A DNA stretch of 64,000 nucleotides, from positions 62,001 to 126,000 of the forward strand of contig NZ_JAPJDA010000005.1 of the NCBI RefSeq assembly GCF_026241755.1, written 5' to 3'. Made by a program: the position numbers and the translations under genes. The notes below the pieces were generated by a model. The model was not told the DNA's origin. It saw only the letters and a list, made by a program, of their open reading frames with translations, and made no database searches. Positions within the stretch are counted from its first letter, which is position 1, and each line of letters starts with the position of its first letter. The stretch is from Salinimicrobium profundisediminis (GTDB lineage: Bacteria; Bacteroidota; Bacteroidia; Flavobacteriales; Flavobacteriaceae). Positions 1-64,000 of the stretch are shown here, piece after piece.

Positions 1-2223
1 GATGGCGATAGCCCGGCTGCCATGCGTTATACCGAAGCCAGGATGCGTAAAATAAGTGAAGATATGTTGGCCGATATTGACAAGGAAACTGTTGATATGC
101 AGCTTAACTTTGATGATACTATCCACGAGCCTACAGTTTTACCTACACGTATTCCCAATCTCCTTGTGAACGGTGCCAGTGGTATTGCTGTTGGTATGGC
201 GACAAATATGCCGCCTCACAACCTTTCAGAAGTTGTTGACGGTGTAACAGCCTATATTGAGAATAATGACATTGAAATAAACGAACTGATTGAGCACGTA
301 AAGGCTCCCGATTTTCCTACAGGCGGAACCATTTATGGCTATGACGGTGTTCGTGAAGCCTTTAAAACAGGGCGTGGCAGGGTTGTTATTAGAGCCAAAG
401 CTTATACTGAAGAAGTTGCAGGCAAAGAGGCTATTATTGTGACTGAGATCCCTTACCAGGTCAATAAGGCTGAAATGATCAAAAAAACCGCCGAACTGGT
501 TAATGAAAAGAAAATAGAAGGTATTTCTTTAATTAGAGATGAGTCAGACCGAAATGGGATGCGCATCGTCTATATATTAAAAAGAGATGCTATCCCCAAT
601 ATTGTTCTAAACTTACTTTATAAGCACACCGCACTTCAAAGTTCCTTTAGTGTGAATAACATTGCACTGGTAAACGGGCGTCCTCAAATGTTGAATTTGA
701 AGGATATGATCTATCATTTTGTGGAGCATCGTCATGAAGTTGTGGTACGCAGAACAGAGTATGAGCTAAGAAAAGCTGAAGAGCGGGCACATATTCTTGA
801 AGGTTTGATTATTGCTTCAGACAATATTGACGAGGTTATTGCCTTGATAAGAGCTTCGAGTAATGCTGATGAAGCTCGTACTAAGTTAATTGAGCGCTTC
901 GAACTAACCGAGATACAGGCTAAGGCTATTGTTGAGATGCGTTTAAGACAGCTTACAGGTCTTGAGCAAGATAAACTTCGTGCTGAGTATGAAGAGATCA
1001 TGAAGACCATTGAAGATCTTAAAGATATTCTTGCCCGTAAGGAACGAAGGATGCAGGTGATAAAAGATGAAATGCTTGAGGTCAAGGAAAAATACGGAGA
1101 TGAAAGACGCTCTGTTATTGAGTATGCCGGTGGAGACCTTAGCATGGAAGATATGATTCCAGATGAGCAGGTAGTGATAACTATTTCTCACGCAGGCTAT
1201 ATTAAAAGGACTTCTCTTACAGAATATAAAACCCAAAACAGAGGAGGAGTAGGACAAAAGGGTTCTACAACAAGAACTGAAGACTTCCTTGAGAACCTGT
1301 TTATTGGTACTAACCACCAGTATATGTTGTTCTTTACTGAAAAAGGTAAGTGTTTCTGGATGAGGGTGTTTGAGATTCCTGAAGGAAGTAAAACTTCAAA
1401 GGGTAGAGCGATTCAGAATTTGATCAACCTTGAACCCGATGATAAGCTTAAAGCATTTATTTGTACTAAAGACTTAAAAGACGAACAGTACATCAATAGC
1501 CATTATGTGATGATGGCTACCAAGAAAGGGCAGGTGAAGAAAACTTCTCTTGAACAGTATTCAAGACCCCGAACAAATGGTATTAATGCAATTACCATTC
1601 GCGAGGGCGATGAACTTCTTGAGGCAAGACTAACTACAGGAGAAAGTCAGGTGATGCTGGCTTTAAGGAGCGGAAAAGCCATTAGGTTCGACGAGAGTAA
1701 AACCCGACCTATGGGTAGGAATGCTTCTGGAGTAAGAGGTATAACCCTTGCCGATGATAACGATGAGGTGGTAGGTATGATCACTATAGAGAACCCGATG
1801 GAAGAAACTGTACTGGTTGTTTCTGAAAACGGTTACGGAAAACGTACTTATATAGATGATCCTGAAGATGGAGAACCAACTTATAGAATTACAAACCGTG
1901 GAGGTAAAGGTGTTAAAACCATTTCTATAACCTCTAAGACAGGTAGTCTTGTGGCTATTAAAAGTGTTACAGATCTTGATGACCTTATGATCATCAATAA
2001 ATCTGGACTTGCTATTAGAACATCTGTTTCAAATCTACGGGTAATGGGACGTGCAACCCAGGGTGTTAGGTTAATTAACCTTAAAAATAATGACTCTATT
2101 GCTGCAGTGGCTAAAGTGATCAATGAAGAAGAAGATGTTGAGGATGTAGCTGGTGACGCAACCCCCGAAGCGACTGATCAAAATCAGGATGGCACAACTA
2201 TTGCGAATGACAGTGAGGAATAA
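1..2223 (+). CDS. gyrA: DNA gyrase subunit A, 5'-truncated by the window edge
   Basis: Breakage-reunion subunit of the type II topoisomerase that introduces negative supercoils. Base 1 is already in frame ([15 protein letters not shown]), so the start lies upstream and the ATG at 22 is internal. The catalytic tyrosine that bonds to DNA is in the RYTE motif, codon 28-30. After it come the tower and coiled-coil region and a C-terminal beta-pinwheel with a GyrA-box-like [10 protein letters not shown] near base 1240 and further pinwheel blades such as NRGGKG; these support GyrA over ParC. The tail after about base 2125 is acidic, as in many flavobacterial GyrA. The TPR gene follows after 22 bases and may be co-transcribed. 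The quinolone-resistance region just before the active site is only partly inside the window. Confidence 0.97.
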
Positions 2224-2245
2224 TTTTAAATCAAAACCAAAAAAG

Positions 2246-3520
2246 ATGAAAACCAGAATTTTAACGGCAGCATTCGCTATGTTTACTGTCGTATCATTTG
2301 CCCAAAAGAAGGAAATCAAGCGAGCCGGTAAAGCGGTTGAGAAAGGAGAATATCAGGAAGCTAAGAATTACCTTCAGCAGGCAGAAGCACAGTTAGCTAG
2401 CGCTGACGAGGATGAAAAAGCTGATTTCTACCTTTACAGAGGATATGCATTGGTAGGAAACGGAGAAAATGTGGCTACTGCCGACTTAATGGCAGCTTCT
2501 GAAGCAATGAAAAAAGCTAAGGAACTTGGTCATGATGAGGCAGAGCAGGGAATGGCTGCAGTAAGTAATGCCCTGGTAAATGCAGCTATTACAGACCAAA
2601 ATTCTCAAAATTTTTCAGATGCCTCCAAAAAACTGGAAGCGAGTTTTAGAATGAGTAATCGTGACACCGTGTATCTTTATTATGCAGCATCTAATGCTGT
2701 AAATGCACAAGATTACGATGAAGCTTTAAGATATTATAAGGAGCTTCAGGATCTTGGTTTTACAGGAGAAGAAACTATCTATACCGCAGTAAACAAAGAA
2801 ACCGGCGAAGAAGAGAGAATGGCTTCCAAAGAGCAGAGAGACCTTTTTGTAAAATCTGGTAATTACATCAATCCTCAGGATAAGAAAGAGGAATCTAAAG
2901 AAGGAGAGATCGCTAAGAACATTGCCTTAATCTACATTGAAAAAGGAGACAATGAAAAGGCGGTTGCGGCAATGGAAAGAGCCAAACAGGCAAATCCTAA
3001 TGATGCAAGCCTTATGCAGGCAGAAGCAGACATGTACTACAGAATGGGGGACATGGCAAAATACCGGGAAATTCTTGAAGAAGTTGTAAGTCAAAATCCA
3101 AATGATGCCACTCTATATTACAATATGGGAGTAAGTTCAGCAGAACTTGGAGAAAAAGAACGTGCTGTAGAATATTACAAAAAAGCTCTTGAAATTGATC
3201 CTGAAATGAACAATGCCAGAATCAACATTGCTTTTGTAATTCTTTCTAAAGAAACTCCTTTGGTAGAAGAGATGAATAGTCTTGGTATGAGTAAGGCAGA
3301 TCAAAAGAAGTATGATGAGCTTGCTGAAGAACGTCAGCAAATTTATAAAGACGCCCTTCCATACCTTCAAAAAGTAATGGACAGAGATGCCGATAACATT
3401 GAAGCTGCCAGAACGATTATGAATATCTACTATCAGTTAAATGAAACTGAAAAAGCAGAAGAAATGAAAGCTAAGATCGCAGAGCTTGAAGCTTCAAGCG
3501 CAGCGGCTCCAAAGCAGTAA
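2246..3520 (+). CDS. Secreted tetratricopeptide-repeat protein
   Basis: 424-residue TPR scaffold, predicted periplasmic; partner unknown. I start it at the ATG at 2246, because this gives a clean signal peptide (MKTRILTAAFAMFTVVSFA, cleavage before QKK) and a 22-base gap to gyrA. The longer open frame from 2153 would overlap the gyrA end and bury the signal. At least three canonical TPRs are visible in the C-terminal half, including the block starting ATLYYNMGVSSAELGE and ending with an NPND/DPEM turn. An earlier region (about residues 20-80) looks like divergent TPRs. The C-terminus is Ala/Glu-rich. A strong bidirectional terminator follows. The gyrA-TPR order is, as I recall, common in flavobacteria, but no role in supercoiling is implied. 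Confidence 0.9.
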   Translation: MKTRILTAAFAMFTVVSFAQKKEIKRAGKAVEKGEYQEAKNYLQQAEAQLASADEDEKADFYLYRGYALVGNGENVATADLMAASEAMKKAKELGHDEAEQGMAAVSNALVNAAITDQNSQNFSDASKKLEASFRMSNRDTVYLYYAASNAVNAQDYDEALRYYKELQDLGFTGEETIYTAVNKETGEEERMASKEQRDLFVKSGNYINPQDKKEESKEGEIAKNIALIYIEKGDNEKAVAAMERAKQANPNDASLMQAEADMYYRMGDMAKYREILEEVVSQNPNDATLYYNMGVSSAELGEKERAVEYYKKALEIDPEMNNARINIAFVILSKETPLVEEMNSLGMSKADQKKYDELAEERQQIYKDALPYLQKVMDRDADNIEAARTIMNIYYQLNETEKAEEMKAKIAELEASSAAAPKQ

Positions 3521-3538
3521 ACAGAATATTTGTTTGAC

Positions 3539-3574
3539 AAAAAAGCCCGTTCATTTTTTGAACGGGCTTTTTTT
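3539..3574. terminator. Bidirectional Rho-independent terminator
   Basis: Perfect 15-bp stem (3539-3553 with 3559-3573), five-T loop, A-run on the left and T-run on the right, so it can stop transcription from both sides. It separates the plus-strand gyrA-TPR unit from the minus-strand thiolase-NlpC/P60 unit, whose last codon overlaps its edge. Confidence 0.9.
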
Positions 3575-4319
3575 ATATGATCTTTTTTATCACTCTAAGC
3601 TTATGGGTATGCCGGCGTAATTCGGCATTATAGATCCCCGAATGGTCTATACGATCAAGCCGCACCTTACCGTCTACATGTATAATGTAGTTGTCTCTCA
3701 TCATAATGCCCACGTGATTAATTGATCCGTCGGGGCTGTCGAAAAAAGCCAGGTCACCTGGTTCACTCTCTTCTATAAAACTAAGAGACTCTCCCTGCTT
3801 CGCCTGTTGGGCTGCATTTCGTGAAAGTTTATAGCCGTTAAGCTTGTATACCATTTGGGTAAAACCACTGGCATCAATGCCCATAGGACTTTTTCCACCC
3901 CACAGGAAGGGCGCATTGAGGTATAAAAAGGCAGTTTCTATCAGCTTTTCTTTTGGTTGTGCTTTTGTAGTGACCGCACCCGAATGTTCATGTTTCATGA
4001 GGGTAACCGCATTGAGAACAGAGCCAATAGGAATTGGAACAAGCTGTCCTTCGCCTGTTACAAACTCCATAAGGTCTGCTGAAAGTTGAAGTTCTTCCGC
4101 TTCCAGTTTTTCGAAATCGGGTTGAGAGATCTTTAACAGTTGTTTATTATCTATCCAGGCCTCGAGGTCTTCAAAAGAAGTGCGTATTCTTGACCATTTT
4201 CCTCTTTCTTCCAGAACCTTAAAGGTTTCCCCGTATAGCAGCTGACTAACCATTTCGGCGGTGTGTGCAGGTTCTGCTCTTAGCGGAACCGTACCTAAAA
4301 TACAAATGGCATATTGCAT
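3573..4319 (-). CDS. SH3-NlpC/P60 (C40) family protein lacking the catalytic cysteine
   Basis: 248 residues. Members of this family are cysteine peptidases that cut peptidoglycan stem peptides. An N-terminal bacterial SH3-like part (about residues 5-65) precedes an NlpC/P60 domain (about 125-248). The core motif reads WGGKSPMGIDASGF, where the family has DCSGF; the codon at 3870-3872 reads GCC (Ala150) on the minus strand. The histidines His202 (NHVGI) and His214 (IIHVDG) are kept. No signal peptide is visible, which fits a cytoplasmic protein. Start: ATG at 4319; the codon just upstream is TTG. It lies 24 bases behind the thiolase and is probably co-transcribed. Without the cysteine it is predicted to be a non-peptidase or a binding protein, unless this is a sequencing error. 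Confidence 0.88.
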   Translation of the reverse strand: MQYAICILGTVPLRAEPAHTAEMVSQLLYGETFKVLEERGKWSRIRTSFEDLEAWIDNKQLLKISQPDFEKLEAEELQLSADLMEFVTGEGQLVPIPIGSVLNAVTLMKHEHSGAVTTKAQPKEKLIETAFLYLNAPFLWGGKSPMGIDASGFTQMVYKLNGYKLSRNAAQQAKQGESLSFIEESEPGDLAFFDSPDGSINHVGIMMRDNYIIHVDGKVRLDRIDHSGIYNAELRRHTHKLRVIKKII

Positions 4320-4343
4320 CAAAAAGGTGCTTTCTAACCTGAA

Positions 4344-5525
4344 TTATTGTGGACGTTCAATGACTATTGCCGAAGCACCACCACCCCCGTTACAAATGGC
4401 CGCAGCACCTATTCTGGCATTGTTTTGCTCCAGAACACTTAGCAGGGTAATTATGATTCTCACACCAGAACAACCAAGGGGATGACCTAAAGAAACGGCA
4501 CCACCATTAACATTCGTATTTTTATCGGTTAAACCCAATATTTTCATGTTGGCCAACCCTACTACAGAAAAGGCTTCATTGAACTCAAAAAAGTCAACTT
4601 CTTCCTGAGGAATATTGGCTTTTTTAAGAGCTTTAGGTAAAGCTATAGCGGGAGCAGTGGTGAACTTCTCCGGGTCCTGGGCGGCATCTGCGAACCCTTT
4701 AATGCTGGCAAGGATCTTTAGTCCCAGTTCTTCGGCTTTCTCACGGCTCATTAGAACCACAGCACCGGCACCATCGTTTATAGTAGAAGCGTTTGCAGCT
4801 GTAACCGTACCTTCTTTAGAAAAAGCAGGGCGTAAGGATGCAAGTTTATCCATTTTTATATTCTTGTATTCTTCATCCTCCTTCACAATTACCGGATCTC
4901 CTTTTCGTTGGGGAACTTCTACAGGTACCACTTCATTGTCAAACTTGCCTTCTTCCCACGCTTTTGCAGATCTTTGATAAGATTGCGCAGCAAATTTATC
5001 CTGGTCTTCTCTTGTAAATTCATGTTCAATGGCACAATTATCGGCACAAACTCCCATAGCAAGCTGGTTGTAAGCATCCATAAGGCCGTCTTTTTGCAAC
5101 CCGTCAATCATAGTAGCAGGTCCAAACTTCTGGCCATTTCTAAGGTGAAGGTAGTGAGGGATCATGCTCATATTTTCCATTCCGCCGGCTACAATGATAT
5201 CAGCGTCTCCCAGGGCTATAGATTGTGCCCCCTGCATTACTGCTTTCATACCGCTGGCACAAACTTTATTTACCGTAGTACATGGTACAGAATAAGGAAT
5301 GCCGGCGCCCAAAGCAGCCTGTCTTGCAGGTGCCTGCCCCAGCCCGGCCTGTACTACATTTCCCATGAGGACTTCGTCTACCATTTCAGGTTTCAGGTTG
5401 ATCTTTTCCAGGGCTCCTTTAATGGCTATTGATCCCAGTTTGGTTGCGGGAACTGTTGATAAGCTACCCAAAAAACTACCTATTGGAGTTCGTGCGGCGC
5501 TCACTATGACTACTTCCTTATTCAT
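4344..5525 (-). CDS. Acetyl-CoA C-acyltransferase (thiolase)
   Basis: 393 residues, the standard length for type II thiolases. It condenses two acetyl-CoA or cleaves 3-ketoacyl-CoA in the cytoplasm. Active-site elements are complete: nucleophilic Cys89 in NKVCASGMKA, the NEAF motif, His348 in GHPLGCSG and Cys378 in CNGGGGAS. It is most like the acetoacetyl-CoA thiolase group (AtoB/PhaA), but sequence alone does not separate this from a beta-oxidation thiolase, so no symbol is given. It is the first gene of a minus-strand pair with the NlpC/P60-like gene. No other fatty-acid gene is adjacent. A promoter of Bacteroidota type sits upstream. Confidence 0.93.
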   Translation of the reverse strand: MNKEVVIVSAARTPIGSFLGSLSTVPATKLGSIAIKGALEKINLKPEMVDEVLMGNVVQAGLGQAPARQAALGAGIPYSVPCTTVNKVCASGMKAVMQGAQSIALGDADIIVAGGMENMSMIPHYLHLRNGQKFGPATMIDGLQKDGLMDAYNQLAMGVCADNCAIEHEFTREDQDKFAAQSYQRSAKAWEEGKFDNEVVPVEVPQRKGDPVIVKEDEEYKNIKMDKLASLRPAFSKEGTVTAANASTINDGAGAVVLMSREKAEELGLKILASIKGFADAAQDPEKFTTAPAIALPKALKKANIPQEEVDFFEFNEAFSVVGLANMKILGLTDKNTNVNGGAVSLGHPLGCSGVRIIITLLSVLEQNNARIGAAAICNGGGGASAIVIERPQ

Positions 5526-5554
5526 GGTTTAGCGGATTAAGATTTTACTTTTTG

Positions 5555-5586
5555 CGAATTTAATCATTTTATAAGGAAGAAACCAA
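5555..5586 (-). promoter_or_regulatory. Candidate Bacteroidota promoter for the thiolase
   Basis: On the minus strand TTG (5584-5586) is followed after 21 bases by TAAATTCG (5555-5562), one mismatch from the TAnnTTTG consensus. It lies 30 bases upstream of the thiolase ATG. Based on pattern only. Confidence 0.45.
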
Positions 5587-5614
5587 CGGGTTCTCTACAG
5601 CCAGCTTTTTTTAG

Positions 5615-5622
5615 TACTTTTG
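5615..5622 (+). promoter_or_regulatory. Candidate -7 element for pgpH
   Basis: TACTTTTG matches the Bacteroidota -7 consensus TAnnTTTG exactly, 17 bases before the ATG. No clean TTG is present at -33, only TTC at 5591-5593 with a 21-base spacer. A short leader of about 11 bases is implied. Confidence 0.5.
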
Positions 5623-5639
5623 ATAAGAGATAGCCCGGA

Positions 5640-7685
5640 ATGAAATCATTTATAAACAGCCTTTATAAAAATCAGGATCTTTTTTACAAAGTTTTCTTAT
5701 TTCTACTTACCACCTTCATCATTGTGTACATGTTTCCAAAAGGTGGAAAATTTAAATATGAGATCCCTAAAGGGAAGCCATGGCAGTACGAGAACCTATA
5801 TGCCCCTTTCGATTTTGCCATTTTAAAGGCCCCCGATGAACTTGCTGCAGAAAAAGAGGAGATCAACAAGACTCATGTTCCTTACTACGATTACAATGCT
5901 GAAGTTGTCTCGCAGGTTGAGGCTAGCCTGGATGAGCAGTTTGTCCGAATATTTCCGGACACCCTAACCCGGAGAGAAAATATGCGACTTCAGGATTTTA
6001 TTCAGAATACTTTTGAAGAGATCTATGATGCCGGGGTGTTGCAGGAGATTGTTCCGCTAAGCCCAGATCAATTGGTTTACCTGCGGGAGGGGAATGAAGT
6101 CACCGAGGTTACCTATAAAAGCATTATAAAACAGAACCAGTTGAGGGACTTTCTCAACAGGAAAATAGATAAGGCGCAGCTGCAAAATTATAGGGAGGAG
6201 TTGATTGGGTTGTTTTTTGACAGCGTGAAATCTAACGTTACCTATAATGAAGCCTTAACGCAAAGTGATCTTGAAAGCAGGTACAACCAGATTTCATATA
6301 CCCGCGGGAATGTTGAACGGGGGACAATCATTGTTGCGAAAGGAGAAGTGGTAGAGGGAGATAAACTGCAGGTACTCAATTCTCTTAAAGCCGAATATGA
6401 ATCGCAGGTGTGGAGTGAGGCTAACTATAACTGGGTGATTGTGGGGTATACGCTACTTGTCTTTCTCGCTTTGCTCATGTTGATGTTGTTCATTCGAAAG
6501 TATCGCTATGACATCTTTCAGAACAATATAAAAGTGACTTTCATTTTCTTTAATGTCACACTCATGGTGCTGCTCACCGTATTGGTGATAAGGTTTAATG
6601 TAGCGTACGTTTACGTGGTGCCTTTATGTGTGCTGCCGCTTACCATTAAAGGCTTCTTTGATTCAAGGCTTGGCTTGTTTACCCATGTTATTACTGTATT
6701 GCTACTGGGGTTCATTGTTCCGGATAGCTATGAATACATGTTCCTTCAAATAATTGCAGGTATTGTCACGATTCTTACGGTTTCAGAACTTTATAAAAGA
6801 GCTAATTTATTTATTACAGTAGGGCAAATTACCCTCGTGTATATCGTCTCTTATTTTGCCTTTACCATAATTCAGGAAGGTTCAATCTATGAAGTAGAAC
6901 CCGAAACTTTCCTCATGTTCCTGCTGGGAGGTTTGGCAACGCTTTTTGTGCAGCCGTTGATCTATGCTTATGAAAAAATCTTCGGATTAATTTCGGATAT
7001 GTCGCTGCTCGAATTGTCTGATACCAATTCTAAATTACTGAAAGAACTTTCAGATAAAGCCCCGGGTACTTTTCATCACTCGCTCAATGTGGCTAATCTC
7101 GCAGAGGCAGCGGCAAATGAGATCAATGCAAATGCCATGCTGGTGAGGGTAGGAGCGTTATATCACGACATTGGGAAAATGCGAAATCCAACGTATTTTA
7201 CAGAGAACCAAACTACATCGGTAAATTCTCATGATGAACTTTCCCCTAAAGAAAGTGCAGAGATTATCATTGAACACGTTATTAATGGGATAGAGGTTGC
7301 CAAAAAAAGGAACCTTCCAGACAGGGTTATCGACTTTATTCGAACCCATCACGGCACCACTACGGTCTATTATTTTTTAAAGAAAGCCATGGAAAATGAT
7401 CAGCACGTGAATGAAGACGATTACAGGTATCCCGGGCCAATGCCATTTAGTAAAGAGACTGCTATCCTTATGATGTGCGACAGTGTTGAAGCTGCAAGCA
7501 GAAGTATTAAGGAACCTACGGCCAATATGATCGATGAGTTTGTAGAAAGGATCATCAACAAACAAATGGAAGATGGCCAGTTCCTCAATTCAAATATTAC
7601 CTTTATGGAAATTCAGCAGGTAAAAAAGGTGCTGAAGCGCAAGCTTAAAAATATCTACCATCTAAGGATAGAGTACCCGGAGTAG
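5640..7685 (+). CDS. pgpH: 7TM-HD family phosphohydrolase, PgpH-like c-di-AMP phosphodiesterase
   Basis: 681-residue membrane protein. One N-terminal transmembrane helix (about residues 17-33) is followed by an extracytoplasmic 7TMR-HDED domain, then a block of seven membrane helices (about 260-450), then a cytoplasmic HD domain. The metal ligands are visible: HH at about 478-479 (TFHHSLNVANL), the HD doublet at about 508 (LYHDIGKM) and a later THHG. This architecture is that of Listeria PgpH, which hydrolyses the second messenger cyclic di-AMP; the substrate here is by homology. The gene has its own promoter-like element and converges on the GreA/B-like gene with a 3-base gap. Confidence 0.92.
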   Translation: MKSFINSLYKNQDLFYKVFLFLLTTFIIVYMFPKGGKFKYEIPKGKPWQYENLYAPFDFAILKAPDELAAEKEEINKTHVPYYDYNAEVVSQVEASLDEQFVRIFPDTLTRRENMRLQDFIQNTFEEIYDAGVLQEIVPLSPDQLVYLREGNEVTEVTYKSIIKQNQLRDFLNRKIDKAQLQNYREELIGLFFDSVKSNVTYNEALTQSDLESRYNQISYTRGNVERGTIIVAKGEVVEGDKLQVLNSLKAEYESQVWSEANYNWVIVGYTLLVFLALLMLMLFIRKYRYDIFQNNIKVTFIFFNVTLMVLLTVLVIRFNVAYVYVVPLCVLPLTIKGFFDSRLGLFTHVITVLLLGFIVPDSYEYMFLQIIAGIVTILTVSELYKRANLFITVGQITLVYIVSYFAFTIIQEGSIYEVEPETFLMFLLGGLATLFVQPLIYAYEKIFGLISDMSLLELSDTNSKLLKELSDKAPGTFHHSLNVANLAEAAANEINANAMLVRVGALYHDIGKMRNPTYFTENQTTSVNSHDELSPKESAEIIIEHVINGIEVAKKRNLPDRVIDFIRTHHGTTTVYYFLKKAMENDQHVNEDDYRYPGPMPFSKETAILMMCDSVEAASRSIKEPTANMIDEFVERIINKQMEDGQFLNSNITFMEIQQVKKVLKRKLKNIYHLRIEYPE

Positions 7686-7688
7686 GTT

Positions 7689-8141
7689 TTACCACACCTT
7701 TACAATATTCACTTCGCCGTCTCTGAAGCTAAAGGAGTCTCCTGCTTTTTTACCTTCCATTTCCTTATAAATAGGGGAATCTGTAGAGATTGCGTAGACT
7801 TTGCTGCCACTTTCCATATCCAGCTCTCCAAGAGGGACAGATACAAAGTAGTAGTTGTTTTCGGTTTCCACCACACTACCGGGTCTAACCACTTCGCTGC
7901 GATGGTCCCTGTCCAGGTTCGCCAGCGTTTCTTTCATGTTGCGCACCCGGTCAAGATAAACTGCGTTTTTCTCATATTCGGTCAGCATCTCTCCTTTATT
8001 CCCGTATTCGTCAAAATCGGGATGAAATTTATGCTGCTCGTTCTGGCCGCTAATGGTGTTCATTTTCTCATTATACTGGTCAATTTTATCATTGACCTGG
8101 TCCAGACATTTATTAAATAATTCTTCTTTGTTAATGCTCAT
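7689..8141 (-). CDS. GreA/GreB-family transcription elongation factor-like protein
   Basis: 150 residues starting at the ATG at 8141 (MSINKEELFNK); a longer frame from 8183 adds 14 residues that look untranslated. The N-terminal half is a helical hairpin with many charged residues (EEL...DQVNDKIDQYNEKMN...NLD), and the C-terminal half matches the FKBP-like GreA/GreB C domain (VVRPGSVVETENNYYFVSV...SPIYKEMEGKKAGDSFSF). Such proteins reach into the RNA polymerase secondary channel. The tip acidic residues needed for RNA cleavage cannot be assigned with confidence, so it may be a Rnk- or Gfh-like modulator. It lies 92 bases downstream of the next minus-strand gene. Confidence 0.8.
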   Translation of the reverse strand: MSINKEELFNKCLDQVNDKIDQYNEKMNTISGQNEQHKFHPDFDEYGNKGEMLTEYEKNAVYLDRVRNMKETLANLDRDHRSEVVRPGSVVETENNYYFVSVPLGELDMESGSKVYAISTDSPIYKEMEGKKAGDSFSFRDGEVNIVKVW

Positions 8142-8233
8142 TTTTTTCTCGTTTTGTTTAAAATTAGCCAACGTGATATTCAAAAAAGAACAATTAGCAA
8201 AAGTTTAATAATTACAATTTATTCGGAATCCCC

Positions 8234-8641
8234 TTATACCGCCGGCAGTTTATCGAGCAGCTGTATATTGCTTTGCAACCTGTTTTTCACCAAATCCATC
8301 ATCCTTTTGTTAAGTGCCGATGAATTGGTAATGTAGTAGCTGTACTCTTTAATAGTGAATTGTCCTATAATCATTCCTTTTAAGCTGTTTCGGAATTTCA
8401 TGTCCTTCTGAACAGCATTTTCTATATACGCCAGTCTTTTTTCTATGCTCATGCCGTAAAACACGTTCTTGTGTTTTTGTACGTAATTCCTGAAGGCTTC
8501 CAGTAGCAGGTCATTTTGCAGTAAGATCACCGGGCGCAAAGTGAGGTTTTGGAATTGCTCATCGGGTAGGGTTGAAGCTTTTACGACTGCCGATTCTATA
8601 TGTGGCCTTAGTTGGAGAAGGAGTTCATCACGTTCTTTCAT
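8234..8641 (-). CDS. Conserved hypothetical protein of Flavobacteriia
   Basis: 135 residues, soluble, mostly helical, no signal peptide. I recognise the pattern QNLTLRPVILLQNDLL and FRNSLKGMIIGQF from a family common in flavobacteria that databases often label glyoxalase. I see no vicinal-oxygen-chelate fold signature (repeated His/Glu metal ligands), so that label is doubtful. The strongly kept NSSALNKRM segment near the end may mark the functional site. It precedes the GreA/B-like gene in the same direction and may form an operon with it. Function unknown. Confidence 0.75.
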   Translation of the reverse strand: MKERDELLLQLRPHIESAVVKASTLPDEQFQNLTLRPVILLQNDLLLEAFRNYVQKHKNVFYGMSIEKRLAYIENAVQKDMKFRNSLKGMIIGQFTIKEYSYYITNSSALNKRMMDLVKNRLQSNIQLLDKLPAV

Positions 8642-8800
8642 CGCTTTGGTTTTGTTTAAAGATAGCGAAAGTAAGTCCTGCTTCCCCGGGCGGCCTTTGT
8701 GAATTATAAACCTGTTGTAAACAATTGCGCTTCAGTTAAAGTCTTTTTAATAATTTCTTCTGGCGATACGTTCTTCTTACCTTTAAAAAAAGCCATTTTT

Positions 8801-10153
8801 ATGATCCTTTCAAAAAACCCATATACAGGGGAAACCCTGCAAGAACATAAAGAATCAACTTCAGAAGATATCGACAAAGCACTGGAAAAAGCTACGGCAG
8901 TATTCCGGGAGTGGAAAACCACATCTTTCTCATTTCGGTCAAAGCTTATGCTGAAAGCTTCCGAAGAACTTAAAAAAAATAAGCAGGAATATGCCGAAAC
9001 TATTACCAAAGAAATGGGGAAACCTATTAAACAGGCTATTGCTGAAGTAGAAAAGTGCGCCTGGGTGTGCGAATATTATGCTGAAAATGCCGAAGCACAA
9101 CTTGCTCCTGAAACTATAGAAACTGATGCCGAAAAAAGCTACATCAATTATGCGCCTTTAGGAGTGATTATGGCAATTATGCCGTGGAATTACCCTTTTT
9201 GGCAGGTATTCAGGTTCGCGGCTCCGGCTTTAATGGCGGGGAATGTTGGGGTGCTTAAACACGCTAGCAATGTGATGATGTGCGGGAAGAATATCGAAAA
9301 AGTGTTTATAAGAGCCGGCTTCCCTGAAGGTTGTTTCCAAAATCTCACCATTGGAAGTAAAAAAGTGGAGGAAGTGGTGAAAGATAAAAGAGTAAAAGCA
9401 GTGACCCTTACAGGCAGTGAAGGTGCCGGAGGCAGTGTTGCGGCGACAGCAGGAAAAGAAATAAAAAAATCGGTGCTCGAACTGGGTGGGAGCAATGCCC
9501 TGGTAGTTTTTGATGATGCCAATTTGGAAGAAACCGTCAAAACCTGTGTACAGGCAAGGTTTCAAAACACCGGACAGAGCTGTATAGCCGGAAAACGCCT
9601 TTTGCTGCATAATAATATTGCTGAAAAGTTCACTGAAATGTTCCTCAAAGAGGTTAAGGAATTAAAAGCGGGAGATCCTATAGATGAAGATACTTTTATT
9701 GGCGTACAGGCTAGGGAAGACCTGGCGAAAGACCTGGAAAAGCAGGTAAATGATTCCGTTGAAATGGGCGCGAAGATCCTCACGGGTGGGGTGCGAAAAA
9801 AGGCATTTTACGCACCTACTGTTTTGAAAGATGTGACTCCTGAAATGCCGGTTTTTAAAGAGGAAACTTTTGGACCGGCCATAGGGATTACCACTTTTAG
9901 ATCTGATGAAGAAGCCGTAAAACTTATAAATTCGACCCAATTTGGCCTGGGAGTGTCTCTTTTTACGAAAAGCCGGGAAAAAGCTCAAAATCTTATTCCG
10001 AAAATAGAAGATGGGGCAGTGTTTGTCAATGAGCTGGTGAAAAGTGATCCGCGTTTACCTTTTGGAGGCACCAAAAAGTCGGGTTATGGCCGGGAACTAT
10101 CAAAATTTGGTATTAGAGAATTTGTAAATATCCAGACAGTGTATTTTAAGTAA
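8801..10153 (+). CDS. NAD(P)-dependent aldehyde dehydrogenase, succinate-semialdehyde type
   Basis: 450 residues. It oxidises an aldehyde to the acid with NAD(P). The start is the ATG at 8801 (MILSKNPYTGE); the open frame continues upstream to 8699, but that part reads as untranslated leader. The catalytic cysteine is Cys261 in TGQSCIAGKR and the general base is Glu227 in LELGGSNALVV; IMPWNYPFWQ is the cofactor-binding segment. The short N-terminus and SINP/SKNPYTGE-type beginning match the 450-460-residue succinate-semialdehyde dehydrogenase-like class of Bacteroidota; the true substrate is not proven. The Nudix gene starts 5 bases after it, so the two are very likely co-transcribed. Confidence 0.93.
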   Translation: MILSKNPYTGETLQEHKESTSEDIDKALEKATAVFREWKTTSFSFRSKLMLKASEELKKNKQEYAETITKEMGKPIKQAIAEVEKCAWVCEYYAENAEAQLAPETIETDAEKSYINYAPLGVIMAIMPWNYPFWQVFRFAAPALMAGNVGVLKHASNVMMCGKNIEKVFIRAGFPEGCFQNLTIGSKKVEEVVKDKRVKAVTLTGSEGAGGSVAATAGKEIKKSVLELGGSNALVVFDDANLEETVKTCVQARFQNTGQSCIAGKRLLLHNNIAEKFTEMFLKEVKELKAGDPIDEDTFIGVQAREDLAKDLEKQVNDSVEMGAKILTGGVRKKAFYAPTVLKDVTPEMPVFKEETFGPAIGITTFRSDEEAVKLINSTQFGLGVSLFTKSREKAQNLIPKIEDGAVFVNELVKSDPRLPFGGTKKSGYGRELSKFGIREFVNIQTVYFK

Positions 10154-10158
10154 GAAAT

Positions 10159-10587
10159 ATGGCAAGGCAGAATATATCAGTTACAACAGATAGTGTGATT
10201 TTTTTCAGAAATAATAATCAGCCAAAAGTGTTGCTGGTTAAGCGGAAAAAAGATCCTTTTAAGGACCAGTGGGCGCTTCCGGGAGGCTTTCTTGAAGATG
10301 AGGAACCCCTGGAGATTGGTGCCAAAAGAGAGCTTGCAGAAGAGACAGGTCTAAAAGTGGAAAACCTGAAACAACTTAAGGCTTTTGGAACCCCCGGAAG
10401 AGATCCCAGGGGCTGGACGATTAGTATTCCGTTTTGGGGCGAGGTAACTTCCGAAGAAAAAGTTGAGGGAAGCGATGATGCTGCCGATGCACGCTGGTTT
10501 TTTCTGAATGATCTACCCGAATTGGCTTTTGATCATTCCGAAATTCTTGAGCTTGCACGGGAGGCATTTCTGGGGCAAAATGATTAA
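10159..10587 (+). CDS. Nudix hydrolase
   Basis: 142 residues. It hydrolyses a nucleoside diphosphate linked to a moiety X. The Nudix box is complete, from Gly43 through Glu49, Arg57-Glu58 and Glu61-Glu62 to Gly64 (motif REXXEEXG reads RELAEETG). The segment before it, KDQWALPGGFL, is typical of ADP-ribose or 8-oxo-dGTP-type hydrolases. TPGRDPRGWTISIPFWG after the box resembles the ADP-ribose pyrophosphatase/NrtR-like group, which fits the adjacent NAD-dependent dehydrogenase, but there is no C-terminal winged helix, so it is not a NrtR regulator. Start ATG is 5 bases after the dehydrogenase stop; a thioesterase gene follows after 30 bases. Confidence 0.92.
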   Translation: MARQNISVTTDSVIFFRNNNQPKVLLVKRKKDPFKDQWALPGGFLEDEEPLEIGAKRELAEETGLKVENLKQLKAFGTPGRDPRGWTISIPFWGEVTSEEKVEGSDDAADARWFFLNDLPELAFDHSEILELAREAFLGQND

Positions 10588-10617
10588 CTTTATTGCCCTT
10601 AAAAAAATGAGTTCCCT

Positions 10618-11007
10618 ATGAGATTTCACACCCGAAAATGGATTAAACCACAAGACCTTAACCCCAATGGTACGCTTTTTGGCGGCCGCTTGTTAGAATG
10701 GATAGACGAGGAAGCTGCGCTTTACGCTATCATACAGCTGGAGAATTCCCGCACCGTTACAAAATTTATGAGTGAGATAGATTTCAAAAGCTCTGCCAGG
10801 GAAGGTGATATTATTGAAATAGGAATGGATGTGGTGAAGTTTGGAAATGCTTCCATAACCCTTCGTTCGGAAGTCCGTAATAAAATGACCCGCGAAGTGA
10901 TCATTACTATAGACCGGATTGTAATGGTTTCTCTTGATGAAAACGGAAAGGCAAAACCTCACGGTAAGACAAAGATCGAATACGTGAAAGACCGACTGAA
11001 AGATTAG
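10618..11007 (+). CDS. Acyl-CoA thioesterase, hotdog fold
   Basis: 129 residues, close to the size of YciA/BACH-type hotdog thioesterases, which hydrolyse acyl-CoA to free acid and CoA. The diagnostic N-terminal motif is present: NPNGTLFGGRLLEWIDEEAA (about residues 18-37), with the Asn and Asp that position the thioester. The hotdog helix and sheets follow (VTKFMSEIDFKSSAREGDIIEI). It is third in a compact plus-strand run with the aldehyde dehydrogenase and Nudix hydrolase, so the three may be co-transcribed, but no shared pathway is evident. A weak hairpin lies downstream. Confidence 0.9.
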   Translation: MRFHTRKWIKPQDLNPNGTLFGGRLLEWIDEEAALYAIIQLENSRTVTKFMSEIDFKSSAREGDIIEIGMDVVKFGNASITLRSEVRNKMTREVIITIDRIVMVSLDENGKAKPHGKTKIEYVKDRLKD

Positions 11008-11028
11008 CCGATTCTGGCATAAAACTAA

Positions 11029-11076
11029 AAACAGCACAAGCTTCAGGAGTTTTTAATACTGTTGCTGGTGCTGTTT
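11029..11076 (+). terminator. Weak terminator-like hairpin
   Basis: 9-bp stem AAACAGCAC (11029-11037) with GTGCTGTTT (11068-11076), 30-base loop, no long T-run. It may end the dehydrogenase-Nudix-thioesterase run. Confidence 0.35.
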
Positions 11077-11153
11077 GTTTGCTTTATTTCCAAGGTTTTC
11101 TAAACTCCCACTTTTTATAAAAATTCCTTCCGAAGAGAAGTGTAATGTAAAGC

Positions 11154-12434
11154 TTACTTGGACTGCAGGGGTTTAAGAGCTTTCAGAATATCGTCACCTG
11201 AAGGAGATTCGAATAGTTGCAAATCAAAATAAGGAATGGCAGCTATAAGGTGATCAAAGATATCGGCTGTAATAGCTTCATAATATTCCCATCTCTTGTC
11301 TTCGCTAAAGCAGTAAATTTCAATAGGAATTCCCTGAGTTGTGGGAGGAAGATGCCTTACCATCATGGTCATTTCCTTGTGTATCTTGGGATGCGCTTTT
11401 AAGTAAGAGAGGGCGTATTGCCTGAAAACACCCAGGTTGGTTTGATGTCTTCCATTGATAAGATGCTTTTTATCTACTCCCAACTTGCTATTATAAGCGT
11501 TGATCTCTTCCTGCTTTTCGTGTATGTATGAGGCAATCAAATCAAACTCCTGGAACCTAGCCAGATCTTCATCATTAATAAACCGTATGGAGTTTTGTTT
11601 AATATTAAGGGAACGTTTGATGCGCCGCCCGGGAGACTCCTGCATTCCCCGCCAGTTGTGGAAAGAATCAGAAATCAGGTTATAGGTAGGAATTGTGGTG
11701 TAAGTATTGTCCCAATTTTGGACTCTTACGGTGGCGAGGTTGATTTCGGTCACAAAACCATCGGCTCCATATTTACTGAAGGTTATCCAGTCTCCAATGC
11801 GCACAATATCGTTTACCGAAACCTGTATGGAGGCGATAAATCCAAGAATGGTGTCTTTGAAAATAAACAGGATAATGGCTGAAGCCGCTCCTAACGAAAT
11901 AAGAAAACCGACAACAGATTTTCCAGTAAGTTCCGAGAACATGAATATGATCCCTATAGACCAGAAAAATATGATAAGAATCTGTGCGTAACTCTCTATA
12001 GGCTTGTCGTGGTAACGCTCATGCCTTTTCATGTAATTCGTAGTGGTACGAACCAAGCTTCTTCCAATAAATACAGTAAGAAAAATAATATAGATGTCTA
12101 CCAGCTTTTCGAATACAGAGAGCAGCTTGGGGTAATCTTCAAATACTACAGGCACCGTAAGTATGAGCAACAAAAGCGGGAAGATGTTGCTTATATACCG
12201 CGGGAAATTGCTTTTTACAAGATAATCATCAAAGGTGGTTACGGTCTTATTCGTAAATCTTTGAAATGAGGTAAGCACCAGCTTCTTGGTGATGTAATGC
12301 ATAACATACCAAAGAACACCTACTATGGCAATGTTGATAAGCATGTTCAGAAAATGAGCGACATCTACGTCCATTCCCTGTTCAATAAAGTAGTTCGCTA
12401 AAAAGTTACCCAGTTCTCTTGTTTGTTCCTTCAT
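11154..12434 (-). CDS. MscS-family mechanosensitive ion channel (YbdG-like)
   Basis: 426 residues. Inner-membrane channel that releases solutes on hypo-osmotic shock. Several membrane helices (starting about residues 25, 75, 110, 150 and 175) lead into the MscS pore helix and beta domain (KDTILGFIASIQVSVNDIVRIGDWITF, then GFVTEINLATVRVQNWDNT at about 235-255). The long C-terminal cytoplasmic part with RRIKRSLNIKQNSIRF and ARFQEFDL resembles E. coli YbdG (MscM-like) rather than small MscS. The start ATG at 12434 follows the DUF3817 gene by 3 bases, so the two are one transcript. Role in osmotic protection is by family. Confidence 0.92.
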   Translation of the reverse strand: MKEQTRELGNFLANYFIEQGMDVDVAHFLNMLINIAIVGVLWYVMHYITKKLVLTSFQRFTNKTVTTFDDYLVKSNFPRYISNIFPLLLLILTVPVVFEDYPKLLSVFEKLVDIYIIFLTVFIGRSLVRTTTNYMKRHERYHDKPIESYAQILIIFFWSIGIIFMFSELTGKSVVGFLISLGAASAIILFIFKDTILGFIASIQVSVNDIVRIGDWITFSKYGADGFVTEINLATVRVQNWDNTYTTIPTYNLISDSFHNWRGMQESPGRRIKRSLNIKQNSIRFINDEDLARFQEFDLIASYIHEKQEEINAYNSKLGVDKKHLINGRHQTNLGVFRQYALSYLKAHPKIHKEMTMMVRHLPPTTQGIPIEIYCFSEDKRWEYYEAITADIFDHLIAAIPYFDLQLFESPSGDDILKALKPLQSK

Positions 12435-12437
12435 CCT

Positions 12438-12722
12438 CTAGAGATATTTCTTCTCTACATAAAAAGGGCCCAGGGGCAACACAGAACTAAGACAAACAAT
12501 GAGCAAAGTTTTTGTCTTCCACTGTAAAGGTTTGAATAGTAGTAAAGCTCCAAAGATATAGGCTACAAATAATAAACCGTGGGCCATTCCCACAATACGC
12601 ACCATTTCTGGCGCTTCCCAAATGTACTTTAGAGGCATGGCAATGAGTAGAAGGACCAGAAAGGAAACCCCTTCAAAAATGCTTATCCACTTAAATATTT
12701 TTACTTGTGATTCTAATGACAT
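12438..12722 (-). CDS. DUF3817 small membrane protein
   Basis: 94 residues starting at the ATG at 12722 (MSLESQVKIFKWISIFEGVSF); an in-frame TTG at 12746 would add 8 residues. Three hydrophobic segments (about residues 10-30, 45-60, 70-85), with the conserved GISFEG-like and GxxHGxLF patterns (EGVSFLVLLL, VGMAHGLLFVAYIF) of DUF3817. Members are found in many bacteria as integral membrane proteins, and the domain can be fused to transporters, but no biochemical role is established. First gene of a pair with the mechanosensitive channel, 3 bases away, which suggests a linked membrane function. Confidence 0.85.
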   Translation of the reverse strand: MSLESQVKIFKWISIFEGVSFLVLLLIAMPLKYIWEAPEMVRIVGMAHGLLFVAYIFGALLLFKPLQWKTKTLLIVCLSSVLPLGPFYVEKKYL

Positions 12723-12938
12723 AGCTGTGCTTTTTTCAAGTTGCAAATATACCTTAAAAGGTCTTAAAATGAGGTTGAAAATTCCTAATTTATTTCCCGG
12801 ATGGCTCCTGCTGAAGCTCTTGTTCTTTGAATGTTAATCACATATTAGCAGTATGTAAAAGACATAACATTTTAGGTCGTGGCCTCTCAATTTTAGTGGT
12901 TAATTTCTTAATTTGCGGGATACTCAGAAATAGTAAAA

Positions 12939-13967
12939 ATGAATAAAAAAATACTGGTCACCGGTGGATTGGGTTTTATAGGATCCCATACGGTGGTTGC
13001 ACTTCAGGAAAGAGGTTTTGATGTAGTAATTATAGATAATCTTTCAAACTCCTCAATCGAAGTCCTGGGTGGCATAACGAAGATCACCCGAATTTCTCCG
13101 GAATTTGAAAATCTGGATCTGCGGGACAAACAGGCAGTTAATAATTTTTTTGAAAAATATCAGGATATAGACGGGGTTATACATTTCGCTGCTTCTAAGG
13201 CTGTGGGAGAAAGTGTCCAGAATCCGTTGCTCTACTATGAAAATAACCTCAATACTCTTATCTATCTGTTACAACAGCTAAAGGAAAAGGAGGCGCCAAA
13301 ATTCATCTTTAGTTCTTCCTGTACTGTTTATGGCCAGGCAGATGAATTACCTATTACTGAAAACGCCCCTGTTAAGAAAGCAGAATCCCCTTACGGAAAT
13401 ACAAAACAAATTGGCGAAGAGATCATTTTTGACACCTGTAGTGCGGTACCGCATTTAAAAGCAATTTCTTTGCGATATTTCAATCCCATAGGAGCCCATC
13501 ATTCTGCAAATATTGGAGAATTGCCTATAGGAACACCTCAAAACCTGGTGCCGTATATCACTCAAACTGCAGCCGGAAAAAGAGAACAGCTTTCCATTTT
13601 TGGTAATGATTATCCTACACCAGATGGTACCTGTATCAGGGATTATATTCATGTAATGGATTTAGCTCGTGCCCATGTAATTGCCTTAGAGCGCCTACTG
13701 GATGATGAGCAGGCCGAAAATTACGAGGTCTTTAATCTAGGGACCGGAAAAGGAAATTCTGTTTTAGAAGCCGTAAAGGCTTTTGAAAAGGTATCAGGAA
13801 AAAAACTGCCCTATACCTTTGTTGACAGAAGGGAAGGGGATATTGTTGCTGCTTATGCCGATACTACCAAAGCCAACGGAGTGCTAAACTGGACAGCAGA
13901 ATTTAATATTGAAGATGCTATGGAAAGTGCCTGGAAATGGCAGCAGAAGCTAGAGGAGAAAAATTAG
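12939..13967 (+). CDS. galE: UDP-glucose 4-epimerase
   Basis: 342 residues, full length. Interconverts UDP-glucose and UDP-galactose using tightly bound NAD. Glycine-rich loop GGLGFIGSH at 9-17, catalytic Ser127 in SSSCTVYG, and Tyr152/Lys156 in SPYGNTK are all present; RYFNPIGAH and the DGTCIRDYIHVMDLA motif confirm the extended SDR GalE group. It feeds cell-surface polysaccharide synthesis. It stands alone; the 190-base upstream region shows TAATTTG-like sequence but no exact promoter. A long inverted-repeat element follows its stop. Confidence 0.95.
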   Translation: MNKKILVTGGLGFIGSHTVVALQERGFDVVIIDNLSNSSIEVLGGITKITRISPEFENLDLRDKQAVNNFFEKYQDIDGVIHFAASKAVGESVQNPLLYYENNLNTLIYLLQQLKEKEAPKFIFSSSCTVYGQADELPITENAPVKKAESPYGNTKQIGEEIIFDTCSAVPHLKAISLRYFNPIGAHHSANIGELPIGTPQNLVPYITQTAAGKREQLSIFGNDYPTPDGTCIRDYIHVMDLARAHVIALERLLDDEQAENYEVFNLGTGKGNSVLEAVKAFEKVSGKKLPYTFVDRREGDIVAAYADTTKANGVLNWTAEFNIEDAMESAWKWQQKLEEKN

Positions 13968-13974
13968 AAAAAGT

Positions 13975-14095
13975 AAACTGTCTAAAATATAAGCTTAAAG
14001 GCTAATTCAAACTTTGTGTGTACTTTCCTGAAGGAAAGTTCTAGAACCCAATCTCTCACATTGAGCTCATAAGGGATTTACATTTTAGACAGTTT
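13975..14095. repeat. 121-base inverted-repeat element with an inner hairpin
   Basis: Two perfect 14-base arms (AAACTGTCTAAAAT at 13975-13988 and its complement at 14082-14095) enclose 93 bases. Inside is a 7-bp hairpin ACTTTCC-TGAA-GGAAAGT (14022-14039). No open frame fits in it. It could be a MITE-like remnant or a structured RNA between galE and yqaE. I see no clear target-site duplication. Confidence 0.55.
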
Positions 14096-14107
14096 TATAT
14101 GCTTCAG

Positions 14108-14251
14108 TTAGTTTACAATAAACGCATGAATAACTCCGGGTAACCAACCTATTAATGTCAGGATAATGCTTATCAAGAGAGTTGTTCCTACTCCATGGTT
14201 TAAATAAACTGCTAAAGGAGGTAAAAGGATATTCAATATGATTGTCAGCAT
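14108..14251 (-). CDS. YqaE/Pmp3 family small membrane protein
   Basis: Forty-seven residues, two transmembrane helices, too short for routine gene finding. It reads MLTIILNILLPPLAV, then YLNHGVGTTLLISIILTLIG, then WLPGVIHAFIVN. The PPLAV near the end of helix 1 and the WLPGVIHAF after helix 2 are hallmarks of the YqaE/Pmp3 (UPF0057) family of proteolipids, which in yeast and plants affect membrane potential and salt tolerance; the bacterial role is poorly known. Its ATG follows an A-rich stretch, and a palindrome TTGGTT-ATAC-AACCAA (14265-14280) lies 14 bases upstream as a possible operator. Convergent with galE. Confidence 0.85.
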   Translation of the reverse strand: MLTIILNILLPPLAVYLNHGVGTTLLISIILTLIGWLPGVIHAFIVN

Positions 14252-14466
14252 GTTTCTTTTTTTATTGGTTATACAACCAAATTAATGATAAATTATTAAA
14301 ATTTCTCCGCATATTTTTGGTTTAGCTTCAATTTAACATGCAGATAATTAATATCTTAAGACCTCTATAAAATGGATCTTAAAAAGTAAAGAGCTACTAA
14401 CTTCATTCAGTAGCCCTAACTAAAAAGTTCATCGGGAAAAGGCTATCTTCGCAAAAAATTAGTGCA

Positions 14467-15579
14467 ATGACATTTAAGGACCTGGGAGTATCAGAAGACA
14501 TTATTAAAGGCTTGAACGAGATGGGGATTATAAACCCAACAAAGATTCAGGAAGCTGCAATCCCAATATTAACCGAAGGAGAGGTAGATTTTGTGGGGCA
14601 GGCACAGACAGGTACCGGGAAAACAGCAGCCTTTGGTTTGCCTATTCTCGCACAGGTTGATCCTGCTAAAGATGAAATACAGGCTTTAATTCTTGCACCA
14701 ACCAGAGAATTGGGGCAGCAAATTGCCAGACAACTTTTTAAATTCACCAAGTATACCGATAAAGTTTTTACTGAAGCTGTTTATGGCGGTGAGAAAATAG
14801 ATATACAGATCTCCAGACTTAACCGCCCTACTCAAATTGTAGTAGCTACACCCGGAAGGTTGATTGACCTTATGAAGCGTAAAGCTATTGATATTAGGAA
14901 GGTAAAGACCCTGGTGCTTGATGAGGCAGATGAAATGCTGAGCATGGGCTTTAAAAAGGATCTTACCGAAATATTGGAAGGTACCTATTCACAGGAAAGA
15001 AATGTATGGCTTTTCTCGGCTACCATGCCGCAGGATCTTAATGAGATCATTAATAAATACGTCAAAAAGAATGCCCGTAAAGTGAGCATTGATAAAGAGG
15101 ATGCTGTAAACACCGGTATAGAACATCAATTTGTGACCGGTGATGACAACAGTAAACTTGATACGCTTGCATACTTTCTTAAAAGTCAGGGGAAAAAGCG
15201 TGGAATCATTTTCACGAAAACAAAAACCGCGGCAAGAACGCTCTCAAAACAATTGGCTGCTAAAAATTACGAAGTTGGATTACTTGAAGGCGATATGCTT
15301 CAGAAAGACCGGGATAAAGTAATGAGAGCTTTTAAGGGAAAAAACCTGAGGCTATTGGTTTCTACTGATGTTGCTGCCAGGGGTATTGATGTGGCTAATC
15401 TTGGTTTTGTGGTGCACTATCAACTGCCAGATCAAACCGATTACTACACTCACCGAAGTGGCCGTACTGCAAGAGCCGGAAATACCGGGTTATCACTCGC
15501 CCTTGTTAATCAATATGAACTTAAAAAGCTGCGCCAGATGGAAAGGGAATTAAATATAAAATTCACCCAGATTCGCTAA
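14467..15579 (+). CDS. DEAD-box ATP-dependent RNA helicase, core only
   Basis: 370 residues: both RecA-like domains and almost nothing else. It has the Q motif (NPTKIQEAAIP), motif I AQTGTGKT at 46-53, PTRELGQQ, TPGRLID, DEADEML, SAT (FSATMPQ) and, in domain 2, STDVAARGIDV and HRSGRTARAG. It lacks the C-terminal RNA-binding extension of CsdA/DbpA, so RNA substrate choice must come from the core or a partner. It unwinds short RNA duplexes, possibly in ribosome assembly or cold adaptation. A near-consensus -7 element TATCTTCG sits at 14444-14451. It ends exactly against the convergent CDF gene. Confidence 0.94.
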   Translation: MTFKDLGVSEDIIKGLNEMGIINPTKIQEAAIPILTEGEVDFVGQAQTGTGKTAAFGLPILAQVDPAKDEIQALILAPTRELGQQIARQLFKFTKYTDKVFTEAVYGGEKIDIQISRLNRPTQIVVATPGRLIDLMKRKAIDIRKVKTLVLDEADEMLSMGFKKDLTEILEGTYSQERNVWLFSATMPQDLNEIINKYVKKNARKVSIDKEDAVNTGIEHQFVTGDDNSKLDTLAYFLKSQGKKRGIIFTKTKTAARTLSKQLAAKNYEVGLLEGDMLQKDRDKVMRAFKGKNLRLLVSTDVAARGIDVANLGFVVHYQLPDQTDYYTHRSGRTARAGNTGLSLALVNQYELKKLRQMERELNIKFTQIR

Positions 15580-16452
15580 TTAGAGAAGATCACAGCTTTC
15601 TTTGTCAAGTTCGGTCTCTATGGTGTAATGGTCAAAATGATACTCCTGCAGTACATTTTTCACCGCCCGCTTTACATCCAGTAACTGCTGGAATTTACTG
15701 ATGTCTTCTAGCTTTATGTGGGTGGTAAATACATGATCTGTACCTTCAAGGGACCATACATGCATGTGGTGCAGGGAGGCAATATGTGGAATAGCCTGGA
15801 TTTTATGTTCGATTTCCTCAAGATTGATCTCTTTTGGAACTCCCTGTAAAAAGATAAACAGGGTTTCTTTAAGTCGCTTAAAAACATTGTAAAGAATAAA
15901 AACGGTGATTAGCAGCGATAGGGCAGGATCAAGATAAGGGGTTTCGTAAAAATGCAGTACTATAGATACAATAAGAACTGCTACCCACCCCAGCACATCT
16001 TCTATGAGGTGCCAGGAAACCACTTTCTCATTCATAGAAGAGCCTTTTGAGAGTTTCCAGGCTGCAAGGCCATTAACAGCAACTCCAACCAGGGCAAAGA
16101 CCAGCATCCCGGTAGCATCAGAATATTCAGGATTTATAAGGCGGTCAATAGCTTCAGATATTACATATATTGAACCCCCAATGAGTACAAGGCTGTTAAT
16201 TAATGCACCTAAGAGTGAAAAGCGCTTATAGCCAAAACTGAACCTGTTATTTCGTCCCTGTCTCGATTTGTTTTGCAGATACCAGGAGCTGCCAAGGGAA
16301 ATGGTATCCCCAAGATCGTGGACAGCATCTGAGATAATGGCCACACTGTTTACGTAAAATCCTCCAATGAGTTCAAAAACTGTAAAGGCGGCATTGAGAA
16401 AAAAAGCGAATTTTATATTCTTACTTGATCCGTGGTGGTGATCGTGACCCAT
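15580..16452 (-). CDS. Cation diffusion facilitator (Zn/Co/Cd efflux, CzcD/ZitB-like)
   Basis: 290 residues from the ATG at 16452 (MGHDHHHGSS); an upstream in-frame TTG at 16476 is less likely. Proton-coupled export of divalent metals across the inner membrane. A His-rich N-terminus (HDHHH) is followed by six membrane helices; the metal site is seen as SDAVHDLGD in helix 2 and HLIED in helix 5, the HxxxD pattern. The C-terminal ferredoxin-like domain (about 205-290) has HMHVWSLEGTDHVF. The start codon sits two bases after a terminator-like hairpin in the minus transcript. It is third in the minus-strand order after the conserved protein and the VTT gene. Confidence 0.92.
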   Translation of the reverse strand: MGHDHHHGSSKNIKFAFFLNAAFTVFELIGGFYVNSVAIISDAVHDLGDTISLGSSWYLQNKSRQGRNNRFSFGYKRFSLLGALINSLVLIGGSIYVISEAIDRLINPEYSDATGMLVFALVGVAVNGLAAWKLSKGSSMNEKVVSWHLIEDVLGWVAVLIVSIVLHFYETPYLDPALSLLITVFILYNVFKRLKETLFIFLQGVPKEINLEEIEHKIQAIPHIASLHHMHVWSLEGTDHVFTTHIKLEDISKFQQLLDVKRAVKNVLQEYHFDHYTIETELDKESCDLL

Positions 16453-16490
16453 AAAAAATCCCGTTTTGTCTCTCAAAAATACGGGATTTT
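16453..16490 (-). terminator. Terminator- or attenuator-like hairpin directly before the CDF start
   Basis: In the minus-strand transcript a 10-bp stem (16481-16490 with 16455-16464, sequence AAAATCCCGT) is followed by a run of six U, and then immediately by the CDF ATG. The 16-base loop includes a TCTCAAAAAT half-copy of the palindromic repeat. It may end the VTT gene's message or attenuate read-through into the metal exporter. Confidence 0.55.
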
Positions 16491-16521
16491 AAAAGGATTT
16501 TGGAGCGTTGCTCCTTATATT

Positions 16522-17163
16522 TTATACAATCTTAAAGATCACAAGTGCGTAACCGTAGAATCTTATGAATCTCAAGAGGCCAAATAATAAGTAATATCTG
16601 AATTTGTAATTGATAATCCCTGCGGCCACACTGGTTATAGAAAATGGAATGGGTAAAAGAGCTCCTACTACAATAAGAAATCCGCCCCATTTTTCAGTAT
16701 TTTTGATGTGCTTTGCCATTTTAGTCTCCATAGCGTCATGTACTGCCGGGATCATTTTAATGGCCTTACCCATCCAGTAAGAAATAATTCCGCCTAAATA
16801 AGAAGCCAGGGCCAACAAGCTAAGATAAGTTATGGGCATGGCTGATTTCCCTGACCATGCGATAAAAAGCTCGGGGGGAACCAATCCAAGAAAAATAGAT
16901 TCAGAAGCCAAAAATACCGCCAGTATTCCAACAGGAGAATAGGTCTCGGTAACCGTAACCAGAATGCTGTTGATGTTGATTACATACTCGTTAATTGCAA
17001 ATAGAGCAGCAAGAAAAAGTAGGACCGGTAAAATGGCCTTTTTGAGACTATTGCCTACAAACTTGTAGAATCCTGTGTAATTGTAATATTGGTGAAGTAA
17101 TTTCCAGCGTGGTTTTTTGTTCAAGACAACCTCATTTTTCTTTTTCATATTCAACTTCTTCAT
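16522..17163 (-). CDS. DedA/VTT (SNARE-associated) family membrane protein
   Basis: 213 residues from the ATG at 17163; the open frame extends upstream to a TTG at 17193, and another ATG lies at 17148. Basic N-terminus, then about five hydrophobic segments. The VTT-type features are a re-entrant loop EPELFIAWSGK-like sequence (GLVPPELFIAWSG), the GGIISYWMGK turn and GALLPIPFSITSVAAG, which resembles the DedA GRFIPxxRT region, but the arginines are missing, as in the YqaA group. Relatives flip lipids such as undecaprenyl phosphate; substrate unknown here. It lies 59 bases downstream of the conserved hypothetical in the same direction. Confidence 0.8.
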   Translation of the reverse strand: MKKLNMKKKNEVVLNKKPRWKLLHQYYNYTGFYKFVGNSLKKAILPVLLFLAALFAINEYVININSILVTVTETYSPVGILAVFLASESIFLGLVPPELFIAWSGKSAMPITYLSLLALASYLGGIISYWMGKAIKMIPAVHDAMETKMAKHIKNTEKWGGFLIVVGALLPIPFSITSVAAGIINYKFRYYLLFGLLRFIRFYGYALVIFKIV

Positions 17164-17222
17164 TAAATGGCTCTTTATTAATAATCTTTTCAATTATTGA
17201 GCCAATCCAACAAAACGAAAGG

Positions 17223-17600
17223 TTAATTCTCTTCAGCGTAGGCAATCAAACTATTACTGTATTCCCGCAATTCAATAGCGTTAATTTTATTCTTGGCTTC
17301 TGCCATGAGAGACAACAGGTAATCCAGGCTCTCGGCAGGATCAAAACCTTCACTGCTGGGAGTTTCTTCTTCAAAACCTTCAACAGGTTCGTCATCAGGA
17401 ATTGGAATGTCAAAGGTGTTGTGCGCTTCAATGTGCTCATAAGTAAGCCTTATCACCTTAGCCAGTAGCGGGCTTTTTTCCTCAACAGCATATGGCCGCA
17501 ACTCCTTTAAATCTTCAACTATAGTATTAGTAATAATACCATTGCGCATAAGGTCGCGCTGTATTTTATTCAGAAGTTTTTGTGCCTTAGGATTTTCCAA
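17223..17600 (-). CDS. Conserved hypothetical protein
   Basis: 125 residues, acidic in the middle, helical at both ends, no signal or membrane segment. The start appears to be TTG at 17600 (reading ENPKAQKLLNKIQRDL); the first ATG, at 17549, would cut off the kept-looking helix. The segment LAKVIRLTYEHIEAHNTFDIPIPDDEP contains the most distinctive pattern. It seems to be a flavobacterial family of unknown function. First of a minus-strand run with the VTT and CDF genes. Upstream lies a 249-base divergent region shared with the SDR gene. Confidence 0.7.
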   Translation of the reverse strand: MENPKAQKLLNKIQRDLMRNGIITNTIVEDLKELRPYAVEEKSPLLAKVIRLTYEHIEAHNTFDIPIPDDEPVEGFEEETPSSEGFDPAESLDYLLSLMAEAKNKINAIELREYSNSLIAYAEEN

Positions 17601-17849
17601 CGATTACAGTATTTTATGAATAATTAAACTAAATTTCCAAAAAACCGCTATTTTAGGTCTCTTCGGAAAGGTGGCAAAGATAATTGATTCTGCGTGTAAT
17701 TTGTGTTAGTAATTTTAAAGATTTTTCTCTTAGAAGTTAAAATTTGGTTTTCTGCCCCTCTTCGGAAGAATTAACAAAGTCTTAAAAGCTTTGTGGTCTC
17801 ATTTGCTCCACATATTTGGTAGCTTTAGGCTGAATAAAATTAAATACAA

Positions 17850-18569
17850 ATGAATAATTTAGAAAATAAAGTAGCTTTCGTTACTGGCGGAAGTAAAGGA
17901 ATTGGATACGGGATTGCAGCTGCTCTTTCTGCTATGGGAGTAAGAGTAGGGATTACCAGCAGGCATAAAGAAGAAGCAGAATCGGCCGCAAAAGAAATTA
18001 CCAAAAACGGAAAAGCCGAAGTGATTGGAATTGAAGCCGATGTGCGAAACTTTGAGAGTCAGCAAGCGGCCATAAAACAGGTAACCGACAAATGGGGGCA
18101 GCTGGACGTTGTGGTGGCTAATGCCGGAGTCGGGCATTTTGGCTCTATAGAAGATCTCACACCCGAGCAGTGGCAACAAACTATAGATACAAATTTAACC
18201 GGTGTCTTTTATAGCTTAAAGGCTTCTATTCCCGAACTGAAAAAAAGCAAGGGGTACATTTTTACGATCTCCAGCCTGGCGGGTACAAATTTCTTTGCCG
18301 GGGGTTCTGCCTACAATGCAAGTAAATTTGGAGTAACAGGATTCACTCAGGCTGCTATGCTCGATCTTCGGAATTACGAAATCAAGGTAACTACCATTAT
18401 GCCTGGTTCTGTAGCTACACATTTTAATGATCACAATCCGGGAGACGAAGATGCCTGGAAAATTCAGAAAGAAGATATTGGAGAGTTAGTTGTAGACCTG
18501 TTGAAAATGAACCAAAGGGCTTTGCCTAGCAAAATAGAGATTAGGCCAACAACGCCACCTAAAAAATAA
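17850..18569 (+). CDS. Short-chain dehydrogenase/reductase
   Basis: 239 residues, a classical SDR. Uses NAD(P)H to reduce a carbonyl or oxidise an alcohol. Cofactor loop TGGSKGIGYGIA at 12-23, NAG at 91-93, catalytic Ser141 or Ser142, Tyr155 and Lys159 in AYNASK. SRHKEEA after strand 2 suggests NADPH. The closest function by overall look is 3-oxoacyl-ACP-reductase-like, but the gene is alone and the substrate is unknown. It ends in the bidirectional terminator shared with the convergent alpha/beta hydrolase. The upstream region has a TAGCTTTA element one base off the -7 consensus. Confidence 0.93.
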   Translation: MNNLENKVAFVTGGSKGIGYGIAAALSAMGVRVGITSRHKEEAESAAKEITKNGKAEVIGIEADVRNFESQQAAIKQVTDKWGQLDVVVANAGVGHFGSIEDLTPEQWQQTIDTNLTGVFYSLKASIPELKKSKGYIFTISSLAGTNFFAGGSAYNASKFGVTGFTQAAMLDLRNYEIKVTTIMPGSVATHFNDHNPGDEDAWKIQKEDIGELVVDLLKMNQRALPSKIEIRPTTPPKK

Positions 18570-18595
18570 CGGGAAGTATAAAAACTATAAGTATC

Positions 18596-18623
18596 AAAAA
18601 AGGAGGTTTAAACCTCCTTTTTT
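18596..18623. terminator. Bidirectional terminator, perfect palindrome
   Basis: Perfect 14+14 base palindrome (AAAAAAGGAGGTTT and its complement), with A-run and T-run on the two sides. It separates the SDR gene from the minus-strand hydrolase, whose last four codons lie inside the right arm. Confidence 0.85.
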
Positions 18624-19516
18624 GCTGTCTTAAGTTGCGCAGATTGTGCCAGGTCTATCACCTTATCAGCAATTCCCAACCAGGCTTCTTCCTGTAGAAA
18701 GTGCCGGGATCTTAAGGTGTGGACCTCTTTTAGCCCCGCCACTTTTTTGATTTCCTCGCCATAAGTTTCCAGCTGCAACGCCGGATCTTTTGCACCCCAA
18801 ATAGCCTGTACAGGATATTCTTTAGTCTGAACAGCTTTGTAGCACAGATCACGAAACTCCTTGGAATGATCAAAGTTCCTCATGATCTTTAAAAAGGCTT
18901 TTCCATTGTCCTCCCTTTTTAGAAGATCTACATAGGCGTTTATTTCAGAAGTACTTATGCGTGAAGAATTCACCACGCCCATTTGTTTAAACATTACAGG
19001 CCAGGTGACATGGCTTATCATTTTAAGTTCTGCTTCTCCCAACACCCTTTTTTCAAAAGGCCTCATTACTACCGGTTTCTTGAAGTTCACTACATCTACC
19101 CAGGTATTGAGAATGGTGAGGGACATGATGCGATTGGCATGTCTTGCAGCAAGTGCAAAACCTATTGGCCCTCCCACGTCGTGAACTACGAGATGAAACT
19201 TTTTAAGCTTAAGGACTTTAGCAGCTTTATAAAGAAAATCGGCCAGGTTAGAAAAAGAATAATCAAAATTATCAGGTCTGTCTGTTAATCCCAGTCCCGG
19301 CATGTCTATGCTTACTCCTTTGTAACCTTTCTTCTCCAGAGACCTTAGTACCTTTCTATACAAAAAAGATGAAGTAGGAACTCCGTGAAGGCAAAGAACA
19401 GGTTCGCCCCGGCCGTATTTTAATGCAAAGGTTTTTATGCCGTCTACATCAAAATACTTTCCGGAAGCTTCATGCTCTTTGATTACTTCGGTAACAGATT
19501 TTTCTTTTTGAGCCAT
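18608..19516 (-). CDS. Alpha/beta hydrolase, haloalkane dehalogenase/epoxide hydrolase-like
   Basis: 302 residues. The nucleophile position is an aspartate, Asp113 in VHDVGGPIG, with HGVPTSS (44-50) for the oxyanion hole, Asp244 in WGAKDPAL and the catalytic His272 in RSRHFLQEEAW. An Asp nucleophile and HFLQEE are typical of haloalkane dehalogenases and epoxide hydrolases. The tryptophan that follows the nucleophile in dehalogenases (HDWGG), which holds the halide, is valine here, so dehalogenation is less likely. It follows the DJ-1/PfpI gene by 9 bases on the minus strand and is probably its operon partner. Cytoplasmic. Confidence 0.88.
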   Translation of the reverse strand: MAQKEKSVTEVIKEHEASGKYFDVDGIKTFALKYGRGEPVLCLHGVPTSSFLYRKVLRSLEKKGYKGVSIDMPGLGLTDRPDNFDYSFSNLADFLYKAAKVLKLKKFHLVVHDVGGPIGFALAARHANRIMSLTILNTWVDVVNFKKPVVMRPFEKRVLGEAELKMISHVTWPVMFKQMGVVNSSRISTSEINAYVDLLKREDNGKAFLKIMRNFDHSKEFRDLCYKAVQTKEYPVQAIWGAKDPALQLETYGEEIKKVAGLKEVHTLRSRHFLQEEAWLGIADKVIDLAQSAQLKTAKKEV

Positions 19517-19525
19517 AGGCTGCTT

Positions 19526-20203
19526 TTATTTTTGAAGCATGTTCAGGAGTTCGCGGGCTGCTTTTTCAGAAGAAGCCGGGTTTTGTCCGGTTATTAGTTT
19601 GCCGTCTACCAGTACGTAAGAACTCCAGTCGTCACCTTTGCTGTAGTCTGCTCCCAACTGGTTCATTTTATCTTCAACAAGAAAAGGAACTACATTGGTA
19701 AGGCCCACTGCATCTTCTTCAGAATTTGCAAAGCCGGTAACTTTTTTACCTCTTACTAAAGGGTTTTTGTGATCTTCAACATTTGCCAGTACACCGGGGG
19801 CATGACAAACAAAAGCCATAGGTTTCATTTGCTCGTTAAAAGCTTCAATAAGTGCAATCGACTTTAGATCATTTGCAAGGTCCCAAAGCGGACCGTGACC
19901 ACCTGGATAAAATACTGCGTCAAATTCTTTAGCGTCAACGTCTTCCAGTTTTTTTGTAAGCGAAAGCTTTTTTTGCAGGTCATCGTCTTTATCAAAACGC
20001 TTTGTGGCTTCGGTTTGCGCGTCTTCGGTAGTACTTGATGGATCAATGGGAGGTTGGCCCCCTTTTGGCGATGCAAGGGTGATCTCGGCACCGGCATCTG
20101 CAAGTACATAATAAGGTGCAGCAAATTCTTCTACCCAAAATCCTGTTTTCTTACCTGTGTCTCCCAATTTATCATGAGAAGTCAAAACCATTAAAATCTT
20201 CAT
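19526..20203 (-). CDS. DJ-1/PfpI family protein (Hsp31-like glutamine amidotransferase fold)
   Basis: 225 residues from the ATG at 20203 (MKILMVLTSHDKLGDTGKKTG); the frame runs upstream to 20293 but the extra 30 residues do not resemble the family. The nucleophile elbow is FVCHAPG with Cys133-His134, and Glu40 lies in DAGAEITLASPKGG. The length and GFWVEEFAAPYYVL match the class near yeast Hsp31/YajL-like proteins, which act as glyoxalase III or protein deglycase and protect against reactive aldehydes. First gene of a pair with the alpha/beta hydrolase. Divergent from the FUSC gene with a 198-base spacer. Confidence 0.92.
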   Translation of the reverse strand: MKILMVLTSHDKLGDTGKKTGFWVEEFAAPYYVLADAGAEITLASPKGGQPPIDPSSTTEDAQTEATKRFDKDDDLQKKLSLTKKLEDVDAKEFDAVFYPGGHGPLWDLANDLKSIALIEAFNEQMKPMAFVCHAPGVLANVEDHKNPLVRGKKVTGFANSEEDAVGLTNVVPFLVEDKMNQLGADYSKGDDWSSYVLVDGKLITGQNPASSEKAARELLNMLQK

Positions 20204-20376
20204 AGTTCTTTTTTTAATTAAAGTTTGGAATGGCCTGTCAATTCGGCCTTTTTGATGGATCTTAAAATTACAACGCACGGGGGCTAAAGCCAAAGCTGAG
20301 ATACTAATTAAAGGTTAAATTCTTCATGGGGTCATCATTTTATTCAATTTTGCTGCGTCTGCTTTGGTAAAGCATG

Positions 20377-20384
20377 TAATTTTG
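20377..20384 (+). promoter_or_regulatory. Candidate -7 element for the FUSC gene
   Basis: TAATTTTG matches TAnnTTTG exactly. A possible -33 TTTTG is at 20348-20352, with a slightly long 24-base spacer. The start point would fall near 20391, which fits a TTG start at 20402 with a very short leader. Confidence 0.5.
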
Positions 20385-20401
20385 CAGAAACTTCACTTCT
20401 T

Positions 20402-22618
20402 TTGAATCTTTATAGGCAACTGCAGTCCTTTTTTACACTTTTGAAGACGGGCGAATTCTCTAAAGGAATCCGGTTTGCTGTTGCAGCTATCGTACCCTTA
20501 CTGGTCACCTCTCAAATGGGAGAAATAAAAATAGGGATCGCCATGGCAGTTGGGGTGCTACTCACTTCTCCCAGTGACGTGCCGGGAAGTTTGAGGCGCC
20601 GGGTGATAGGTGTTTCTTTATCTATTGCTATTGCCGTAGCTGCCACCATTCTCACAGGCCTCTCTCTGGCATATCCTGTCTTTTTTATTGTTGTACTGGT
20701 ATTGCAGATCTTTCATTACTCCATGATCTCGGTCTTTGGGTTCAGGGCTTCGCTCATTGCTTTTTCGGGATTATTTGCAGTGGTGTTAAGTATGACCCAG
20801 GTCACTGCGGAAGGAAGTATTCTCCTCCACGCATTTTGGATTGGGATGGGTGGTGTATGGTATCTTTTATTTTCGCTTTTCTTCCATTATTTATTGCAGA
20901 GACGGGAAACAGACCAGCTTCTAAGGGATGTCTTTGAACTTACAGCTCAATACCTGGAGAAGCGTTCCCATCTTATGAGCGTTACAGATGAAAAGCGGGA
21001 GCAGGCTGAAAAAGAGCTTTTTGCATTGCAAACGTCCATTAATGAAAAGCACGAGATTATTCGGGAACTTGTTATAACCCGAAGAAAGAATTTTGGACGA
21101 TCGGAAATGGTGAGAAAAAGGCTGCTCATCTTTATGGAACTGGTTGATATTTTGGAACTGGGAATGGCACATCCTGTAAATTTTTCCAGAATGAGAGCCT
21201 TATTTGTTTCTCATGAAGATAAGATCCAGCACATCCAGGAATGGAGCCTGGTAATGGCTGCTCATTTAAGGATTCTTGGACAGACACCTCAAAACAAATT
21301 TCTAAACCTTGAAGAAGGTGAGTTATTAATTAAAAGAAGACAAGCCTGGAAAGCATATAAAGAATTTGAGGCGTCGGCCAATAAATCAACTGATGCTGAA
21401 GCTTTACTCGTTTACCGAAACTTCCTGAATTTTAAGGAAAAACAGCATCAAAAATTACTTTCCTTAATGAGGCTTATGAAAGAGTGGAAAGGTGATGAAA
21501 AGCTAAAGCTTGGAAGGAAAGATGCTGCCAAATTTCTCACCACTCCAGATTATAACTTCAAAACGCTTCAGGATAATCTAGACTTCAAGTCTCCAATATT
21601 TCGACATTCCCTGCGGTTGACGGTTGTTATGGCCCTGGGTTATGTAATTGGGGAATTCTTTGCAGTACAAAACGCCTACTGGATCTTATTGACCACCCTG
21701 GTTATTATGCGCCCTGGCTATGCACTCACTCAGGAAAGGTTTAAACACAGGCTTTATGGTACCCTCATTGGCGGTGCTGTGGCTATTTCTCTGGTTTTCT
21801 TTATAAGAAATCAAACCGTCTACGCTATCCTTGCGGTAATATGCCTGGTGCTTGCCCATTCTATGATACAGCGCAATTACAAGACTGCAGCGGCATTTAT
21901 TACGCTTAATGTAATTTTTGTCTACAGCCTTTTAAAACCAAATGTTCTTGAAGTAATTGAGTTTAGGGTACTGGATACAGTAGTGGGAGCTGGGCTGGCA
22001 TTTTTGGGAGCTAAGTTTCTTTGGCCTACATGGGAGTATACACTTATTCAGAATTTTATAAGAGAAAGTATAAAGGCAAACCTTTCCTTTCTTAAAGAAG
22101 TAGAAGCTTTTTATAATCATAAGTCAGCCTTGCCTGCGTCTTATCGCCTCGCAAGAAAAAAAGCTTTTTTGGCGATGGGAGATTTAAATGCCGCTTTTCA
22201 ACGCATGGCGCAGGAGCCAAAGACAGATAAAAAACATCTTGAGGAAATCTTCAGGATCGTATCACTCAACCAGGAGTTTCTTTCGGCTACAGTTTCTTTG
22301 GGTACGTTTATACGATCTCATCCCACTACAAAGGCTTCAGCTCATTTTGCCAACTATTTATCGGCTATCAAAGCTAATTTACAGGCTTCAGTAAAAAATG
22401 ATGAGGCTCAAAAAGAAGATCTTTCAGAAGAGATTGACAGGGCTGCCACATTTTATGAAAATCTATACCAGGAGCTACTTGATCTTGAGAAAGATGAAAG
22501 CGTTGAGAAAGAAGGCGTACGTGAGAAATTACAGGAAGTTCATATTCTTACAGACAGGCTCAAATGGTTATTGGAGATGAGTGAAGGGCTTCAAAAAACC
22601 ATGGGTGTGAAAAGATAA
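20402..22618 (+). CDS. FUSC/YccS-family integral membrane protein
   Basis: 738 residues. The architecture is six membrane helices (about 20-165), a helical cytoplasmic region (about 165-390) and a second set of membrane helices (about 395-535), then a second cytoplasmic region; this is the FUSC/YccS/AaeB-like pattern. Members are thought to export aromatic or toxic compounds, but no substrate is known. The start is TTG at 20402: the frame has no ATG between the preceding stop (20309) and this point, and MNLYRQLQSFF...EFSKGIRFAVAAI aligns with the usual N-terminus. It has its own promoter-like element, which supports the TTG. Confidence 0.9.
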   Translation: MNLYRQLQSFFTLLKTGEFSKGIRFAVAAIVPLLVTSQMGEIKIGIAMAVGVLLTSPSDVPGSLRRRVIGVSLSIAIAVAATILTGLSLAYPVFFIVVLVLQIFHYSMISVFGFRASLIAFSGLFAVVLSMTQVTAEGSILLHAFWIGMGGVWYLLFSLFFHYLLQRRETDQLLRDVFELTAQYLEKRSHLMSVTDEKREQAEKELFALQTSINEKHEIIRELVITRRKNFGRSEMVRKRLLIFMELVDILELGMAHPVNFSRMRALFVSHEDKIQHIQEWSLVMAAHLRILGQTPQNKFLNLEEGELLIKRRQAWKAYKEFEASANKSTDAEALLVYRNFLNFKEKQHQKLLSLMRLMKEWKGDEKLKLGRKDAAKFLTTPDYNFKTLQDNLDFKSPIFRHSLRLTVVMALGYVIGEFFAVQNAYWILLTTLVIMRPGYALTQERFKHRLYGTLIGGAVAISLVFFIRNQTVYAILAVICLVLAHSMIQRNYKTAAAFITLNVIFVYSLLKPNVLEVIEFRVLDTVVGAGLAFLGAKFLWPTWEYTLIQNFIRESIKANLSFLKEVEAFYNHKSALPASYRLARKKAFLAMGDLNAAFQRMAQEPKTDKKHLEEIFRIVSLNQEFLSATVSLGTFIRSHPTTKASAHFANYLSAIKANLQASVKNDEAQKEDLSEEIDRAATFYENLYQELLDLEKDESVEKEGVREKLQEVHILTDRLKWLLEMSEGLQKTMGVKR

Positions 22619-22674
22619 AGCCACCCTTTTGAGGTGGCCTAAAAAAATACAAACATGTAATATAAAAGACAGGC

Positions 22675-22767
22675 TTATTTTTTGGTTTGCTGTCTTTCAG
22701 TTTTTTGAGTAGACTTTTCACTCTTTTTGTCCTGCTTCTCGTTCTGTTTTTTTTGATCTTGTGCCAT
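22675..22767 (-). CDS. Small lysine/glutamine-rich peptide (30 residues), tentative
   Basis: An open frame with an ATG at 22767 reads MAQDQKKQNEKQDKKSEKST then QKTERQQTKK, with a stop at 22675. It is almost wholly polar and charged (Lys, Gln, Glu), with no hydrophobic core, so it would be disordered. Low-complexity peptides of this kind are sometimes annotated in flavobacteria. Support is weak: no clear ribosome site, and A-rich DNA makes such frames by chance. The 325-base stretch between FUSC and epsC holds otherwise only a weak hairpin at 22620-22638 (GCCACC/GGTGGC). Confidence 0.35.
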   Translation of the reverse strand: MAQDQKKQNEKQDKKSEKSTQKTERQQTKK

Positions 22768-22944
22768 GGTTAAAAGTTTTTGATTAATGTCACTACTAAA
22801 AGTACAACACATTGAGATACAAAGTGTTAAGATGTGATTTTTTTAACCTTTCTTTTATAGTTAATTTTTTTATCGAAAAATCAGTAGTAAAGCTCTACCT
22901 GCATTGAGCAGCTATTTAGTAATTTTACAAATCAACTGAATTGT

Positions 22945-23733
22945 ATGAACCACGAGGACATAATTAAGCAAATTACCGCTCAAAAGAAGAATACAAACCT
23001 AAGGTTCAGGATCAAGACTAAAGCTGAAGCTTTTACCCAAAATCTATTTTATACCTTGTTTGACAAGGATACTCCCGTAGAAGATAATCTGGATAAGCTG
23101 GCTGCCGATTTTAAGGAGCTGGGGGATTTGGTGTGTTGGGAGCCGGGTAAATCCTGTTCAGAAATATGGGAAGAGTACTGCAGTAAATTGCCCCACCTGC
23201 TTCAAAAGATTAATCTGGATGCTATTGCAATAGCAAACAACGATCCGGCAGCGAATTCTGTAGAAGAGGTATACCTTTCTTATCCCGGTTTTTTTGCTAT
23301 CGCAGTATACCGCCTTAGTCATGAGCTTTATAAAATGAATCTTCCGCTGGTGCCGCGATTAATGACAGAATGTGCACACAAATTAACAGGGACCGACATT
23401 AATCCCGGGGCGCAGATTGGCGATTCCTTTTTTATTGATCACGCCACAGGTGTGGTAATTGGGGAGACAACCATTATAAAAAACAATGTGAAAATTTACC
23501 AGGGGGTTACTTTGGGGGCTTTGTACGTAGAAAGAGAATTGCGCAATAAGAAACGGCATCCTACCATTGAAGACAACGTGACAATTTATGCCAATGCTAC
23601 CATACTTGGTGGGGAGACGGTTATTGGCGCGAATAGTATCATTGGGGGGAATGCCTGGCTTACCCGTACAGTTCCGGCCAATTCATTTGTCACCCATGAC
23701 CCGGTAATAAAAATTAAAAATCTTCAGAAATGA
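22945..23733 (+). CDS. epsC: Serine O-acetyltransferase (EpsC type)
   Basis: 262 residues. Transfers acetyl from acetyl-CoA to L-serine, giving O-acetylserine for cysteine synthesis. An N-terminal helical domain (about 1-160) precedes a left-handed beta-helix built of hexapeptide repeats (about 165-250). The active-site histidine is in FIDHATGVVIGETT and the CoA-site glycines in GVTLGAL. The long N-terminal domain and this sequence pattern are those of the EpsC serine acetyltransferases rather than enterobacterial CysE. The last codon overlaps the cysM start (ATGA), so the two enzymes are translationally coupled. Confidence 0.95.
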   Translation: MNHEDIIKQITAQKKNTNLRFRIKTKAEAFTQNLFYTLFDKDTPVEDNLDKLAADFKELGDLVCWEPGKSCSEIWEEYCSKLPHLLQKINLDAIAIANNDPAANSVEEVYLSYPGFFAIAVYRLSHELYKMNLPLVPRLMTECAHKLTGTDINPGAQIGDSFFIDHATGVVIGETTIIKNNVKIYQGVTLGALYVERELRNKKRHPTIEDNVTIYANATILGGETVIGANSIIGGNAWLTRTVPANSFVTHDPVIKIKNLQK

Positions 23734-24620
23734 ATCGAACAGTATTAGATCTTATAGGAAATACGCCTCTTGTGAGGGCACAAAAACTGGTTGAGAATCC
23801 TGCGGTAGAGCTATATTTTAAACTCGAAGGGCAAAACCCCGGAGGTAGCGTGAAAGACCGGCCCGCCTATAATATGATCAAAAAAGCTCTGGAAAGGGGA
23901 AATATTACCCGTGAAACCAAACTGATTGAAGCTACCAGCGGAAATACCGGAATAGCCCTGGCAATGGTGGCCCGTTTACTGCAGCTGAACATTGAGCTGG
24001 TAATGCCCGAAAATTCTACTGCTGAAAGAGTACAGACCATGAGAGCCTACGGGGCAAAGGTAATTCTTACAAGCGCCGAAGGAGGTATTGAAGGTTCGAG
24101 GGATTTTGCTGAAGCCAGGATGAAAGAAGGAAATTATTTTATGCTCAACCAGTTTGGAAACGATGACAACTGGCAGGCCCATTACGCCACAACAGGACCT
24201 GAAATTTGGCGGGATACAAATAATAAGATTACACATTTTGTCTCTTCTATGGGGACTACAGGTACCATAATGGGAACATCTACCTTTTTAAAAGAACAGG
24301 ACAAAAATGTACAAATAGTAGGTGTACAACCCGGTGATGACGCCCGTATTCCCGGAATAAGAAAATGGCCTAAAGAATATTTACCTTCTATTTTTGATGA
24401 AAGCAAGGTAGATCGCGTTATGGAAGTAAATGAACAGGAAGCCAGAACTATGACTGCAAGGCTTGCCGAGGAAGAAGGGATCTTTGCCGGAATGAGCAGC
24501 GGAGGTGCTGCTGCGGCTGCCGTGAAACTGTGTAGCGAACTTGAGAGCGGGGTAGTGGTAAGTATTGTTTGTGACCGAGGAGATCGCTACCTGTCTTCAG
24601 ATCTTTTTGAAAAAAAATAA
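23730..24620 (+). CDS. cysM: Cysteine synthase B
   Basis: 296 residues, PLP enzyme of fold type II. Joins O-acetylserine with sulfide or thiosulfate to make cysteine. Lys42 in GGSVKDRPAYNM binds PLP; EATSGNTGIALAMVA (about residue 70) holds the substrate and GTTGTIMG the phosphate. The internal RPAYNMI and length match CysM. It overlaps epsC by 4 bases, so serine acetylation and sulfhydrylation are a single operon. A hairpin with no T-run (24648-24681) and a half-copy of the palindromic repeat (24685-24695) follow. Convergent with the secreted protein at 24728. Confidence 0.95.
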   Translation: MNRTVLDLIGNTPLVRAQKLVENPAVELYFKLEGQNPGGSVKDRPAYNMIKKALERGNITRETKLIEATSGNTGIALAMVARLLQLNIELVMPENSTAERVQTMRAYGAKVILTSAEGGIEGSRDFAEARMKEGNYFMLNQFGNDDNWQAHYATTGPEIWRDTNNKITHFVSSMGTTGTIMGTSTFLKEQDKNVQIVGVQPGDDARIPGIRKWPKEYLPSIFDESKVDRVMEVNEQEARTMTARLAEEEGIFAGMSSGGAAAAAVKLCSELESGVVVSIVCDRGDRYLSSDLFEKK

Positions 24621-24727
24621 AAGACTGCCGGAAAACTATTATCTACGTTCGGGTTTAAATTTTAAAAGAAGTAAACCTGAAGTGTCAAAAATGGCTTTTC
24701 GGCGTCTCTTTTTTTAGTTCTTTATTC

Positions 24728-25273
24728 TTAGAATCCGGCGAGAGACAATTGGTCATTGTTCCTATTGATGCGGACTCTGCGAGTCTTGTCACCATCTTTA
24801 ATTTTTATTCTATAGATCTCTTTAGTAATATCCCATCCTTTTGAAAATGCGGTATATTTTGTACCTTCTATCATAGCATTCCGGTGAAGTCTAAAGACCT
24901 CTAAACGCACATCCTGGGGCAGGGGTATGTTTTTAAATTTCTGATTTGAAGAAATAAGGTCTCCAGTCTTGTTAAAAGAGGCTTTTAAATACCCTTTTTT
25001 GCTTTTGAAAAAAACTTCAAAAGCATCATAATCTGTTTCTTCGTTATCTTTCAGGAACTTTTGTACATTAAACCTGGTTTTCATAAAAGCCAATGGGTTT
25101 TGCTGAAATTCCCCCGACAATTTTTCGGGTAGTTCAATCGAAAGCTGGTGGGACTTTCGATCTAGTGCCAATGATACCGGTTGGTATTCGATCTTTGTTT
25201 CCTCTAAAAGGATCTGTGAATTACCTGTGGCAATAAAACCAAACAGGAACATTCCAAAAATTAAATTTTTCAT
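24728..25273 (-). CDS. Secreted protein, PepSY-like or related beta fold
   Basis: 181 residues with an N-terminal signal peptide (MKNLIFGMFLFGFIATGNSQ). The mature part has the alternating pattern seen in PepSY-like putative periplasmic proteins of Bacteroidota: DYDAFEVFFKSKKGYLKASFNKTGDLISSNQKFKN, then helix, then a KGWDITKEIYRIKIKDGDKTRRVRI strand. No catalytic residues are visible. Alone on the minus strand, convergent with cysM. Promoter not identified. Function unknown. Confidence 0.65.
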   Translation of the reverse strand: MKNLIFGMFLFGFIATGNSQILLEETKIEYQPVSLALDRKSHQLSIELPEKLSGEFQQNPLAFMKTRFNVQKFLKDNEETDYDAFEVFFKSKKGYLKASFNKTGDLISSNQKFKNIPLPQDVRLEVFRLHRNAMIEGTKYTAFSKGWDITKEIYRIKIKDGDKTRRVRINRNNDQLSLAGF

Positions 25274-25361
25274 AGCTCATATATTTTGGATTAATATCTT
25301 ATAAAAGTACTATGAGCAAATGGGATCAAATACTACCCAGGTAGCATATCGTGTTAAAGTA

Positions 25362-26075
25362 TTAAGGAGCTGAAGCCCCGTTTTTATTAGCCTTCAGGAG
25401 AAGCAAATCTATATCTTTTATCTCAACTTTTTGCCGGCCAAGGCTTATGATTCCGTCATTTTTGAACTCCTGCAAATGTCGGTTTACTACAGCCCGGGTA
25501 GAACCAATTAAATTGGCCAGCTCTTCGTTAGAAAGATCATTGATCAACTCCAGTTCACGCGATTCTTTGTTTATGTTACTCAATATAAGCCTGGCTAACC
25601 TTGTAGAAATATCAACTAATGTGACGTTTGAGGCGTACTCTTCCAGAATTCTCATTTGATTACTCATATATGGTAGAAGGTTTTTGTTGACCCCGGGATG
25701 GTTCGATACCCATATTTTCATTCTTTCCATAGGAAGAGATAAAAGCACAACCCGGTCTATGGCTTCGTAATAAACGTTGTGTTCATATCCGTCAAGAAGG
25801 CAGAGAATATCAAAGGCATCAGTATTTCCCAGAAGAAAAAAGGTGAACTCCCTTCCGGTATTCTGCTCAATCTGGTAGACTTTTAACCTGCCCGATACGA
25901 GAAAGTGAAAATAATAGAAGGTCCTGTCTTTATTGATGTTACAGGTGTGTTTTGGCCACACAACTTCCTCCATTTCAGAAAGAAGCTTCAAAAGGTCTTC
26001 CTGCGGAAGGTCTTTAAGTAATTTATTACCACGTAAAGACGCTATAAGCTTTATTTGTTTTCGTTTACTCCACAT
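25362..26075 (-). CDS. Crp/Fnr-family transcriptional regulator
   Basis: 237 residues from the ATG at 26075 (MWSKRKQIKL); the open frame reaches 26144 but the added 23 hydrophobic residues are not family-like. N-terminal cyclic-nucleotide-like beta barrel (about 15-130), a long dimer helix, and a C-terminal winged helix with recognition helix NEELANLIGSTRAVVNRHLQEF (about 180-205). No FNR-type iron-sulfur cysteine cluster is apparent, and the effector is unknown. It is divergent from the SF2 helicase across a 188-base spacer that carries a strong promoter for the helicase, so helicase control is possible but not shown. Confidence 0.9.
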   Translation of the reverse strand: MWSKRKQIKLIASLRGNKLLKDLPQEDLLKLLSEMEEVVWPKHTCNINKDRTFYYFHFLVSGRLKVYQIEQNTGREFTFFLLGNTDAFDILCLLDGYEHNVYYEAIDRVVLLSLPMERMKIWVSNHPGVNKNLLPYMSNQMRILEEYASNVTLVDISTRLARLILSNINKESRELELINDLSNEELANLIGSTRAVVNRHLQEFKNDGIISLGRQKVEIKDIDLLLLKANKNGASAP

Positions 26076-26205
26076 ACATGATCCCGACTTAACAAAAACG
26101 AAAACCTGGGGCAGGAAAAGAATCCATTTGTAAAGATAACTCATTTAAAATGAGAAGATTGTTAAACGCAAAAAATTCTTTATCAGGATTTTTTGGTCTA
26201 AATTT

Positions 26206-26235
26206 TTGGATGAACCTTTATTTCAGCTATTTTTG
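26206..26235 (+). promoter_or_regulatory. Bacteroidota promoter for the SF2 helicase
   Basis: TTG (26206-26208), 19-base spacer, then TATTTTTG (26228-26235) match the Bacteroidota -33/-7 consensus with no mismatch. A start point near 26242 would give a 22-base A-rich leader before the ATG at 26264. It is the clearest promoter in the window. Confidence 0.75.
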
Positions 26236-26263
26236 CAAAATTGCAATTGAAAGAAAAAAATAG

Positions 26264-27781
26264 ATGACGCAGGACACTTTCGGGATCGTTGAGAAAAAAA
26301 TGGACAAGGAACTTTATGAGTACCAACAGGAGGATATCGATAAGATATTTAAGGTGCTCGAAGCTCATCCCGAACGCTACAACCTTCTTTACCAGCTTCC
26401 TACTGGTGGGGGCAAAACAGTAATATTTTCACAAATAGTAAGGGAATATATTCAGCGTGCCAATAAAAAGGTGCTTATCCTTACCCATAGAATAGAGCTT
26501 TGTAAGCAAACTTCCCGAATGCTCACCGGTTTTGGGGTGCACAACAAGATCATTAATTCCAGCATCAAAGAGCTGCCAGACCAGGATGAGTTCATGTGTT
26601 TTGTCGCCATGGTAGAAACTCTTAACAATCGCCTTAACGACGACAAAGTAGAGTTAGACAACCTGGGAATGGTGATTATTGACGAGGCTCATTACAATTC
26701 TTTTAGAAAGCTCTTTAAATTCTTTAATAAGTGTTTTATCCTTGGGGTTACAGCCACGCCTCTTAGCTCAAATATCAAGCTTCCCATGAAAGATAATTAC
26801 CGGGAACTTATTGTGGGCGATTCTATAAGCAGCTTAATTTCTAAAGGATTTTTAGCAAAGGCCAATACCTATAGCTATGATGTAGGCCTGTCTACGCTTA
26901 AGGTTGGTATAAATGGAGATTATACCGTGAAATCTTCCGAAGAACTGTATTCTAATTTTAGCATGCAGGAGAAGCTTCTCGATGCTTACATGGAAAAATC
27001 TCAGGGCAAGAAGACCCTTATTTTTAATAACGGGATAAACACTTCAAAAGAGGTATACGAGACTTTTCGAAATGCAGGTTATGATGTAAGGCATCTTGAC
27101 AATACCACCAGCAAACAGGATAGAAAAGACATTTTACGCTGGTTCAGGAAAAAACCCGATGCTATTTTAACTTCGGTGAGTATACTTACAACTGGTTTTG
27201 ATGAACCTTCGGTGGAATCGATTATTTTGAACCGGGCTACAAAATCTCTTACTCTTTACTACCAGATGATTGGTCGTGGTTCCCGTGTACTACCCGGAAA
27301 AAGCGAATTCTCGGTTATAGATCTTGGAAACAATGCTGCACGCTTTGGCCTTTGGAGTGCACCTATTGACTGGAAGCAAATTTTTAGATCTCCAGACTAC
27401 TTCCTTGAGAACCTGGTAAGCGACGAAGAAATTGAGCAGAATTTTAGATATGAAATGCCAAAAGAACTTCGGAAGAAATTTGCAAACACTAAAGATGTGT
27501 CTTTTGATGTAGATGAAGAATACGACGATATCATTAAAAAAGGACTTAAATCTAAAACAGTTCTCGAGCGTTCTTTAGACCAGCATACTACCATGTGTGT
27601 AGAAAACAGTGAAGATGTCTTTGATGCCCGTCTTTTAGCTAAAGAGCTTGAAGAAGATATAGCCTACCGTATACGCAAGTACTCTTACTGTATAAGCAAC
27701 AGCACCAAAAATTACCGCGACTGGCTTAGGGAAGATTATATGAGGAAGCTGCGGCAAAAAATTAATCAGGCGACATTTTAA
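26264..27781 (+). CDS. SF2 DEAD/DEAH helicase (COG1061-like)
   Basis: 505 residues. Q-tip-like YEYQQEDIDKIF, Walker A PTGGGKT (near residue 47), motif Ia LTHRIEL, Walker B with IIDEAHYN, motif III GVTATPL, then domain 2 with LTTGFDEPSVES and the motif VI QMIGRGSRVLPGK. The two RecA domains end by about residue 370, and the C-terminal ~135 residues (DVDEEYDDIIKKGL, DARLLAKELEEDIAYRIRKYSY) form an unassigned extension. Resembles the type I restriction/Rad25-type helicases that act on DNA or RNA; no nuclease is next to it. It has a consensus promoter and ends in a strong terminator. Alternative start at 26300 is possible. Confidence 0.92.
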   Translation: MTQDTFGIVEKKMDKELYEYQQEDIDKIFKVLEAHPERYNLLYQLPTGGGKTVIFSQIVREYIQRANKKVLILTHRIELCKQTSRMLTGFGVHNKIINSSIKELPDQDEFMCFVAMVETLNNRLNDDKVELDNLGMVIIDEAHYNSFRKLFKFFNKCFILGVTATPLSSNIKLPMKDNYRELIVGDSISSLISKGFLAKANTYSYDVGLSTLKVGINGDYTVKSSEELYSNFSMQEKLLDAYMEKSQGKKTLIFNNGINTSKEVYETFRNAGYDVRHLDNTTSKQDRKDILRWFRKKPDAILTSVSILTTGFDEPSVESIILNRATKSLTLYYQMIGRGSRVLPGKSEFSVIDLGNNAARFGLWSAPIDWKQIFRSPDYFLENLVSDEEIEQNFRYEMPKELRKKFANTKDVSFDVDEEYDDIIKKGLKSKTVLERSLDQHTTMCVENSEDVFDARLLAKELEEDIAYRIRKYSYCISNSTKNYRDWLREDYMRKLRQKINQATF

Positions 27782-27819
27782 TATTTCCAGGAAATTTCTC
27801 TTGAAACTAAAATTTTAAA

Positions 27820-27854
27820 GGGTGTCAAAAATAGCATTTTTGACACCCTTTTTT
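27820..27854 (+). terminator. Rho-independent terminator made from the palindromic repeat
   Basis: 13-bp stem GGGTGTCAAAAAT (27820-27832) with its complement (27836-27848), a 3-base loop AGC and six T. The core TCAAAAAT-AGC-ATTTTTGA is a copy of the interspersed palindrome found elsewhere in the window. It ends the helicase message. Confidence 0.85.
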
Positions 27855-27959
27855 CGTAGGTATTTCAGTTGTCCTTTATGCTTCGGAAGGGATTAGCCTT
27901 TAATTAGCAGTAAAATATAATATTTGAATATAAAGATCAATTCAAACCTTATATTCCAC

Positions 27960-30248
27960 TTAATTATTCTTTTTAAACAGGCCTTTGATCTTACCAAACA
28001 GGCCTTTTTTTTCTTTTTTGGCCTTTTTAGGCTTGTCTCCTTTAGTGAAAAGTCTTTCCAGGAAGTTATCTCTTTTTTCGGGTTCACAATTGAGCATCAT
28101 TTGTACCGTAGAAGAAGGTGCTGCAAATTTTGCCTGGGTGATGTCGCTGAATTCAGGCCTGGCATTCATCTTTTGCAGGAGTATGGCAAAAGCCGGTAAA
28201 GCCGAATTTGCTCCCTGCCCTAAATAGGTAGACGGGAAGCCAATCCTTGCATCATCGGTACCTGCCCAGGTTACAGAGATCAGTTTTGGTGTGATCCCCA
28301 CAAACCAGCCGTCACGGTTATTTTGTGTAGTACCTGTTTTTCCGGCAATATCGTTGGGTAAATTATACTTGTATCTCAATCTTGACGCCGTTCCCGAATT
28401 CACTGTGCCTTTCATCATTTCTATCATCACCTGTCGTGTGGTATTGGAGAAAGCAGGTTGTGCCGCAACCTGTGGTTCAAATGTGGCGATTTCATTGCCG
28501 TACTTATCCAGAATTTTGGTGAGGTAATAAGGTTTGGCCGCTTTCCCACGATTCACATAACTCGAAAATGAGCCGGCGAGTTCGGCGGCACTCATTTCGG
28601 CCGTTCCAAGAGCAATAGAAGGGTAGGCGGGAAGATCATCTGGGAACATCATCTTTTTGGCCTGGGTAAGCACATTTCCAAGCCCCACGTCAAAAAGCAC
28701 TTTTACAGCAATAGTATTGACAGATTGCGCTAAAGCTGTAGCCATGGGATATTTGGTATAAGGATCTTCTTCCTCGCTACCCGAATTGGAAGGAGTCCAG
28801 CCACCCTCATAGGTCACTTCCCTAACCGAATAATAAGTGCAGGGGTCTATACCGGCTTCAACTGCTGCAGTGTAGACCACTGGCTTAAAAATAGAGCCAA
28901 TTTGCCGCCTGCTTTGAGAGACGTGATCATATTTGAAATACTTGTGATTTATTCCTCCCACCCAGCTCTTTACTGCCCCGGTTGAAGGATCCAGGTTGAT
29001 CATTCCCATGTTTAAGAATTTCATGTAATGCTGTAAACTATCGGCTATACTGGCTGAAAGCAATTTCTTCTGCCCCCAGTCAAACAATTCCATCTCGGTT
29101 TTGCGGTGCAGGGAATCCATGATTTTCTCCCGGCTCCAGCCGGCAGCAGCAAGGTTTTTATATTGTTTGCTGTTTTGAAGTACTTCGTTTAAAATATCCT
29201 CTCTTTTCCAGGGTGCATTTTTGCCGTATGCTTTTTCGAACTGCTGCTGCAGCGAAGTCATGTGTTCTTTCATGGCTTCTTCTGCCAGCTGCTGCATCTG
29301 GTAATCTATCGTGGTGTGAATCTGCAGGCCATCCCTGTAAAGGTTGTATGGTTCTCCCTTCTCATTTTCAAGAGTGTCAAGGATCTTACTGAGTTCTTTT
29401 TTTAACTGTGACCTGAAGTAAGGAGCCACCCCATCATTGTTACTGAAGTACTGATAATCCAATTCCAGGGGTTTAACCCGGTTTTTCACATATTCTTCGG
29501 AAGGAAGGTAACCATACTTGTTCATTTGAGACAGCACCACATTTCTCCTTTCCAGGCTTCTTTCGGGAAAAAGCCGCGGGTTGTAATAATGTGATGCTTT
29601 TAGCGTGCCCACCAGGGTTGCAGCTTCATCGAGGGTAAGGTCTTTTGTGCCGGAATTAAAGAATTTCATGGCCGCACTTTCTATTCCGTAGGTGTTGTCA
29701 CTAAAGGGAACCGTATTAAAGTAAAGTTTGATGATCTCCTCTTTAGAATAAATATCTTCCAGCCGTTGTGCAATGATGGCTTCCCTCACTTTATTAACCA
29801 CAATGCTAAGGTGGCCGTAATCTTTTCGGCCAAAAAGGTTTTTTGCAAGTTGTAAAGTGATGGTACTACCGCCTCCCGAAGATTCATCTCCCATGAGAAT
29901 GGTTTTGAAAAATACACGCAGAAGGCTGCGATTGTCAATTCCCGAATGCTCATAAAACCTTACATCTTCGGTCGCAATAAGAGCATCTATTAGATGTTGA
30001 GGTAGATCTTCATAGAGCACCGGCTGCCTGTCAAAAATGTAATATTTCCCCAGTAGTTTTCCTTCCGAAGAAAAAACTTCTGTGGCTTCATTCTGGTTGA
30101 GGTTCCGCAGTTCTTCAGTATCGGGCAACTTTCCCCACCAACCCCAGTAAATACTCAGGAAAAAGAAGCCAAAAAGGGCGATAAATGTTAGTGAGATCCC
30201 TAACACCCATTTTTTTACAGGCGTCAATTGCAGGTTTTTCAAAATCAT
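27960..30248 (-). CDS. Class A penicillin-binding protein (PBP1A family)
   Basis: 762 residues, bifunctional murein polymerase. One N-terminal membrane helix (about 13-33), then a glycosyltransferase domain: catalytic Glu94 in ATEDVRFYEHSG and the GGSTITLQLAKNLFGR motif at 127-142. The transpeptidase has the SxxK motif SIFK at 452-455 (the acylated serine), an SVN motif (SQSVNTI) and KTGTT from Lys637. Ends in a Lys-rich tail. It makes glycan strands and cross-links them outside the inner membrane. The symbol mrcA/ponA is used in other phyla; I leave it blank. Divergent from the SdiA-regulated-like gene. Confidence 0.95.
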   Translation of the reverse strand: MILKNLQLTPVKKWVLGISLTFIALFGFFFLSIYWGWWGKLPDTEELRNLNQNEATEVFSSEGKLLGKYYIFDRQPVLYEDLPQHLIDALIATEDVRFYEHSGIDNRSLLRVFFKTILMGDESSGGGSTITLQLAKNLFGRKDYGHLSIVVNKVREAIIAQRLEDIYSKEEIIKLYFNTVPFSDNTYGIESAAMKFFNSGTKDLTLDEAATLVGTLKASHYYNPRLFPERSLERRNVVLSQMNKYGYLPSEEYVKNRVKPLELDYQYFSNNDGVAPYFRSQLKKELSKILDTLENEKGEPYNLYRDGLQIHTTIDYQMQQLAEEAMKEHMTSLQQQFEKAYGKNAPWKREDILNEVLQNSKQYKNLAAAGWSREKIMDSLHRKTEMELFDWGQKKLLSASIADSLQHYMKFLNMGMINLDPSTGAVKSWVGGINHKYFKYDHVSQSRRQIGSIFKPVVYTAAVEAGIDPCTYYSVREVTYEGGWTPSNSGSEEEDPYTKYPMATALAQSVNTIAVKVLFDVGLGNVLTQAKKMMFPDDLPAYPSIALGTAEMSAAELAGSFSSYVNRGKAAKPYYLTKILDKYGNEIATFEPQVAAQPAFSNTTRQVMIEMMKGTVNSGTASRLRYKYNLPNDIAGKTGTTQNNRDGWFVGITPKLISVTWAGTDDARIGFPSTYLGQGANSALPAFAILLQKMNARPEFSDITQAKFAAPSSTVQMMLNCEPEKRDNFLERLFTKGDKPKKAKKEKKGLFGKIKGLFKKNN

Positions 30249-30403
30249 AGGTTAAATGTCTGTCAAATAAACGAAGACTTACAAAAAAAAGTCCTCAAGT
30301 TTAAAAAACTTTAGGAAATGAGATTTCCTAAAACCCTGCTAATGTTTTTCAAGGAAAGATTAAAATCTTTCTACCCGAGTATTAATTTTTCTACTTTTAA
30401 ACA

Positions 30404-31270
30404 ATGAAAAGAATGGGACATAATAAAACGGTATTCCTTATTACCACTGGTCTTTTGCTATTATCGGCAGCTTTTATATTCACTTATGAGAAAGAGGTCG
30501 AAGAATACCAGGCCAATATTTCTAAAGATATAACCATAGACCAAACCTGGGATTTGCCACCTCAACTGGCTGAAGTTTCGGGAATTGCATTTTTAGGTTC
30601 TAATAAGATTGCCTGTGTGCAGGATGAAAAAGGAAGCATCTTTATTTATAACCTCGATAATTCGGCGATTGAAAAAGAAATTCAATTTGCAGCAAATGGC
30701 GATTTTGAAGGTATAGCGATAAAAGAGAATACGGCATATATTCTTGAAGCTAACGGAAAAATTTACGAGGTAGAAGATTTTATGAATACAGCACAGGTGA
30801 AAACCTTCGATACGTTTTTTACTGAAGAAAATGATATGGAAGGATTATTCTATGATGAAGCTGAAGACAGGCTTTTGCTTGCTGTAAAGGTTCTTGACCC
30901 CAATTCTGAAGATCAAAAAGGTATTTATGCCGCCCAGTTACCTTCTATGGAAGTGAATAAAGCGCCGGTGTTCACCCTGACTTTTGAGGAGGAGATCTTC
31001 AACGAGATTAGAGAAGAGAAAAGAGGAGAATCATTTTTTCCTTCCGAAGTTGCAATACATCCTAAAACCGGAGAAATTTTTATTCTTGAAGCCCGGGAGC
31101 CGAGGTTATTAATTTTAGATGCATCGGGAACTCCCAAAGAATTCCACCTGCTCGATCAAAAAGCATTTCCGCAGCCCGAAGGCCTTGCTTTTGACAGTTC
31201 AGGGAATTTGTATATCTCCAGTGAAGGTGAACCGGGAACCATTCACCGTGTAACCATAACATCTAAATAA
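30404..31270 (+). CDS. SdiA-regulated-domain beta-propeller protein
   Basis: 288 residues with one N-terminal membrane helix (about 9-27), so it is probably exported or anchored. The rest is the SdiA-regulated domain: PPQLAEVSGIAF, then GDFEGIAIKENTAYILEANGKIYEV, EGLFYDEAEDRLLLAVK and SEVAIHPKTGEIFILEAR, a beta-propeller-type pattern with repeated E-G or G-I-A turns. The name comes from an E. coli gene; no function is established. TACTTTTA upstream is one base off the -7 consensus. The TVP38 gene starts 3 bases after its stop, so the pair is an operon. Confidence 0.85.
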   Translation: MKRMGHNKTVFLITTGLLLLSAAFIFTYEKEVEEYQANISKDITIDQTWDLPPQLAEVSGIAFLGSNKIACVQDEKGSIFIYNLDNSAIEKEIQFAANGDFEGIAIKENTAYILEANGKIYEVEDFMNTAQVKTFDTFFTEENDMEGLFYDEAEDRLLLAVKVLDPNSEDQKGIYAAQLPSMEVNKAPVFTLTFEEEIFNEIREEKRGESFFPSEVAIHPKTGEIFILEAREPRLLILDASGTPKEFHLLDQKAFPQPEGLAFDSSGNLYISSEGEPGTIHRVTITSK

Positions 31271-31273
31271 TTT

Positions 31274-31984
31274 ATGCCCGATCCTATTGAAACCCCTTCT
31301 GTAAAGCAGAGTAAAGCCCCTTTATATATTTCCCTTGCGATTGTTGTGGCACTTGTACTAAGTTATTTCTTTATACCGCAGGTGCAGGATTTTCTAAATA
31401 ACGGCTGGGATGTGCTTACCAGTGGCGATAAGCAGCGTACGCAGCAGTGGGTCTCTCAATTCGGGTGGTTTGGGCCGGTGGTAATTATCATAACCATGGT
31501 GTTGCAAATGTTCCTGTTGGTGATTCCCACTCCTTTGCTCATGGTAGTGACCGTACTGGCTTACGGGCCATGGGCAGGAGCAGCCATCCTGTTTGTCGCT
31601 GTTTTCCTGGCTTCCAGCATCGGTTATTTTATTGGAAGCTATTTTGGGCCTGTGATCGTGGAGAAAGTGGTGGGGCATAAAACTGAAAAAAAGATATCAG
31701 ATTTTATTGACGATTACGGCTTCTGGACGGTAATTATTGTCCGGCTAAGTCCTTTCCTCTCTAACGACGCCATTAGTTTTGTAGGCGGAGTCTTAAGAAT
31801 GGGGTACTGGAAATTCATTGGCGCCACCATGCTGGGTATATCACCCCTCATAGTCTTTATTGCTTATTTGGGAGGAGATTATGAGCGTCTCAAAACGGGT
31901 CTTATCTGGACGTCTATAATAAGTCTTGTTTTGTTTATAGCCTTTGTTTATTGGGATAAAAAGGTGAGAAAGTCAAAGGCTTAA
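31274..31984 (+). CDS. TVP38/TMEM64 family (VTT) membrane protein
   Basis: 236 residues with about six membrane helices. The VTT domain is clear: WFGPVVIIITMVLQMFLLVIPTPLLMVV, then GAAILFVAVFLASSIGYFIGSYFG, then IIVRLSPFLSNDAISFVGG, where the RLSP-F-N-D pattern matches the FxRFxPxxPxD/N loop of the DedA superfamily. Relatives are lipid scramblases. Its partner in the operon is the SdiA-regulated-like gene, 3 bases upstream. A second, different VTT protein is encoded at 16522-17163. Function and substrate not proven. Confidence 0.88.
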   Translation: MPDPIETPSVKQSKAPLYISLAIVVALVLSYFFIPQVQDFLNNGWDVLTSGDKQRTQQWVSQFGWFGPVVIIITMVLQMFLLVIPTPLLMVVTVLAYGPWAGAAILFVAVFLASSIGYFIGSYFGPVIVEKVVGHKTEKKISDFIDDYGFWTVIIVRLSPFLSNDAISFVGGVLRMGYWKFIGATMLGISPLIVFIAYLGGDYERLKTGLIWTSIISLVLFIAFVYWDKKVRKSKA

Positions 31985-32143
31985 GATCTTTTTACCTCTC
32001 AAAAATGGCATTTTTGAAGATGATCTTTTCTGAAGTTATAGAGCTATTTCCTGTAGCCCTTCTTCTGCTGAAGTCAGCTTTAAAACCACCTGTTTTCAGA
32101 AATATTTGAATGTTTCTATTTTCGAGATTCCTTTTTTAAATAA
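31985..32143. repeat. Palindromic repeat copy and mosaic intergenic DNA
   Basis: Between the TVP38 and dipeptidase genes. Holds a full 19-base TCAAAAATGGCATTTTTGA at 31999-32017, and CTTTTCTGAA at 32025-32034, an order shared with the copy near 37963. Several GAAGT/CTTC half-palindromes follow. No gene. Confidence 0.6.
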
Positions 32144-32201
32144 AAAAACTGCCTGAAACAGCCTTTTAGGTATTAAAAAGGGCAAATCTCAGGCAGTTTT
32201 T
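32144..32201 (-). terminator. Terminator for the dipeptidase gene
   Basis: 13-bp stem AAAAACTGCCTGA (32144-32156) with its complement (32189-32201). In the minus transcript it is followed by a run of seven U. The loop carries a second, imperfect hairpin. It ends 16 bases past the dipeptidase stop. Confidence 0.75.
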
Positions 32202-32217
32202 GTTCCGTAGTATTTTT

Positions 32218-33501
32218 TTACTTCGTTTGAAGACTTTGAGCCACGGCCTGTACTTCGTCAAGTACCCGCAGTAAGTTCTCGCCCCAAAGTTTAGCTATCT
32301 CTTCTTTGGTATAGCCTCTTTTGACTAACTCGAGAGTCACATTTAAAGATTGAGAGGCATCACTCCAGCCTTCTATTCCGCCGCCGCCATCAAAGTCTGA
32401 ACTAATCCCCACGTGGTCTATTCCAATTTTCTCAACCAGGTAATCTACGTGGTCTACAAAATCTACTATGCCTACCGGTGGAACTTTTTCTTTTAATTTT
32501 TTGATTTTTGGCTCGGCCAGTTTTCTCATTTTTCTGAAATCTTCGTAGTAGGCACTGCGCTTTTCCTCTTCCATTTGCCATACTTCAGTACGGGGCAGGA
32601 GCTCAAAACCTACTTTTTTACCTACTTCAGCATAAACCTTATTCACCGCAGCATCATAAGCATTGTTCTTTTCGGTATTGAGATAAGCGTCAAAAGCTAC
32701 TGTTTGAATCACCCCGCCGTTCTCTTTTAACCACTGCAGCTGCTCATCATCAAGGTTTCGGCTGTGGTTGCACAAACCTCTTGCCGAAGAATGTGAAGCA
32801 ATAATTGGAGCTTTAGACAGCTCGATCATTTGGCGCATAGATTCTTTAGAAGGGTGCGAAACGTCTATCATCATGCCCAGGCGGTTCATCTCCTTTACAA
32901 CTTCTTTCCCCAAATCACTTAGCCCGCCATGTAGCCACTCATTATTAGCTTCGCCGGTGTTTGAATCACAAAGCTGGCTGTGCCCGTTATGAGATAAAGA
33001 CATATAGCGCGCGCCCAGATCATAGAATTTCTCAACGTTTTGTAGGTCTGTCCCAATAGGATAGCCATTTTCAACGCCAATCATCGCCACTTTCTTTCCC
33101 TGTGCAACCAATTTGCGAACTTCGGCACTGGTGGTGGCCAGGCCCATCTGTTCTGGAGCTATATCTTCTACAAGCCGGTGAATGGCCTCAAATTTTGCGA
33201 GCGCTTGTTTAAGCGCCGTCTCGTAACCTGCAGCGTTAAGTTCTTCCTGCCCGGTATAGACAATCAACCAGGTGACATCAACCCCTCCTTTTTCCATTTT
33301 TGGCAGGTTAACCTGGGTGTCAAGATCCTGGGTGTAGTTTGTTTCGGCAGTAAAATTATTTACATTAATATCGTTGTGGGTGTCTATTGTAATTACTTCA
33401 TGGTGGATCTCCTGAGCCTTTTTTAAAAGGTCATCATCAGTAGATTGTGCACTTGCAGCAAAGGCCGCGAAAAATACAAGCAGGTATTTTTTTGAGAACA
33501 T
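32218..33501 (-). CDS. Membrane-dipeptidase-family peptidase (M19)
   Basis: 427 residues with a signal peptide (MFSKKYLLVFFAAFAASAQS), so it acts in the periplasm or outside. The zinc-peptidase signatures of the M19 renal dipeptidase family are visible: TIDTHNDINVNNF (metal ligands His and Asp), DVSHPSK, SHSSAR and HVGISSDFDGG near the end, plus YMSLSHNGHSQLCD. It cleaves dipeptides, including those with a D-residue. Transcribed alone with its own terminator. The upstream 242 bases contain a CTACTGAAGTT half-palindrome but no clear promoter. Confidence 0.93.
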   Translation of the reverse strand: MFSKKYLLVFFAAFAASAQSTDDDLLKKAQEIHHEVITIDTHNDINVNNFTAETNYTQDLDTQVNLPKMEKGGVDVTWLIVYTGQEELNAAGYETALKQALAKFEAIHRLVEDIAPEQMGLATTSAEVRKLVAQGKKVAMIGVENGYPIGTDLQNVEKFYDLGARYMSLSHNGHSQLCDSNTGEANNEWLHGGLSDLGKEVVKEMNRLGMMIDVSHPSKESMRQMIELSKAPIIASHSSARGLCNHSRNLDDEQLQWLKENGGVIQTVAFDAYLNTEKNNAYDAAVNKVYAEVGKKVGFELLPRTEVWQMEEEKRSAYYEDFRKMRKLAEPKIKKLKEKVPPVGIVDFVDHVDYLVEKIGIDHVGISSDFDGGGGIEGWSDASQSLNVTLELVKRGYTKEEIAKLWGENLLRVLDEVQAVAQSLQTK

Positions 33502-33743
33502 AAAAATTTGGATTTAGTTTGAATGGCTCAAAATACTAATTTATTTTCTCTTGTGATTTGGGAAGCTTTAGGAGTTGTAAGACTACTGAAGTTCGATATT
33601 CCCATGTTATTGTATTCTACTGTTTTGAAGATCTTGATGCAGGTTTTTCCCTATTGATTCGGATATTTATTTTGTTATTTATACCTTGTTAAAAATTTAA
33701 CAGGAATTACTGAGTCCGAAGTAACACTTTAAAAGTGCAGGTC

Positions 33744-34142
33744 ATGAAAATTAGATATTGCAAAAGCGTCATCAGGAACAACTACGGGTACGGCCTTACC
33801 ATGATTGGGTTAGGTTTTTTTGCTGTTTACATCAATAGCAGTTCAGTATTTAGCTATTTATGGATCTTTTTGGGGATCCTTCAGGCAGGTACATCTTATT
33901 ACCGCCAAAAATATCAATACCTCACCATACGCGAAGACCGGCTTATAAGGCATACTATTATCCCTAAGAGCATTGCTTTATCAGATATCAAAAGGGTGAG
34001 GCGGTATATGGATAGCTATAAAATTGAAACTCACAACGAATCAATGCGTATCGAGAAGCATTTCATAGAAACTGAATCCTTGCAAAAGCTCAATCTTTTT
34101 CTGAAAGATCTAAACCCAAAGGTTTCTCCGCATCTTAGGTAA
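33744..34142 (+). CDS. Small membrane protein with a PH-like domain
   Basis: 132 residues from the ATG at 33744; the frame also starts at GTG 33735. Two hydrophobic segments (about residues 14-30 and 35-55), then a soluble part with a strand-rich pattern (YLTIREDRLIRHTIIPKSIALSDIKRVRRYMDSYKIETHNESMRIEKHF) that resembles the bacterial PH fold found beside membrane helices in YdbS-like proteins. Function unknown. It stands alone between the dipeptidase and the GNAT gene, with long A+T-rich flanks. Confidence 0.7.
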   Translation: MKIRYCKSVIRNNYGYGLTMIGLGFFAVYINSSSVFSYLWIFLGILQAGTSYYRQKYQYLTIREDRLIRHTIIPKSIALSDIKRVRRYMDSYKIETHNESMRIEKHFIETESLQKLNLFLKDLNPKVSPHLR

Positions 34143-34340
34143 TATTCGTTGTTTTATCACTTCGGAAATTTTTTCCTTCTGAAGATTTCTTCTGAAGTGG
34201 AAGCAGTTATTTCTGAAGTTTTTTCTGAATGTAATAGCGCCAAAAGCGGAATTCGAGCCTACTGAAGTATTTCAGCAAACTACCGGCTGAAAAATCTGAG
34301 TAAACTATTCAAAAATGACAAAAATCCCTTCTGTTTTTTC
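34143..34340. repeat. Intergenic stretch dense in CTTCNGAAG palindromes
   Basis: 198 bases with no gene. It holds CTTCTGAAG at 34176-34184 and 34189-34197, related TTCTGAA/ACTGAAGT sequences and a half-copy TCAAAAATGACA near 34309. See the similar region 37910-38288. Confidence 0.5.
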
Positions 34341-34856
34341 ATGAGACCTGTTTCCTTATATGAAACTGAGAGGCTTTATCTAAGGCCTGCCGGGAGAGAA
34401 GATGCCGCTTTTATTTACGAGCTTCTCAACACCCCAAAATGGCTTGAACACATTGGAGATCGAAATATTACCAGTATTGCAAAAGCAGAAGAATACATCG
34501 TCGAAAAAATGCTGCCGCAGCTCGAAAAATTGGGTTTTACCAATAACGTTGTGATTCGCAAAGCCGATGGGGCAAAGTTGGGTACTTGCGGCCTCAATGT
34601 CAGGAACGGCTTTAGTGATCTCGATATAGGTTTTGCCTTTTTACCCCAATATGAGCAACAGGGCTATGGATTTGAAGCTGCATCGGGCCTCTTAAGGTTT
34701 GCAAAGGCAGAAATCCCTCAATTTAAAATCACCGGTATAACTTCTAAACAAAACTTCGCTTCTCAAAAGCTGTTGGAAAAACTGGGAATGCAGTGTGCTG
34801 AAGAAATAAGCTTTCCAGGAGAAGAGGAAAAGGTATTGCTGTTTCGCCTTCGGTAA
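34341..34856 (+). CDS. GNAT-family N-acetyltransferase (RimJ/RimL-like)
   Basis: 171 residues. Begins MRPVSLYETERLYLRP, the usual start of RimJ/RimL-type acetyltransferases; the acetyl-CoA loop is IGFAFLPQYEQQGYGFEAASGLLRFA, with the Q/RxxGxG/A pattern read as QQGYGF. TSKQNFASQKLLEKLGM is the conserved N-A-S...K-LG-M end. It moves acetyl from acetyl-CoA to an amine; substrate unknown. The gene stands alone and its flanks hold the palindromic repeats. Confidence 0.88.
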   Translation: MRPVSLYETERLYLRPAGREDAAFIYELLNTPKWLEHIGDRNITSIAKAEEYIVEKMLPQLEKLGFTNNVVIRKADGAKLGTCGLNVRNGFSDLDIGFAFLPQYEQQGYGFEAASGLLRFAKAEIPQFKITGITSKQNFASQKLLEKLGMQCAEEISFPGEEEKVLLFRLR

Positions 34857-34979
34857 TTGGTTGCAAGGAATTTTTCACCTCTCTACATCAGGCTTTTTTC
34901 TTATTTTTAACATATCAATTTAACGGCTTTTACCCCATAAAGTTCCCGGGGGAATTTCCCGGTATTAATAAATTCAAAC

Positions 34980-36866
34980 ATGAAAAACTTATTTATCCTT
35001 CTATTGTTTATAGCCTTCGGCTTTAGCGCTAACGCCCAGGTAATGACCCCCGAGAAGCTGTGGTCTATTGATCGCGTATCGGGCGTGGGATTGACAGAGG
35101 ATGGCAAAAGTGTCATTTTCAGGACCCGATCTTATGATATGGTTGAAAACCAAGGCACTTCAGAAACTTTTGTAATCCCGCTAAAAGGAGGAGAGCCGGT
35201 TGCCGTCAAAAGTATCGACAGCATTTACAGTGACGGAAAAACTTCACCTACAGGGGAATGGAAGATCATTCCGAAGCAAGTGGAAGTGGAGCCTGTTACA
35301 GGAGAAGATTTCTACCCCGATCTAAAAAAATCTGACGTATATATTTATGACGACCTCAATTATCGGCATTGGGATACATGGGAAGATGGGCATTACAGCC
35401 ATTTATTCCTTCACAATACTTCAACCCAGGCAGAGATCGATATCATGGAAGGCGAACCTCACGATACTCCTTTGCAACCTTTTGGAGGCCCCGAAGATTA
35501 TATCTGGAACAATGATGGCACAAAGGTGTACTACGTGTCTAAGAAGCTTAAAGGAAAAGATTATGCCGTTAGTACAAATACCGACATCTATGTCTATGAT
35601 ATAGCTACAGGAACTACCGAAAATCTTACTTCAGAAAATAAAGGTTACGATACTCAGCCGGCATTTTCCAAAAATGGAGTTCTGGCCTGGCTGCAAATGG
35701 ACGAACCCGGATATGAAGCCGATAAGAATGATATTATCGTGTTGAGAGACGGCCGCAAAATAAATCTAACCCAGCAGTGGGACGGAACAGTGAATAGCTT
35801 TTTATGGAGTAATGATGGCAAAAAGATCTATTTTCTGGCCCCTGTAAAAGGCACCCAGCAGCTTTTTGAAATTGATCCATTCTCCAAAAAAGCTTCTGAA
35901 GTTAAGCAGATCACGCAAGGTCAGTTTGATCTAACGGGAATGATAGGGCAATCGGGAAATATCCTGGTAGTCACCAGGACCGATATGAACCATGCAGCCG
36001 AAATTTATACGGTTAATCTCAAAACAGGAGACCTTACCCAGCTTACCCACGTGAACGATGAGTTTTATGACGGAATAAAAATGAGTTGGATTGAAAAGCG
36101 GATGGTTCCCACTACCGATGGGAAGGAGATGCTTACCTGGGTGATCTATCCTCCCGACTTTGATCCTAATAAAAAGTACCCCACCCTTCTTTACCTGCAG
36201 GGCGGGCCACAATCGGCTTTGTCTCAGTTCTATTCCTTTAGGTGGAACTTCCAGTTAATGGCTGCAAACGGATATATCGTGGTAGCACCAAACCGCAGGG
36301 GAATGCCCGGCCATGGCGTTGCGTGGAATGAACAAATAAGCGGTGACTGGGGCGGACAAAACATTCAGGATTATTTATCGGCTATTGATGCCGTAAGTAA
36401 AGAAGAATATGTAGATAAAGACCGCCTGGGTGCTGTAGGTGCAAGCTACGGGGGGTATTCCGTGTTTTTTCTTGCCGGAATGCACGAAGGCCGATTTAAA
36501 AGCTTCATTGCTCACGACGGAATTTTCAATACCCGCAGCATGTATGGTACTACTGAAGAACTTTTCTTCGTAAATAAAGATATGGGTGGCGCTTACTGGC
36601 AAGACCCTGTTCCCAAAGCCTATACCGATTTTAATCCGGTGAACTTTGTACAAAAATGGGATACACCCATCATGATCGTACAGGGCGGAAAAGATTTTCG
36701 CGTACCCATAGGGCAGGGGCTGGAAGCTTTCCAGGCAGCACAGTTACGTGGAATTAAAAGTAAATTGCTCTATTTTCCTATGGAAAACCACTGGATCTTA
36801 AATCCGCAAAACGCAATTGTATGGCAAAAGGAATTTTTCAAATGGCTTGAAGAAACATTGAAATAA
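34980..36866 (+). CDS. Secreted S9 prolyl-oligopeptidase-family peptidase
   Basis: 628 residues with a signal peptide (MKNLFILLLFIAFGFSANAQ). N-terminal beta-propeller (about 25-380) of repeats such as NNDGTKVYYVSK and WSNDGKKIYFLAPV; C-terminal alpha/beta hydrolase (about 390-628). Catalytic Ser489 in GASYGGYS, an acid near residue 572 (GGKDFRVP) and His604 in MENHWIL. Cleaves short peptides; close to acylaminoacyl-peptidase or DPP-type S9 proteins. It is an isolated gene with a TATTTTTA near-promoter at about 34902, and ends before a small hairpin AGCGCTAAA/TTTAGCGCT (36881-36913). Confidence 0.93.
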   Translation: MKNLFILLLFIAFGFSANAQVMTPEKLWSIDRVSGVGLTEDGKSVIFRTRSYDMVENQGTSETFVIPLKGGEPVAVKSIDSIYSDGKTSPTGEWKIIPKQVEVEPVTGEDFYPDLKKSDVYIYDDLNYRHWDTWEDGHYSHLFLHNTSTQAEIDIMEGEPHDTPLQPFGGPEDYIWNNDGTKVYYVSKKLKGKDYAVSTNTDIYVYDIATGTTENLTSENKGYDTQPAFSKNGVLAWLQMDEPGYEADKNDIIVLRDGRKINLTQQWDGTVNSFLWSNDGKKIYFLAPVKGTQQLFEIDPFSKKASEVKQITQGQFDLTGMIGQSGNILVVTRTDMNHAAEIYTVNLKTGDLTQLTHVNDEFYDGIKMSWIEKRMVPTTDGKEMLTWVIYPPDFDPNKKYPTLLYLQGGPQSALSQFYSFRWNFQLMAANGYIVVAPNRRGMPGHGVAWNEQISGDWGGQNIQDYLSAIDAVSKEEYVDKDRLGAVGASYGGYSVFFLAGMHEGRFKSFIAHDGIFNTRSMYGTTEELFFVNKDMGGAYWQDPVPKAYTDFNPVNFVQKWDTPIMIVQGGKDFRVPIGQGLEAFQAAQLRGIKSKLLYFPMENHWILNPQNAIVWQKEFFKWLEETLK

Positions 36867-36965
36867 AAAGTAAATAACTAAGCGCTAAAGTTTTTAGGAA
36901 AAGTTTTAGCGCTCAATTAAGTCTATAATTTTTAAAAGTTTTAACTTATTTATAAGAAACTTCAA

Positions 36966-36973
36966 TACTTTTG
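36966..36973 (+). promoter_or_regulatory. Candidate -7 element for the zinc-ribbon protein
   Basis: TACTTTTG matches TAnnTTTG exactly, 23 bases before the ATG at 36997. No clear TTG at -33. Confidence 0.45.
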
Positions 36974-36996
36974 CCTCCCGCAATAAATTACACATC

Positions 36997-37344
36997 ATGA
37001 AAGCAAGAACCTGTCCTAACTGTGGTTACAAGTATTCCTTTTGGCTGCACCTTAAAAAGCACTTTTTTCAGAATGTGTTTTCCCCCTGGGAATGTAGAAA
37101 TTGTGGTGCAGAACTAATTGTAGATGCCCGCAGGAGAATTTTACTTGCCGTTGTGGGAATTTTGCCCGCCGCAGCCCTGCCCATCCTTACCGATTTTTTT
37201 ATGGGATATTACCTGGGCCGCACTGTAAGCATCACTGTTTCGGTGGTACTGGTTATCATTTGGGCTACCTTTATTTTCAGTCTTGATCATTTTTACCTTG
37301 CCGAAGCCGGGCCTGTAAATGGTGATAAAAAGAAAGGTGAATAA
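36997..37344 (+). CDS. Zinc-ribbon membrane protein
   Basis: 115 residues. The N-terminal 40 residues hold two CxxC knuckles (TCPNCGYKYSFW and WECRNCGAEL) 28 residues apart, a likely zinc ribbon on the cytoplasmic side. Two hydrophobic segments follow (about residues 48-66 and 72-93), then a charged tail (KKKGE). No family function known; the architecture suggests a membrane-attached metal- or RNA-binding protein. It has an exact -7 element upstream. A TAACATTTTTGAGAGG half-repeat follows the stop. Confidence 0.75.
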   Translation: MKARTCPNCGYKYSFWLHLKKHFFQNVFSPWECRNCGAELIVDARRRILLAVVGILPAAALPILTDFFMGYYLGRTVSITVSVVLVIIWATFIFSLDHFYLAEAGPVNGDKKKGE

Positions 37345-37435
37345 CATTTTTGAGAGGTATGTTATGCCCGGCAGGAGGCATGGCTGTTTCCTCTAATTTT
37401 ATCAGCATTAACCTCCTAAAAAGAGCACTCTCACT

Positions 37436-37909
37436 ATGGAATATTTAACCCTGGCCCGTGTACTTCACGTCCTGGCAGTTGTTGTGTGGATAGGTGGAGT
37501 TTCTATGGTCACTACCGTAATCATTCCGGCGGTAAAGAGAATGAGTTCCAGGGAAGAACAGATGGAAACCTTTGAAAAGATTGAAGGAAGATTTTCGCTA
37601 CAGGCAAAAATCACCACCCTGCTCACAGCACTTACAGGTTTCTATATGCTGCACCTTTACGGCTGGGAAAGACTGCTTGACCTGCGGTTTTGGTGGATTC
37701 ACGCAATGATCCTGGTATGGATCATTTTCACCGTGATCCTTTTTATTCTTGAACCTTTCTTTTTACACAGGCTATTCAGGAAATACGCTGCAGAAGACCC
37801 CGAAAAGGCTTTTAGGATTATTCACCGCGCCCACTGGGTTTTACTGGTGTTAAGCCTTATCACCATTTTTGGAGCGGTGGCAGGCAGTCACGGCTGGTAT
37901 TTTGTCTAA
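37436..37909 (+). CDS. Membrane protein, CopD-like
   Basis: 157 residues with four hydrophobic segments (about 5-30, 50-70, 80-105, 130-152). The first, LHVLAVVVWIGGVSMVTTVIIP, is the His-W-x-GG motif of the CopD/DUF2269 group of membrane proteins, some of which help take up copper or bind heme; other His residues (HAMIL, HRAHW) could be ligands. The function here is unknown. It follows the zinc-ribbon gene by 91 bases in the same direction. Confidence 0.72.
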   Translation: MEYLTLARVLHVLAVVVWIGGVSMVTTVIIPAVKRMSSREEQMETFEKIEGRFSLQAKITTLLTALTGFYMLHLYGWERLLDLRFWWIHAMILVWIIFTVILFILEPFFLHRLFRKYAAEDPEKAFRIIHRAHWVLLVLSLITIFGAVAGSHGWYFV

Positions 37910-38288
37910 TAATTTTTCTGAAATTTCTTCGGAATTTTTCCGTGATGTGATCTTCTGGGGTCTCAAAAATGGCATTTTTAAAGCTCTTTTCTGAAACTTC
38001 TGTGTTTATTATTTCTGAAAATGTTTTCCTTCAAGACTGAAATAAAAACTACTGAAGTAGAATGCTTCCGGAAGTGAAAAATGGGTGTTTTGAAGCAACA
38101 ATTTAATCTAAATATTGATAAACTGAAGCTTTCCAGCTACTACAATCCTTCCGAAGTAGCTTTTAGTTCTACATTTTCAAATTTTCTTTCTCGCGAATTC
38201 CCTTCCTGTATTCCCGGAGTATAATCTGCCTCAAAAATGCTATTTTTGAGCAGGCTTAAGCCGTTACTTAACCTAATACTTTAATAAT
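37910..38288. repeat. 379-base gene-free region, mosaic of short palindromes
   Basis: No gene fits. It holds TCAAAAATGGCATTTTTA at 37963-37980 with CTTTTCTGAA at 37986-37995, CTACTGAAGTAG at 38049-38060, CTTCCGGAAG at 38065-38074, CTTCCGAAG at 38148-38156 and a full palindrome TCAAAAATGCTATTTTTGA at 38231-38249. The last could fold as a terminator for the upstream genes or an operator for the ABC gene. Confidence 0.6.
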
Positions 38289-40121
38289 TTGCCACGACCC
38301 CAAAAATCGCTTGAACCCAATAAATTTAAATTCCGGGAGAGTTTTGCTTCCCTAAAATTTGTGCCGCGATTCTTCGGGGAGATCAGGAAAGTTAATCCGC
38401 GGCTTTTTTACCTGAATATTTTTCTTCGTCTTACAAATGCTGTATTGCCCGTGCTTATGCTTTGGGTGGGAAAATTGATCATTGACGAGGTGGTAGTACA
38501 AATAGCGGCAGATGTCAAAGACCTTGATCACCTATGGGCACTGGTGGCAGCCGAATTTGCCCTGGCCGTGTTATCTGATCTTTTTAGCCGTGGTATTAGC
38601 CTGAGTGACGCGTTATTAGGAGACCAGTATTCAATTAATACTTCAGTAAAGATCATCAGGAAAACTTCCGAAGTAAACCTTGATGAACTCGAAGATTCAG
38701 AATTCTACGACAAGCTTGAAAGGGCACGCCAGCAAACCACAGGTCGGGTTGGCTTGATGTCTAACATTCTTACCCAGGCCGAAGATATTATAGTGATCGC
38801 TACTTTACTGGCGGGAGTGGTGGTTTTTGAACCCTGGCTTATTATTCTGCTGGTAGTTTCTATCGTTCCCACCATGATCAACGAGGTTAAATTTAGCGGT
38901 ACCAGTTATTCTTTGGCCAGAAGCTGGACGCAGGAACGGCGGGAGCTCGATTATTTGAGGTATGCGGGAGCCAGTGATGTGACCGCCAAAGAGGTGAAGC
39001 TTTTTGGCCTTTCAGACTATCTTGCCAACAGGTTCAAGGGATTGTCTGATCTTTATTACACCCAGAGCAAACAACTGGCGAAGCAGCGTGCCGGCTGGGG
39101 ATCTTTTTTCAACGTTATTGGCACCACAGCTTATTATGGGGCCTATGTGCTGATTATCTTTAGAACCGTGGCAGGGGTTTTTTCCCTGGGGGACCTAACT
39201 TTTCTTTCCGGGTCGTTTAACCGGCTAAGACAAAAGCTGCAGGGATTTTTCACCCGCTTTACCGCAATCACCGAGACCGCACTATACCTTCAGGATTATT
39301 TCGAATTTCTTGACCTTTCCTATCACGAATCGGCTTCAGGAGGTAAAACTCCGCTTCCGAAGGAACTTAAAGAAGGCTTAGAATTCAGGAATGTAGGATT
39401 CAAATATCCGAAGTCTGAGAGGTGGGTGGTGAGGAATATCAATTTTAAGCTGAAAGCCGAGGAGAAGCTTGCTTTTGTTGGAGAGAACGGCGCCGGAAAA
39501 ACGACACTTATTAAATTATTGCTTCAGTTCTACGAACCCACTGAAGGTGAGATCTTACTGGATGGCATTCCTGTAAAACAATTTGACAGGGCGGCTTATC
39601 AAAGGTACTTTGGTGTTATTTTTCAGGATTTTGTAAAATTTGAACTCACCCTCAGGGAAAACATTGCGATGGGCGAGATCACCAAAATTAATGACCAGGG
39701 CCGTATAGAAGGGGCGGCCGAAAAAAGCCTAGCAAACCAGGTTGTGAGTGAACTGCCTTTTGGATATGACCAACAGCTGGGCAAAAGGTTCAAGCAGGGA
39801 AAAGACCTATCTGGCGGCCAGTGGCAAAAGATTGCCATTGCCAGGGCTTATATGAAAGATGCCGAAGTCCTGATCCTCGATGAACCTACCTCGGCTCTTG
39901 ATGCCCGTGCCGAAACTGAAGCTTTTGACAGGTTTATTAAACTTACCCGGGGCAAAACGGCCGTGATTATCTCTCACCGTTTTAGCACAGTGCGAATTGC
40001 CGACAGGATCATGGTCTTAAAAGATGGGGCTGTACTTGAGCTGGGAACTCACGAAGAACTTATGCAAAACAATAAGCTGTATTCGGAATTGTTCAACCTG
40101 CAGGCGGCAGGATATAAATAG
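38289..40121 (+). CDS. ABC transporter, fused permease and ATPase (exporter type)
   Basis: 610 residues. An N-terminal six-helix membrane domain (about 30-340) is followed by the ATPase: Walker A GENGAGKTT at about 398-406, signature LSGGQ about 508, Walker B VLILDEPTSALD about 535 and the H-loop ISHRF. This is a homodimeric half-transporter, probably exporting a lipid, peptide or drug; no substrate-specific partner is nearby. The start is TTG at 38289 (MPRPQKSLEPNKF); in-frame stops lie just before it, and the first ATG is well into the membrane domain. The preceding repeat-rich spacer carries a palindrome near 38240. Confidence 0.9.
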   Translation: MPRPQKSLEPNKFKFRESFASLKFVPRFFGEIRKVNPRLFYLNIFLRLTNAVLPVLMLWVGKLIIDEVVVQIAADVKDLDHLWALVAAEFALAVLSDLFSRGISLSDALLGDQYSINTSVKIIRKTSEVNLDELEDSEFYDKLERARQQTTGRVGLMSNILTQAEDIIVIATLLAGVVVFEPWLIILLVVSIVPTMINEVKFSGTSYSLARSWTQERRELDYLRYAGASDVTAKEVKLFGLSDYLANRFKGLSDLYYTQSKQLAKQRAGWGSFFNVIGTTAYYGAYVLIIFRTVAGVFSLGDLTFLSGSFNRLRQKLQGFFTRFTAITETALYLQDYFEFLDLSYHESASGGKTPLPKELKEGLEFRNVGFKYPKSERWVVRNINFKLKAEEKLAFVGENGAGKTTLIKLLLQFYEPTEGEILLDGIPVKQFDRAAYQRYFGVIFQDFVKFELTLRENIAMGEITKINDQGRIEGAAEKSLANQVVSELPFGYDQQLGKRFKQGKDLSGGQWQKIAIARAYMKDAEVLILDEPTSALDARAETEAFDRFIKLTRGKTAVIISHRFSTVRIADRIMVLKDGAVLELGTHEELMQNNKLYSELFNLQAAGYK

Positions 40122-40262
40122 TTTTTAATTGTACTACTTCTGAGGCCAACGCCACACAGGGTTTTAAAAAATAATTGCTGTTTTTTTATAAAAGAGGTGT
40201 TTTTAGAGTAACTTTCTTCTCAAATATGCGTCAAACAGGTAACAAGCGCATACTTTCAAAAA

Positions 40263-40733
40263 ATGAGAATAGAGGAGGCCATTCAACGGTTAGACCGATA
40301 CACGGCAGCACCGGGCACAACAGAGTCGGTAAAGATCAGGCAGCGTTTTAGTACCATCCTTCAGGAGGTGAAATACAAGAATTTTCCGCCAGAAAAATTG
40401 GCACCACTTGAACACAAGCTGGATATTATGTTCAAAGACATTAACCTGGAAGGAAATAATGGTGATGAGCAACTGCAGGCTCACCTTAAAAATCTGGTTA
40501 AATTTCTACGTACAGATTTTGGTTTGGTTCCCGAAGGCTATTGCGCCATGTTAGGCATGCGTGTAGGGCTGGCGGCAGGCTTCATTCTACTTTTATTGCT
40601 TTTCTTCTATACAGAATCAAGTTTTAAATATTACAGCCCTCTGGGAGGGTTGCTAATGGGAGTAATGATAGGATCGGCTTGTGACAGGCGGGAAAAAATG
40701 AAGGGTAAAACTTTATTGACCCGCATGGTATAA
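40263..40733 (+). CDS. Hypothetical membrane-anchored protein
   Basis: 156 residues. A soluble helical part (about 1-95), with many charged residues and a VKYKNFPPEKLAPLEHKLD segment, then two membrane helices (about 98-117 and 122-140) and a short basic tail. I do not recognise the family. It starts 141 bases after the ABC gene, and the 2'-5' RNA ligase gene begins 10 bases after it, so those two may be co-transcribed. No catalytic motif seen. Confidence 0.6.
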   Translation: MRIEEAIQRLDRYTAAPGTTESVKIRQRFSTILQEVKYKNFPPEKLAPLEHKLDIMFKDINLEGNNGDEQLQAHLKNLVKFLRTDFGLVPEGYCAMLGMRVGLAAGFILLLLLFFYTESSFKYYSPLGGLLMGVMIGSACDRREKMKGKTLLTRMV

Positions 40734-40743
40734 GCTTCCAAAA

Positions 40744-41292
40744 ATGGCATTTTCAAGAGCTCTTTATTTTGTAGCCATCGTTCCTCCCACAGCAGTGAAA
40801 GAGCAGGTGAAGAATATGAAACTGGAGATCAAAGAAAAGTTTCAGGTTGCGCATGCACTCAAATTACCAGCCCATATCACTCTTATTCCACCTGTGTGGC
40901 TTTCAGAAGACCAGGAAACACAATTTATTACCCTTCTTAGATCGGTTTCACAAGATCAAAGCCCTTTTTGTATAGCCCTCAGTGATTTTGGGCATTTTAA
41001 ACAGCGCACCATCTTTATCAATGTGGTAAACCATGAGCCTGTAAACAGTCTGCATGAAAACTTACTTCAGAAATTATCAGGATTACTACCTCCCAACCAT
41101 CCGGAGAAGCTGCATCCTCATGTTACTCTAGCCACGCGGGATCTCACTTATCAGAAGTTTCCAAAAGTGTGGCAGGAGTTCAAAAATGGCATTTTTTCAG
41201 CTGAATTTCAGGTGGATGCGTTAACTCTCTTTAAACACAATGGAAAAACCTGGGACGTGTTGGAAGTTTTTACATTTTCAGAAAAGAATTGA
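40744..41292 (+). CDS. 2'-5' RNA ligase/phosphodiesterase superfamily protein
   Basis: 182 residues with the two HxT motifs of the 2H phosphoesterase fold: HIT at 44-46 (LPAHITLIPP) and HVT at 126-128 (LHPHVTLATR), separated by the usual ~80 residues. Members open 2',3'-cyclic phosphates or join tRNA halves; the substrate here is unknown. The start codon lies within a near-copy of the palindromic repeat (CCAAAAATGGCATTTTCAAG, from 40738), which codes for MAFSR, and a second copy lies inside the gene at 41180. Probably co-transcribed with the preceding gene. Confidence 0.88.
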   Translation: MAFSRALYFVAIVPPTAVKEQVKNMKLEIKEKFQVAHALKLPAHITLIPPVWLSEDQETQFITLLRSVSQDQSPFCIALSDFGHFKQRTIFINVVNHEPVNSLHENLLQKLSGLLPPNHPEKLHPHVTLATRDLTYQKFPKVWQEFKNGIFSAEFQVDALTLFKHNGKTWDVLEVFTFSEKN

Positions 41293-41414
41293 TTCTGTAT
41301 CATTTTTCAGACATTTAAAGTCGTAGAACAGGCGTCTTAACAATATTTTATAGGCCTTTAAAGGTACTTTCCATACTATTCAACTTAATTTAGAGGTTCA
41401 TTCAAAATTATTCC

Positions 41415-42554
41415 GTGAAAAAACCTCTACGAATTTTAATCTTTTTATTTTTCCTGTGGGGCTGCTTCTTTTCGAATCTTGTGCAGGCGCAGGAATCCCC
41501 TGAAGTCAAAATAGGGGGTGCATTACGTTTCAATTACAATCTTTCTTCCTGGAAACCCGAACAGAAAAGCAGGGGCGGAGACTTTGGCTACGACATGTTC
41601 AGGATCAATGCTGTAGCTGCATATCGTGGGATCTATGTGAATGCCGAATTCCGTCATTATTCTGAAGCTTTTGGCGGCGGAATGTTAAAGCAGGGATGGT
41701 TTGGTTACCGGTTTAATGAAGCTGAGGAGCTGCAGGTAGGCCTCACCCAGGTTCCATTAGGGATACAGCAATACAATTCCCACAACTGGTTCTTTAACCT
41801 TGGGTATTATATGGGACTGGAGGACGATCACGATATGGGAATAAAGTATATGAACCTGGGGGAGAAATGGGAATACCAGATAGCCTATTTTAAAAATGCC
41901 GAGGAGTTGAATTTTGGAGATGCTTCAGTGGTTTCTCCCAGCAGGTATTCTTATGACGTGGCGGGGAATAATAAGGAAGTGCATCAGGGAAATATCAAGC
42001 TGCTCTATAAATGGGGAGACAGTTTAAAGTCGCGACTTGGAGTTTCAGCCCAATACGGTGGACTCTATAATATCAATACCAAAAGAAAGGGAGACCATTA
42101 CGCTTTGGCTGCGCATTATGAAGCCGATTTTAAGCAGTGGAATCTTAAGACCGAAGCCATGCTGGTTTCTCATAATCCCAATAATGCAGAAGGTGTTTCA
42201 CGAGAGATCATTACCATGGCGGCTTATGGGGCTCCTTACGAAGTAGCTTCCGATTTCAATCTTTATACCCTTGCAATTGCCCGCGATGTGCCGGTGAGTT
42301 GGGGGCCGGTATCCAATTTACAGTTCTATAATGATTTTGGGTACATGCAGAAAAAGCCGGCTTCTTTTGAAGATTCATTTATGAATGTTACGGGAGTATT
42401 GATTTCAGCAGGTAACCTGTATACCTACGTAGATTATGCCGCCGGATATAACCATTCCTGGCTGGGCGGGAATTTTGTAAATGACTTTGCCGCAGGGAAC
42501 CCCGATGCAAAGTGGGAAGCGAGGTTCAATATTAATTTCGGATATTATTTTTAA
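41415..42554 (+). CDS. Outer-membrane beta-barrel protein, porin-like
   Basis: 379 residues with a signal peptide (MKKPLRILIFLFFLWGCFFSNLVQAQ), then strands with alternating hydrophobic residues and a final aromatic (FNINFGYYF), as in outer-membrane barrels. The start is GTG at 41415; no ATG lies in frame nearby. The protein is followed 31 bases later by a BCCT transporter, which suggests a channel for the same osmolyte across the outer membrane. No tonB box is visible, so passive diffusion is more likely than active uptake. The TonB-independent class fits its 16- or 18-strand size. Confidence 0.75.
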   Translation: MKKPLRILIFLFFLWGCFFSNLVQAQESPEVKIGGALRFNYNLSSWKPEQKSRGGDFGYDMFRINAVAAYRGIYVNAEFRHYSEAFGGGMLKQGWFGYRFNEAEELQVGLTQVPLGIQQYNSHNWFFNLGYYMGLEDDHDMGIKYMNLGEKWEYQIAYFKNAEELNFGDASVVSPSRYSYDVAGNNKEVHQGNIKLLYKWGDSLKSRLGVSAQYGGLYNINTKRKGDHYALAAHYEADFKQWNLKTEAMLVSHNPNNAEGVSREIITMAAYGAPYEVASDFNLYTLAIARDVPVSWGPVSNLQFYNDFGYMQKKPASFEDSFMNVTGVLISAGNLYTYVDYAAGYNHSWLGGNFVNDFAAGNPDAKWEARFNINFGYYF

Positions 42555-42585
42555 GTCCGGAGAGACGAATTAAAATTTAGAGACC

Positions 42586-44211
42586 ATGGCAAAAAAGATC
42601 GTAAGAAGTGATGAAAGGAAATCTATAATGGGCCTCAACGTCAATGGTCCTGTGTTTTTCACTTCATCTATTATCATTATTATAAGTATAGCACTCACCC
42701 TTATTTTCGAGGAGCAGGCCGAAGGATATTTTAATGCTATTCAGGCTTTCGTTTCCAATAACGGAGGTTGGTTCTTTGTTTTATGCGTCAACATCTACTT
42801 AATATTTGTGCTGTACCTGGCCTTTAGTAAATTCGGAAATATTAAAATAGGCGGAAAGGACGCAAAACCCGAGTTCAAGACTCTCTCGTGGTTTGCCATG
42901 CTTTTTAGTGCAGGGATGGGTATTGGGCTCCTTTTTTGGAGTATCGCCGAACCTGTAACACATTTTATGAATCCGCCATTAACAGAGGGTGGCACGCCCG
43001 CTGCTGCGCAGGAAGCTATGAATTTCACTTTTTTACACTGGGGTTTTCATGCTTGGGGAATCTATGCTCTTGTAGGGCTTTCACTTGCTTATTTCACTTA
43101 TTCCCACGGCTTGCCACTCACCATACGCTCAGTTTTTTACCCGGTTTTAGGCGATAAAATCTACGGAAAAAGAGGGGATCTCATTGATATATTTGCTGTT
43201 TTGGCTACTCTTTTTGGACTGGCAACTTCCCTGGGGCTGGGTGTACAGCAAATAGCAGCAGGGCTAGCCCATGTTTTTGGATTGGACAGCGGTATCATTA
43301 CCCAGGTAAGCCTTATTGCGATCATTACGGCTATTGCCACAATTTCTGTTGTGCTGGGTGTAGATAAAGGCGTCAAATTCCTGAGTGAATGGAATATGAG
43401 AATAGCGGTCTTGCTGTTGCTTCTGGTGGTAGTACTGGGGCCAACAATCTTCATTTTTCAGTCTTTCGTTCAAAACACCGGAAGTTATTTCTATAGCTTT
43501 TTAGAAATATCATCCTGGACAGAAAGCTACACCGGCAATAACTGGCAAAACGCATGGACCGTTTTTTACTGGGGCTGGTGGATTGCCTGGTCTCCTTTTG
43601 TAGGGATGTTTATCGCCCGAATTTCAAAGGGGCGTAGCATAAAAGAGTTTATTCTGGGAGTGCTGGTTGTGCCTTCGCTTCTTACTTTTTTCTGGATCAC
43701 AGCCTTTGGGAGTACCTCTATTCAGCAGGCACTTTTAGGAGACCAAACTATCATTAATGCTGTTGATGATAATGTGGCCACTGCGCTCTTTGTATATCTT
43801 GAAGACTTTCCTTTTTCGGTGGTATTAAATATTATCGGAGTCATTTTAATCGCAGGTTTTTTCGTCACCTCGTCAGATTCAGGTTCTTTGGTAGTAGACA
43901 GTTTAACCTCGGGAGGAAAAATAGATGCCCCTGTAGGGCAACGTATTTTCTGGGCAGTAGCCGAAGGTGCCATTGCAGCCGTACTATTAATAGGGGGAGG
44001 TTTGCAGGCGCTGCAAACAGCCTCAATAGTAACCGGGTTGCCTTTTGCTTTTATCCTGCTCTTCATGTGTTATTCCCTCTATATTGGCGTGCGGGATGAA
44101 TACTTAAAATCTGAAGAGAAAAAGGCGCAGAAGGAATTAGAAAGTTATGAAGAAGTAATTTCAGATATTATCAAAAAAAGAGGAGGAACCCATAAAGAAA
44201 ATCAGTCATGA
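42586..44211 (+). CDS. BCCT-family osmolyte transporter (glycine betaine/choline type)
   Basis: 541 residues, 12 predicted membrane helices. The signature WWIAWSPFVGMFIARISKGR is fully BCCT-like and HWGFHAWGIYALVGLSLAY covers the substrate Trp-box region; the N- and C-terminal tails are charged, as in osmosensing members. It takes up betaine, choline or a related solute with sodium or proton. Substrate cannot be told from sequence. The USP gene overlaps its last codon (ATGA at 44208), so the transporter and a stress protein are co-translated, and the barrel gene precedes it; the three form an osmoprotection run. Confidence 0.93.
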   Translation: MAKKIVRSDERKSIMGLNVNGPVFFTSSIIIIISIALTLIFEEQAEGYFNAIQAFVSNNGGWFFVLCVNIYLIFVLYLAFSKFGNIKIGGKDAKPEFKTLSWFAMLFSAGMGIGLLFWSIAEPVTHFMNPPLTEGGTPAAAQEAMNFTFLHWGFHAWGIYALVGLSLAYFTYSHGLPLTIRSVFYPVLGDKIYGKRGDLIDIFAVLATLFGLATSLGLGVQQIAAGLAHVFGLDSGIITQVSLIAIITAIATISVVLGVDKGVKFLSEWNMRIAVLLLLLVVVLGPTIFIFQSFVQNTGSYFYSFLEISSWTESYTGNNWQNAWTVFYWGWWIAWSPFVGMFIARISKGRSIKEFILGVLVVPSLLTFFWITAFGSTSIQQALLGDQTIINAVDDNVATALFVYLEDFPFSVVLNIIGVILIAGFFVTSSDSGSLVVDSLTSGGKIDAPVGQRIFWAVAEGAIAAVLLIGGGLQALQTASIVTGLPFAFILLFMCYSLYIGVRDEYLKSEEKKAQKELESYEEVISDIIKKRGGTHKENQS

Positions 44212-45065
44212 AAAAGATCAAAAATATTCTTGTCGCCCTGGATCTTTCAGCTATAGATGAAAAACTAATTACCTATGCGTCTTTTATTGCTGAAAAGCTG
44301 CAGGCAGAGAACGTTTATTTTGTACACAATATCAAGAAATACGAGATCTCTGAGCTTTTTGAAGAACACCTGAAGGATGTGAACCTGGATGAGGTGATTG
44401 GGGATGAATTAAATGAGAAAGTAAAAACACATTTTTCGGCCTCTGCAAACTGGGAGGTGCTTATTTCTGAAGATCCTTACAGCGAATCCCTTCTCAAGTA
44501 CATCGTTGACAAGTACAGTATCAATCTGGCTGTGGTTGGTAACAAGAAGCATGAGAAAGGAACAGGAGTAGTGAGTAGTAAACTGCTGAGGTTGCTGCGA
44601 TGTGACCTTTTGGCTGTTCCTGCATCTGCCCATGAAAAAATAGAGGTTATTTGGGCAGGAACCGATTTTTCACAGGATTCCCGAAAAGTTTTCAGCAGAA
44701 CCAAAGAACTGCAGGAGGGAGGGGACGTACTGCTGAAGGTGGTTCATGTTTACAGTGTGCCCGTACAATTTTCTCCATATGTTTCGCCCGAATCAATGGG
44801 GCCAAAAGTGGAAAAGCATGTGAAAGAAAAATTTGATAAATTCCTGAAGAAACTGAATTATTCCGAAAACATTGAGCCTCTCATTTTTATGGGAAGAGAA
44901 TCGGGAGCAGCACAGAAGATACTTGCAAACCTTCGGAACTCGCCGGTAGACCTCCTTATGGTAGCAGATAAAGGAGGTAACACTTTTTCTCCTTTCGCTG
45001 TGGGTACCATGACCGAGGAATTGTTCAATGCAAACCTGAATGTGCCACTGTGGGTGGTAAAATAG
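44208..45065 (+). CDS. Universal stress protein, two UspA domains
   Basis: 285 residues in two tandem domains. Domain 1 (about 3-140) starts IKNILVALDLSAIDEKLITYASFIAEKL; domain 2 (about 145-285) starts IEVIWAGTDFSQDSRKVF. UspA proteins bind ATP through G-2x-G-9x-G-S/T; the motif VGNKKHEKGTGVVSSKLLR in domain 1 is partly like it, whereas domain 2 has MVADKGGNTFSPFAVGTMTEE, so ATP binding is uncertain. Translation is coupled to the BCCT transporter (ATGA overlap), which suggests a role tied to osmolyte uptake. It converges on the M50 gene with a 2-base gap. Confidence 0.9.
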   Translation: MKKIKNILVALDLSAIDEKLITYASFIAEKLQAENVYFVHNIKKYEISELFEEHLKDVNLDEVIGDELNEKVKTHFSASANWEVLISEDPYSESLLKYIVDKYSINLAVVGNKKHEKGTGVVSSKLLRLLRCDLLAVPASAHEKIEVIWAGTDFSQDSRKVFSRTKELQEGGDVLLKVVHVYSVPVQFSPYVSPESMGPKVEKHVKEKFDKFLKKLNYSENIEPLIFMGRESGAAQKILANLRNSPVDLLMVADKGGNTFSPFAVGTMTEELFNANLNVPLWVVK

Positions 45066-45067
45066 TG

Positions 45068-45751
45068 CTATAAAGGGATTCGGGGATAATTCTGAATTTC
45101 TTTTTCATCATCTCCTTTAATCCTGATAATACGGCTGGGGCGATGCTCCTGAGCCAATTTTCGGGCTTTATCCAGTGCATCTTCTTCTTTATCAAAGGTC
45201 TGTATCAATTCATTACGGTGATTGAGGACCTCCCATTCTTTATCTTTAGCTTTACACTTTAGCCGATACGTGCGCTCCTTTACAACTTCTTTTTTATTCT
45301 TTAAAAGTTCAAGGATCACCTTTCCATCACTAAAATTTCCTCCCGGATAAAGCATGGGCAGGAGAGCAAAGAAAACATAGTACATGGAGAAATACGTGAA
45401 TTGATAGGTAAGCATTCCTGCTTTTAAAACATCGTTCTCAACTAACAGGATCACTGCGATGGTACTAAGAAGATTAAAAAGAGCACCCCCCGAAAAAATT
45501 AAAATATTCGCCAGCTTCTCTTTGCGTTCAATATTCTCGAAGGTACAGAACCCATACCAGAAGTAATACTGTCTAATTTCCAATATTCCGTGATTAAAGA
45601 CAGGTTTTCCACTTCCCACTACGATACGGATATTCTTTGCACCCATAAGCCAGGCAAAGAACACGTGCCCTGCTTCATGTAAGATTGAGATAAGGGGCAG
45701 TACCAGGAAAAATGCCAGCAGAAATTTTGGAATGTCGCTTATGCCAAACAT
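45068..45751 (-). CDS. M50-like membrane metalloprotease with a DUF2188-like C-terminal domain
   Basis: 227 residues. The zinc motif HEAGH is at residues 25-29 in the first membrane segment, followed by three further hydrophobic segments (about 80-105, 110-135), a plan like a reduced site-2 protease. The second-metal ligand motif (NxxPxxxLDG in M50) reads NFSDGKV in a weak form. The C-terminal ~70 residues (YRLKCKAKDKEWEVLNHRNELIQTFDKEEDALDKARKLA) resemble the DUF2188 fold. Membrane protein; possible substrate anti-sigma factors, but unknown. Converges with the USP gene, divergent from the CPA2 antiporter. Confidence 0.72.
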   Translation of the reverse strand: MFGISDIPKFLLAFFLVLPLISILHEAGHVFFAWLMGAKNIRIVVGSGKPVFNHGILEIRQYYFWYGFCTFENIERKEKLANILIFSGGALFNLLSTIAVILLVENDVLKAGMLTYQFTYFSMYYVFFALLPMLYPGGNFSDGKVILELLKNKKEVVKERTYRLKCKAKDKEWEVLNHRNELIQTFDKEEDALDKARKLAQEHRPSRIIRIKGDDEKEIQNYPRIPL

Positions 45752-45948
45752 CTAAAGATTTTTTGGAGATCATAATTTATAAAATTTGAAACCGTAGATT
45801 CTTAAATCCTATACAAAATTCCTGAAGCACAGGATTATACTTGCCATCATGGTTTTTTAAAACTTTATTTATCTCTTATTCATCCCCGATAAATCCCCTT
45901 TGTTAGGGCAGAATTCAATAAATTAGGCATTACAAAATTTGATTGAAC

Positions 45949-47913
45949 ATGCATTTTCCATTACTCCAGGACATTGTGGTACTACTTGGTTTCTCTGTAG
46001 TTGTTGTGCTTTTACTACAGCGATTAAGGTTACCATCGGTGTTAGGATTTTTAGTTACAGGGATTATTATTGGCCCCTTTGGCTTCGGACTTATTGAAAA
46101 CCCTGAGCAAATAGAGATCCTTTCCGAAATTGGGGTGATCCTGTTGATGTTTGTTATTGGAATGGAACTTTCAATCAAGCAGCTTGCGTCCATGAAAAGA
46201 ACTGTCTTTTTAGGTGGTTTGCTTCAGGTGGGATTGAGTATTATCGTAACTGCATTTATATTTTCTGTACTCGGCTTTTCCTGGAACGAGGCCGTATTCA
46301 TGGGCTTCCTGTTTTCACTTTCCAGCACAGCAATTGTGCTAAAGATCTTGTATGATCGCAATGAGATCACTGCGCCTCATGGACGTATGGCTCTTGGAAT
46401 CTTAATATTTCAGGATTTGATTGTGGTGCCAATGATGTTGATCACTCCCATGATGGCCGGAACTACAGGTGATCTTTACAATGAAGTGCTTCTTCTTGTT
46501 CTTAAAAGTGCCCTGGTATTAGCTTTGACCTATGTTGGAGCAAAATATTTGGTGCCGCGGGCCATGTACCTTATTGCCCAGACAAAAAGTAAGGAATTGT
46601 TTTTACTGGCTACCATCGCGCTTTGTTTTACAGTGGCTTTTATCACTGCATCTGCAGGACTCTCTCTTGCATTTGGAGCTTTCCTGGCAGGTCTTATTAT
46701 CTCGGAGTCAGACTATAGTCACCAGGCTACAAGTACCATTCTTCCCTTTAGGGAGCTGTTCATCAGTTTTTTCTTTATCTCAATCGGGATGCTGCTAGAC
46801 CTGGACTTCTTTATGAAAAATGCAGCGGTGATCATGCTTATGGTCGTGGTGGTATTTATATTAAAAGGAGGAGTGGTTTCCCTTACCGCAGCAGCCCTTA
46901 AATATCCTATAAGAACTGTATTGTTGACAGGAATGGCATTGTTCCAGGTGGGGGAATTTGCCTTTATCCTTTCCCGTATTGGTATAGAAAGTGGGCTACT
47001 TTCGGAGGAAATGAACCAGTATTTTCTTTCGGTTTCGGTGTTCACCATGCTCCTCACGCCTTTTGTTTTCCTTTTTTCGGGAAGGGCCACGAATTTTATT
47101 TTGAGAAAAATAGCACCAGGTTCTCATCGGACGGTTCCACTTTCCCGACAGGATGCTCAAGAGCCCGAAGATCACCTGCTTATAATCGGGTACGGGATCA
47201 ATGGTGCAAACCTTGCAAAAGCAGCTAAGTATGCCGATATCCCGTATATGATTCTGGAACTTAATCCGCAGATCGTGAGACAGCAAAAGGCCAGGGGAGA
47301 ACCCATAATTTATGGAGATGCTGTGCAGGAGCACATGCTTGAAGCTGTACATGTAAATAAAGCGCGTATTGTGGTTATTGCTATTTCTGATCCTCGCGCT
47401 ACCAAAGCCATTGTTTCCAATATCAGGCATATTTCTCCTTCGGTGCATATAGTAGTAAGAACAAGGTATGTGAAAGAGATAGAAACTCTACTGGGGCTTG
47501 GTGCCGATGAAGTAATTCCCGAAGAGTTTGAAACTTCAATTGAAATCTTTTCACGGGTTTTAACCAATTTTCTTGTACCCCTCGATGAATTGGAAAATTT
47601 AATAGATTCGGTTAGAGCAGATAATTACCAGGTCTTCCAGTCCCACAAACGACTGCAGACTTTTAAATCTTCAACTATTCCCGATTTTAAGATAAGCTGT
47701 GTGAGAGTGATGGCAGATAGTGGTGCTGTAGTAGGAAAGACTATTGAAGAAGTTGATGTTAGAAAGAACTATGGGGTCAATATCCTCGCGGTTTCCCGAA
47801 AAGGGCAAATGATCAAAACGGTATTTCCCAACGTCAAATTACTAAGAGAAGACCTTGTATTTGTGAGTGGGGATCAGGAGCATATTGACTCTTTTTATAA
47901 AGCGGTCACCTGA
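45949..47913 (+). CDS. CPA2 monovalent cation:proton antiporter with RCK domain (KefB-like)
   Basis: 654 residues from the ATG at 45949 (MHFPLLQDIVVL); a TTG at 45943 is also in frame. About 12 membrane helices (10-385), then a TrkA-N/RCK domain (about 410-530; Rossmann motif HLLIIGYGINGANLAKAAKYA) and a TrkA-C domain (about 560-650, ISCVRVMADSGAVVGKTIEEVDV). K+/H+ or Na+/H+ antiport controlled by nucleotide and possibly glutathione conjugates. No KefG/KefF ancillary gene is adjacent, so the regulator may differ from the E. coli system. Helps regulate pH and potassium. Divergent from the M50-like gene across 197 bases. Confidence 0.93.
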   Translation: MHFPLLQDIVVLLGFSVVVVLLLQRLRLPSVLGFLVTGIIIGPFGFGLIENPEQIEILSEIGVILLMFVIGMELSIKQLASMKRTVFLGGLLQVGLSIIVTAFIFSVLGFSWNEAVFMGFLFSLSSTAIVLKILYDRNEITAPHGRMALGILIFQDLIVVPMMLITPMMAGTTGDLYNEVLLLVLKSALVLALTYVGAKYLVPRAMYLIAQTKSKELFLLATIALCFTVAFITASAGLSLAFGAFLAGLIISESDYSHQATSTILPFRELFISFFFISIGMLLDLDFFMKNAAVIMLMVVVVFILKGGVVSLTAAALKYPIRTVLLTGMALFQVGEFAFILSRIGIESGLLSEEMNQYFLSVSVFTMLLTPFVFLFSGRATNFILRKIAPGSHRTVPLSRQDAQEPEDHLLIIGYGINGANLAKAAKYADIPYMILELNPQIVRQQKARGEPIIYGDAVQEHMLEAVHVNKARIVVIAISDPRATKAIVSNIRHISPSVHIVVRTRYVKEIETLLGLGADEVIPEEFETSIEIFSRVLTNFLVPLDELENLIDSVRADNYQVFQSHKRLQTFKSSTIPDFKISCVRVMADSGAVVGKTIEEVDVRKNYGVNILAVSRKGQMIKTVFPNVKLLREDLVFVSGDQEHIDSFYKAVT

Positions 47914-47983
47914 AGCTAGCGAAAACGTTTGAAAAAAGTACGAAAACCTGATAGTGATCATTATTAGAGCAATAGTTTCATCA

Positions 47984-47991
47984 TATTTTTG
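47984..47991 (+). promoter_or_regulatory. Candidate -7 element for fhs
   Basis: TATTTTTG matches the consensus exactly, 28 bases before the ATG at 48019. At -33 the best match is TTA (47961-47963, 20-base spacer), one base off TTG. Confidence 0.5.
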
Positions 47992-48018
47992 ACCTGTAAA
48001 TCTAAAGCCTGAAGGAAT

Positions 48019-49704
48019 ATGATGACAACTTCTCCACTCACCGATTTGGATATCGCTCATAAAATTCAATTAACCCCCATTACAGAAATAGCTCAAAAGC
48101 TTGGTCTTGATCCAGATGATATTGAGATGTACGGGAAATATAAGGCTAAGATACCGCTTCACAATATTGATCACGACAAAATAAAACAAAGCAATCTCGT
48201 TCTTGTTTCGGCTATTTCACCAACTCCTGCAGGAGAAGGAAAAACCACCGTCTCTATAGGTCTTTCAGAAGCTATGAACAGGATTGGCAAGAAAACCACT
48301 GTAGTGCTGAGAGAACCTTCATTAGGCCCTGTTTTTGGATTAAAAGGGGGCGCTACCGGAGGAGGGTATTCACAGGTCTTACCCATGGAAGACATCAACC
48401 TTCACTTTACCGGAGATTTTTCGGCTATTGAAAAAGCTCACAATCTTTTGGCAGCTCTTGTAGATAATAATATTCAGTCAAAAACAAATAATTTAGGAAT
48501 TGATCCGCGGACGGTTTCCCTAAAACGGGTGATGGATGTTAATGACCGTTCCCTGCGGAATATTGTTATAGGACTTGGCGGAACAGGTTCAGGAATTCCC
48601 CGAGAAAGCGGGTTTGATATTACTGCGGCTTCCGAAATTATGGCCATCATGTGCCTTGCTGAAAACCTGGAGGACCTAAAAGGGCGTTTGGGAAACATAT
48701 TTATTGGCTACACCTTTGATAAAAAAGCCATCTATGCCCGCGACCTCAATGCAGAAGGTGCCATGGCTACACTCTTAAAAGATGCACTTAAACCTAACCT
48801 GGTGCAAACCATAGAAGGGAATCCTGCCATAATCCACCTTGGCCCGTTTGCCAACATAGCTCAGGGAACTAATTCTGTGATCGCCACCCGCATGGGGATG
48901 AGTCTTTCTGATTATACAGTCACCGAAGCCGGATTTGGTTTTGACCTTGGTGCAGAAAAATTTCTGGATATTAAATGTCAAAGCGCAGACCTTACTCCCA
49001 AGGTTGTGGTAATGACCGCGACAATACGAGCTTTAAAATACCATGGTGGGGTACCTCTTTCTTCTCTCACTATTCCAAATGTAGAGGCTTTAGAAAAAGG
49101 ATTGCCCAATTTAGAGAAACACCTGGAAAATGCCCGCCTGTTTAATATCACTCCTGTTATAGCCATAAATAAATTCTACAGTGACAGTAATGAAGAGATA
49201 CAGGTGATCATAGACCTGGCTAAAAAACTGAATATAAAAGTTGCAGTTTCTGATGGCTGGGCAAAAGGAGGGGAAGGCGCTCTTGATCTCGCAAAAAAGG
49301 TGGTAGAAGCTATTGAAGAAGACCGTTCTAACTTTACACCACTTTATGATTGGGAAGATTCGGTTATGAATAAAATAGAGACCATTGCAAAAAAAATATA
49401 TGGGGCCGATAGGGTTGAATACGCTGCAAAAGCAAGACGGGATCTAAAGACTATTTCCAATCTTGAATTAGATCATTTACCCGTTTGTATTGCTAAAACA
49501 CAAAAATCATTGTCAGACAACCCCTTACTTATAGGAAGACCAACAGGTTTTACGCTAACCGTTAGGGAGATTGAGATCGCTGCCGGTGCAGGATTTTTAA
49601 TCCCAATTACAGGAGATATGATGCGCATGCCCGGATTACCGGCACACCCTGCATCAGAGAATATAAATATAGATTTGGAAGGAAATATTTCGGGGCTAAT
49701 ATAG
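48019..49704 (+). CDS. fhs: Formate--tetrahydrofolate ligase
   Basis: 561 residues (family about 556), starting MMTTSPLTD; a second ATG follows directly. ATP-driven attachment of formate to tetrahydrofolate, giving 10-formyl-THF for purine and initiator tRNA use. P-loop TPAGEGKTTVSIGL (about 69-82), then the family sequences GPVFGLKGGATGGGYSQVLPMEDINLHFTGDF and EGNPAIIHLGPFANIAQGTNS. Its own promoter-like element and terminator mark it as a single-gene transcript. The enzyme is in core one-carbon metabolism and does not imply an acetogenic pathway. Confidence 0.97.
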   Translation: MMTTSPLTDLDIAHKIQLTPITEIAQKLGLDPDDIEMYGKYKAKIPLHNIDHDKIKQSNLVLVSAISPTPAGEGKTTVSIGLSEAMNRIGKKTTVVLREPSLGPVFGLKGGATGGGYSQVLPMEDINLHFTGDFSAIEKAHNLLAALVDNNIQSKTNNLGIDPRTVSLKRVMDVNDRSLRNIVIGLGGTGSGIPRESGFDITAASEIMAIMCLAENLEDLKGRLGNIFIGYTFDKKAIYARDLNAEGAMATLLKDALKPNLVQTIEGNPAIIHLGPFANIAQGTNSVIATRMGMSLSDYTVTEAGFGFDLGAEKFLDIKCQSADLTPKVVVMTATIRALKYHGGVPLSSLTIPNVEALEKGLPNLEKHLENARLFNITPVIAINKFYSDSNEEIQVIIDLAKKLNIKVAVSDGWAKGGEGALDLAKKVVEAIEEDRSNFTPLYDWEDSVMNKIETIAKKIYGADRVEYAAKARRDLKTISNLELDHLPVCIAKTQKSLSDNPLLIGRPTGFTLTVREIEIAAGAGFLIPITGDMMRMPGLPAHPASENINIDLEGNISGLI

Positions 49705-49734
49705 AGCAAGATCTGTTTGCTTCCATTGAATAAG

Positions 49735-49764
49735 AACCTTCCGGCCTTTCCGGGAGGTTTTTTA
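49735..49764 (+). terminator. Terminator after fhs
   Basis: 10-bp stem AACCTTCCGG (49735-49744) with CCGGGAGGTT (49750-49759, one G.U pair), 5-base loop, run of T. Confidence 0.75.
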
Positions 49765-50007
49765 TTGGTTCATATAGCTCTTTTTAGGCATTGAACTCTT
49801 TCAAACGTTCAGTTTTTTCAAACCCTCAATGTAATCTGCCGCAAAATGTTTGTCGGATAAAAATATTAGGTTAACAAATTATAAACCATTATTTTAAAGG
49901 TCTTCAAAAAGGAAGTTTTACTTTTAGTTAAGCTTTTTGAAAAAATATTCCGGCACCGAATTTTCAGAAGAATTTTGATATACCTTTGAATATATTTAAA
50001 CCATTTA
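49765..50007 (+). promoter_or_regulatory. Upstream region of the amidoligase cassette with a -7 element
   Basis: 243 bases without a gene between the fhs terminator and the RimK-like gene. A TACCTTTG at 49981-49988 fits TAnnTTTG exactly; no TTG at the right distance. The start point would be near 49995, giving a 13-base leader. I see no other structure. Confidence 0.5.
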
Positions 50008-51465
50008 ATGAAGAAATTTTTAGTTGTAAATAATCCCGAAAACTGGAACCTTGCACTTGAGAATATGGAGGTGATTTCGGCCAGGGACTATCTTACAAAT
50101 CCTGAATATGCCCGTCTTAAAAAAGCACGTATTTTTAATTTATGTAAGGATTATTCTTACCAAAGTAAGGGGTATTATGTTTCACTTTTAGCTGAGGCTC
50201 GTGGTCACCTCGCAATTCCTACTGTGATGAACCTGGTAGATTTACGGGAACCAAAGCTTGTTAAGATCGTCTCAGATGAATTTGATGATCTTATTCAAAA
50301 AAGTTTAAAGGGAATTAAGTCAGCCGAGTTTACCCTTAGCATTTATTTTGGGCAGAATGTTGCTCAAAAGTACAGGGAACTGAGTGCTATGTTTCACCGG
50401 CACTTTCAAATACCATTTTTGAGAGTGAAGTTCTCTTACACCAACAGGTGGAATATCAAATCTATTAAAGCTTTATCTGAAGTAGAGATCCCCAATGAAC
50501 ACCGGGATGCTATGAGGCAGTTTGCCATACAGTATTTTGCAAAGAAGCGTTACGATACCCCTAAAAATGAAACTTTTGAGTACGATCTGGCAATTCTTGT
50601 GCAAGATCACGATCCTGCGCCGCCAAGTAATCCTAAAGCTCTAAAGAAATTTGTAGAGATTGCCGAAAAAATGAACTTTTATGTAGAGTTTGTCTCTCCA
50701 AAAGATCTTTCAAGACTGTCGTCTTTTGACGCCCTTTTTATCAGGCAAAGTACAGAGGTGAACAATGAAGCCTATGCTTTTGCCCGCAAAGCTCAACAGG
50801 AAGATATAGCCATCGTTGATTATCCCGATGCTATCCTTAAGTGCTGTAATAAAGTTTTTATGGCCGAAGCCCTTGAGAATTCAGGTATTCCCACTCCTAA
50901 AACTATCATTGTTCACAAAGACAACCGCAATAACGTTATTGAGAAGACCGGACTTCCGCTAGTTTTGAAATCACCTGATTCTACTTTTTCTTTTGGGGTG
51001 AAAAAAGCTGCTACTGCCGAAGAATATGAAAAACTGGTTGGGGAGATGCTTAAAAAATCTGAACTTGTAATAGCACAGGAATATACGCCTTCAGATTATG
51101 ACTGGCGAATAGGTATTCTTGATGATAAACCGCTCTTTGCCTGCCGTTACTATATGGCCAAAGGCCACTGGCAAATCTACAACTGGAATGCCAGCAAAAA
51201 AGATGACCAGGAAGGTAATGCAGACGTAATGTCTATTGATGAAGTTCCAAAAAAGATCATGGATGTAGCTCTTCGTTCGGCAAGGCTTATGGGAAAAGGC
51301 CTCTATGGGATTGATGTAAAAGAAGTAAATGGAAAACCTCTTGTCATAGAAATCAATGACAATCCAAACATAGATTTTGGGGTAGAAGATCGTTTCTATG
51401 GTGATAAAATTTATACCGAAATTATTACTGCTCTTAAAAATCGCCTTGAAAAGAAATCGGAATGA
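50008..51465 (+). CDS. RimK-like ATP-grasp ligase with N-terminal RLAN domain
   Basis: 485 residues. The ATP-grasp fold (about 285-480) has the ATP-binding lysine and loop LVLKSPDSTFSFGVKK, the linker IAQEYTPSDYDWRIGI, and the metal residues GIDVKEVNGKPLVIEINDNP (Asp, Glu, Asn). The N-terminal part (about 1-200) matches the RLAN-type domain of RimK-like proteins. RimK adds glutamate to ribosomal protein S6; this class, with a different N-terminal domain, is thought to join amino acids or peptides to an unknown acceptor. The next gene overlaps by 4 bases (ATGA), so the two ligases are coupled. I infer an amide-forming role for the pathway; substrate unproven. Confidence 0.88.
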   Translation: MKKFLVVNNPENWNLALENMEVISARDYLTNPEYARLKKARIFNLCKDYSYQSKGYYVSLLAEARGHLAIPTVMNLVDLREPKLVKIVSDEFDDLIQKSLKGIKSAEFTLSIYFGQNVAQKYRELSAMFHRHFQIPFLRVKFSYTNRWNIKSIKALSEVEIPNEHRDAMRQFAIQYFAKKRYDTPKNETFEYDLAILVQDHDPAPPSNPKALKKFVEIAEKMNFYVEFVSPKDLSRLSSFDALFIRQSTEVNNEAYAFARKAQQEDIAIVDYPDAILKCCNKVFMAEALENSGIPTPKTIIVHKDNRNNVIEKTGLPLVLKSPDSTFSFGVKKAATAEEYEKLVGEMLKKSELVIAQEYTPSDYDWRIGILDDKPLFACRYYMAKGHWQIYNWNASKKDDQEGNADVMSIDEVPKKIMDVALRSARLMGKGLYGIDVKEVNGKPLVIEINDNPNIDFGVEDRFYGDKIYTEIITALKNRLEKKSE

Positions 51466-52682
51466 GTTATCAGCTTTTTGAAGTTTACGGGATAGAACTG
51501 GAGTACATGTTGGTAGACGCTGCCACAATGAAAGTGAAGCCGGTTGTAGATAAATTATTGACCAAAAAGAATGGAGCTTTAACTTCGGATGTTGAAAATG
51601 GTAAGATAGAATGGAGCAATGAGCTTGTAGCACATGTAGTGGAATTAAAAACCAATGGGCCTACCGCCAATCTTGATACCCTGGATGATCTTTTTGCTGA
51701 AAATATTGGCGAAATCAACGATTTGCTCAAGGAATTTAATGCTAAACTGTTACCCACAGCGGCTCATCCTCTCATGGATCCCGAAACAGAAATGCAGTTG
51801 TGGCAGCACAACTACAGCAAAATATACGCACTCTACAATCGTATTTTTGACTGTAGGGGGCATGGCTGGAGCAATGTTCAAAGTATGCATATAAATCTGC
51901 CATTTTTGGGAGATGCAGAATTTGAGAAGTTACATGCTGCGGTAAGGATCCTGCTACCAGTAATTCCTGGATTAAGTGCCAGTTCGCCCATTTTTGAGGG
52001 AAAACTTACCGGCTTTAAAGATGCCCGGATGCATGTATATAAAACCAATCAAAAAGAAATTCCGGAGATGACCGGTAAAGTCATTCCCGAACAACTCTTT
52101 TCAAAAAAGGATTATTACAGCCGAATTTTTGAACCTATCAATAAGGCAATAAAACCACATGATACTGAGAATATTCTCGATCATCATTTTCTGAATTCAA
52201 GAGGAGCTATTGCCCGCTTTGATCGTGGTGCTATCGAAATAAGAGTGATAGACCTGCAGGAATGCCCAAAAGCTGATGTTGCCATAGCAGTACTCATCAT
52301 TGAAGCCCTGAAGTTACTGGTTAGTGAAGAACTGGTGTCTCTGGAGGATCAAAAAAAGTGGCATGAAAATGCCCTTTTTGAAATCTTTAATGACGTGATC
52401 GTAGATGCTGAAGCAACTATCATTCAAAATGCCGCATTTGCTGATATTTTTGATTTACAGCCCGAAAGTTCTGTTAAAGATCTATGGAGTAGAATTTATT
52501 CACTTGTGAAGGAAAATATTTCTGAAAAACACCAGAAGAGTATCGAGTTTTTACTGCAGCACGGAAGCCTTTCTACAAGAATTCTTAAAACTTTGGATGA
52601 GAACCCATCTAAAGCAGAGATCACAAAAGTTTATGAGGAATTGGGGAATTGTCTTCAGGAAAACAGGTTCTTCGAGGTGTAA
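51462..52682 (+). CDS. GCS2-type carboxylate-amine ligase (YbdK-like)
   Basis: 406 residues. Glutamate-cysteine ligase superfamily fold: GIELEYMLVD (paired acidic ligands), VQSMHINLPF (His/Asn metal or ATP ligands), and SRGAIARFDRGAIEIRVIDLQECP. E. coli YbdK has weak glutamate-cysteine ligase activity; here, with RimK and an FGase-like gene, it more likely condenses a carboxylate with an amine in a dedicated route. ATGA overlap with the RimK-like gene (51462-51465) shows coupling. The amidohydrolase gene follows after 42 bases. No glutathione synthetase gene is visible in the window. Confidence 0.88.
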   Translation: MSYQLFEVYGIELEYMLVDAATMKVKPVVDKLLTKKNGALTSDVENGKIEWSNELVAHVVELKTNGPTANLDTLDDLFAENIGEINDLLKEFNAKLLPTAAHPLMDPETEMQLWQHNYSKIYALYNRIFDCRGHGWSNVQSMHINLPFLGDAEFEKLHAAVRILLPVIPGLSASSPIFEGKLTGFKDARMHVYKTNQKEIPEMTGKVIPEQLFSKKDYYSRIFEPINKAIKPHDTENILDHHFLNSRGAIARFDRGAIEIRVIDLQECPKADVAIAVLIIEALKLLVSEELVSLEDQKKWHENALFEIFNDVIVDAEATIIQNAAFADIFDLQPESSVKDLWSRIYSLVKENISEKHQKSIEFLLQHGSLSTRILKTLDENPSKAEITKVYEELGNCLQENRFFEV

Positions 52683-52724
52683 CTACCAGTAATTTATTCT
52701 GAAATTAACCACTAAAACTAAGCT

Positions 52725-53408
52725 TTGAATCTTATACTAACCTGTGAACACGCCGGAAATGAAATTCCGCAGGAATATGAACAACTGTTTTCAGAAGCGC
52801 AGGAAGTGCTGGAGACGCACCGGGGTTATGATCCCGGAGCATTAGATCTATTCCAGGAGCTTTCGCCTTTGGCAGTTTTTAGGCAGGAATATATGATAAG
52901 CAGGCTTTTGGTGGAACCTAACCGTTCGCTGGGCCATCCGCAGCTTTTTTCAGAATTTACAGCCCAACTTCAGGAGGCTCAAAAAGAGCAAATTCTGGAA
53001 GATTTTTATATCCCATACCGGACTTATATTGAAAGCAGGATTGGCGATCTTATTTCAGCAGGCAAAGAAATTGTACATATTTCGGTTCATAGTTTTACGC
53101 CAGAGCTTAATGGGGAGGTAAGAAATGCTGATATTGGCCTGCTCTTTGATCCCGCCCGTAAGAGTGAAGTGAAATTCTGTGAAAGATTTGAAGAAAGTCT
53201 TCTTCAGCAGAATGAAAATTTGCGGGTAAGATTCAATTATCCCTATTTGGGGATTGATGACGGATTTACTACTTATCTGCGCCAAAAATTTCCGCAGCAA
53301 TATTTGGGCATTGAGCTGGAGGTTAATCAAAAGTTTGTTCAAAATAATAAAATGGAAAAGCACTTCAAAAATGACATTTTTGAAGCGCTTTTCAGGTTAA
53401 TGTCATAA
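52725..53408 (+). CDS. N-formylglutamate amidohydrolase-like protein
   Basis: 227 residues of the FGase family (HutG/COG3931-like). It has LILTCEHAGNEIP (the metal-binding CEHAGN), THRGYDPGALDLF, VEPNRSLGHPQLF, HISVHSFTPEL and an IGIEL-type end, the usual motif order. Zinc-dependent amidases of this family hydrolyse N-formylglutamate or N-acyl amino acids; without hut genes nearby, histidine breakdown is unlikely. The start is TTG at 52725. Position directly after two ligases suggests it removes or recycles an acyl group. The last codons encode a full copy of the palindromic repeat (53365-53383). Confidence 0.88.
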   Translation: MNLILTCEHAGNEIPQEYEQLFSEAQEVLETHRGYDPGALDLFQELSPLAVFRQEYMISRLLVEPNRSLGHPQLFSEFTAQLQEAQKEQILEDFYIPYRTYIESRIGDLISAGKEIVHISVHSFTPELNGEVRNADIGLLFDPARKSEVKFCERFEESLLQQNENLRVRFNYPYLGIDDGFTTYLRQKFPQQYLGIELEVNQKFVQNNKMEKHFKNDIFEALFRLMS

Positions 53409-53416
53409 TTGGCCTC

Positions 53417-53830
53417 TTAACCGTTGAGGGTAGAGTCCAGGGTGATTTCTGAATTAAGTAATTTTGAAATAGGACAATTTTCTTTAGCGTGCTTCACCAG
53501 CTCATTAAATTTATCCTGCGAGATGCCGGGTACTTTTGCTGTGAGAATTAGGTGAGACTTCTTGATGGTTCCATCCTCAAAGGTGATCTCGCATTTTGTT
53601 TCAAGTTCAACCGGATTAAATTCTTCTTTACTAAGATTGGCCGAAAGCTGCATTGTAAAACAGCCGGCATGTGCAGCTCCAATAAGCTCTTCAGGATTTG
53701 TTCCTTTTTCATCTTCAAACCGGGTGTGAAAGGAATAGGGAGTTTTTTGCAGTACCTGACTTTGGGTAGATAAATTTCCTTTTCCTTCTTTGATTGTGCC
53801 GTTCCATACGGCTGTTGCTTTTCTTTTCAT
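53417..53830 (-). CDS. OsmC family peroxiredoxin-like protein
   Basis: 137 residues. Thiol-dependent reduction of organic hydroperoxides. Redox cysteines Cys57 (GAAHAGCFTMQLSA) and Cys119 (AKENCPISKLL) are both present at the family spacing, and the N-terminal KATAVWNGTIKEGKGNLSTQS with NPEELIGAAHAGC is OsmC-type rather than Ohr. OsmC is often induced by osmotic stress. Transcribed alone, 8 bases convergent with the amidohydrolase gene. Confidence 0.92.
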   Translation of the reverse strand: MKRKATAVWNGTIKEGKGNLSTQSQVLQKTPYSFHTRFEDEKGTNPEELIGAAHAGCFTMQLSANLSKEEFNPVELETKCEITFEDGTIKKSHLILTAKVPGISQDKFNELVKHAKENCPISKLLNSEITLDSTLNG

Positions 53831-54002
53831 GCTTAGGTTTGGTTTTTAAGTGATTTCATATTTGTAACAAAGGAGTAGCGAACATGTTTACTGCTATGTT
53901 CTTTCATATACTTTGTTGAAATGGTCCACGATAGTAATTTTTTTCTGTAACTATTTTAGGACTTTTGAAGATACAATTTTCTCATTAAGAATTAGCCTGC
54001 AA

Positions 54003-54881
54003 TCAGGTTAAAACTACCTTAAGTTCATTTCTGTAATGCGAAGGAGATTTTCCCGTAAACTTTTTGAACTGCTTATTGAAATGGCTGAAATTATTAAATC
54101 CACTTTCAAAACACACTTCGGTTATACTTACCTGTTTCTCATGAAGTAATTTGGCAGCGTGCACCAACCGGTACTCGTTTACGAATTGGGTAAATGTTTT
54201 CCCTGTAATTTTCTTAAAATACCTGCAGAAAGCCGGTACAGTCATGCTCACCTTACCGGCAACCTCTTCAAGGCCAATGGGACGTTGAAATTCTTCTTTT
54301 ACAAAATTGAATATATTATTGATTCTATGATTGTCCTGAAGTTCGGTTTCCAGAAGGAACCCCTTTGCATTCAGCACAGAATATTCCGTAGAATTTTCCA
54401 TTAGGTGTAAAATTTCAAGAAGTCCAAGAAGGCGTTGAAAAGGAGGTTTATTTTCAAGAGATTCCATTTTCTCTCCAATATCCTTTTTTGACTCCCCATA
54501 ATAGACAATTCCCATGGTTGCCTTCTCAAAAAGTGCTTTTATGTTCTTCATTTCGGGGAGTTCGAAAAAACTATTTCCCAAAAAATCGGGTTTCATCTGT
54601 ATCACGGTTTCGTTCTCGTTACCTGTAAGCCCATCTGTAAAGCCACAGTGAGGAAGATTGGAACCTATTAACATAAGATCCCCGTCACGATAGTAGGAGA
54701 TGTGACTTCCAATCTGTCTTTTTCCTGATCCTTTATTCACGTAAACCAGTTCTATTTCTGGATGATAATGCCAAAAAGTATGTTTCCTGTTTTGGTGGTT
54801 CTTATTATAGGTTCTATACAAAATAGAACTTCCAAAAGCAGGTTCAATTTTTTCCAGTTCAGGTTTTACATTAATATTCAT
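54003..54881 (-). CDS. AraC-family transcriptional regulator
   Basis: 292 residues. N-terminal cupin-like sensor domain (about 20-110; FWHYHPEIELVYVNKGSGKRQIG) and a C-terminal pair of helix-turn-helix motifs (about 190-290): GLEEVAGKVSMTVPAFCRYFKKITGKTFTQFVNEYRL and SITEVCFESGFNNFSHFNKQFKKFTGKSPSHYR. The cupin sensors of this class bind sugars or small ligands. It is divergent from the secreted protein at 55092 and might control it or the OsmC gene, but no operator is visible. Confidence 0.9.
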   Translation of the reverse strand: MNINVKPELEKIEPAFGSSILYRTYNKNHQNRKHTFWHYHPEIELVYVNKGSGKRQIGSHISYYRDGDLMLIGSNLPHCGFTDGLTGNENETVIQMKPDFLGNSFFELPEMKNIKALFEKATMGIVYYGESKKDIGEKMESLENKPPFQRLLGLLEILHLMENSTEYSVLNAKGFLLETELQDNHRINNIFNFVKEEFQRPIGLEEVAGKVSMTVPAFCRYFKKITGKTFTQFVNEYRLVHAAKLLHEKQVSITEVCFESGFNNFSHFNKQFKKFTGKSPSHYRNELKVVLT

Positions 54882-55091
54882 AAATAGGAGTAAAGTTTGA
54901 ATGAAATTTAATCTGAATGAAAATACTCTACTTCTGCAAAATTACCCGATATAGGTGCATATTTAACCTATAACGTTTTAGTGAGCCTTATTAATATCAA
55001 TTTTGAACACTTTTGTGCCAATTTTGATCTATTTGTAAAGGAGATAAGCGATTATGTTTGTTGTGTAATATCTAATCTATTAACTAAAACG

Positions 55092-55685
55092 ATGAAAATT
55101 ATGAAAAAGCTAAAAAACATTGCAGTAATTGTTTTTTTCCTTTCCACCTTTTCTTATGCAGGTGATATGGAAAAAGAGGAGGAGGTAAGATTAAATGGAG
55201 AGCAAACTTTGTTAGTAGACCTTTCTAATTTGAATCAGGGAACGGTTATTTTATTTGAAGATCAATATGGCGTAACGCTTTACAAGGATGACCTGGTAAG
55301 AGGTGGAAAGTATAACAAGAGGCTGGACCTTGAAATGGTGCCGCAGGGGATCTACTTTTTAAAGGTGGATAAAAGGTTAGCGACAAAAACATGGAAGATC
55401 CAGAAATCTTCTGAAGGGGTAAAAATCCTTGGAAGTTCTTCTACTATAGGGAAGCCCCATTTTCGAACTCACGAAGAAGTTCTTAATGTTTACATATCAA
55501 ACCCCGACAAGCAGCCTTTGAATATGACCGTTGAAGATGGTTCTGGAGTAATCCTGGCCACTGTCAAAGCTTCTGGTAAGGATTTCCAAAAGTCTCTTGA
55601 TTTCTCAAGAGTTCCATCGGGAGAGTATTTTGTAAAACTTTACAGGGGAGAAGAAGAGTTTACTAAAAAAGTAGTTATTAATTAA
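55092..55685 (+). CDS. Secreted protein with two Por-secretion-tail-like repeats
   Basis: 197 residues from the ATG at 55092 (MKIMKKLKNIAVIVFFLSTFSYAG); a second ATG at 55101 is possible, and the longer open frame from 54981 lacks a signal. After the signal peptide come two beta-sandwich-like repeats (about 30-115 and 125-197), each ending in an R-x-x-[VL]-x-G-x-Y-F-[VL]-K pattern (VPQGIYFLKV, VPSGEYFVKL) as in type IX secretion tails and DUF3244 proteins. The second repeat is C-terminal, as a sorting tail would be, but the protein has no other domain. Strong terminator downstream. Confidence 0.65.
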   Translation: MKIMKKLKNIAVIVFFLSTFSYAGDMEKEEEVRLNGEQTLLVDLSNLNQGTVILFEDQYGVTLYKDDLVRGGKYNKRLDLEMVPQGIYFLKVDKRLATKTWKIQKSSEGVKILGSSSTIGKPHFRTHEEVLNVYISNPDKQPLNMTVEDGSGVILATVKASGKDFQKSLDFSRVPSGEYFVKLYRGEEEFTKKVVIN

Positions 55686-55704
55686 GGATCAATCACTACT
55701 TATA

Positions 55705-55736
55705 AAAACTGCCCCGGGATTTCCCGGGGCAGTTTT
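55705..55736. terminator. GC-rich bidirectional terminator
   Basis: 15-bp perfect stem AAAACTGCCCCGGGA (55705-55719) and its complement (55722-55736) with A-run and T-run flanks. It ends the secreted protein from the left and the glgE-treS-glgB operon from the right (glgB stop at 55759). Confidence 0.85.
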
Positions 55737-55758
55737 GTTTATGAATATGAAGACTTTC

Positions 55759-58749
55759 TTAACCCTTTTTCAGGTAGATAACACCCATTGGTGGTATGGT
55801 GAGGGATAGGGAATTATCTTGCCCGTGGGCTGACAGTTCTGTACTTTCTATCTCTCCATCGTTCTTCACGTTACTACCGCCAAACCTGTTATCATCACTA
55901 TTGAAGATCTCTTTCCATTTTCCTGCTTTTTCAACTCCAATCCGGTAATTTTCACGGGGTAATGGTGTGAAATTACACACTACGAGAATGTTGTCTTTAG
56001 GATCATTGCCTTTTCTTAAAAAGCTAATAATACTATTCTCTTCATCTTTAATATCTACCCATTCAAACCCTTCATGTGAAAAAGCTTTTTCGTACAGTGC
56101 AGGTTCCTTTTTGTACAGTTTGTTGAGTTCTTTAAAGGTCTCCTGGATTTGGCGGTGATAATTATCATTGGTTAAATGCCACGCAAGGCTGGAATCGTGA
56201 TCCCACTCGGTGGTTTGGCCAAATTCTGCACCCATAAACAGGAGTTTCGTTCCGGGGTGGGCGTACATGTACGCATACAAGGTGCGAAGATTCGCAAATT
56301 TGTTCCATTCATCTCCCGGCATTTTATTGAGAATAGCCTGTTTTCCATACACCACCTCATCATGTGACAGGGGTAGCATGAAGTTTTCAGTAAAAGCGTA
56401 ATTCGAACTAAAAGTGATGGTATTTTGGTGGTATTTTCTATTGATAGGATCTTCACTAAAATACTTCAGTGTATCGTGCATCCAACCCATCATCCATTTC
56501 ATTCCGAAGCCAAGGCCTCCAATATAGGTAGGTTTTGAAACCATGGGCCAGGCGGTAGATTCTTCAGCAATGGTCACGGCATCAGGAAATTCCTTGTACA
56601 CTACTTCATTAAATTCTTTCAGAAAACTTATCGCTTCCAGATTTTCATTTCCGCCGTGTTCATTGGGTTCCCATTCGCCTTCTTTTCTCGAATAGTCCAG
56701 ATATAACATAGAGGCCACGGCATCTACACGCAATCCGTCGGCATGAAACTTGTCCAGCCAGAATACTGCGTTACTTATAAGGAACGAGCGCACCTCATTA
56801 CGGCCGTAATTGAAGATGTAGCTCTGCCAGTCTGGGTGAAAACCTTTTTTAGGATCGGCATGTTCATAGAGATAGGTGCCATCAAAATAGTGCAACCCAT
56901 GTAAGTCTGAAGGGAAGTGGGAGGGAACCCAGTCGAGGATCACTCCAATTCCTGCCTGGTGAAGACTGTCAATAAGCTGCATAAATTCCTGCGGAGTACC
57001 AAAGCGGCTGGAAGGAGCGAAGTAGCCAGTGATCTGGTAGCCCCACGAACCAAAGAAAGGATGCTCCATTACAGGCATGAATTCTACGTGTGTGAATCCC
57101 ATTTCTTTGATATACTTCGGAAGTTGCTCGGCCAGTTCTAAATATGTAAGAGAACGAAGCCCATCTTCGGGAACACGTTTCCAGGATCCCAGGTGCAACT
57201 CGTAAACCGACATTGGTTGTGGCTTGCCTTCTTTTTTCTGCCTGTCTTTTATCCAGACCTTATCTTTCCAGGTGTTCTCAAGGTCCCATACCACAGAAGC
57301 TGTGTTTGGTGGGGTTTCCCATTGAAAAGCAAAAGGGTCTCCTTTATCGGCTTCATAACCGTTGTTTGACCTGATAAAATACTTGTACAAACTGCCCTTT
57401 TTGGCACCCGGGATAAACACTTCCCATATCCCGGAACCATCCCAACGGGCTTTCATGGGGTGGGATTCCCTGTCCCAATTGTTGAAATCTCCCACTACCG
57501 CAACTTTTTCAGCATTGGGAGCCCAAACAGCGAAATAAACTCCTTCGGTACCCATATATTCCATAAGATGCGATCCCAACTTGTTGTAAAGGTGGTAGTG
57601 TTTGCCTTCACGGAACAGGTGAATATCAAATTCTGTAAGTAAAGTGGCTTCTACCGGTTTGCCTGAAGATGATTTCTGCTCCTCTTTCTTATCTGTGGTA
57701 AGATCTTCTACTTGTTTTTTGGCTTTTTGTGCAGCCGCCATCATTTCCTCTTTATCGGGTATGATATCCTCTAGTTTTTTCTTTGCTTTTTCGGCTTTTG
57801 GAATGAGCTTTTCGGCAAAACTGCCTGCTGCATCTTTCATGTTTTCGATATCTTCGGCATCAGGGAGAAGATCTTTAGCCATTTTTTCGAGGTCGTTTTT
57901 GGTGCCCTTTTTTGGAGTGACCTTCTTTTTTATATTATCGGCAGTTTCTTTTGCTGCGTCTTTAAGATCTTCAGAAGGGGAGGTGTTGGGCAGCTTCATT
58001 TTTTCTTCCGCACTAATTCCCTCAATTTTTTTCTGCCGGGACATCTTCTTTACCGGCTTCTTTTCTGCTTGTTTTTCTCCGGTTTTTAAATCTGTACTTT
58101 TCTTATTTGCTTTTTTATCAGCTGGTTTTTTAGTGCCGGTCTTTTTCTCGGGATTTTCCTGGGGCGTAGTGGTTACCTTGGTTGCAGGGGCGGCAACATC
58201 GGGTACTTGCTCATCGGTTAGAGGCTTCTGGAACTTGGCAGGTTTAGAAGTAGTACCCGATTTTTTCTTTTCTGCGGAAGTTTTTCCAGCCTGTTTTTTT
58301 GGCTTCGGATTGACCGCGGCATCTGCATCGGGCATCTTGGTTTTTGGTAAACCTGTTTTTAATTTGGTAGCCCCTTCTTTAGGAGAAGATTTGTCTTTTG
58401 CTGATGCTTTTTTGGTCTGTTTTTTCGGCTTCGGATTGGCTGCAGCATCTGCATCGGGCATCTTTGTCTTTGGCAAACCTGTATTTAATTTGGTCGACTC
58501 TTTTTCAGAAGATTCAGCTTTACCTGAAGTCTTCTTGTTAGCCGCTTCTTTTTTTGAAGCCGACTTTCCTGAAGAGGTTTTTTTATATCCTGTTTTCTCC
58601 GGAGTCTTTTTACCTACTCCTTTAGGCCCTTTTACATCTCCCGATTCTTCAGCAGATCTTTTGCCTTTATCTACAGGACCTTTCGGAGCTTTTCCGGTGC
58701 CTGAAATATTTTTATCTATATCTTTTTTATTACTTTCTTTTTTAGCCAT
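55759..58749 (-). CDS. glgB: 1,4-alpha-glucan branching enzyme with a long Lys/Ala-rich N-terminal extension
   Basis: 996 residues against about 630-740 for usual GlgB. Residues 1 to about 366 are low complexity (Lys, Ala, Ser, Pro, Glu) and hydrophilic: histone-H1-like basic runs, then helical LEA-like runs (DLKDAAKETADNIKKK, DAAGSFAEKLIPKAE). A 26-residue unit is duplicated (86-111 and 128-153, 24 of 26 identical). From about 370: CBM48 (VYFAVWAPNAEKVAVVGDFNNWD) and the GH13 barrel with GYQITGYFAPSSRFG, nucleophile Asp in GLRVDAVASM, acid Glu in TIAEESTAW and LPLSHDEVV. Adds alpha-1,6 branches. Last gene of the minus-strand glgE-treS-glgB operon, 3 bases after treS. Start ATG 58749 gives the whole extension; a later start is not indicated. 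Confidence 0.93.
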   Translation of the reverse strand: MAKKESNKKDIDKNISGTGKAPKGPVDKGKRSAEESGDVKGPKGVGKKTPEKTGYKKTSSGKSASKKEAANKKTSGKAESSEKESTKLNTGLPKTKMPDADAAANPKPKKQTKKASAKDKSSPKEGATKLKTGLPKTKMPDADAAVNPKPKKQAGKTSAEKKKSGTTSKPAKFQKPLTDEQVPDVAAPATKVTTTPQENPEKKTGTKKPADKKANKKSTDLKTGEKQAEKKPVKKMSRQKKIEGISAEEKMKLPNTSPSEDLKDAAKETADNIKKKVTPKKGTKNDLEKMAKDLLPDAEDIENMKDAAGSFAEKLIPKAEKAKKKLEDIIPDKEEMMAAAQKAKKQVEDLTTDKKEEQKSSSGKPVEATLLTEFDIHLFREGKHYHLYNKLGSHLMEYMGTEGVYFAVWAPNAEKVAVVGDFNNWDRESHPMKARWDGSGIWEVFIPGAKKGSLYKYFIRSNNGYEADKGDPFAFQWETPPNTASVVWDLENTWKDKVWIKDRQKKEGKPQPMSVYELHLGSWKRVPEDGLRSLTYLELAEQLPKYIKEMGFTHVEFMPVMEHPFFGSWGYQITGYFAPSSRFGTPQEFMQLIDSLHQAGIGVILDWVPSHFPSDLHGLHYFDGTYLYEHADPKKGFHPDWQSYIFNYGRNEVRSFLISNAVFWLDKFHADGLRVDAVASMLYLDYSRKEGEWEPNEHGGNENLEAISFLKEFNEVVYKEFPDAVTIAEESTAWPMVSKPTYIGGLGFGMKWMMGWMHDTLKYFSEDPINRKYHQNTITFSSNYAFTENFMLPLSHDEVVYGKQAILNKMPGDEWNKFANLRTLYAYMYAHPGTKLLFMGAEFGQTTEWDHDSSLAWHLTNDNYHRQIQETFKELNKLYKKEPALYEKAFSHEGFEWVDIKDEENSIISFLRKGNDPKDNILVVCNFTPLPRENYRIGVEKAGKWKEIFNSDDNRFGGSNVKNDGEIESTELSAHGQDNSLSLTIPPMGVIYLKKG

Positions 58750-58752
58750 GAT

Positions 58753-61700
58753 TTATTGTTTTATGCATGATTTAATTCCCCTAAGCGGGATCAAGACCCA
58801 GTCTGGCCGGTTGTTTAGTTCGTAGTTCATCTCGTAGATAGCTTTTTCAAGCAGGAATATCTGCATGAGGATCTCGGTATCATCCTTGTCTGGCGGTATG
58901 AAATCATTTTCTCCTACATGCTCATAATAACCTTCCAGGAAAATTTTAGTGACCACATAGTACCAGCTATCGGCCCATGTGTCTAACTCTCCTTCTTTAT
59001 TATGGTCGTCAATTTCAGATTCCATTATACTGCTATAGGCAGCGTAATGAAAGGAGCGAACCATTCCGGCTACATCGCGCAGCGGCGAACGTTTTAATCT
59101 TCTTTCACTAAAGGACCTCGCCGGTTCTCCTTCAAAATCAATTATTACAAAGTCTTTACCTGTCCATAAAACCTGGCCTAGGTGATAATCCCCGTGGGTC
59201 CTGATTTTCATTATAGGAATTTTGTGGTCGTAGACTTTTTTGAAGGTGCTAAGCACTTCTGCTTTCATATCCAATACTTCCTGTGCTTCCTCCTGAATAT
59301 GCTTCGGAAGGGTTTTAATACTCTTCTGAAGGTTTTGGAAAGCATTCCGTGTAAGGGATTGCAGGGAAGAAAATAATGATCGCTGGTAGTGCAAAGAGAA
59401 AGGTTCCGGCTCAAAATCTACCTCCATTGGGTTTGCTGCCAGTGCCTTGTGCATCTCGGCAGTTCTTTGTCCCAGCAGGAACATCCTTTCGGGAAAAACA
59501 GCCCCCAGTAACTCTTTCATATTTTCTGAAAGATCCTGGTAGGAGAGCGGACTCAGCGTATGCGCTATTGGCTCGTACTCCTGGTCTTTTGGCAAGGTGA
59601 GTACCCTGTCAAAAAAGCGGTTTAAGGCATCCTTTGTATAATCCCATGCATCTCCCTGGTTTGGTACCAGATCTTGCATCATACCCAACACGATGATGTT
59701 CTTGGGGTCGGGTTTGTATTCTATTGCTCCCACAAATCGGGGAGAATTCTTGTATTCTGTTTTTTCAGTAAGATATCGGGTAATCTCCAGGTCTGGATTA
59801 ATAGTGTTATCCAGCTTCCTGTACAACTTTAAAAAATACCTGTTATCAAAAATAAGTGAGGTGTTACTTTGCTCTGCATTAAGGATCTTGGAATTAACCT
59901 TTTCTGCTTCAGCATCAAATTGATCCTCACTGTGATAGAATACCAGGTTGCCACGCCCACTATTTAGTTTTCTTCCTTTTTTAATATTTCTGAAGAGCAC
60001 ATTTCTGAAGTTCTCGCTGTAAACCGAATCAAAAAGATAACCTTCTTCCCCGTCTATCTTAAGTTTTGCAATAATTCCTTTCCCCGGAATATCCTTGTAT
60101 GCATCTTCTAAAGTTTCACTCATAAAACTGAGTGGCAGCTGATAAACCTCGGGAAGTCCGTCATTATAACTCACTTCAATAGTGATTAAAGTTGACGGAA
60201 TATCTTTTACGGGTATATCTACCTTGTTCACCACAGAGATACTCTGAATGACTCTTGATTTGCCCCCAAACCAGCGGCAGGTGTTGAGGTACCCGGGAAG
60301 TATATTTTGTTCTAATTTGGTTTTGGTCTTATTATTTAGAAGTTGCTCCCAATTATCAATGCTCAAAGCCGGAGTTTCCGATTGTGCTACATGGCCTTCC
60401 TCTTTTTGTAACTGGAACCAGTAGTAACCGTGAGGCGCCATGGTAAAAAGGTAAGGATGCTCTGTGATTCGTGGAAACTTGTTGTGACTAAACACCTCTA
60501 CGGGAATATAACCCTCATAGGCTTCCAGGTCTAGCTCGGCTGCCTGCGGGAAGCGGGAAAGGTTCCCTAATACCAGAATGTCTTCATCTTCAAAGGTTCT
60601 GGTGTAAGCTATGATCTTGGCATTACTCGGCGAAAGGAAATTAATATCACCACGGCCAAAGGCCTTATATTTTTTTCTCATGCTAATGATCCGCTTCATC
60701 CACCATAATAGTGAAGAAGAGTTCATCTGTTCGGTCTCAACATTTATTGACTCATACTTGTATGCAGGATCTATAATAACCGGAAGGTAAAGCTTATGCG
60801 GATTGGCATGGGAGAACCCTGCATTACGGTCAGACGACCATTGCATTGGTGTTCTCACCCCATCGCGGTCTCCAAGGTAATAGTTATCACCCATACCTAT
60901 TTCGTCTCCGTAATAGATCACCGGGGTACCGGGAAGGGAGAACAGCAGTACATTCATCAACTCTATCTTGTTGCGATTGTTCTCAAGCAGGGGAGCCAGC
61001 CTGTGACGTATCCCAACATTGATCTTTGCCTGCGGGTCTTTAGTGTAGACCTTGTACATGTAATCTCTTTCTTCATCGGTAACCATCTCCAGGGTCAATT
61101 CATCGTGATTCCGAAGAAAAATGGCCCACTGGCAGTTCTCAGGAATTTCTGGTGTCTGGTCAATAATATCCATAATAGGATACCTGTCTTCCATTTTGAC
61201 CGACATAAACATTCTGGGCATAATGGGGAAGTGATAGTTCATATGACATTCATTTCCTTCTCCAAAATATGCCGCCGAATCTTCGGGCCACATGTTTGCT
61301 TCTGCAAGCAGAAGTTTATTTTCATACTTGTTATCTACATGTGCCCTTAGCTTCTGAAGAAATTCATGGGTCTCGGGCAGGTTTTCACAATTTGTGCCTT
61401 CTCTTTCAAAAAGATAAGGTACTGCATCAAGCCTGAAACCATCTACACCCAGGTCAAACCAGAAATCAAGTACATCAAAAACTTCCTGCTGTACTTTTGG
61501 GTTGTCGAAATTTAAATCGGGTTGATGACTGAAGAAACGGTGCCAGAAATATTGCTGTGCAACAGGATCCCAGGTCCAGTTGGAAGGTTCGGTATCTGTA
61601 AAAATGATTCGGGTGTCCTTATATTTTGTGGGATCATCGGTCCACACGTAATAATCTCTTTCGGGAGAACCTACGGGAGCGTGGCGTGCTTTCTGAAACC

Positions 61701-62052
61701 AGGGATGCTGGTCTGAGGTGTGATTAATTACCAGCTCGGTGATGATCTTTAATCCCCGTTCATGGGCTTCATCTATCAATTTTTTGAAAGTATCAAGATC
61801 TCCGTAAGAAGGATTGATACTGTAATAATCGGCTATGTCATAACCATCGTCCCTAAGGGGGGAAGGATAGAAGGGTAACAGCCATATTGCGGTGACCCCC
61901 AGGTCTTCCAGGTAGTCCAGCTTTTGCAGGAGACCTTCAAAATCTCCTATTCCATCACCATTGCTATCAAAAAAAGCTTTAATGTGCAGTTCGTAAATAA
62001 TAGCATCTTTATACCAGGTTTCCTGATCGCTCGCTTGCAGTGGTTTGATCAT
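58753..62052 (-). CDS. treS: Trehalose synthase fused to maltokinase
   Basis: 1099 residues, two enzymes in one chain. N-terminal GH13 domain (about 1-550): YELHIKAFFDSNGDGIGDFEG, GYDIADYYSINPSYG, ITELVINHTSDQHPWF and GFRLDAVPYLF with the nucleophile Asp; it isomerises trehalose to maltose. C-terminal kinase domain (about 570-1099): CHGDYHLGQVLWTGKDFVIIDFEGEP-like motif (HGDYHLGQVLW), the phosphotransfer site, which makes maltose-1-phosphate with ATP. The fused TreS-Mak (Pep2) form supplies the GlgE substrate directly. Middle gene of the operon: glgE ends 14 bases before its ATG and glgB starts 3 bases after its stop. Confidence 0.95.
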   Translation of the reverse strand: MIKPLQASDQETWYKDAIIYELHIKAFFDSNGDGIGDFEGLLQKLDYLEDLGVTAIWLLPFYPSPLRDDGYDIADYYSINPSYGDLDTFKKLIDEAHERGLKIITELVINHTSDQHPWFQKARHAPVGSPERDYYVWTDDPTKYKDTRIIFTDTEPSNWTWDPVAQQYFWHRFFSHQPDLNFDNPKVQQEVFDVLDFWFDLGVDGFRLDAVPYLFEREGTNCENLPETHEFLQKLRAHVDNKYENKLLLAEANMWPEDSAAYFGEGNECHMNYHFPIMPRMFMSVKMEDRYPIMDIIDQTPEIPENCQWAIFLRNHDELTLEMVTDEERDYMYKVYTKDPQAKINVGIRHRLAPLLENNRNKIELMNVLLFSLPGTPVIYYGDEIGMGDNYYLGDRDGVRTPMQWSSDRNAGFSHANPHKLYLPVIIDPAYKYESINVETEQMNSSSLLWWMKRIISMRKKYKAFGRGDINFLSPSNAKIIAYTRTFEDEDILVLGNLSRFPQAAELDLEAYEGYIPVEVFSHNKFPRITEHPYLFTMAPHGYYWFQLQKEEGHVAQSETPALSIDNWEQLLNNKTKTKLEQNILPGYLNTCRWFGGKSRVIQSISVVNKVDIPVKDIPSTLITIEVSYNDGLPEVYQLPLSFMSETLEDAYKDIPGKGIIAKLKIDGEEGYLFDSVYSENFRNVLFRNIKKGRKLNSGRGNLVFYHSEDQFDAEAEKVNSKILNAEQSNTSLIFDNRYFLKLYRKLDNTINPDLEITRYLTEKTEYKNSPRFVGAIEYKPDPKNIIVLGMMQDLVPNQGDAWDYTKDALNRFFDRVLTLPKDQEYEPIAHTLSPLSYQDLSENMKELLGAVFPERMFLLGQRTAEMHKALAANPMEVDFEPEPFSLHYQRSLFSSLQSLTRNAFQNLQKSIKTLPKHIQEEAQEVLDMKAEVLSTFKKVYDHKIPIMKIRTHGDYHLGQVLWTGKDFVIIDFEGEPARSFSERRLKRSPLRDVAGMVRSFHYAAYSSIMESEIDDHNKEGELDTWADSWYYVVTKIFLEGYYEHVGENDFIPPDKDDTEILMQIFLLEKAIYEMNYELNNRPDWVLIPLRGIKSCIKQ

Positions 62053-62066
62053 TGGTTATATCTTTT

Positions 62067-64000
62067 TTACTGTATTGGTTTCTTAGTTTCAACTTTTAAA
62101 ATATGTGCGGGAATGGCCCTTGGGTGCAGCTCTACATAATTCCATGCATCCTGCCATATATAACTGGCTCCTGTTAATAGGTCTTTCACCGAATAGGAGT
62201 CATGATCGCCAATTTCCAGCCTTTCGAGAGGAACTTCTACCCAGCCAGATTGTGTATGGTGAGGGTCGAGATTGACTACAATGATCAATTTGTTGTTACC
62301 ATCTTTATCAACCTTTGAATAAGAGATCAATTGATCATTATCTGTTTTACAGAATTCTATATTCCAGGTGGTTTGCAGTGCTTCGTTCTCATTTCTTATT
62401 CTGTTCAGGATACTAATCATCTCCTTGATACGGGTGTTCCGGTGCCAGTCCCAATGGTAGATCTGGTATTTTTCGGAATGAACATATTCTTCTTTTCCGG
62501 GGTAGGGCTCATTAAGACCGAATTCAAAGACGGGGCCGTAGAGACCGTAATTAGAAGACATTGTTGCTGCCAGGATCAATCTTATAAGGAAAGAAGGCTC
62601 CTCTTTGTGCTCCAGGGAAATAGGAAGAATATCAGGCGTGTTGGGCCAGAAATTGGGCCGGTAATATTCCCGTACTTCCGTTTTAGTTAGTTCGGTGAGA
62701 TATTCCTCAAATTCTTCTTTTGTATTTCTCCAGGTGAAATAAGTATAAGACTGGTTAAAGCCTATTTTTGCCAGTTCTTCCATAACTCTGGGCCGTGTAA
62801 AAGCTTCGGCCAGAAAAATTATTCCCTCGTGGTCTTTGTTGATTTCACTTATGCACCATTCCCAGAAAGGAAAGGTCTTGGTGTGCGGATTATCAACTCT
62901 AAATACCGTAACCCCTTTATCAATCCAGAATTCTACAATACTTTTTAATTCATCCCAAAGGTTCTCCCAGTCTGCTGTTTCGAAATTTACCGGTAGTACA
63001 TCCTGGTATTTCTTCGGCGGATTTTCGGCATATTGTACTGTACCATCAGGCCTCCATTTAAACCATTGTGGGTGATCTTTAACATAAGGATGGTCTGGGG
63101 AACACTGTATAGCAAAATCTAGTGCTATTTCAATCCCCATATCTTTAGCCTTTTTTACCAGTCGGGTAAAATCTTCCATAGTTCCCAATTCGGGATGAAT
63201 GGCTTTATGACCACCTTCTTTGGCTCCAATAGCCCAGGGTGAGCCGGGATCTCCTTCCTCGGCTTCCGTAGCATTATTAAGGCCTTTACGGTGGCTGCGT
63301 CCTATTGGGTGGATTGGCGGAAAATAGATAGTGTCAAATCCCATTTTTGACACCTCAGGAAGTATGTTCTCACAATCCCTGAAAGTTCCGTGCTTACCTT
63401 TTTCGGGAGATGCCGATCTTGGAAAGAATTCATACCATGCGCTAAAGAGGGCTTTTTTTCTTTCTACTCTGACCTCCAAAGTTTTGTCGTATGGAAAAGC
63501 TTTGTCGCGATCTCTTGATTCATACATTGCTTTTGAAGCTGAGTCGCTTAAAGCTTCAGAAACCGCTCTTTGCCCATGCTCTTCATCCCGCAAGAGCTCA
63601 ATCCATTCTTTCAGCTTCTTTTTATTGGGTGAAGAGGCGCGGGGAAGGGCTTCTTCCATAAGTTCGGCTCCTATAAGTAACTCAGTTTTTAAATTTTGAT
63701 TGGCGGCGGCTTTTTTCTTAAGGCCATCCTGCCAGGTTAAAAAATGATCTACCCATGATTCTATGGTATATTCATAATCTCCGGTCTCTCCCAAAGCAAA
63801 GGTTGAGCTCCAATGGTCGTTGCCTTCAAAGATCATTGGCTGTTCCTGCCATTTTTTCTCACGACCCCGACCTTTCTTTTTCTTGCGAAAAAGAAGTACA
63901 GCATCCACCTTGTCATGACCATCTCCAAAGATGTCGGCTTCAATTTTTATGTCTTCGTCTACAACTCTTTTTATAGGGTACTTTCCACAGTCAATTTGGG
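62067..64000 (-). CDS. glgE: Maltosyltransferase GlgE, N-terminus beyond the right edge
   Basis: GH13_3 enzyme that adds maltosyl units from maltose-1-phosphate to the non-reducing end of alpha-glucan. The frame runs on unbroken past the apparent start at 63908 (a GTG) to the window end: the residues there read YPIKRVVDEDIKIEADIFGD, the normal GlgE N-terminus, so the start lies outside. Catalytic nucleophile Asp in VFRVDNPHTKTFPFWEW, acid Glu in FLAEAFTRPRVME, and an N-terminal domain with the helical insertion at about 63500-63700. The end is intact at 62067. Promoter is outside the window. First gene of the operon with treS-mak and glgB. Confidence 0.95.
   Translation of the reverse strand, partial: QIDCGKYPIKRVVDEDIKIEADIFGDGHDKVDAVLLFRKKKKGRGREKKWQEQPMIFEGNDHWSSTFALGETGDYEYTIESWVDHFLTWQDGLKKKAAANQNLKTELLIGAELMEEALPRASSPNKKKLKEWIELLRDEEHGQRAVSEALSDSASKAMYESRDRDKAFPYDKTLEVRVERKKALFSAWYEFFPRSASPEKGKHGTFRDCENILPEVSKMGFDTIYFPPIHPIGRSHRKGLNNATEAEEGDPGSPWAIGAKEGGHKAIHPELGTMEDFTRLVKKAKDMGIEIALDFAIQCSPDHPYVKDHPQWFKWRPDGTVQYAENPPKKYQDVLPVNFETADWENLWDELKSIVEFWIDKGVTVFRVDNPHTKTFPFWEWCISEINKDHEGIIFLAEAFTRPRVMEELAKIGFNQSYTYFTWRNTKEEFEEYLTELTKTEVREYYRPNFWPNTPDILPISLEHKEEPSFLIRLILAATMSSNYGLYGPVFEFGLNEPYPGKEEYVHSEKYQIYHWDWHRNTRIKEMISILNRIRNENEALQTTWNIEFCKTDNDQLISYSKVDKDGNNKLIIVVNLDPHHTQSGWVEVPLERLEIGDHDSYSVKDLLTGASYIWQDAWNYVELHPRAIPAHILKVETKKPIQ

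Follow-up and report, generated by a model that had tools for sequence, protein, structure and literature searches.

RimK adds amino acids to ribosomal protein S6, and Ngg of the asnO-ngg system for NAGGN synthesis consists of a GNAT acetyltransferase and an ATP-grasp ligase. The cassette described here resembles the amidoligase operons that Iyer and co-workers reportedly predicted in 2009, in which ATP-grasp enzymes are linked with COOH-NH2 or GNAT ligases. According to the available text of PMC8070244, a single protein, Ngg, yields an N-capped dipeptide: it N-acetylates one of the glutamines and also makes the peptide bond. The available part of PMC4431377 describes linkages of this ligase kind as already observed earlier, and suggests that the products of other ATP-grasp families are capped by GNAT. 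Linkages of this kind are already predicted in outline. A literature search, mostly without subscription papers, found no product for the cassette, and RLAN was not a title topic among the matches listed. RLAN and glutamate-cysteine do not occur in the available parts of PMC4431377 and PMC8939145, RimK and glutamate-cysteine ligase do not occur in PMC2922099, and the search gave no usable paper on the residues of plant glutamate-cysteine ligase.

The window (the whole 64,000-nucleotide stretch of DNA that was analysed) contains two ligase genes followed by a hydrolase gene, and the open reading frames and Pfam matches agree with the set, order and coordinates given in an earlier sequence-only reading (Table 1). 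The first protein matched RLAN (PF14401) with 164.3 bits (cut-off 25) and RimK (PF08443) with 39.2 bits (cut-off 21), and its structure model (pLDDT 83.8, pTM 0.60) matched RimK (5zk6) and LysX/ArgX. Residues K321, D436, E448 and N450 are invariant across 14 sequences and E358 is present in 13 of the 14; alignment to RimK suggests their putative roles. The second protein belongs to the GCS2 fold family (PF04107, 96.1 bits, cut-off 21) and is the sole PF04107 match in its genome. Foldseek placed its model (pLDDT 89.2) closest to plant glutamate-cysteine ligase 2gwc, followed by the YbdK-type structures 1tt4 and 1r8g (E 5.9e-13 to 4.5e-12, best chain each), and G10, E12, E14, R189, E259, R261 and D264 are invariant across 17 sequences. 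The models for glutamate-cysteine ligase and YbdK were not reached, at 64.8 of 371 bits for PRK13515, 59.7 of 176.4 for TIGR02050 and 29.8 of 249.05 for TIGR02048. The third protein carries the FGase domain expected of HutG (PF05013, 77.2 bits, cut-off 28.9), and Atu2144 (2odf) is its nearest solved structure; C7, E8, H9, R60, N66, H118, H122, E197 and E199 are invariant across 14 sequences. One by one, the parts of the RLAN-GCS2 pair carry the names of enzymes whose own models they miss.

Table 1. Features of the cassette and its flanks in the window
Feature	Coordinates	Strand	Basis or remark
Intrinsic terminator	49732..49762	+	13-pair stem and T run; -20.3 kcal/mol; fold z -3.5
TAnnTTTG match, TACCTTTG	49981..49988	+	motif kept upstream of related loci
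RLAN domain + RimK/LysX-like ATP-grasp amide ligase, 485 aa	50008..51465	+	Pfam, structure model
GCS2-type carboxylate-amine ligase, 406 aa	51462..52682	+	PF04107, structure model; 4-base overlap with preceding ligase (ATGA at 51462)
FGase-type amidohydrolase, 227 aa, TTG start	52725..53408	+	PF05013; conserved residues
Strong hairpin	53355..53393		terminator-like on - strand; fold of 53345-53415 z -6.5

In the window, 42 bases separate the GCS2 and FGase genes, unlike the 4-base overlap in 36 of 46 measured junctions of related loci. With start codons picked mechanically, GCS2 and FGase overlap by any length in 37 of these 46 junctions, and RLAN and GCS2 overlap in 24 of 49. On the left, the terminator that the sequence-only reading had placed at the cassette boundary is present; it lies 3' of a formate-THF ligase gene and sets that gene apart from the cassette. 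The same reading had proposed a promoter of the cassette's own, for which the evidence is divided. The motif TAnnTTTG, which we take to be the Bacteroidota -7 promoter element, lies at most 120 bases from the start codon in 42 of 43 upstream regions related by descent (the window and 42 loci), at -27 to -30 in 38 regions and at -39 in 4, and letter-shuffled regions had it in a mean of 4.9 and a maximum of 12 of 43. On the other hand, the TTG partner box, found in 11 of the 42 motif-bearing regions, was not seen in the window, and a sigma-70 scan of 49600-53900 returned 4 sites against 10.4 expected, with no + strand site upstream of 50008.

The order RLAN-GCS2-FGase, on which the earlier reading had made its pathway depend, is kept in related genomes. 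Among 43 loci from named genomes, RLAN lies 5' of GCS2 in 42 and FGase lies 3' of GCS2 in 42, both gaps being contig ends. In a survey of 395 Bacteroidota genomes, this GCS2 was found in 30 (about 1 in 13), and RLAN is directly upstream in 30 of 30. Because of this adjacency, the grouping of RLAN and GCS2 is far beyond chance. One genome (G123) has this GCS2 with no RLAN match. In phyla other than Bacteroidota, where the search covered plasmid records, all three genes are present in one record of Legionella adelaidensis. FGase is next to GCS2 in 21 of the 30 Bacteroidota genomes and not in the other 9, and in the class sample it is missing beside GCS2 in three of seven RLAN-GCS2 genomes; FGase is not obligatory for the cassette. 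Relatives of FGase occur alone in three genomes (G214, G281 and G490), and also in G051 and G088, both with no GCS2 or RLAN match. Taken together, the conserved order, the tight or overlapping junctions, the shared promoter-like element and the copy in another phylum support the small amide-building pathway that had been proposed from the window, but not the part concerning its product.

When GCS2 is missing, GNAT usually takes its place. A GNAT acetyltransferase was found at that position for 13 of 14 RLAN genes without GCS2, and in 44 genomes the partner of RLAN is GCS2 (30), a fused GNAT (12), a GNAT-C39 neighbour (1) or none found (1). Seventeen of 101 scanned loci contain GNAT, as do none of the 79 that bear GCS2, and no GNAT or GCS2 lies within 6 kb of an RLAN gene from Pseudomonas. 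In the RLAN tree, a ten-row GNAT clade (100/100) joins 42 GCS2 rows at a fork with 92/92 support, and a second GCS2 clade lies outside. This branching of the aligned proteins implies a change of partner, with the fork requiring the swap below the top support class, long branches flagged, and the starred branches forcing one change only for GCS2. Because GNAT and GCS2 replace each other in this way in the loci and in the tree, they seem to be interchangeable ways of capping the amine for a single peptide ligase, with glutathione and NAGGN as parallels. The GNAT-RLAN fusions share their fold order with Ngg. Unlike Ngg, they reached 34.4 and 38.1 of 569 bits with TIGR03103, through the GNAT part, among the matches listed (for one protein, the best 25 of 42 families); the window version has GCS2, not GNAT, and TIGR03103 is absent from the 18 families listed at E 0.001 for its RLAN protein. 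A C39-like papain-fold gene lies 5' of the RLAN-GCS2 pair in 26 of the 30 Bacteroidota genomes and not in the family of the window; in other families it is the usual fourth partner, and a query that detects C39-like genes in other genomes gave no match in that of the window.

In the window genome, a glutathione-synthetase-like ligase adjoins MATCAP and AstE_AspA genes (L231), and a MATCAP and GSH-S pair stands with FGase at two loci (L233 and L234). At these two loci, whose ATP-grasp ligase is not that of the cassette, FGase takes the place of the AstE/AspA-type hydrolase.

We propose that the enzymes of the cassette build a small N-capped peptide metabolite and are also able to dismantle it. 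We favor this reading, at a little short of an even chance, because of the gene order, the junction overlaps, the alternation of GNAT and GCS2, the precedent of Ngg, and the substitution of FGase for AstE/AspA. The substrates given here for the three enzymes are predictions. GCS2 would spend ATP on capping an amine with a gamma-glutamyl or comparable acyl group, and the RLAN ligase, by analogy with RimK and LysX, would use ATP to join a carboxylate to a second amino acid via an acyl phosphate. The outcome would be a compound of the form cap-X-Y, shaped like glutathione. In sister lineages, the GNAT fused to the RLAN ligase would provide an acetyl-capped counterpart, comparable to Ngg in NAGGN synthesis. 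The FGase-type enzyme may cleave the amide adjoining a free carboxylate, so that the cap or the last residue is removed for recycling, and the C39-like protein, where present, may catalyze peptidyl group transfer or cleavage. No further gene recurs suitably in 60 loci as a fifth member. To assign the product a stress or solute role would be speculation. Somewhat more tentatively, RLAN ligases may be a modular class whose amine cap can be swapped from one lineage to another, gamma-glutamyl where GCS2 supplies it and acetyl where GNAT does. Their products would be an undescribed family of N-capped peptides, made in Bacteroidota and part of the Pseudomonadota, with FGase as the dismantler. If the cassette does build a capped peptide, members of a large phylum produce a metabolite of undescribed structure that is shaped like glutathione or akin to NAGGN, and the exchange of GCS2 for GNAT points chemists to the amine.

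The main rival to the capped peptide is the tagging of protein tails, in which the RLAN ligase, together with GCS2, attaches amino acids to the end or a side chain of a protein and FGase (elsewhere along with the C39-like peptidase) removes them. RimK and LysX/ArgX, the nearest matches of the RLAN structure model, have proteins as substrates, and the relatives of the GCS2 fold include PafA and Dop of pupylation. The window genome also pairs its true RimK (L235; NF007764 408.7 bits, cut-off 331), next to a Zn_protease-family gene, and its GSH-S-like ligase (L231) with AstE/AspA hydrolases, and the cassette shares with them a hydrolase of the FGase or AstE type next to an ATP-grasp ligase. However, unlike that true RimK, which has Rimk_N, the cassette ligase has RLAN and no Pfam match to Rimk_N, and it missed the thresholds of the RimK S6-ligase models (71.1 of 143.4 bits for TIGR00768, 37.3 of 331 for NF007764). 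No candidate target protein recurs beside the cassette in 60 loci, although a target may be encoded elsewhere, and the exchange of GNAT and GCS2 suits a capped small molecule more simply. We consider protein-tail tagging unlikely, at perhaps one chance in a few.

Synthesis of glutathione or another gamma-glutamyl thiol, with GCS2 yielding gamma-glutamylcysteine and the RLAN ligase or a gene on contig C35 finishing the tripeptide, is less probable still. This pathway also combines GCS2-fold and ATP-grasp ligases, the best structural match of the sole GCS2 protein is the plant glutamate-cysteine ligase, and the C35 gene is a glutathione-synthetase-like ATP-grasp gene that passes NF009110 (438.9 bits, cut-off 408). 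Of the 43 named loci, 30 have an OsmC-type gene. On the other side, OsmC is in none of 58 other loci scanned, the glutamate-cysteine ligase models were missed, and sister lineages have GNAT in place of GCS2. Unlike glutathione synthesis, the cassette has an RLAN/RimK-like ATP-grasp, with PF02955 not among its Pfam matches, and its set includes a hydrolase as well, joined in other genomes by a C39-like gene. GSH-S_ATP exceeds 160 bits in three of the 30 cassette genomes (G000, G301 and G341, the window genome included); the others have at most 82.4 bits, six of them with no match. The sequence-only reading had noted that glutathione and hut genes are missing nearby, and this holds for the surroundings but not for the genome, which has the C35 gene and a urocanase on contig C16. 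Because strong GSH-S_ATP occurs in three of 30 cassette genomes and six of 30 have no urocanase match, these two genes are probably no general explanation of the cassette.

It is very improbable that FGase is the N-formylglutamate deformylase of histidine degradation merely parked beside an unrelated ligase pair: although it is the sole PF05013 match in a genome that has urocanase, it does not lie beside the urocanase, the hut gene searched for, as would be expected of HutG (the cassette is on contig C57, the urocanase on C16), no NCBIfam model matched it at E 0.001, its ties to GCS2 in adjacency and overlap are those given above, and one genome (G481) has the cassette FGase with no urocanase match.

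Several neighbors and roles were rejected. A seven-locus cluster of aldehyde dehydrogenases is superfamily noise, as its other members share 23-28% identity with the query member, and of two 11-locus clusters one mixes FKBP-like proteins of two kinds and the other holds short frames that look spurious by their letters. A halophile or salt role was not supported by proteome acidity, which did not differ significantly between 4 and 17 genomes of the family of the window (p 0.55), 19 and 33 genomes overall (p 0.08), or the 42 named loci and 17 genomes (p 0.07); seven stretches were dropped as too short, one more was missing, and two rows were retained despite ratios above 3, for which spurious frames are probably responsible. 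A formate link was set aside, as the formate-THF ligase gene is upstream in 7 of the 43 loci, all titled Salinimicrobium, with the terminator between. OsmC was rejected as a cassette member on its distribution and its opposite strand; the strong hairpin at its convergent junction with the cassette falls within the last codons of the FGase gene.

The three genes of the cassette encode, in order, an RLAN domain (PF14401) fused to a RimK-like ATP-grasp domain, a GCS2 ligase (PF04107) and an FGase-family protein (PF05013). The sequence-only reading had described these genes and the ATGA overlap, and both coordinates and domain families were borne out; the terminator it had claimed on the left was also present (table). 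Its promoter-like element stood in part: TAnnTTTG, the Bacteroidota -7 promoter element, occurred at most 120 bases upstream in 42 of 43 upstream regions, that of the window included, with positions of -27 to -30 in 38, against 4.9 of 43 expected from letter shuffles, but its TTG partner box was found in 11 of the 42 regions only and was absent from the window.

Features of the cassette and of related clusters
Feature	Location	Strand	Remark
Formate-THF ligase gene	48019-49704		directly upstream; found next to the cassette in 7 loci, all with Salinimicrobium titles
Terminator	49732-49762		between formate-THF ligase gene and cassette; fold z -3.5
TAnnTTTG element	49981-49988		upstream of RLAN gene; common to related upstream regions
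RLAN-ATP-grasp gene	50008-51465	+	485 aa
GCS2 gene	51462-52682	+	406 aa; ATGA common to its start and RLAN gene end
FGase gene	52725-53408	+	227 aa; TTG start
Hairpin	53355-53393		z -6.5, very stable; within last FGase codons; placed as terminator for convergent OsmC gene
MATCAP-family, glutathione-synthetase-like ATP-grasp and AstE/AspA hydrolase genes in a row	L231:4023-8151 (G000:C35)		window's own genome
True RimK gene flanked by Zn_protease-family and AstE/AspA hydrolase genes	L235:5324-7623 (G000:C24)		third ligase-plus-hydrolase set of window's genome
Distant-GCS2 cluster	L063:3459-8570		also in loci L064, L065
DUF4332 gene	L080:3310-3714		directly 3' of cassette in Legionella adelaidensis

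The sequence-only reading had taken the three genes as a small amide-forming pathway, and their order recurred across Bacteroidota and in one record from outside them. RLAN and FGase were each present in 42 of the 43 named loci, with both missing genes beyond contig ends. Among 395 Bacteroidota genomes, 44 had an RLAN match and 30 the GCS2 subfamily, and in all 30 RLAN lay directly upstream of GCS2 on the same strand (Fisher p 1e-34, kinship ignored). FGase adjoined GCS2 in 21 of these; its absence there from the other 9 counts against an obligatory set. A second sample of 149 genomes, some of them shared with the first, had strong GCS2 matches in 8, RLAN in 7 of the 8, and FGase in 4 of the 7. 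All three genes, ordered as in the window, were found in one record of Legionella adelaidensis. FGase relatives also occurred without the RLAN-GCS2 pair (G051, G088, G214, G281 and G490). The one exception to the pairing, locus L062 (genome G123, of the 149-genome sample), holds a GCS2 of the cassette subfamily with no RLAN match in the genome.

A C39-like papain-fold gene, with Cys14, His174 and Asp192 invariant in 12 sequences, lay just upstream of RLAN in 26 of the 30 GCS2 genomes; the four without it are those of the window's family. It was not found in the window's genome, within the extracted stretch of any of the 43 named loci, or at L058, outside the family. No other family was recurrent enough to mark a further member in the 60 loci compared.

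GCS2 was absent from 14 of the 44 RLAN genomes. In 12 of these a GNAT domain precedes RLAN within one fusion protein; in G285 a GNAT-C39 protein adjoins RLAN, and in G496 the RLAN match was weak, with stops, and no partner was found. A GNAT profile scan of 101 loci found GNAT in 17, and in none of the 79 with GCS2. A GNAT-C39 gene lies upstream of RLAN in Azospirillum and Tistrella, and a GNAT gene adjoins it on the opposite strand in Aeromonas; the Pseudomonas RLAN gene has neither GNAT nor GCS2 within 6 kb. In a tree of 63 RLAN proteins carrying three partner labels, a ten-row GNAT clade was placed between GCS2 clades. The fork that decides this placement had support of 92/92, which falls short of the tool's highest class, and long branches were flagged among the outer rows. 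The GNAT label needed 2 changes and the three labels together 3, and GCS2 was kept as one group in 0% of 200 bootstrap trees. GNAT enzymes transfer acyl groups to amines, and the carboxylate that a GCS2 ligase couples to an amine is usually the gamma group of glutamate. The simplest reading is therefore that the product of one ligase, RLAN, would carry an exchangeable cap.

The predicted GCS2 structure (pLDDT 89.2) matched plant glutamate-cysteine ligase and YbdK, and that of the RLAN protein (pLDDT 83.8, pTM 0.60) matched RimK and LysX/ArgX. Alignments of 17 GCS2, 14 RLAN and 14 FGase proteins had many invariant polar residues, including those expected of the folds; individual residues were assigned roles by analogy. 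Most likely, GCS2 would add a cap, RLAN-ATP-grasp would perform the joining step, and FGase would cleave. The pairing of GCS2 with RLAN-ATP-grasp resembles glutathione synthesis, in which a gamma-glutamyl ligase works with an ATP-grasp ligase. The proposed cap and ligation also have a precedent in Ngg, described in PMC8070244 as an enzyme that acetylates a glutamine and also forms the peptide bond. A passage of PMC4431377 suggests, for other families, that a linked GNAT caps an ATP-grasp product. FGase partners an ATP-grasp ligase elsewhere too, in the MATCAP and glutathione-synthetase-like cluster of G341 and G301.

Alternatively, the cassette may modify a protein tail, as the substrates of RimK and LysX are proteins and the window's genome has two other ligase-hydrolase clusters, including a true RimK and a gene of the MATCAP (microtubule-associated tyrosine carboxypeptidases) family. 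A salt role of the cassette found no support. The sequence-only reading's statement that no glutathione or hut gene explains the cassette holds locally only, because a glutathione-synthetase-like gene and urocanase lie elsewhere in the genome. In L233 and L234, FGase stands beside the MATCAP and glutathione-synthetase-like pair in place of the AstE/AspA hydrolase.

Linked ATP-grasp, COOH-NH2 and GNAT ligases were noted earlier, according to a passage of PMC4431377 citing a prior survey. That survey is probably the one by Iyer and co-workers in 2009. Linked ligases of these kinds are already known; among the open-licence matches listed, we found nothing on the GCS2/GNAT exchange or on the exact RLAN-GCS2-FGase set, which appears to be a variant not described there.

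L063, L064 and L065 hold a different, distant GCS2 (25-28% identity), whose ordered cluster also comprises a GATase-like gene and two uncharacterised ones. Two L063 proteins had no Pfam match, and an esterase-like gene was seen beside the cluster in L063 by Pfam and in L065 by eye.
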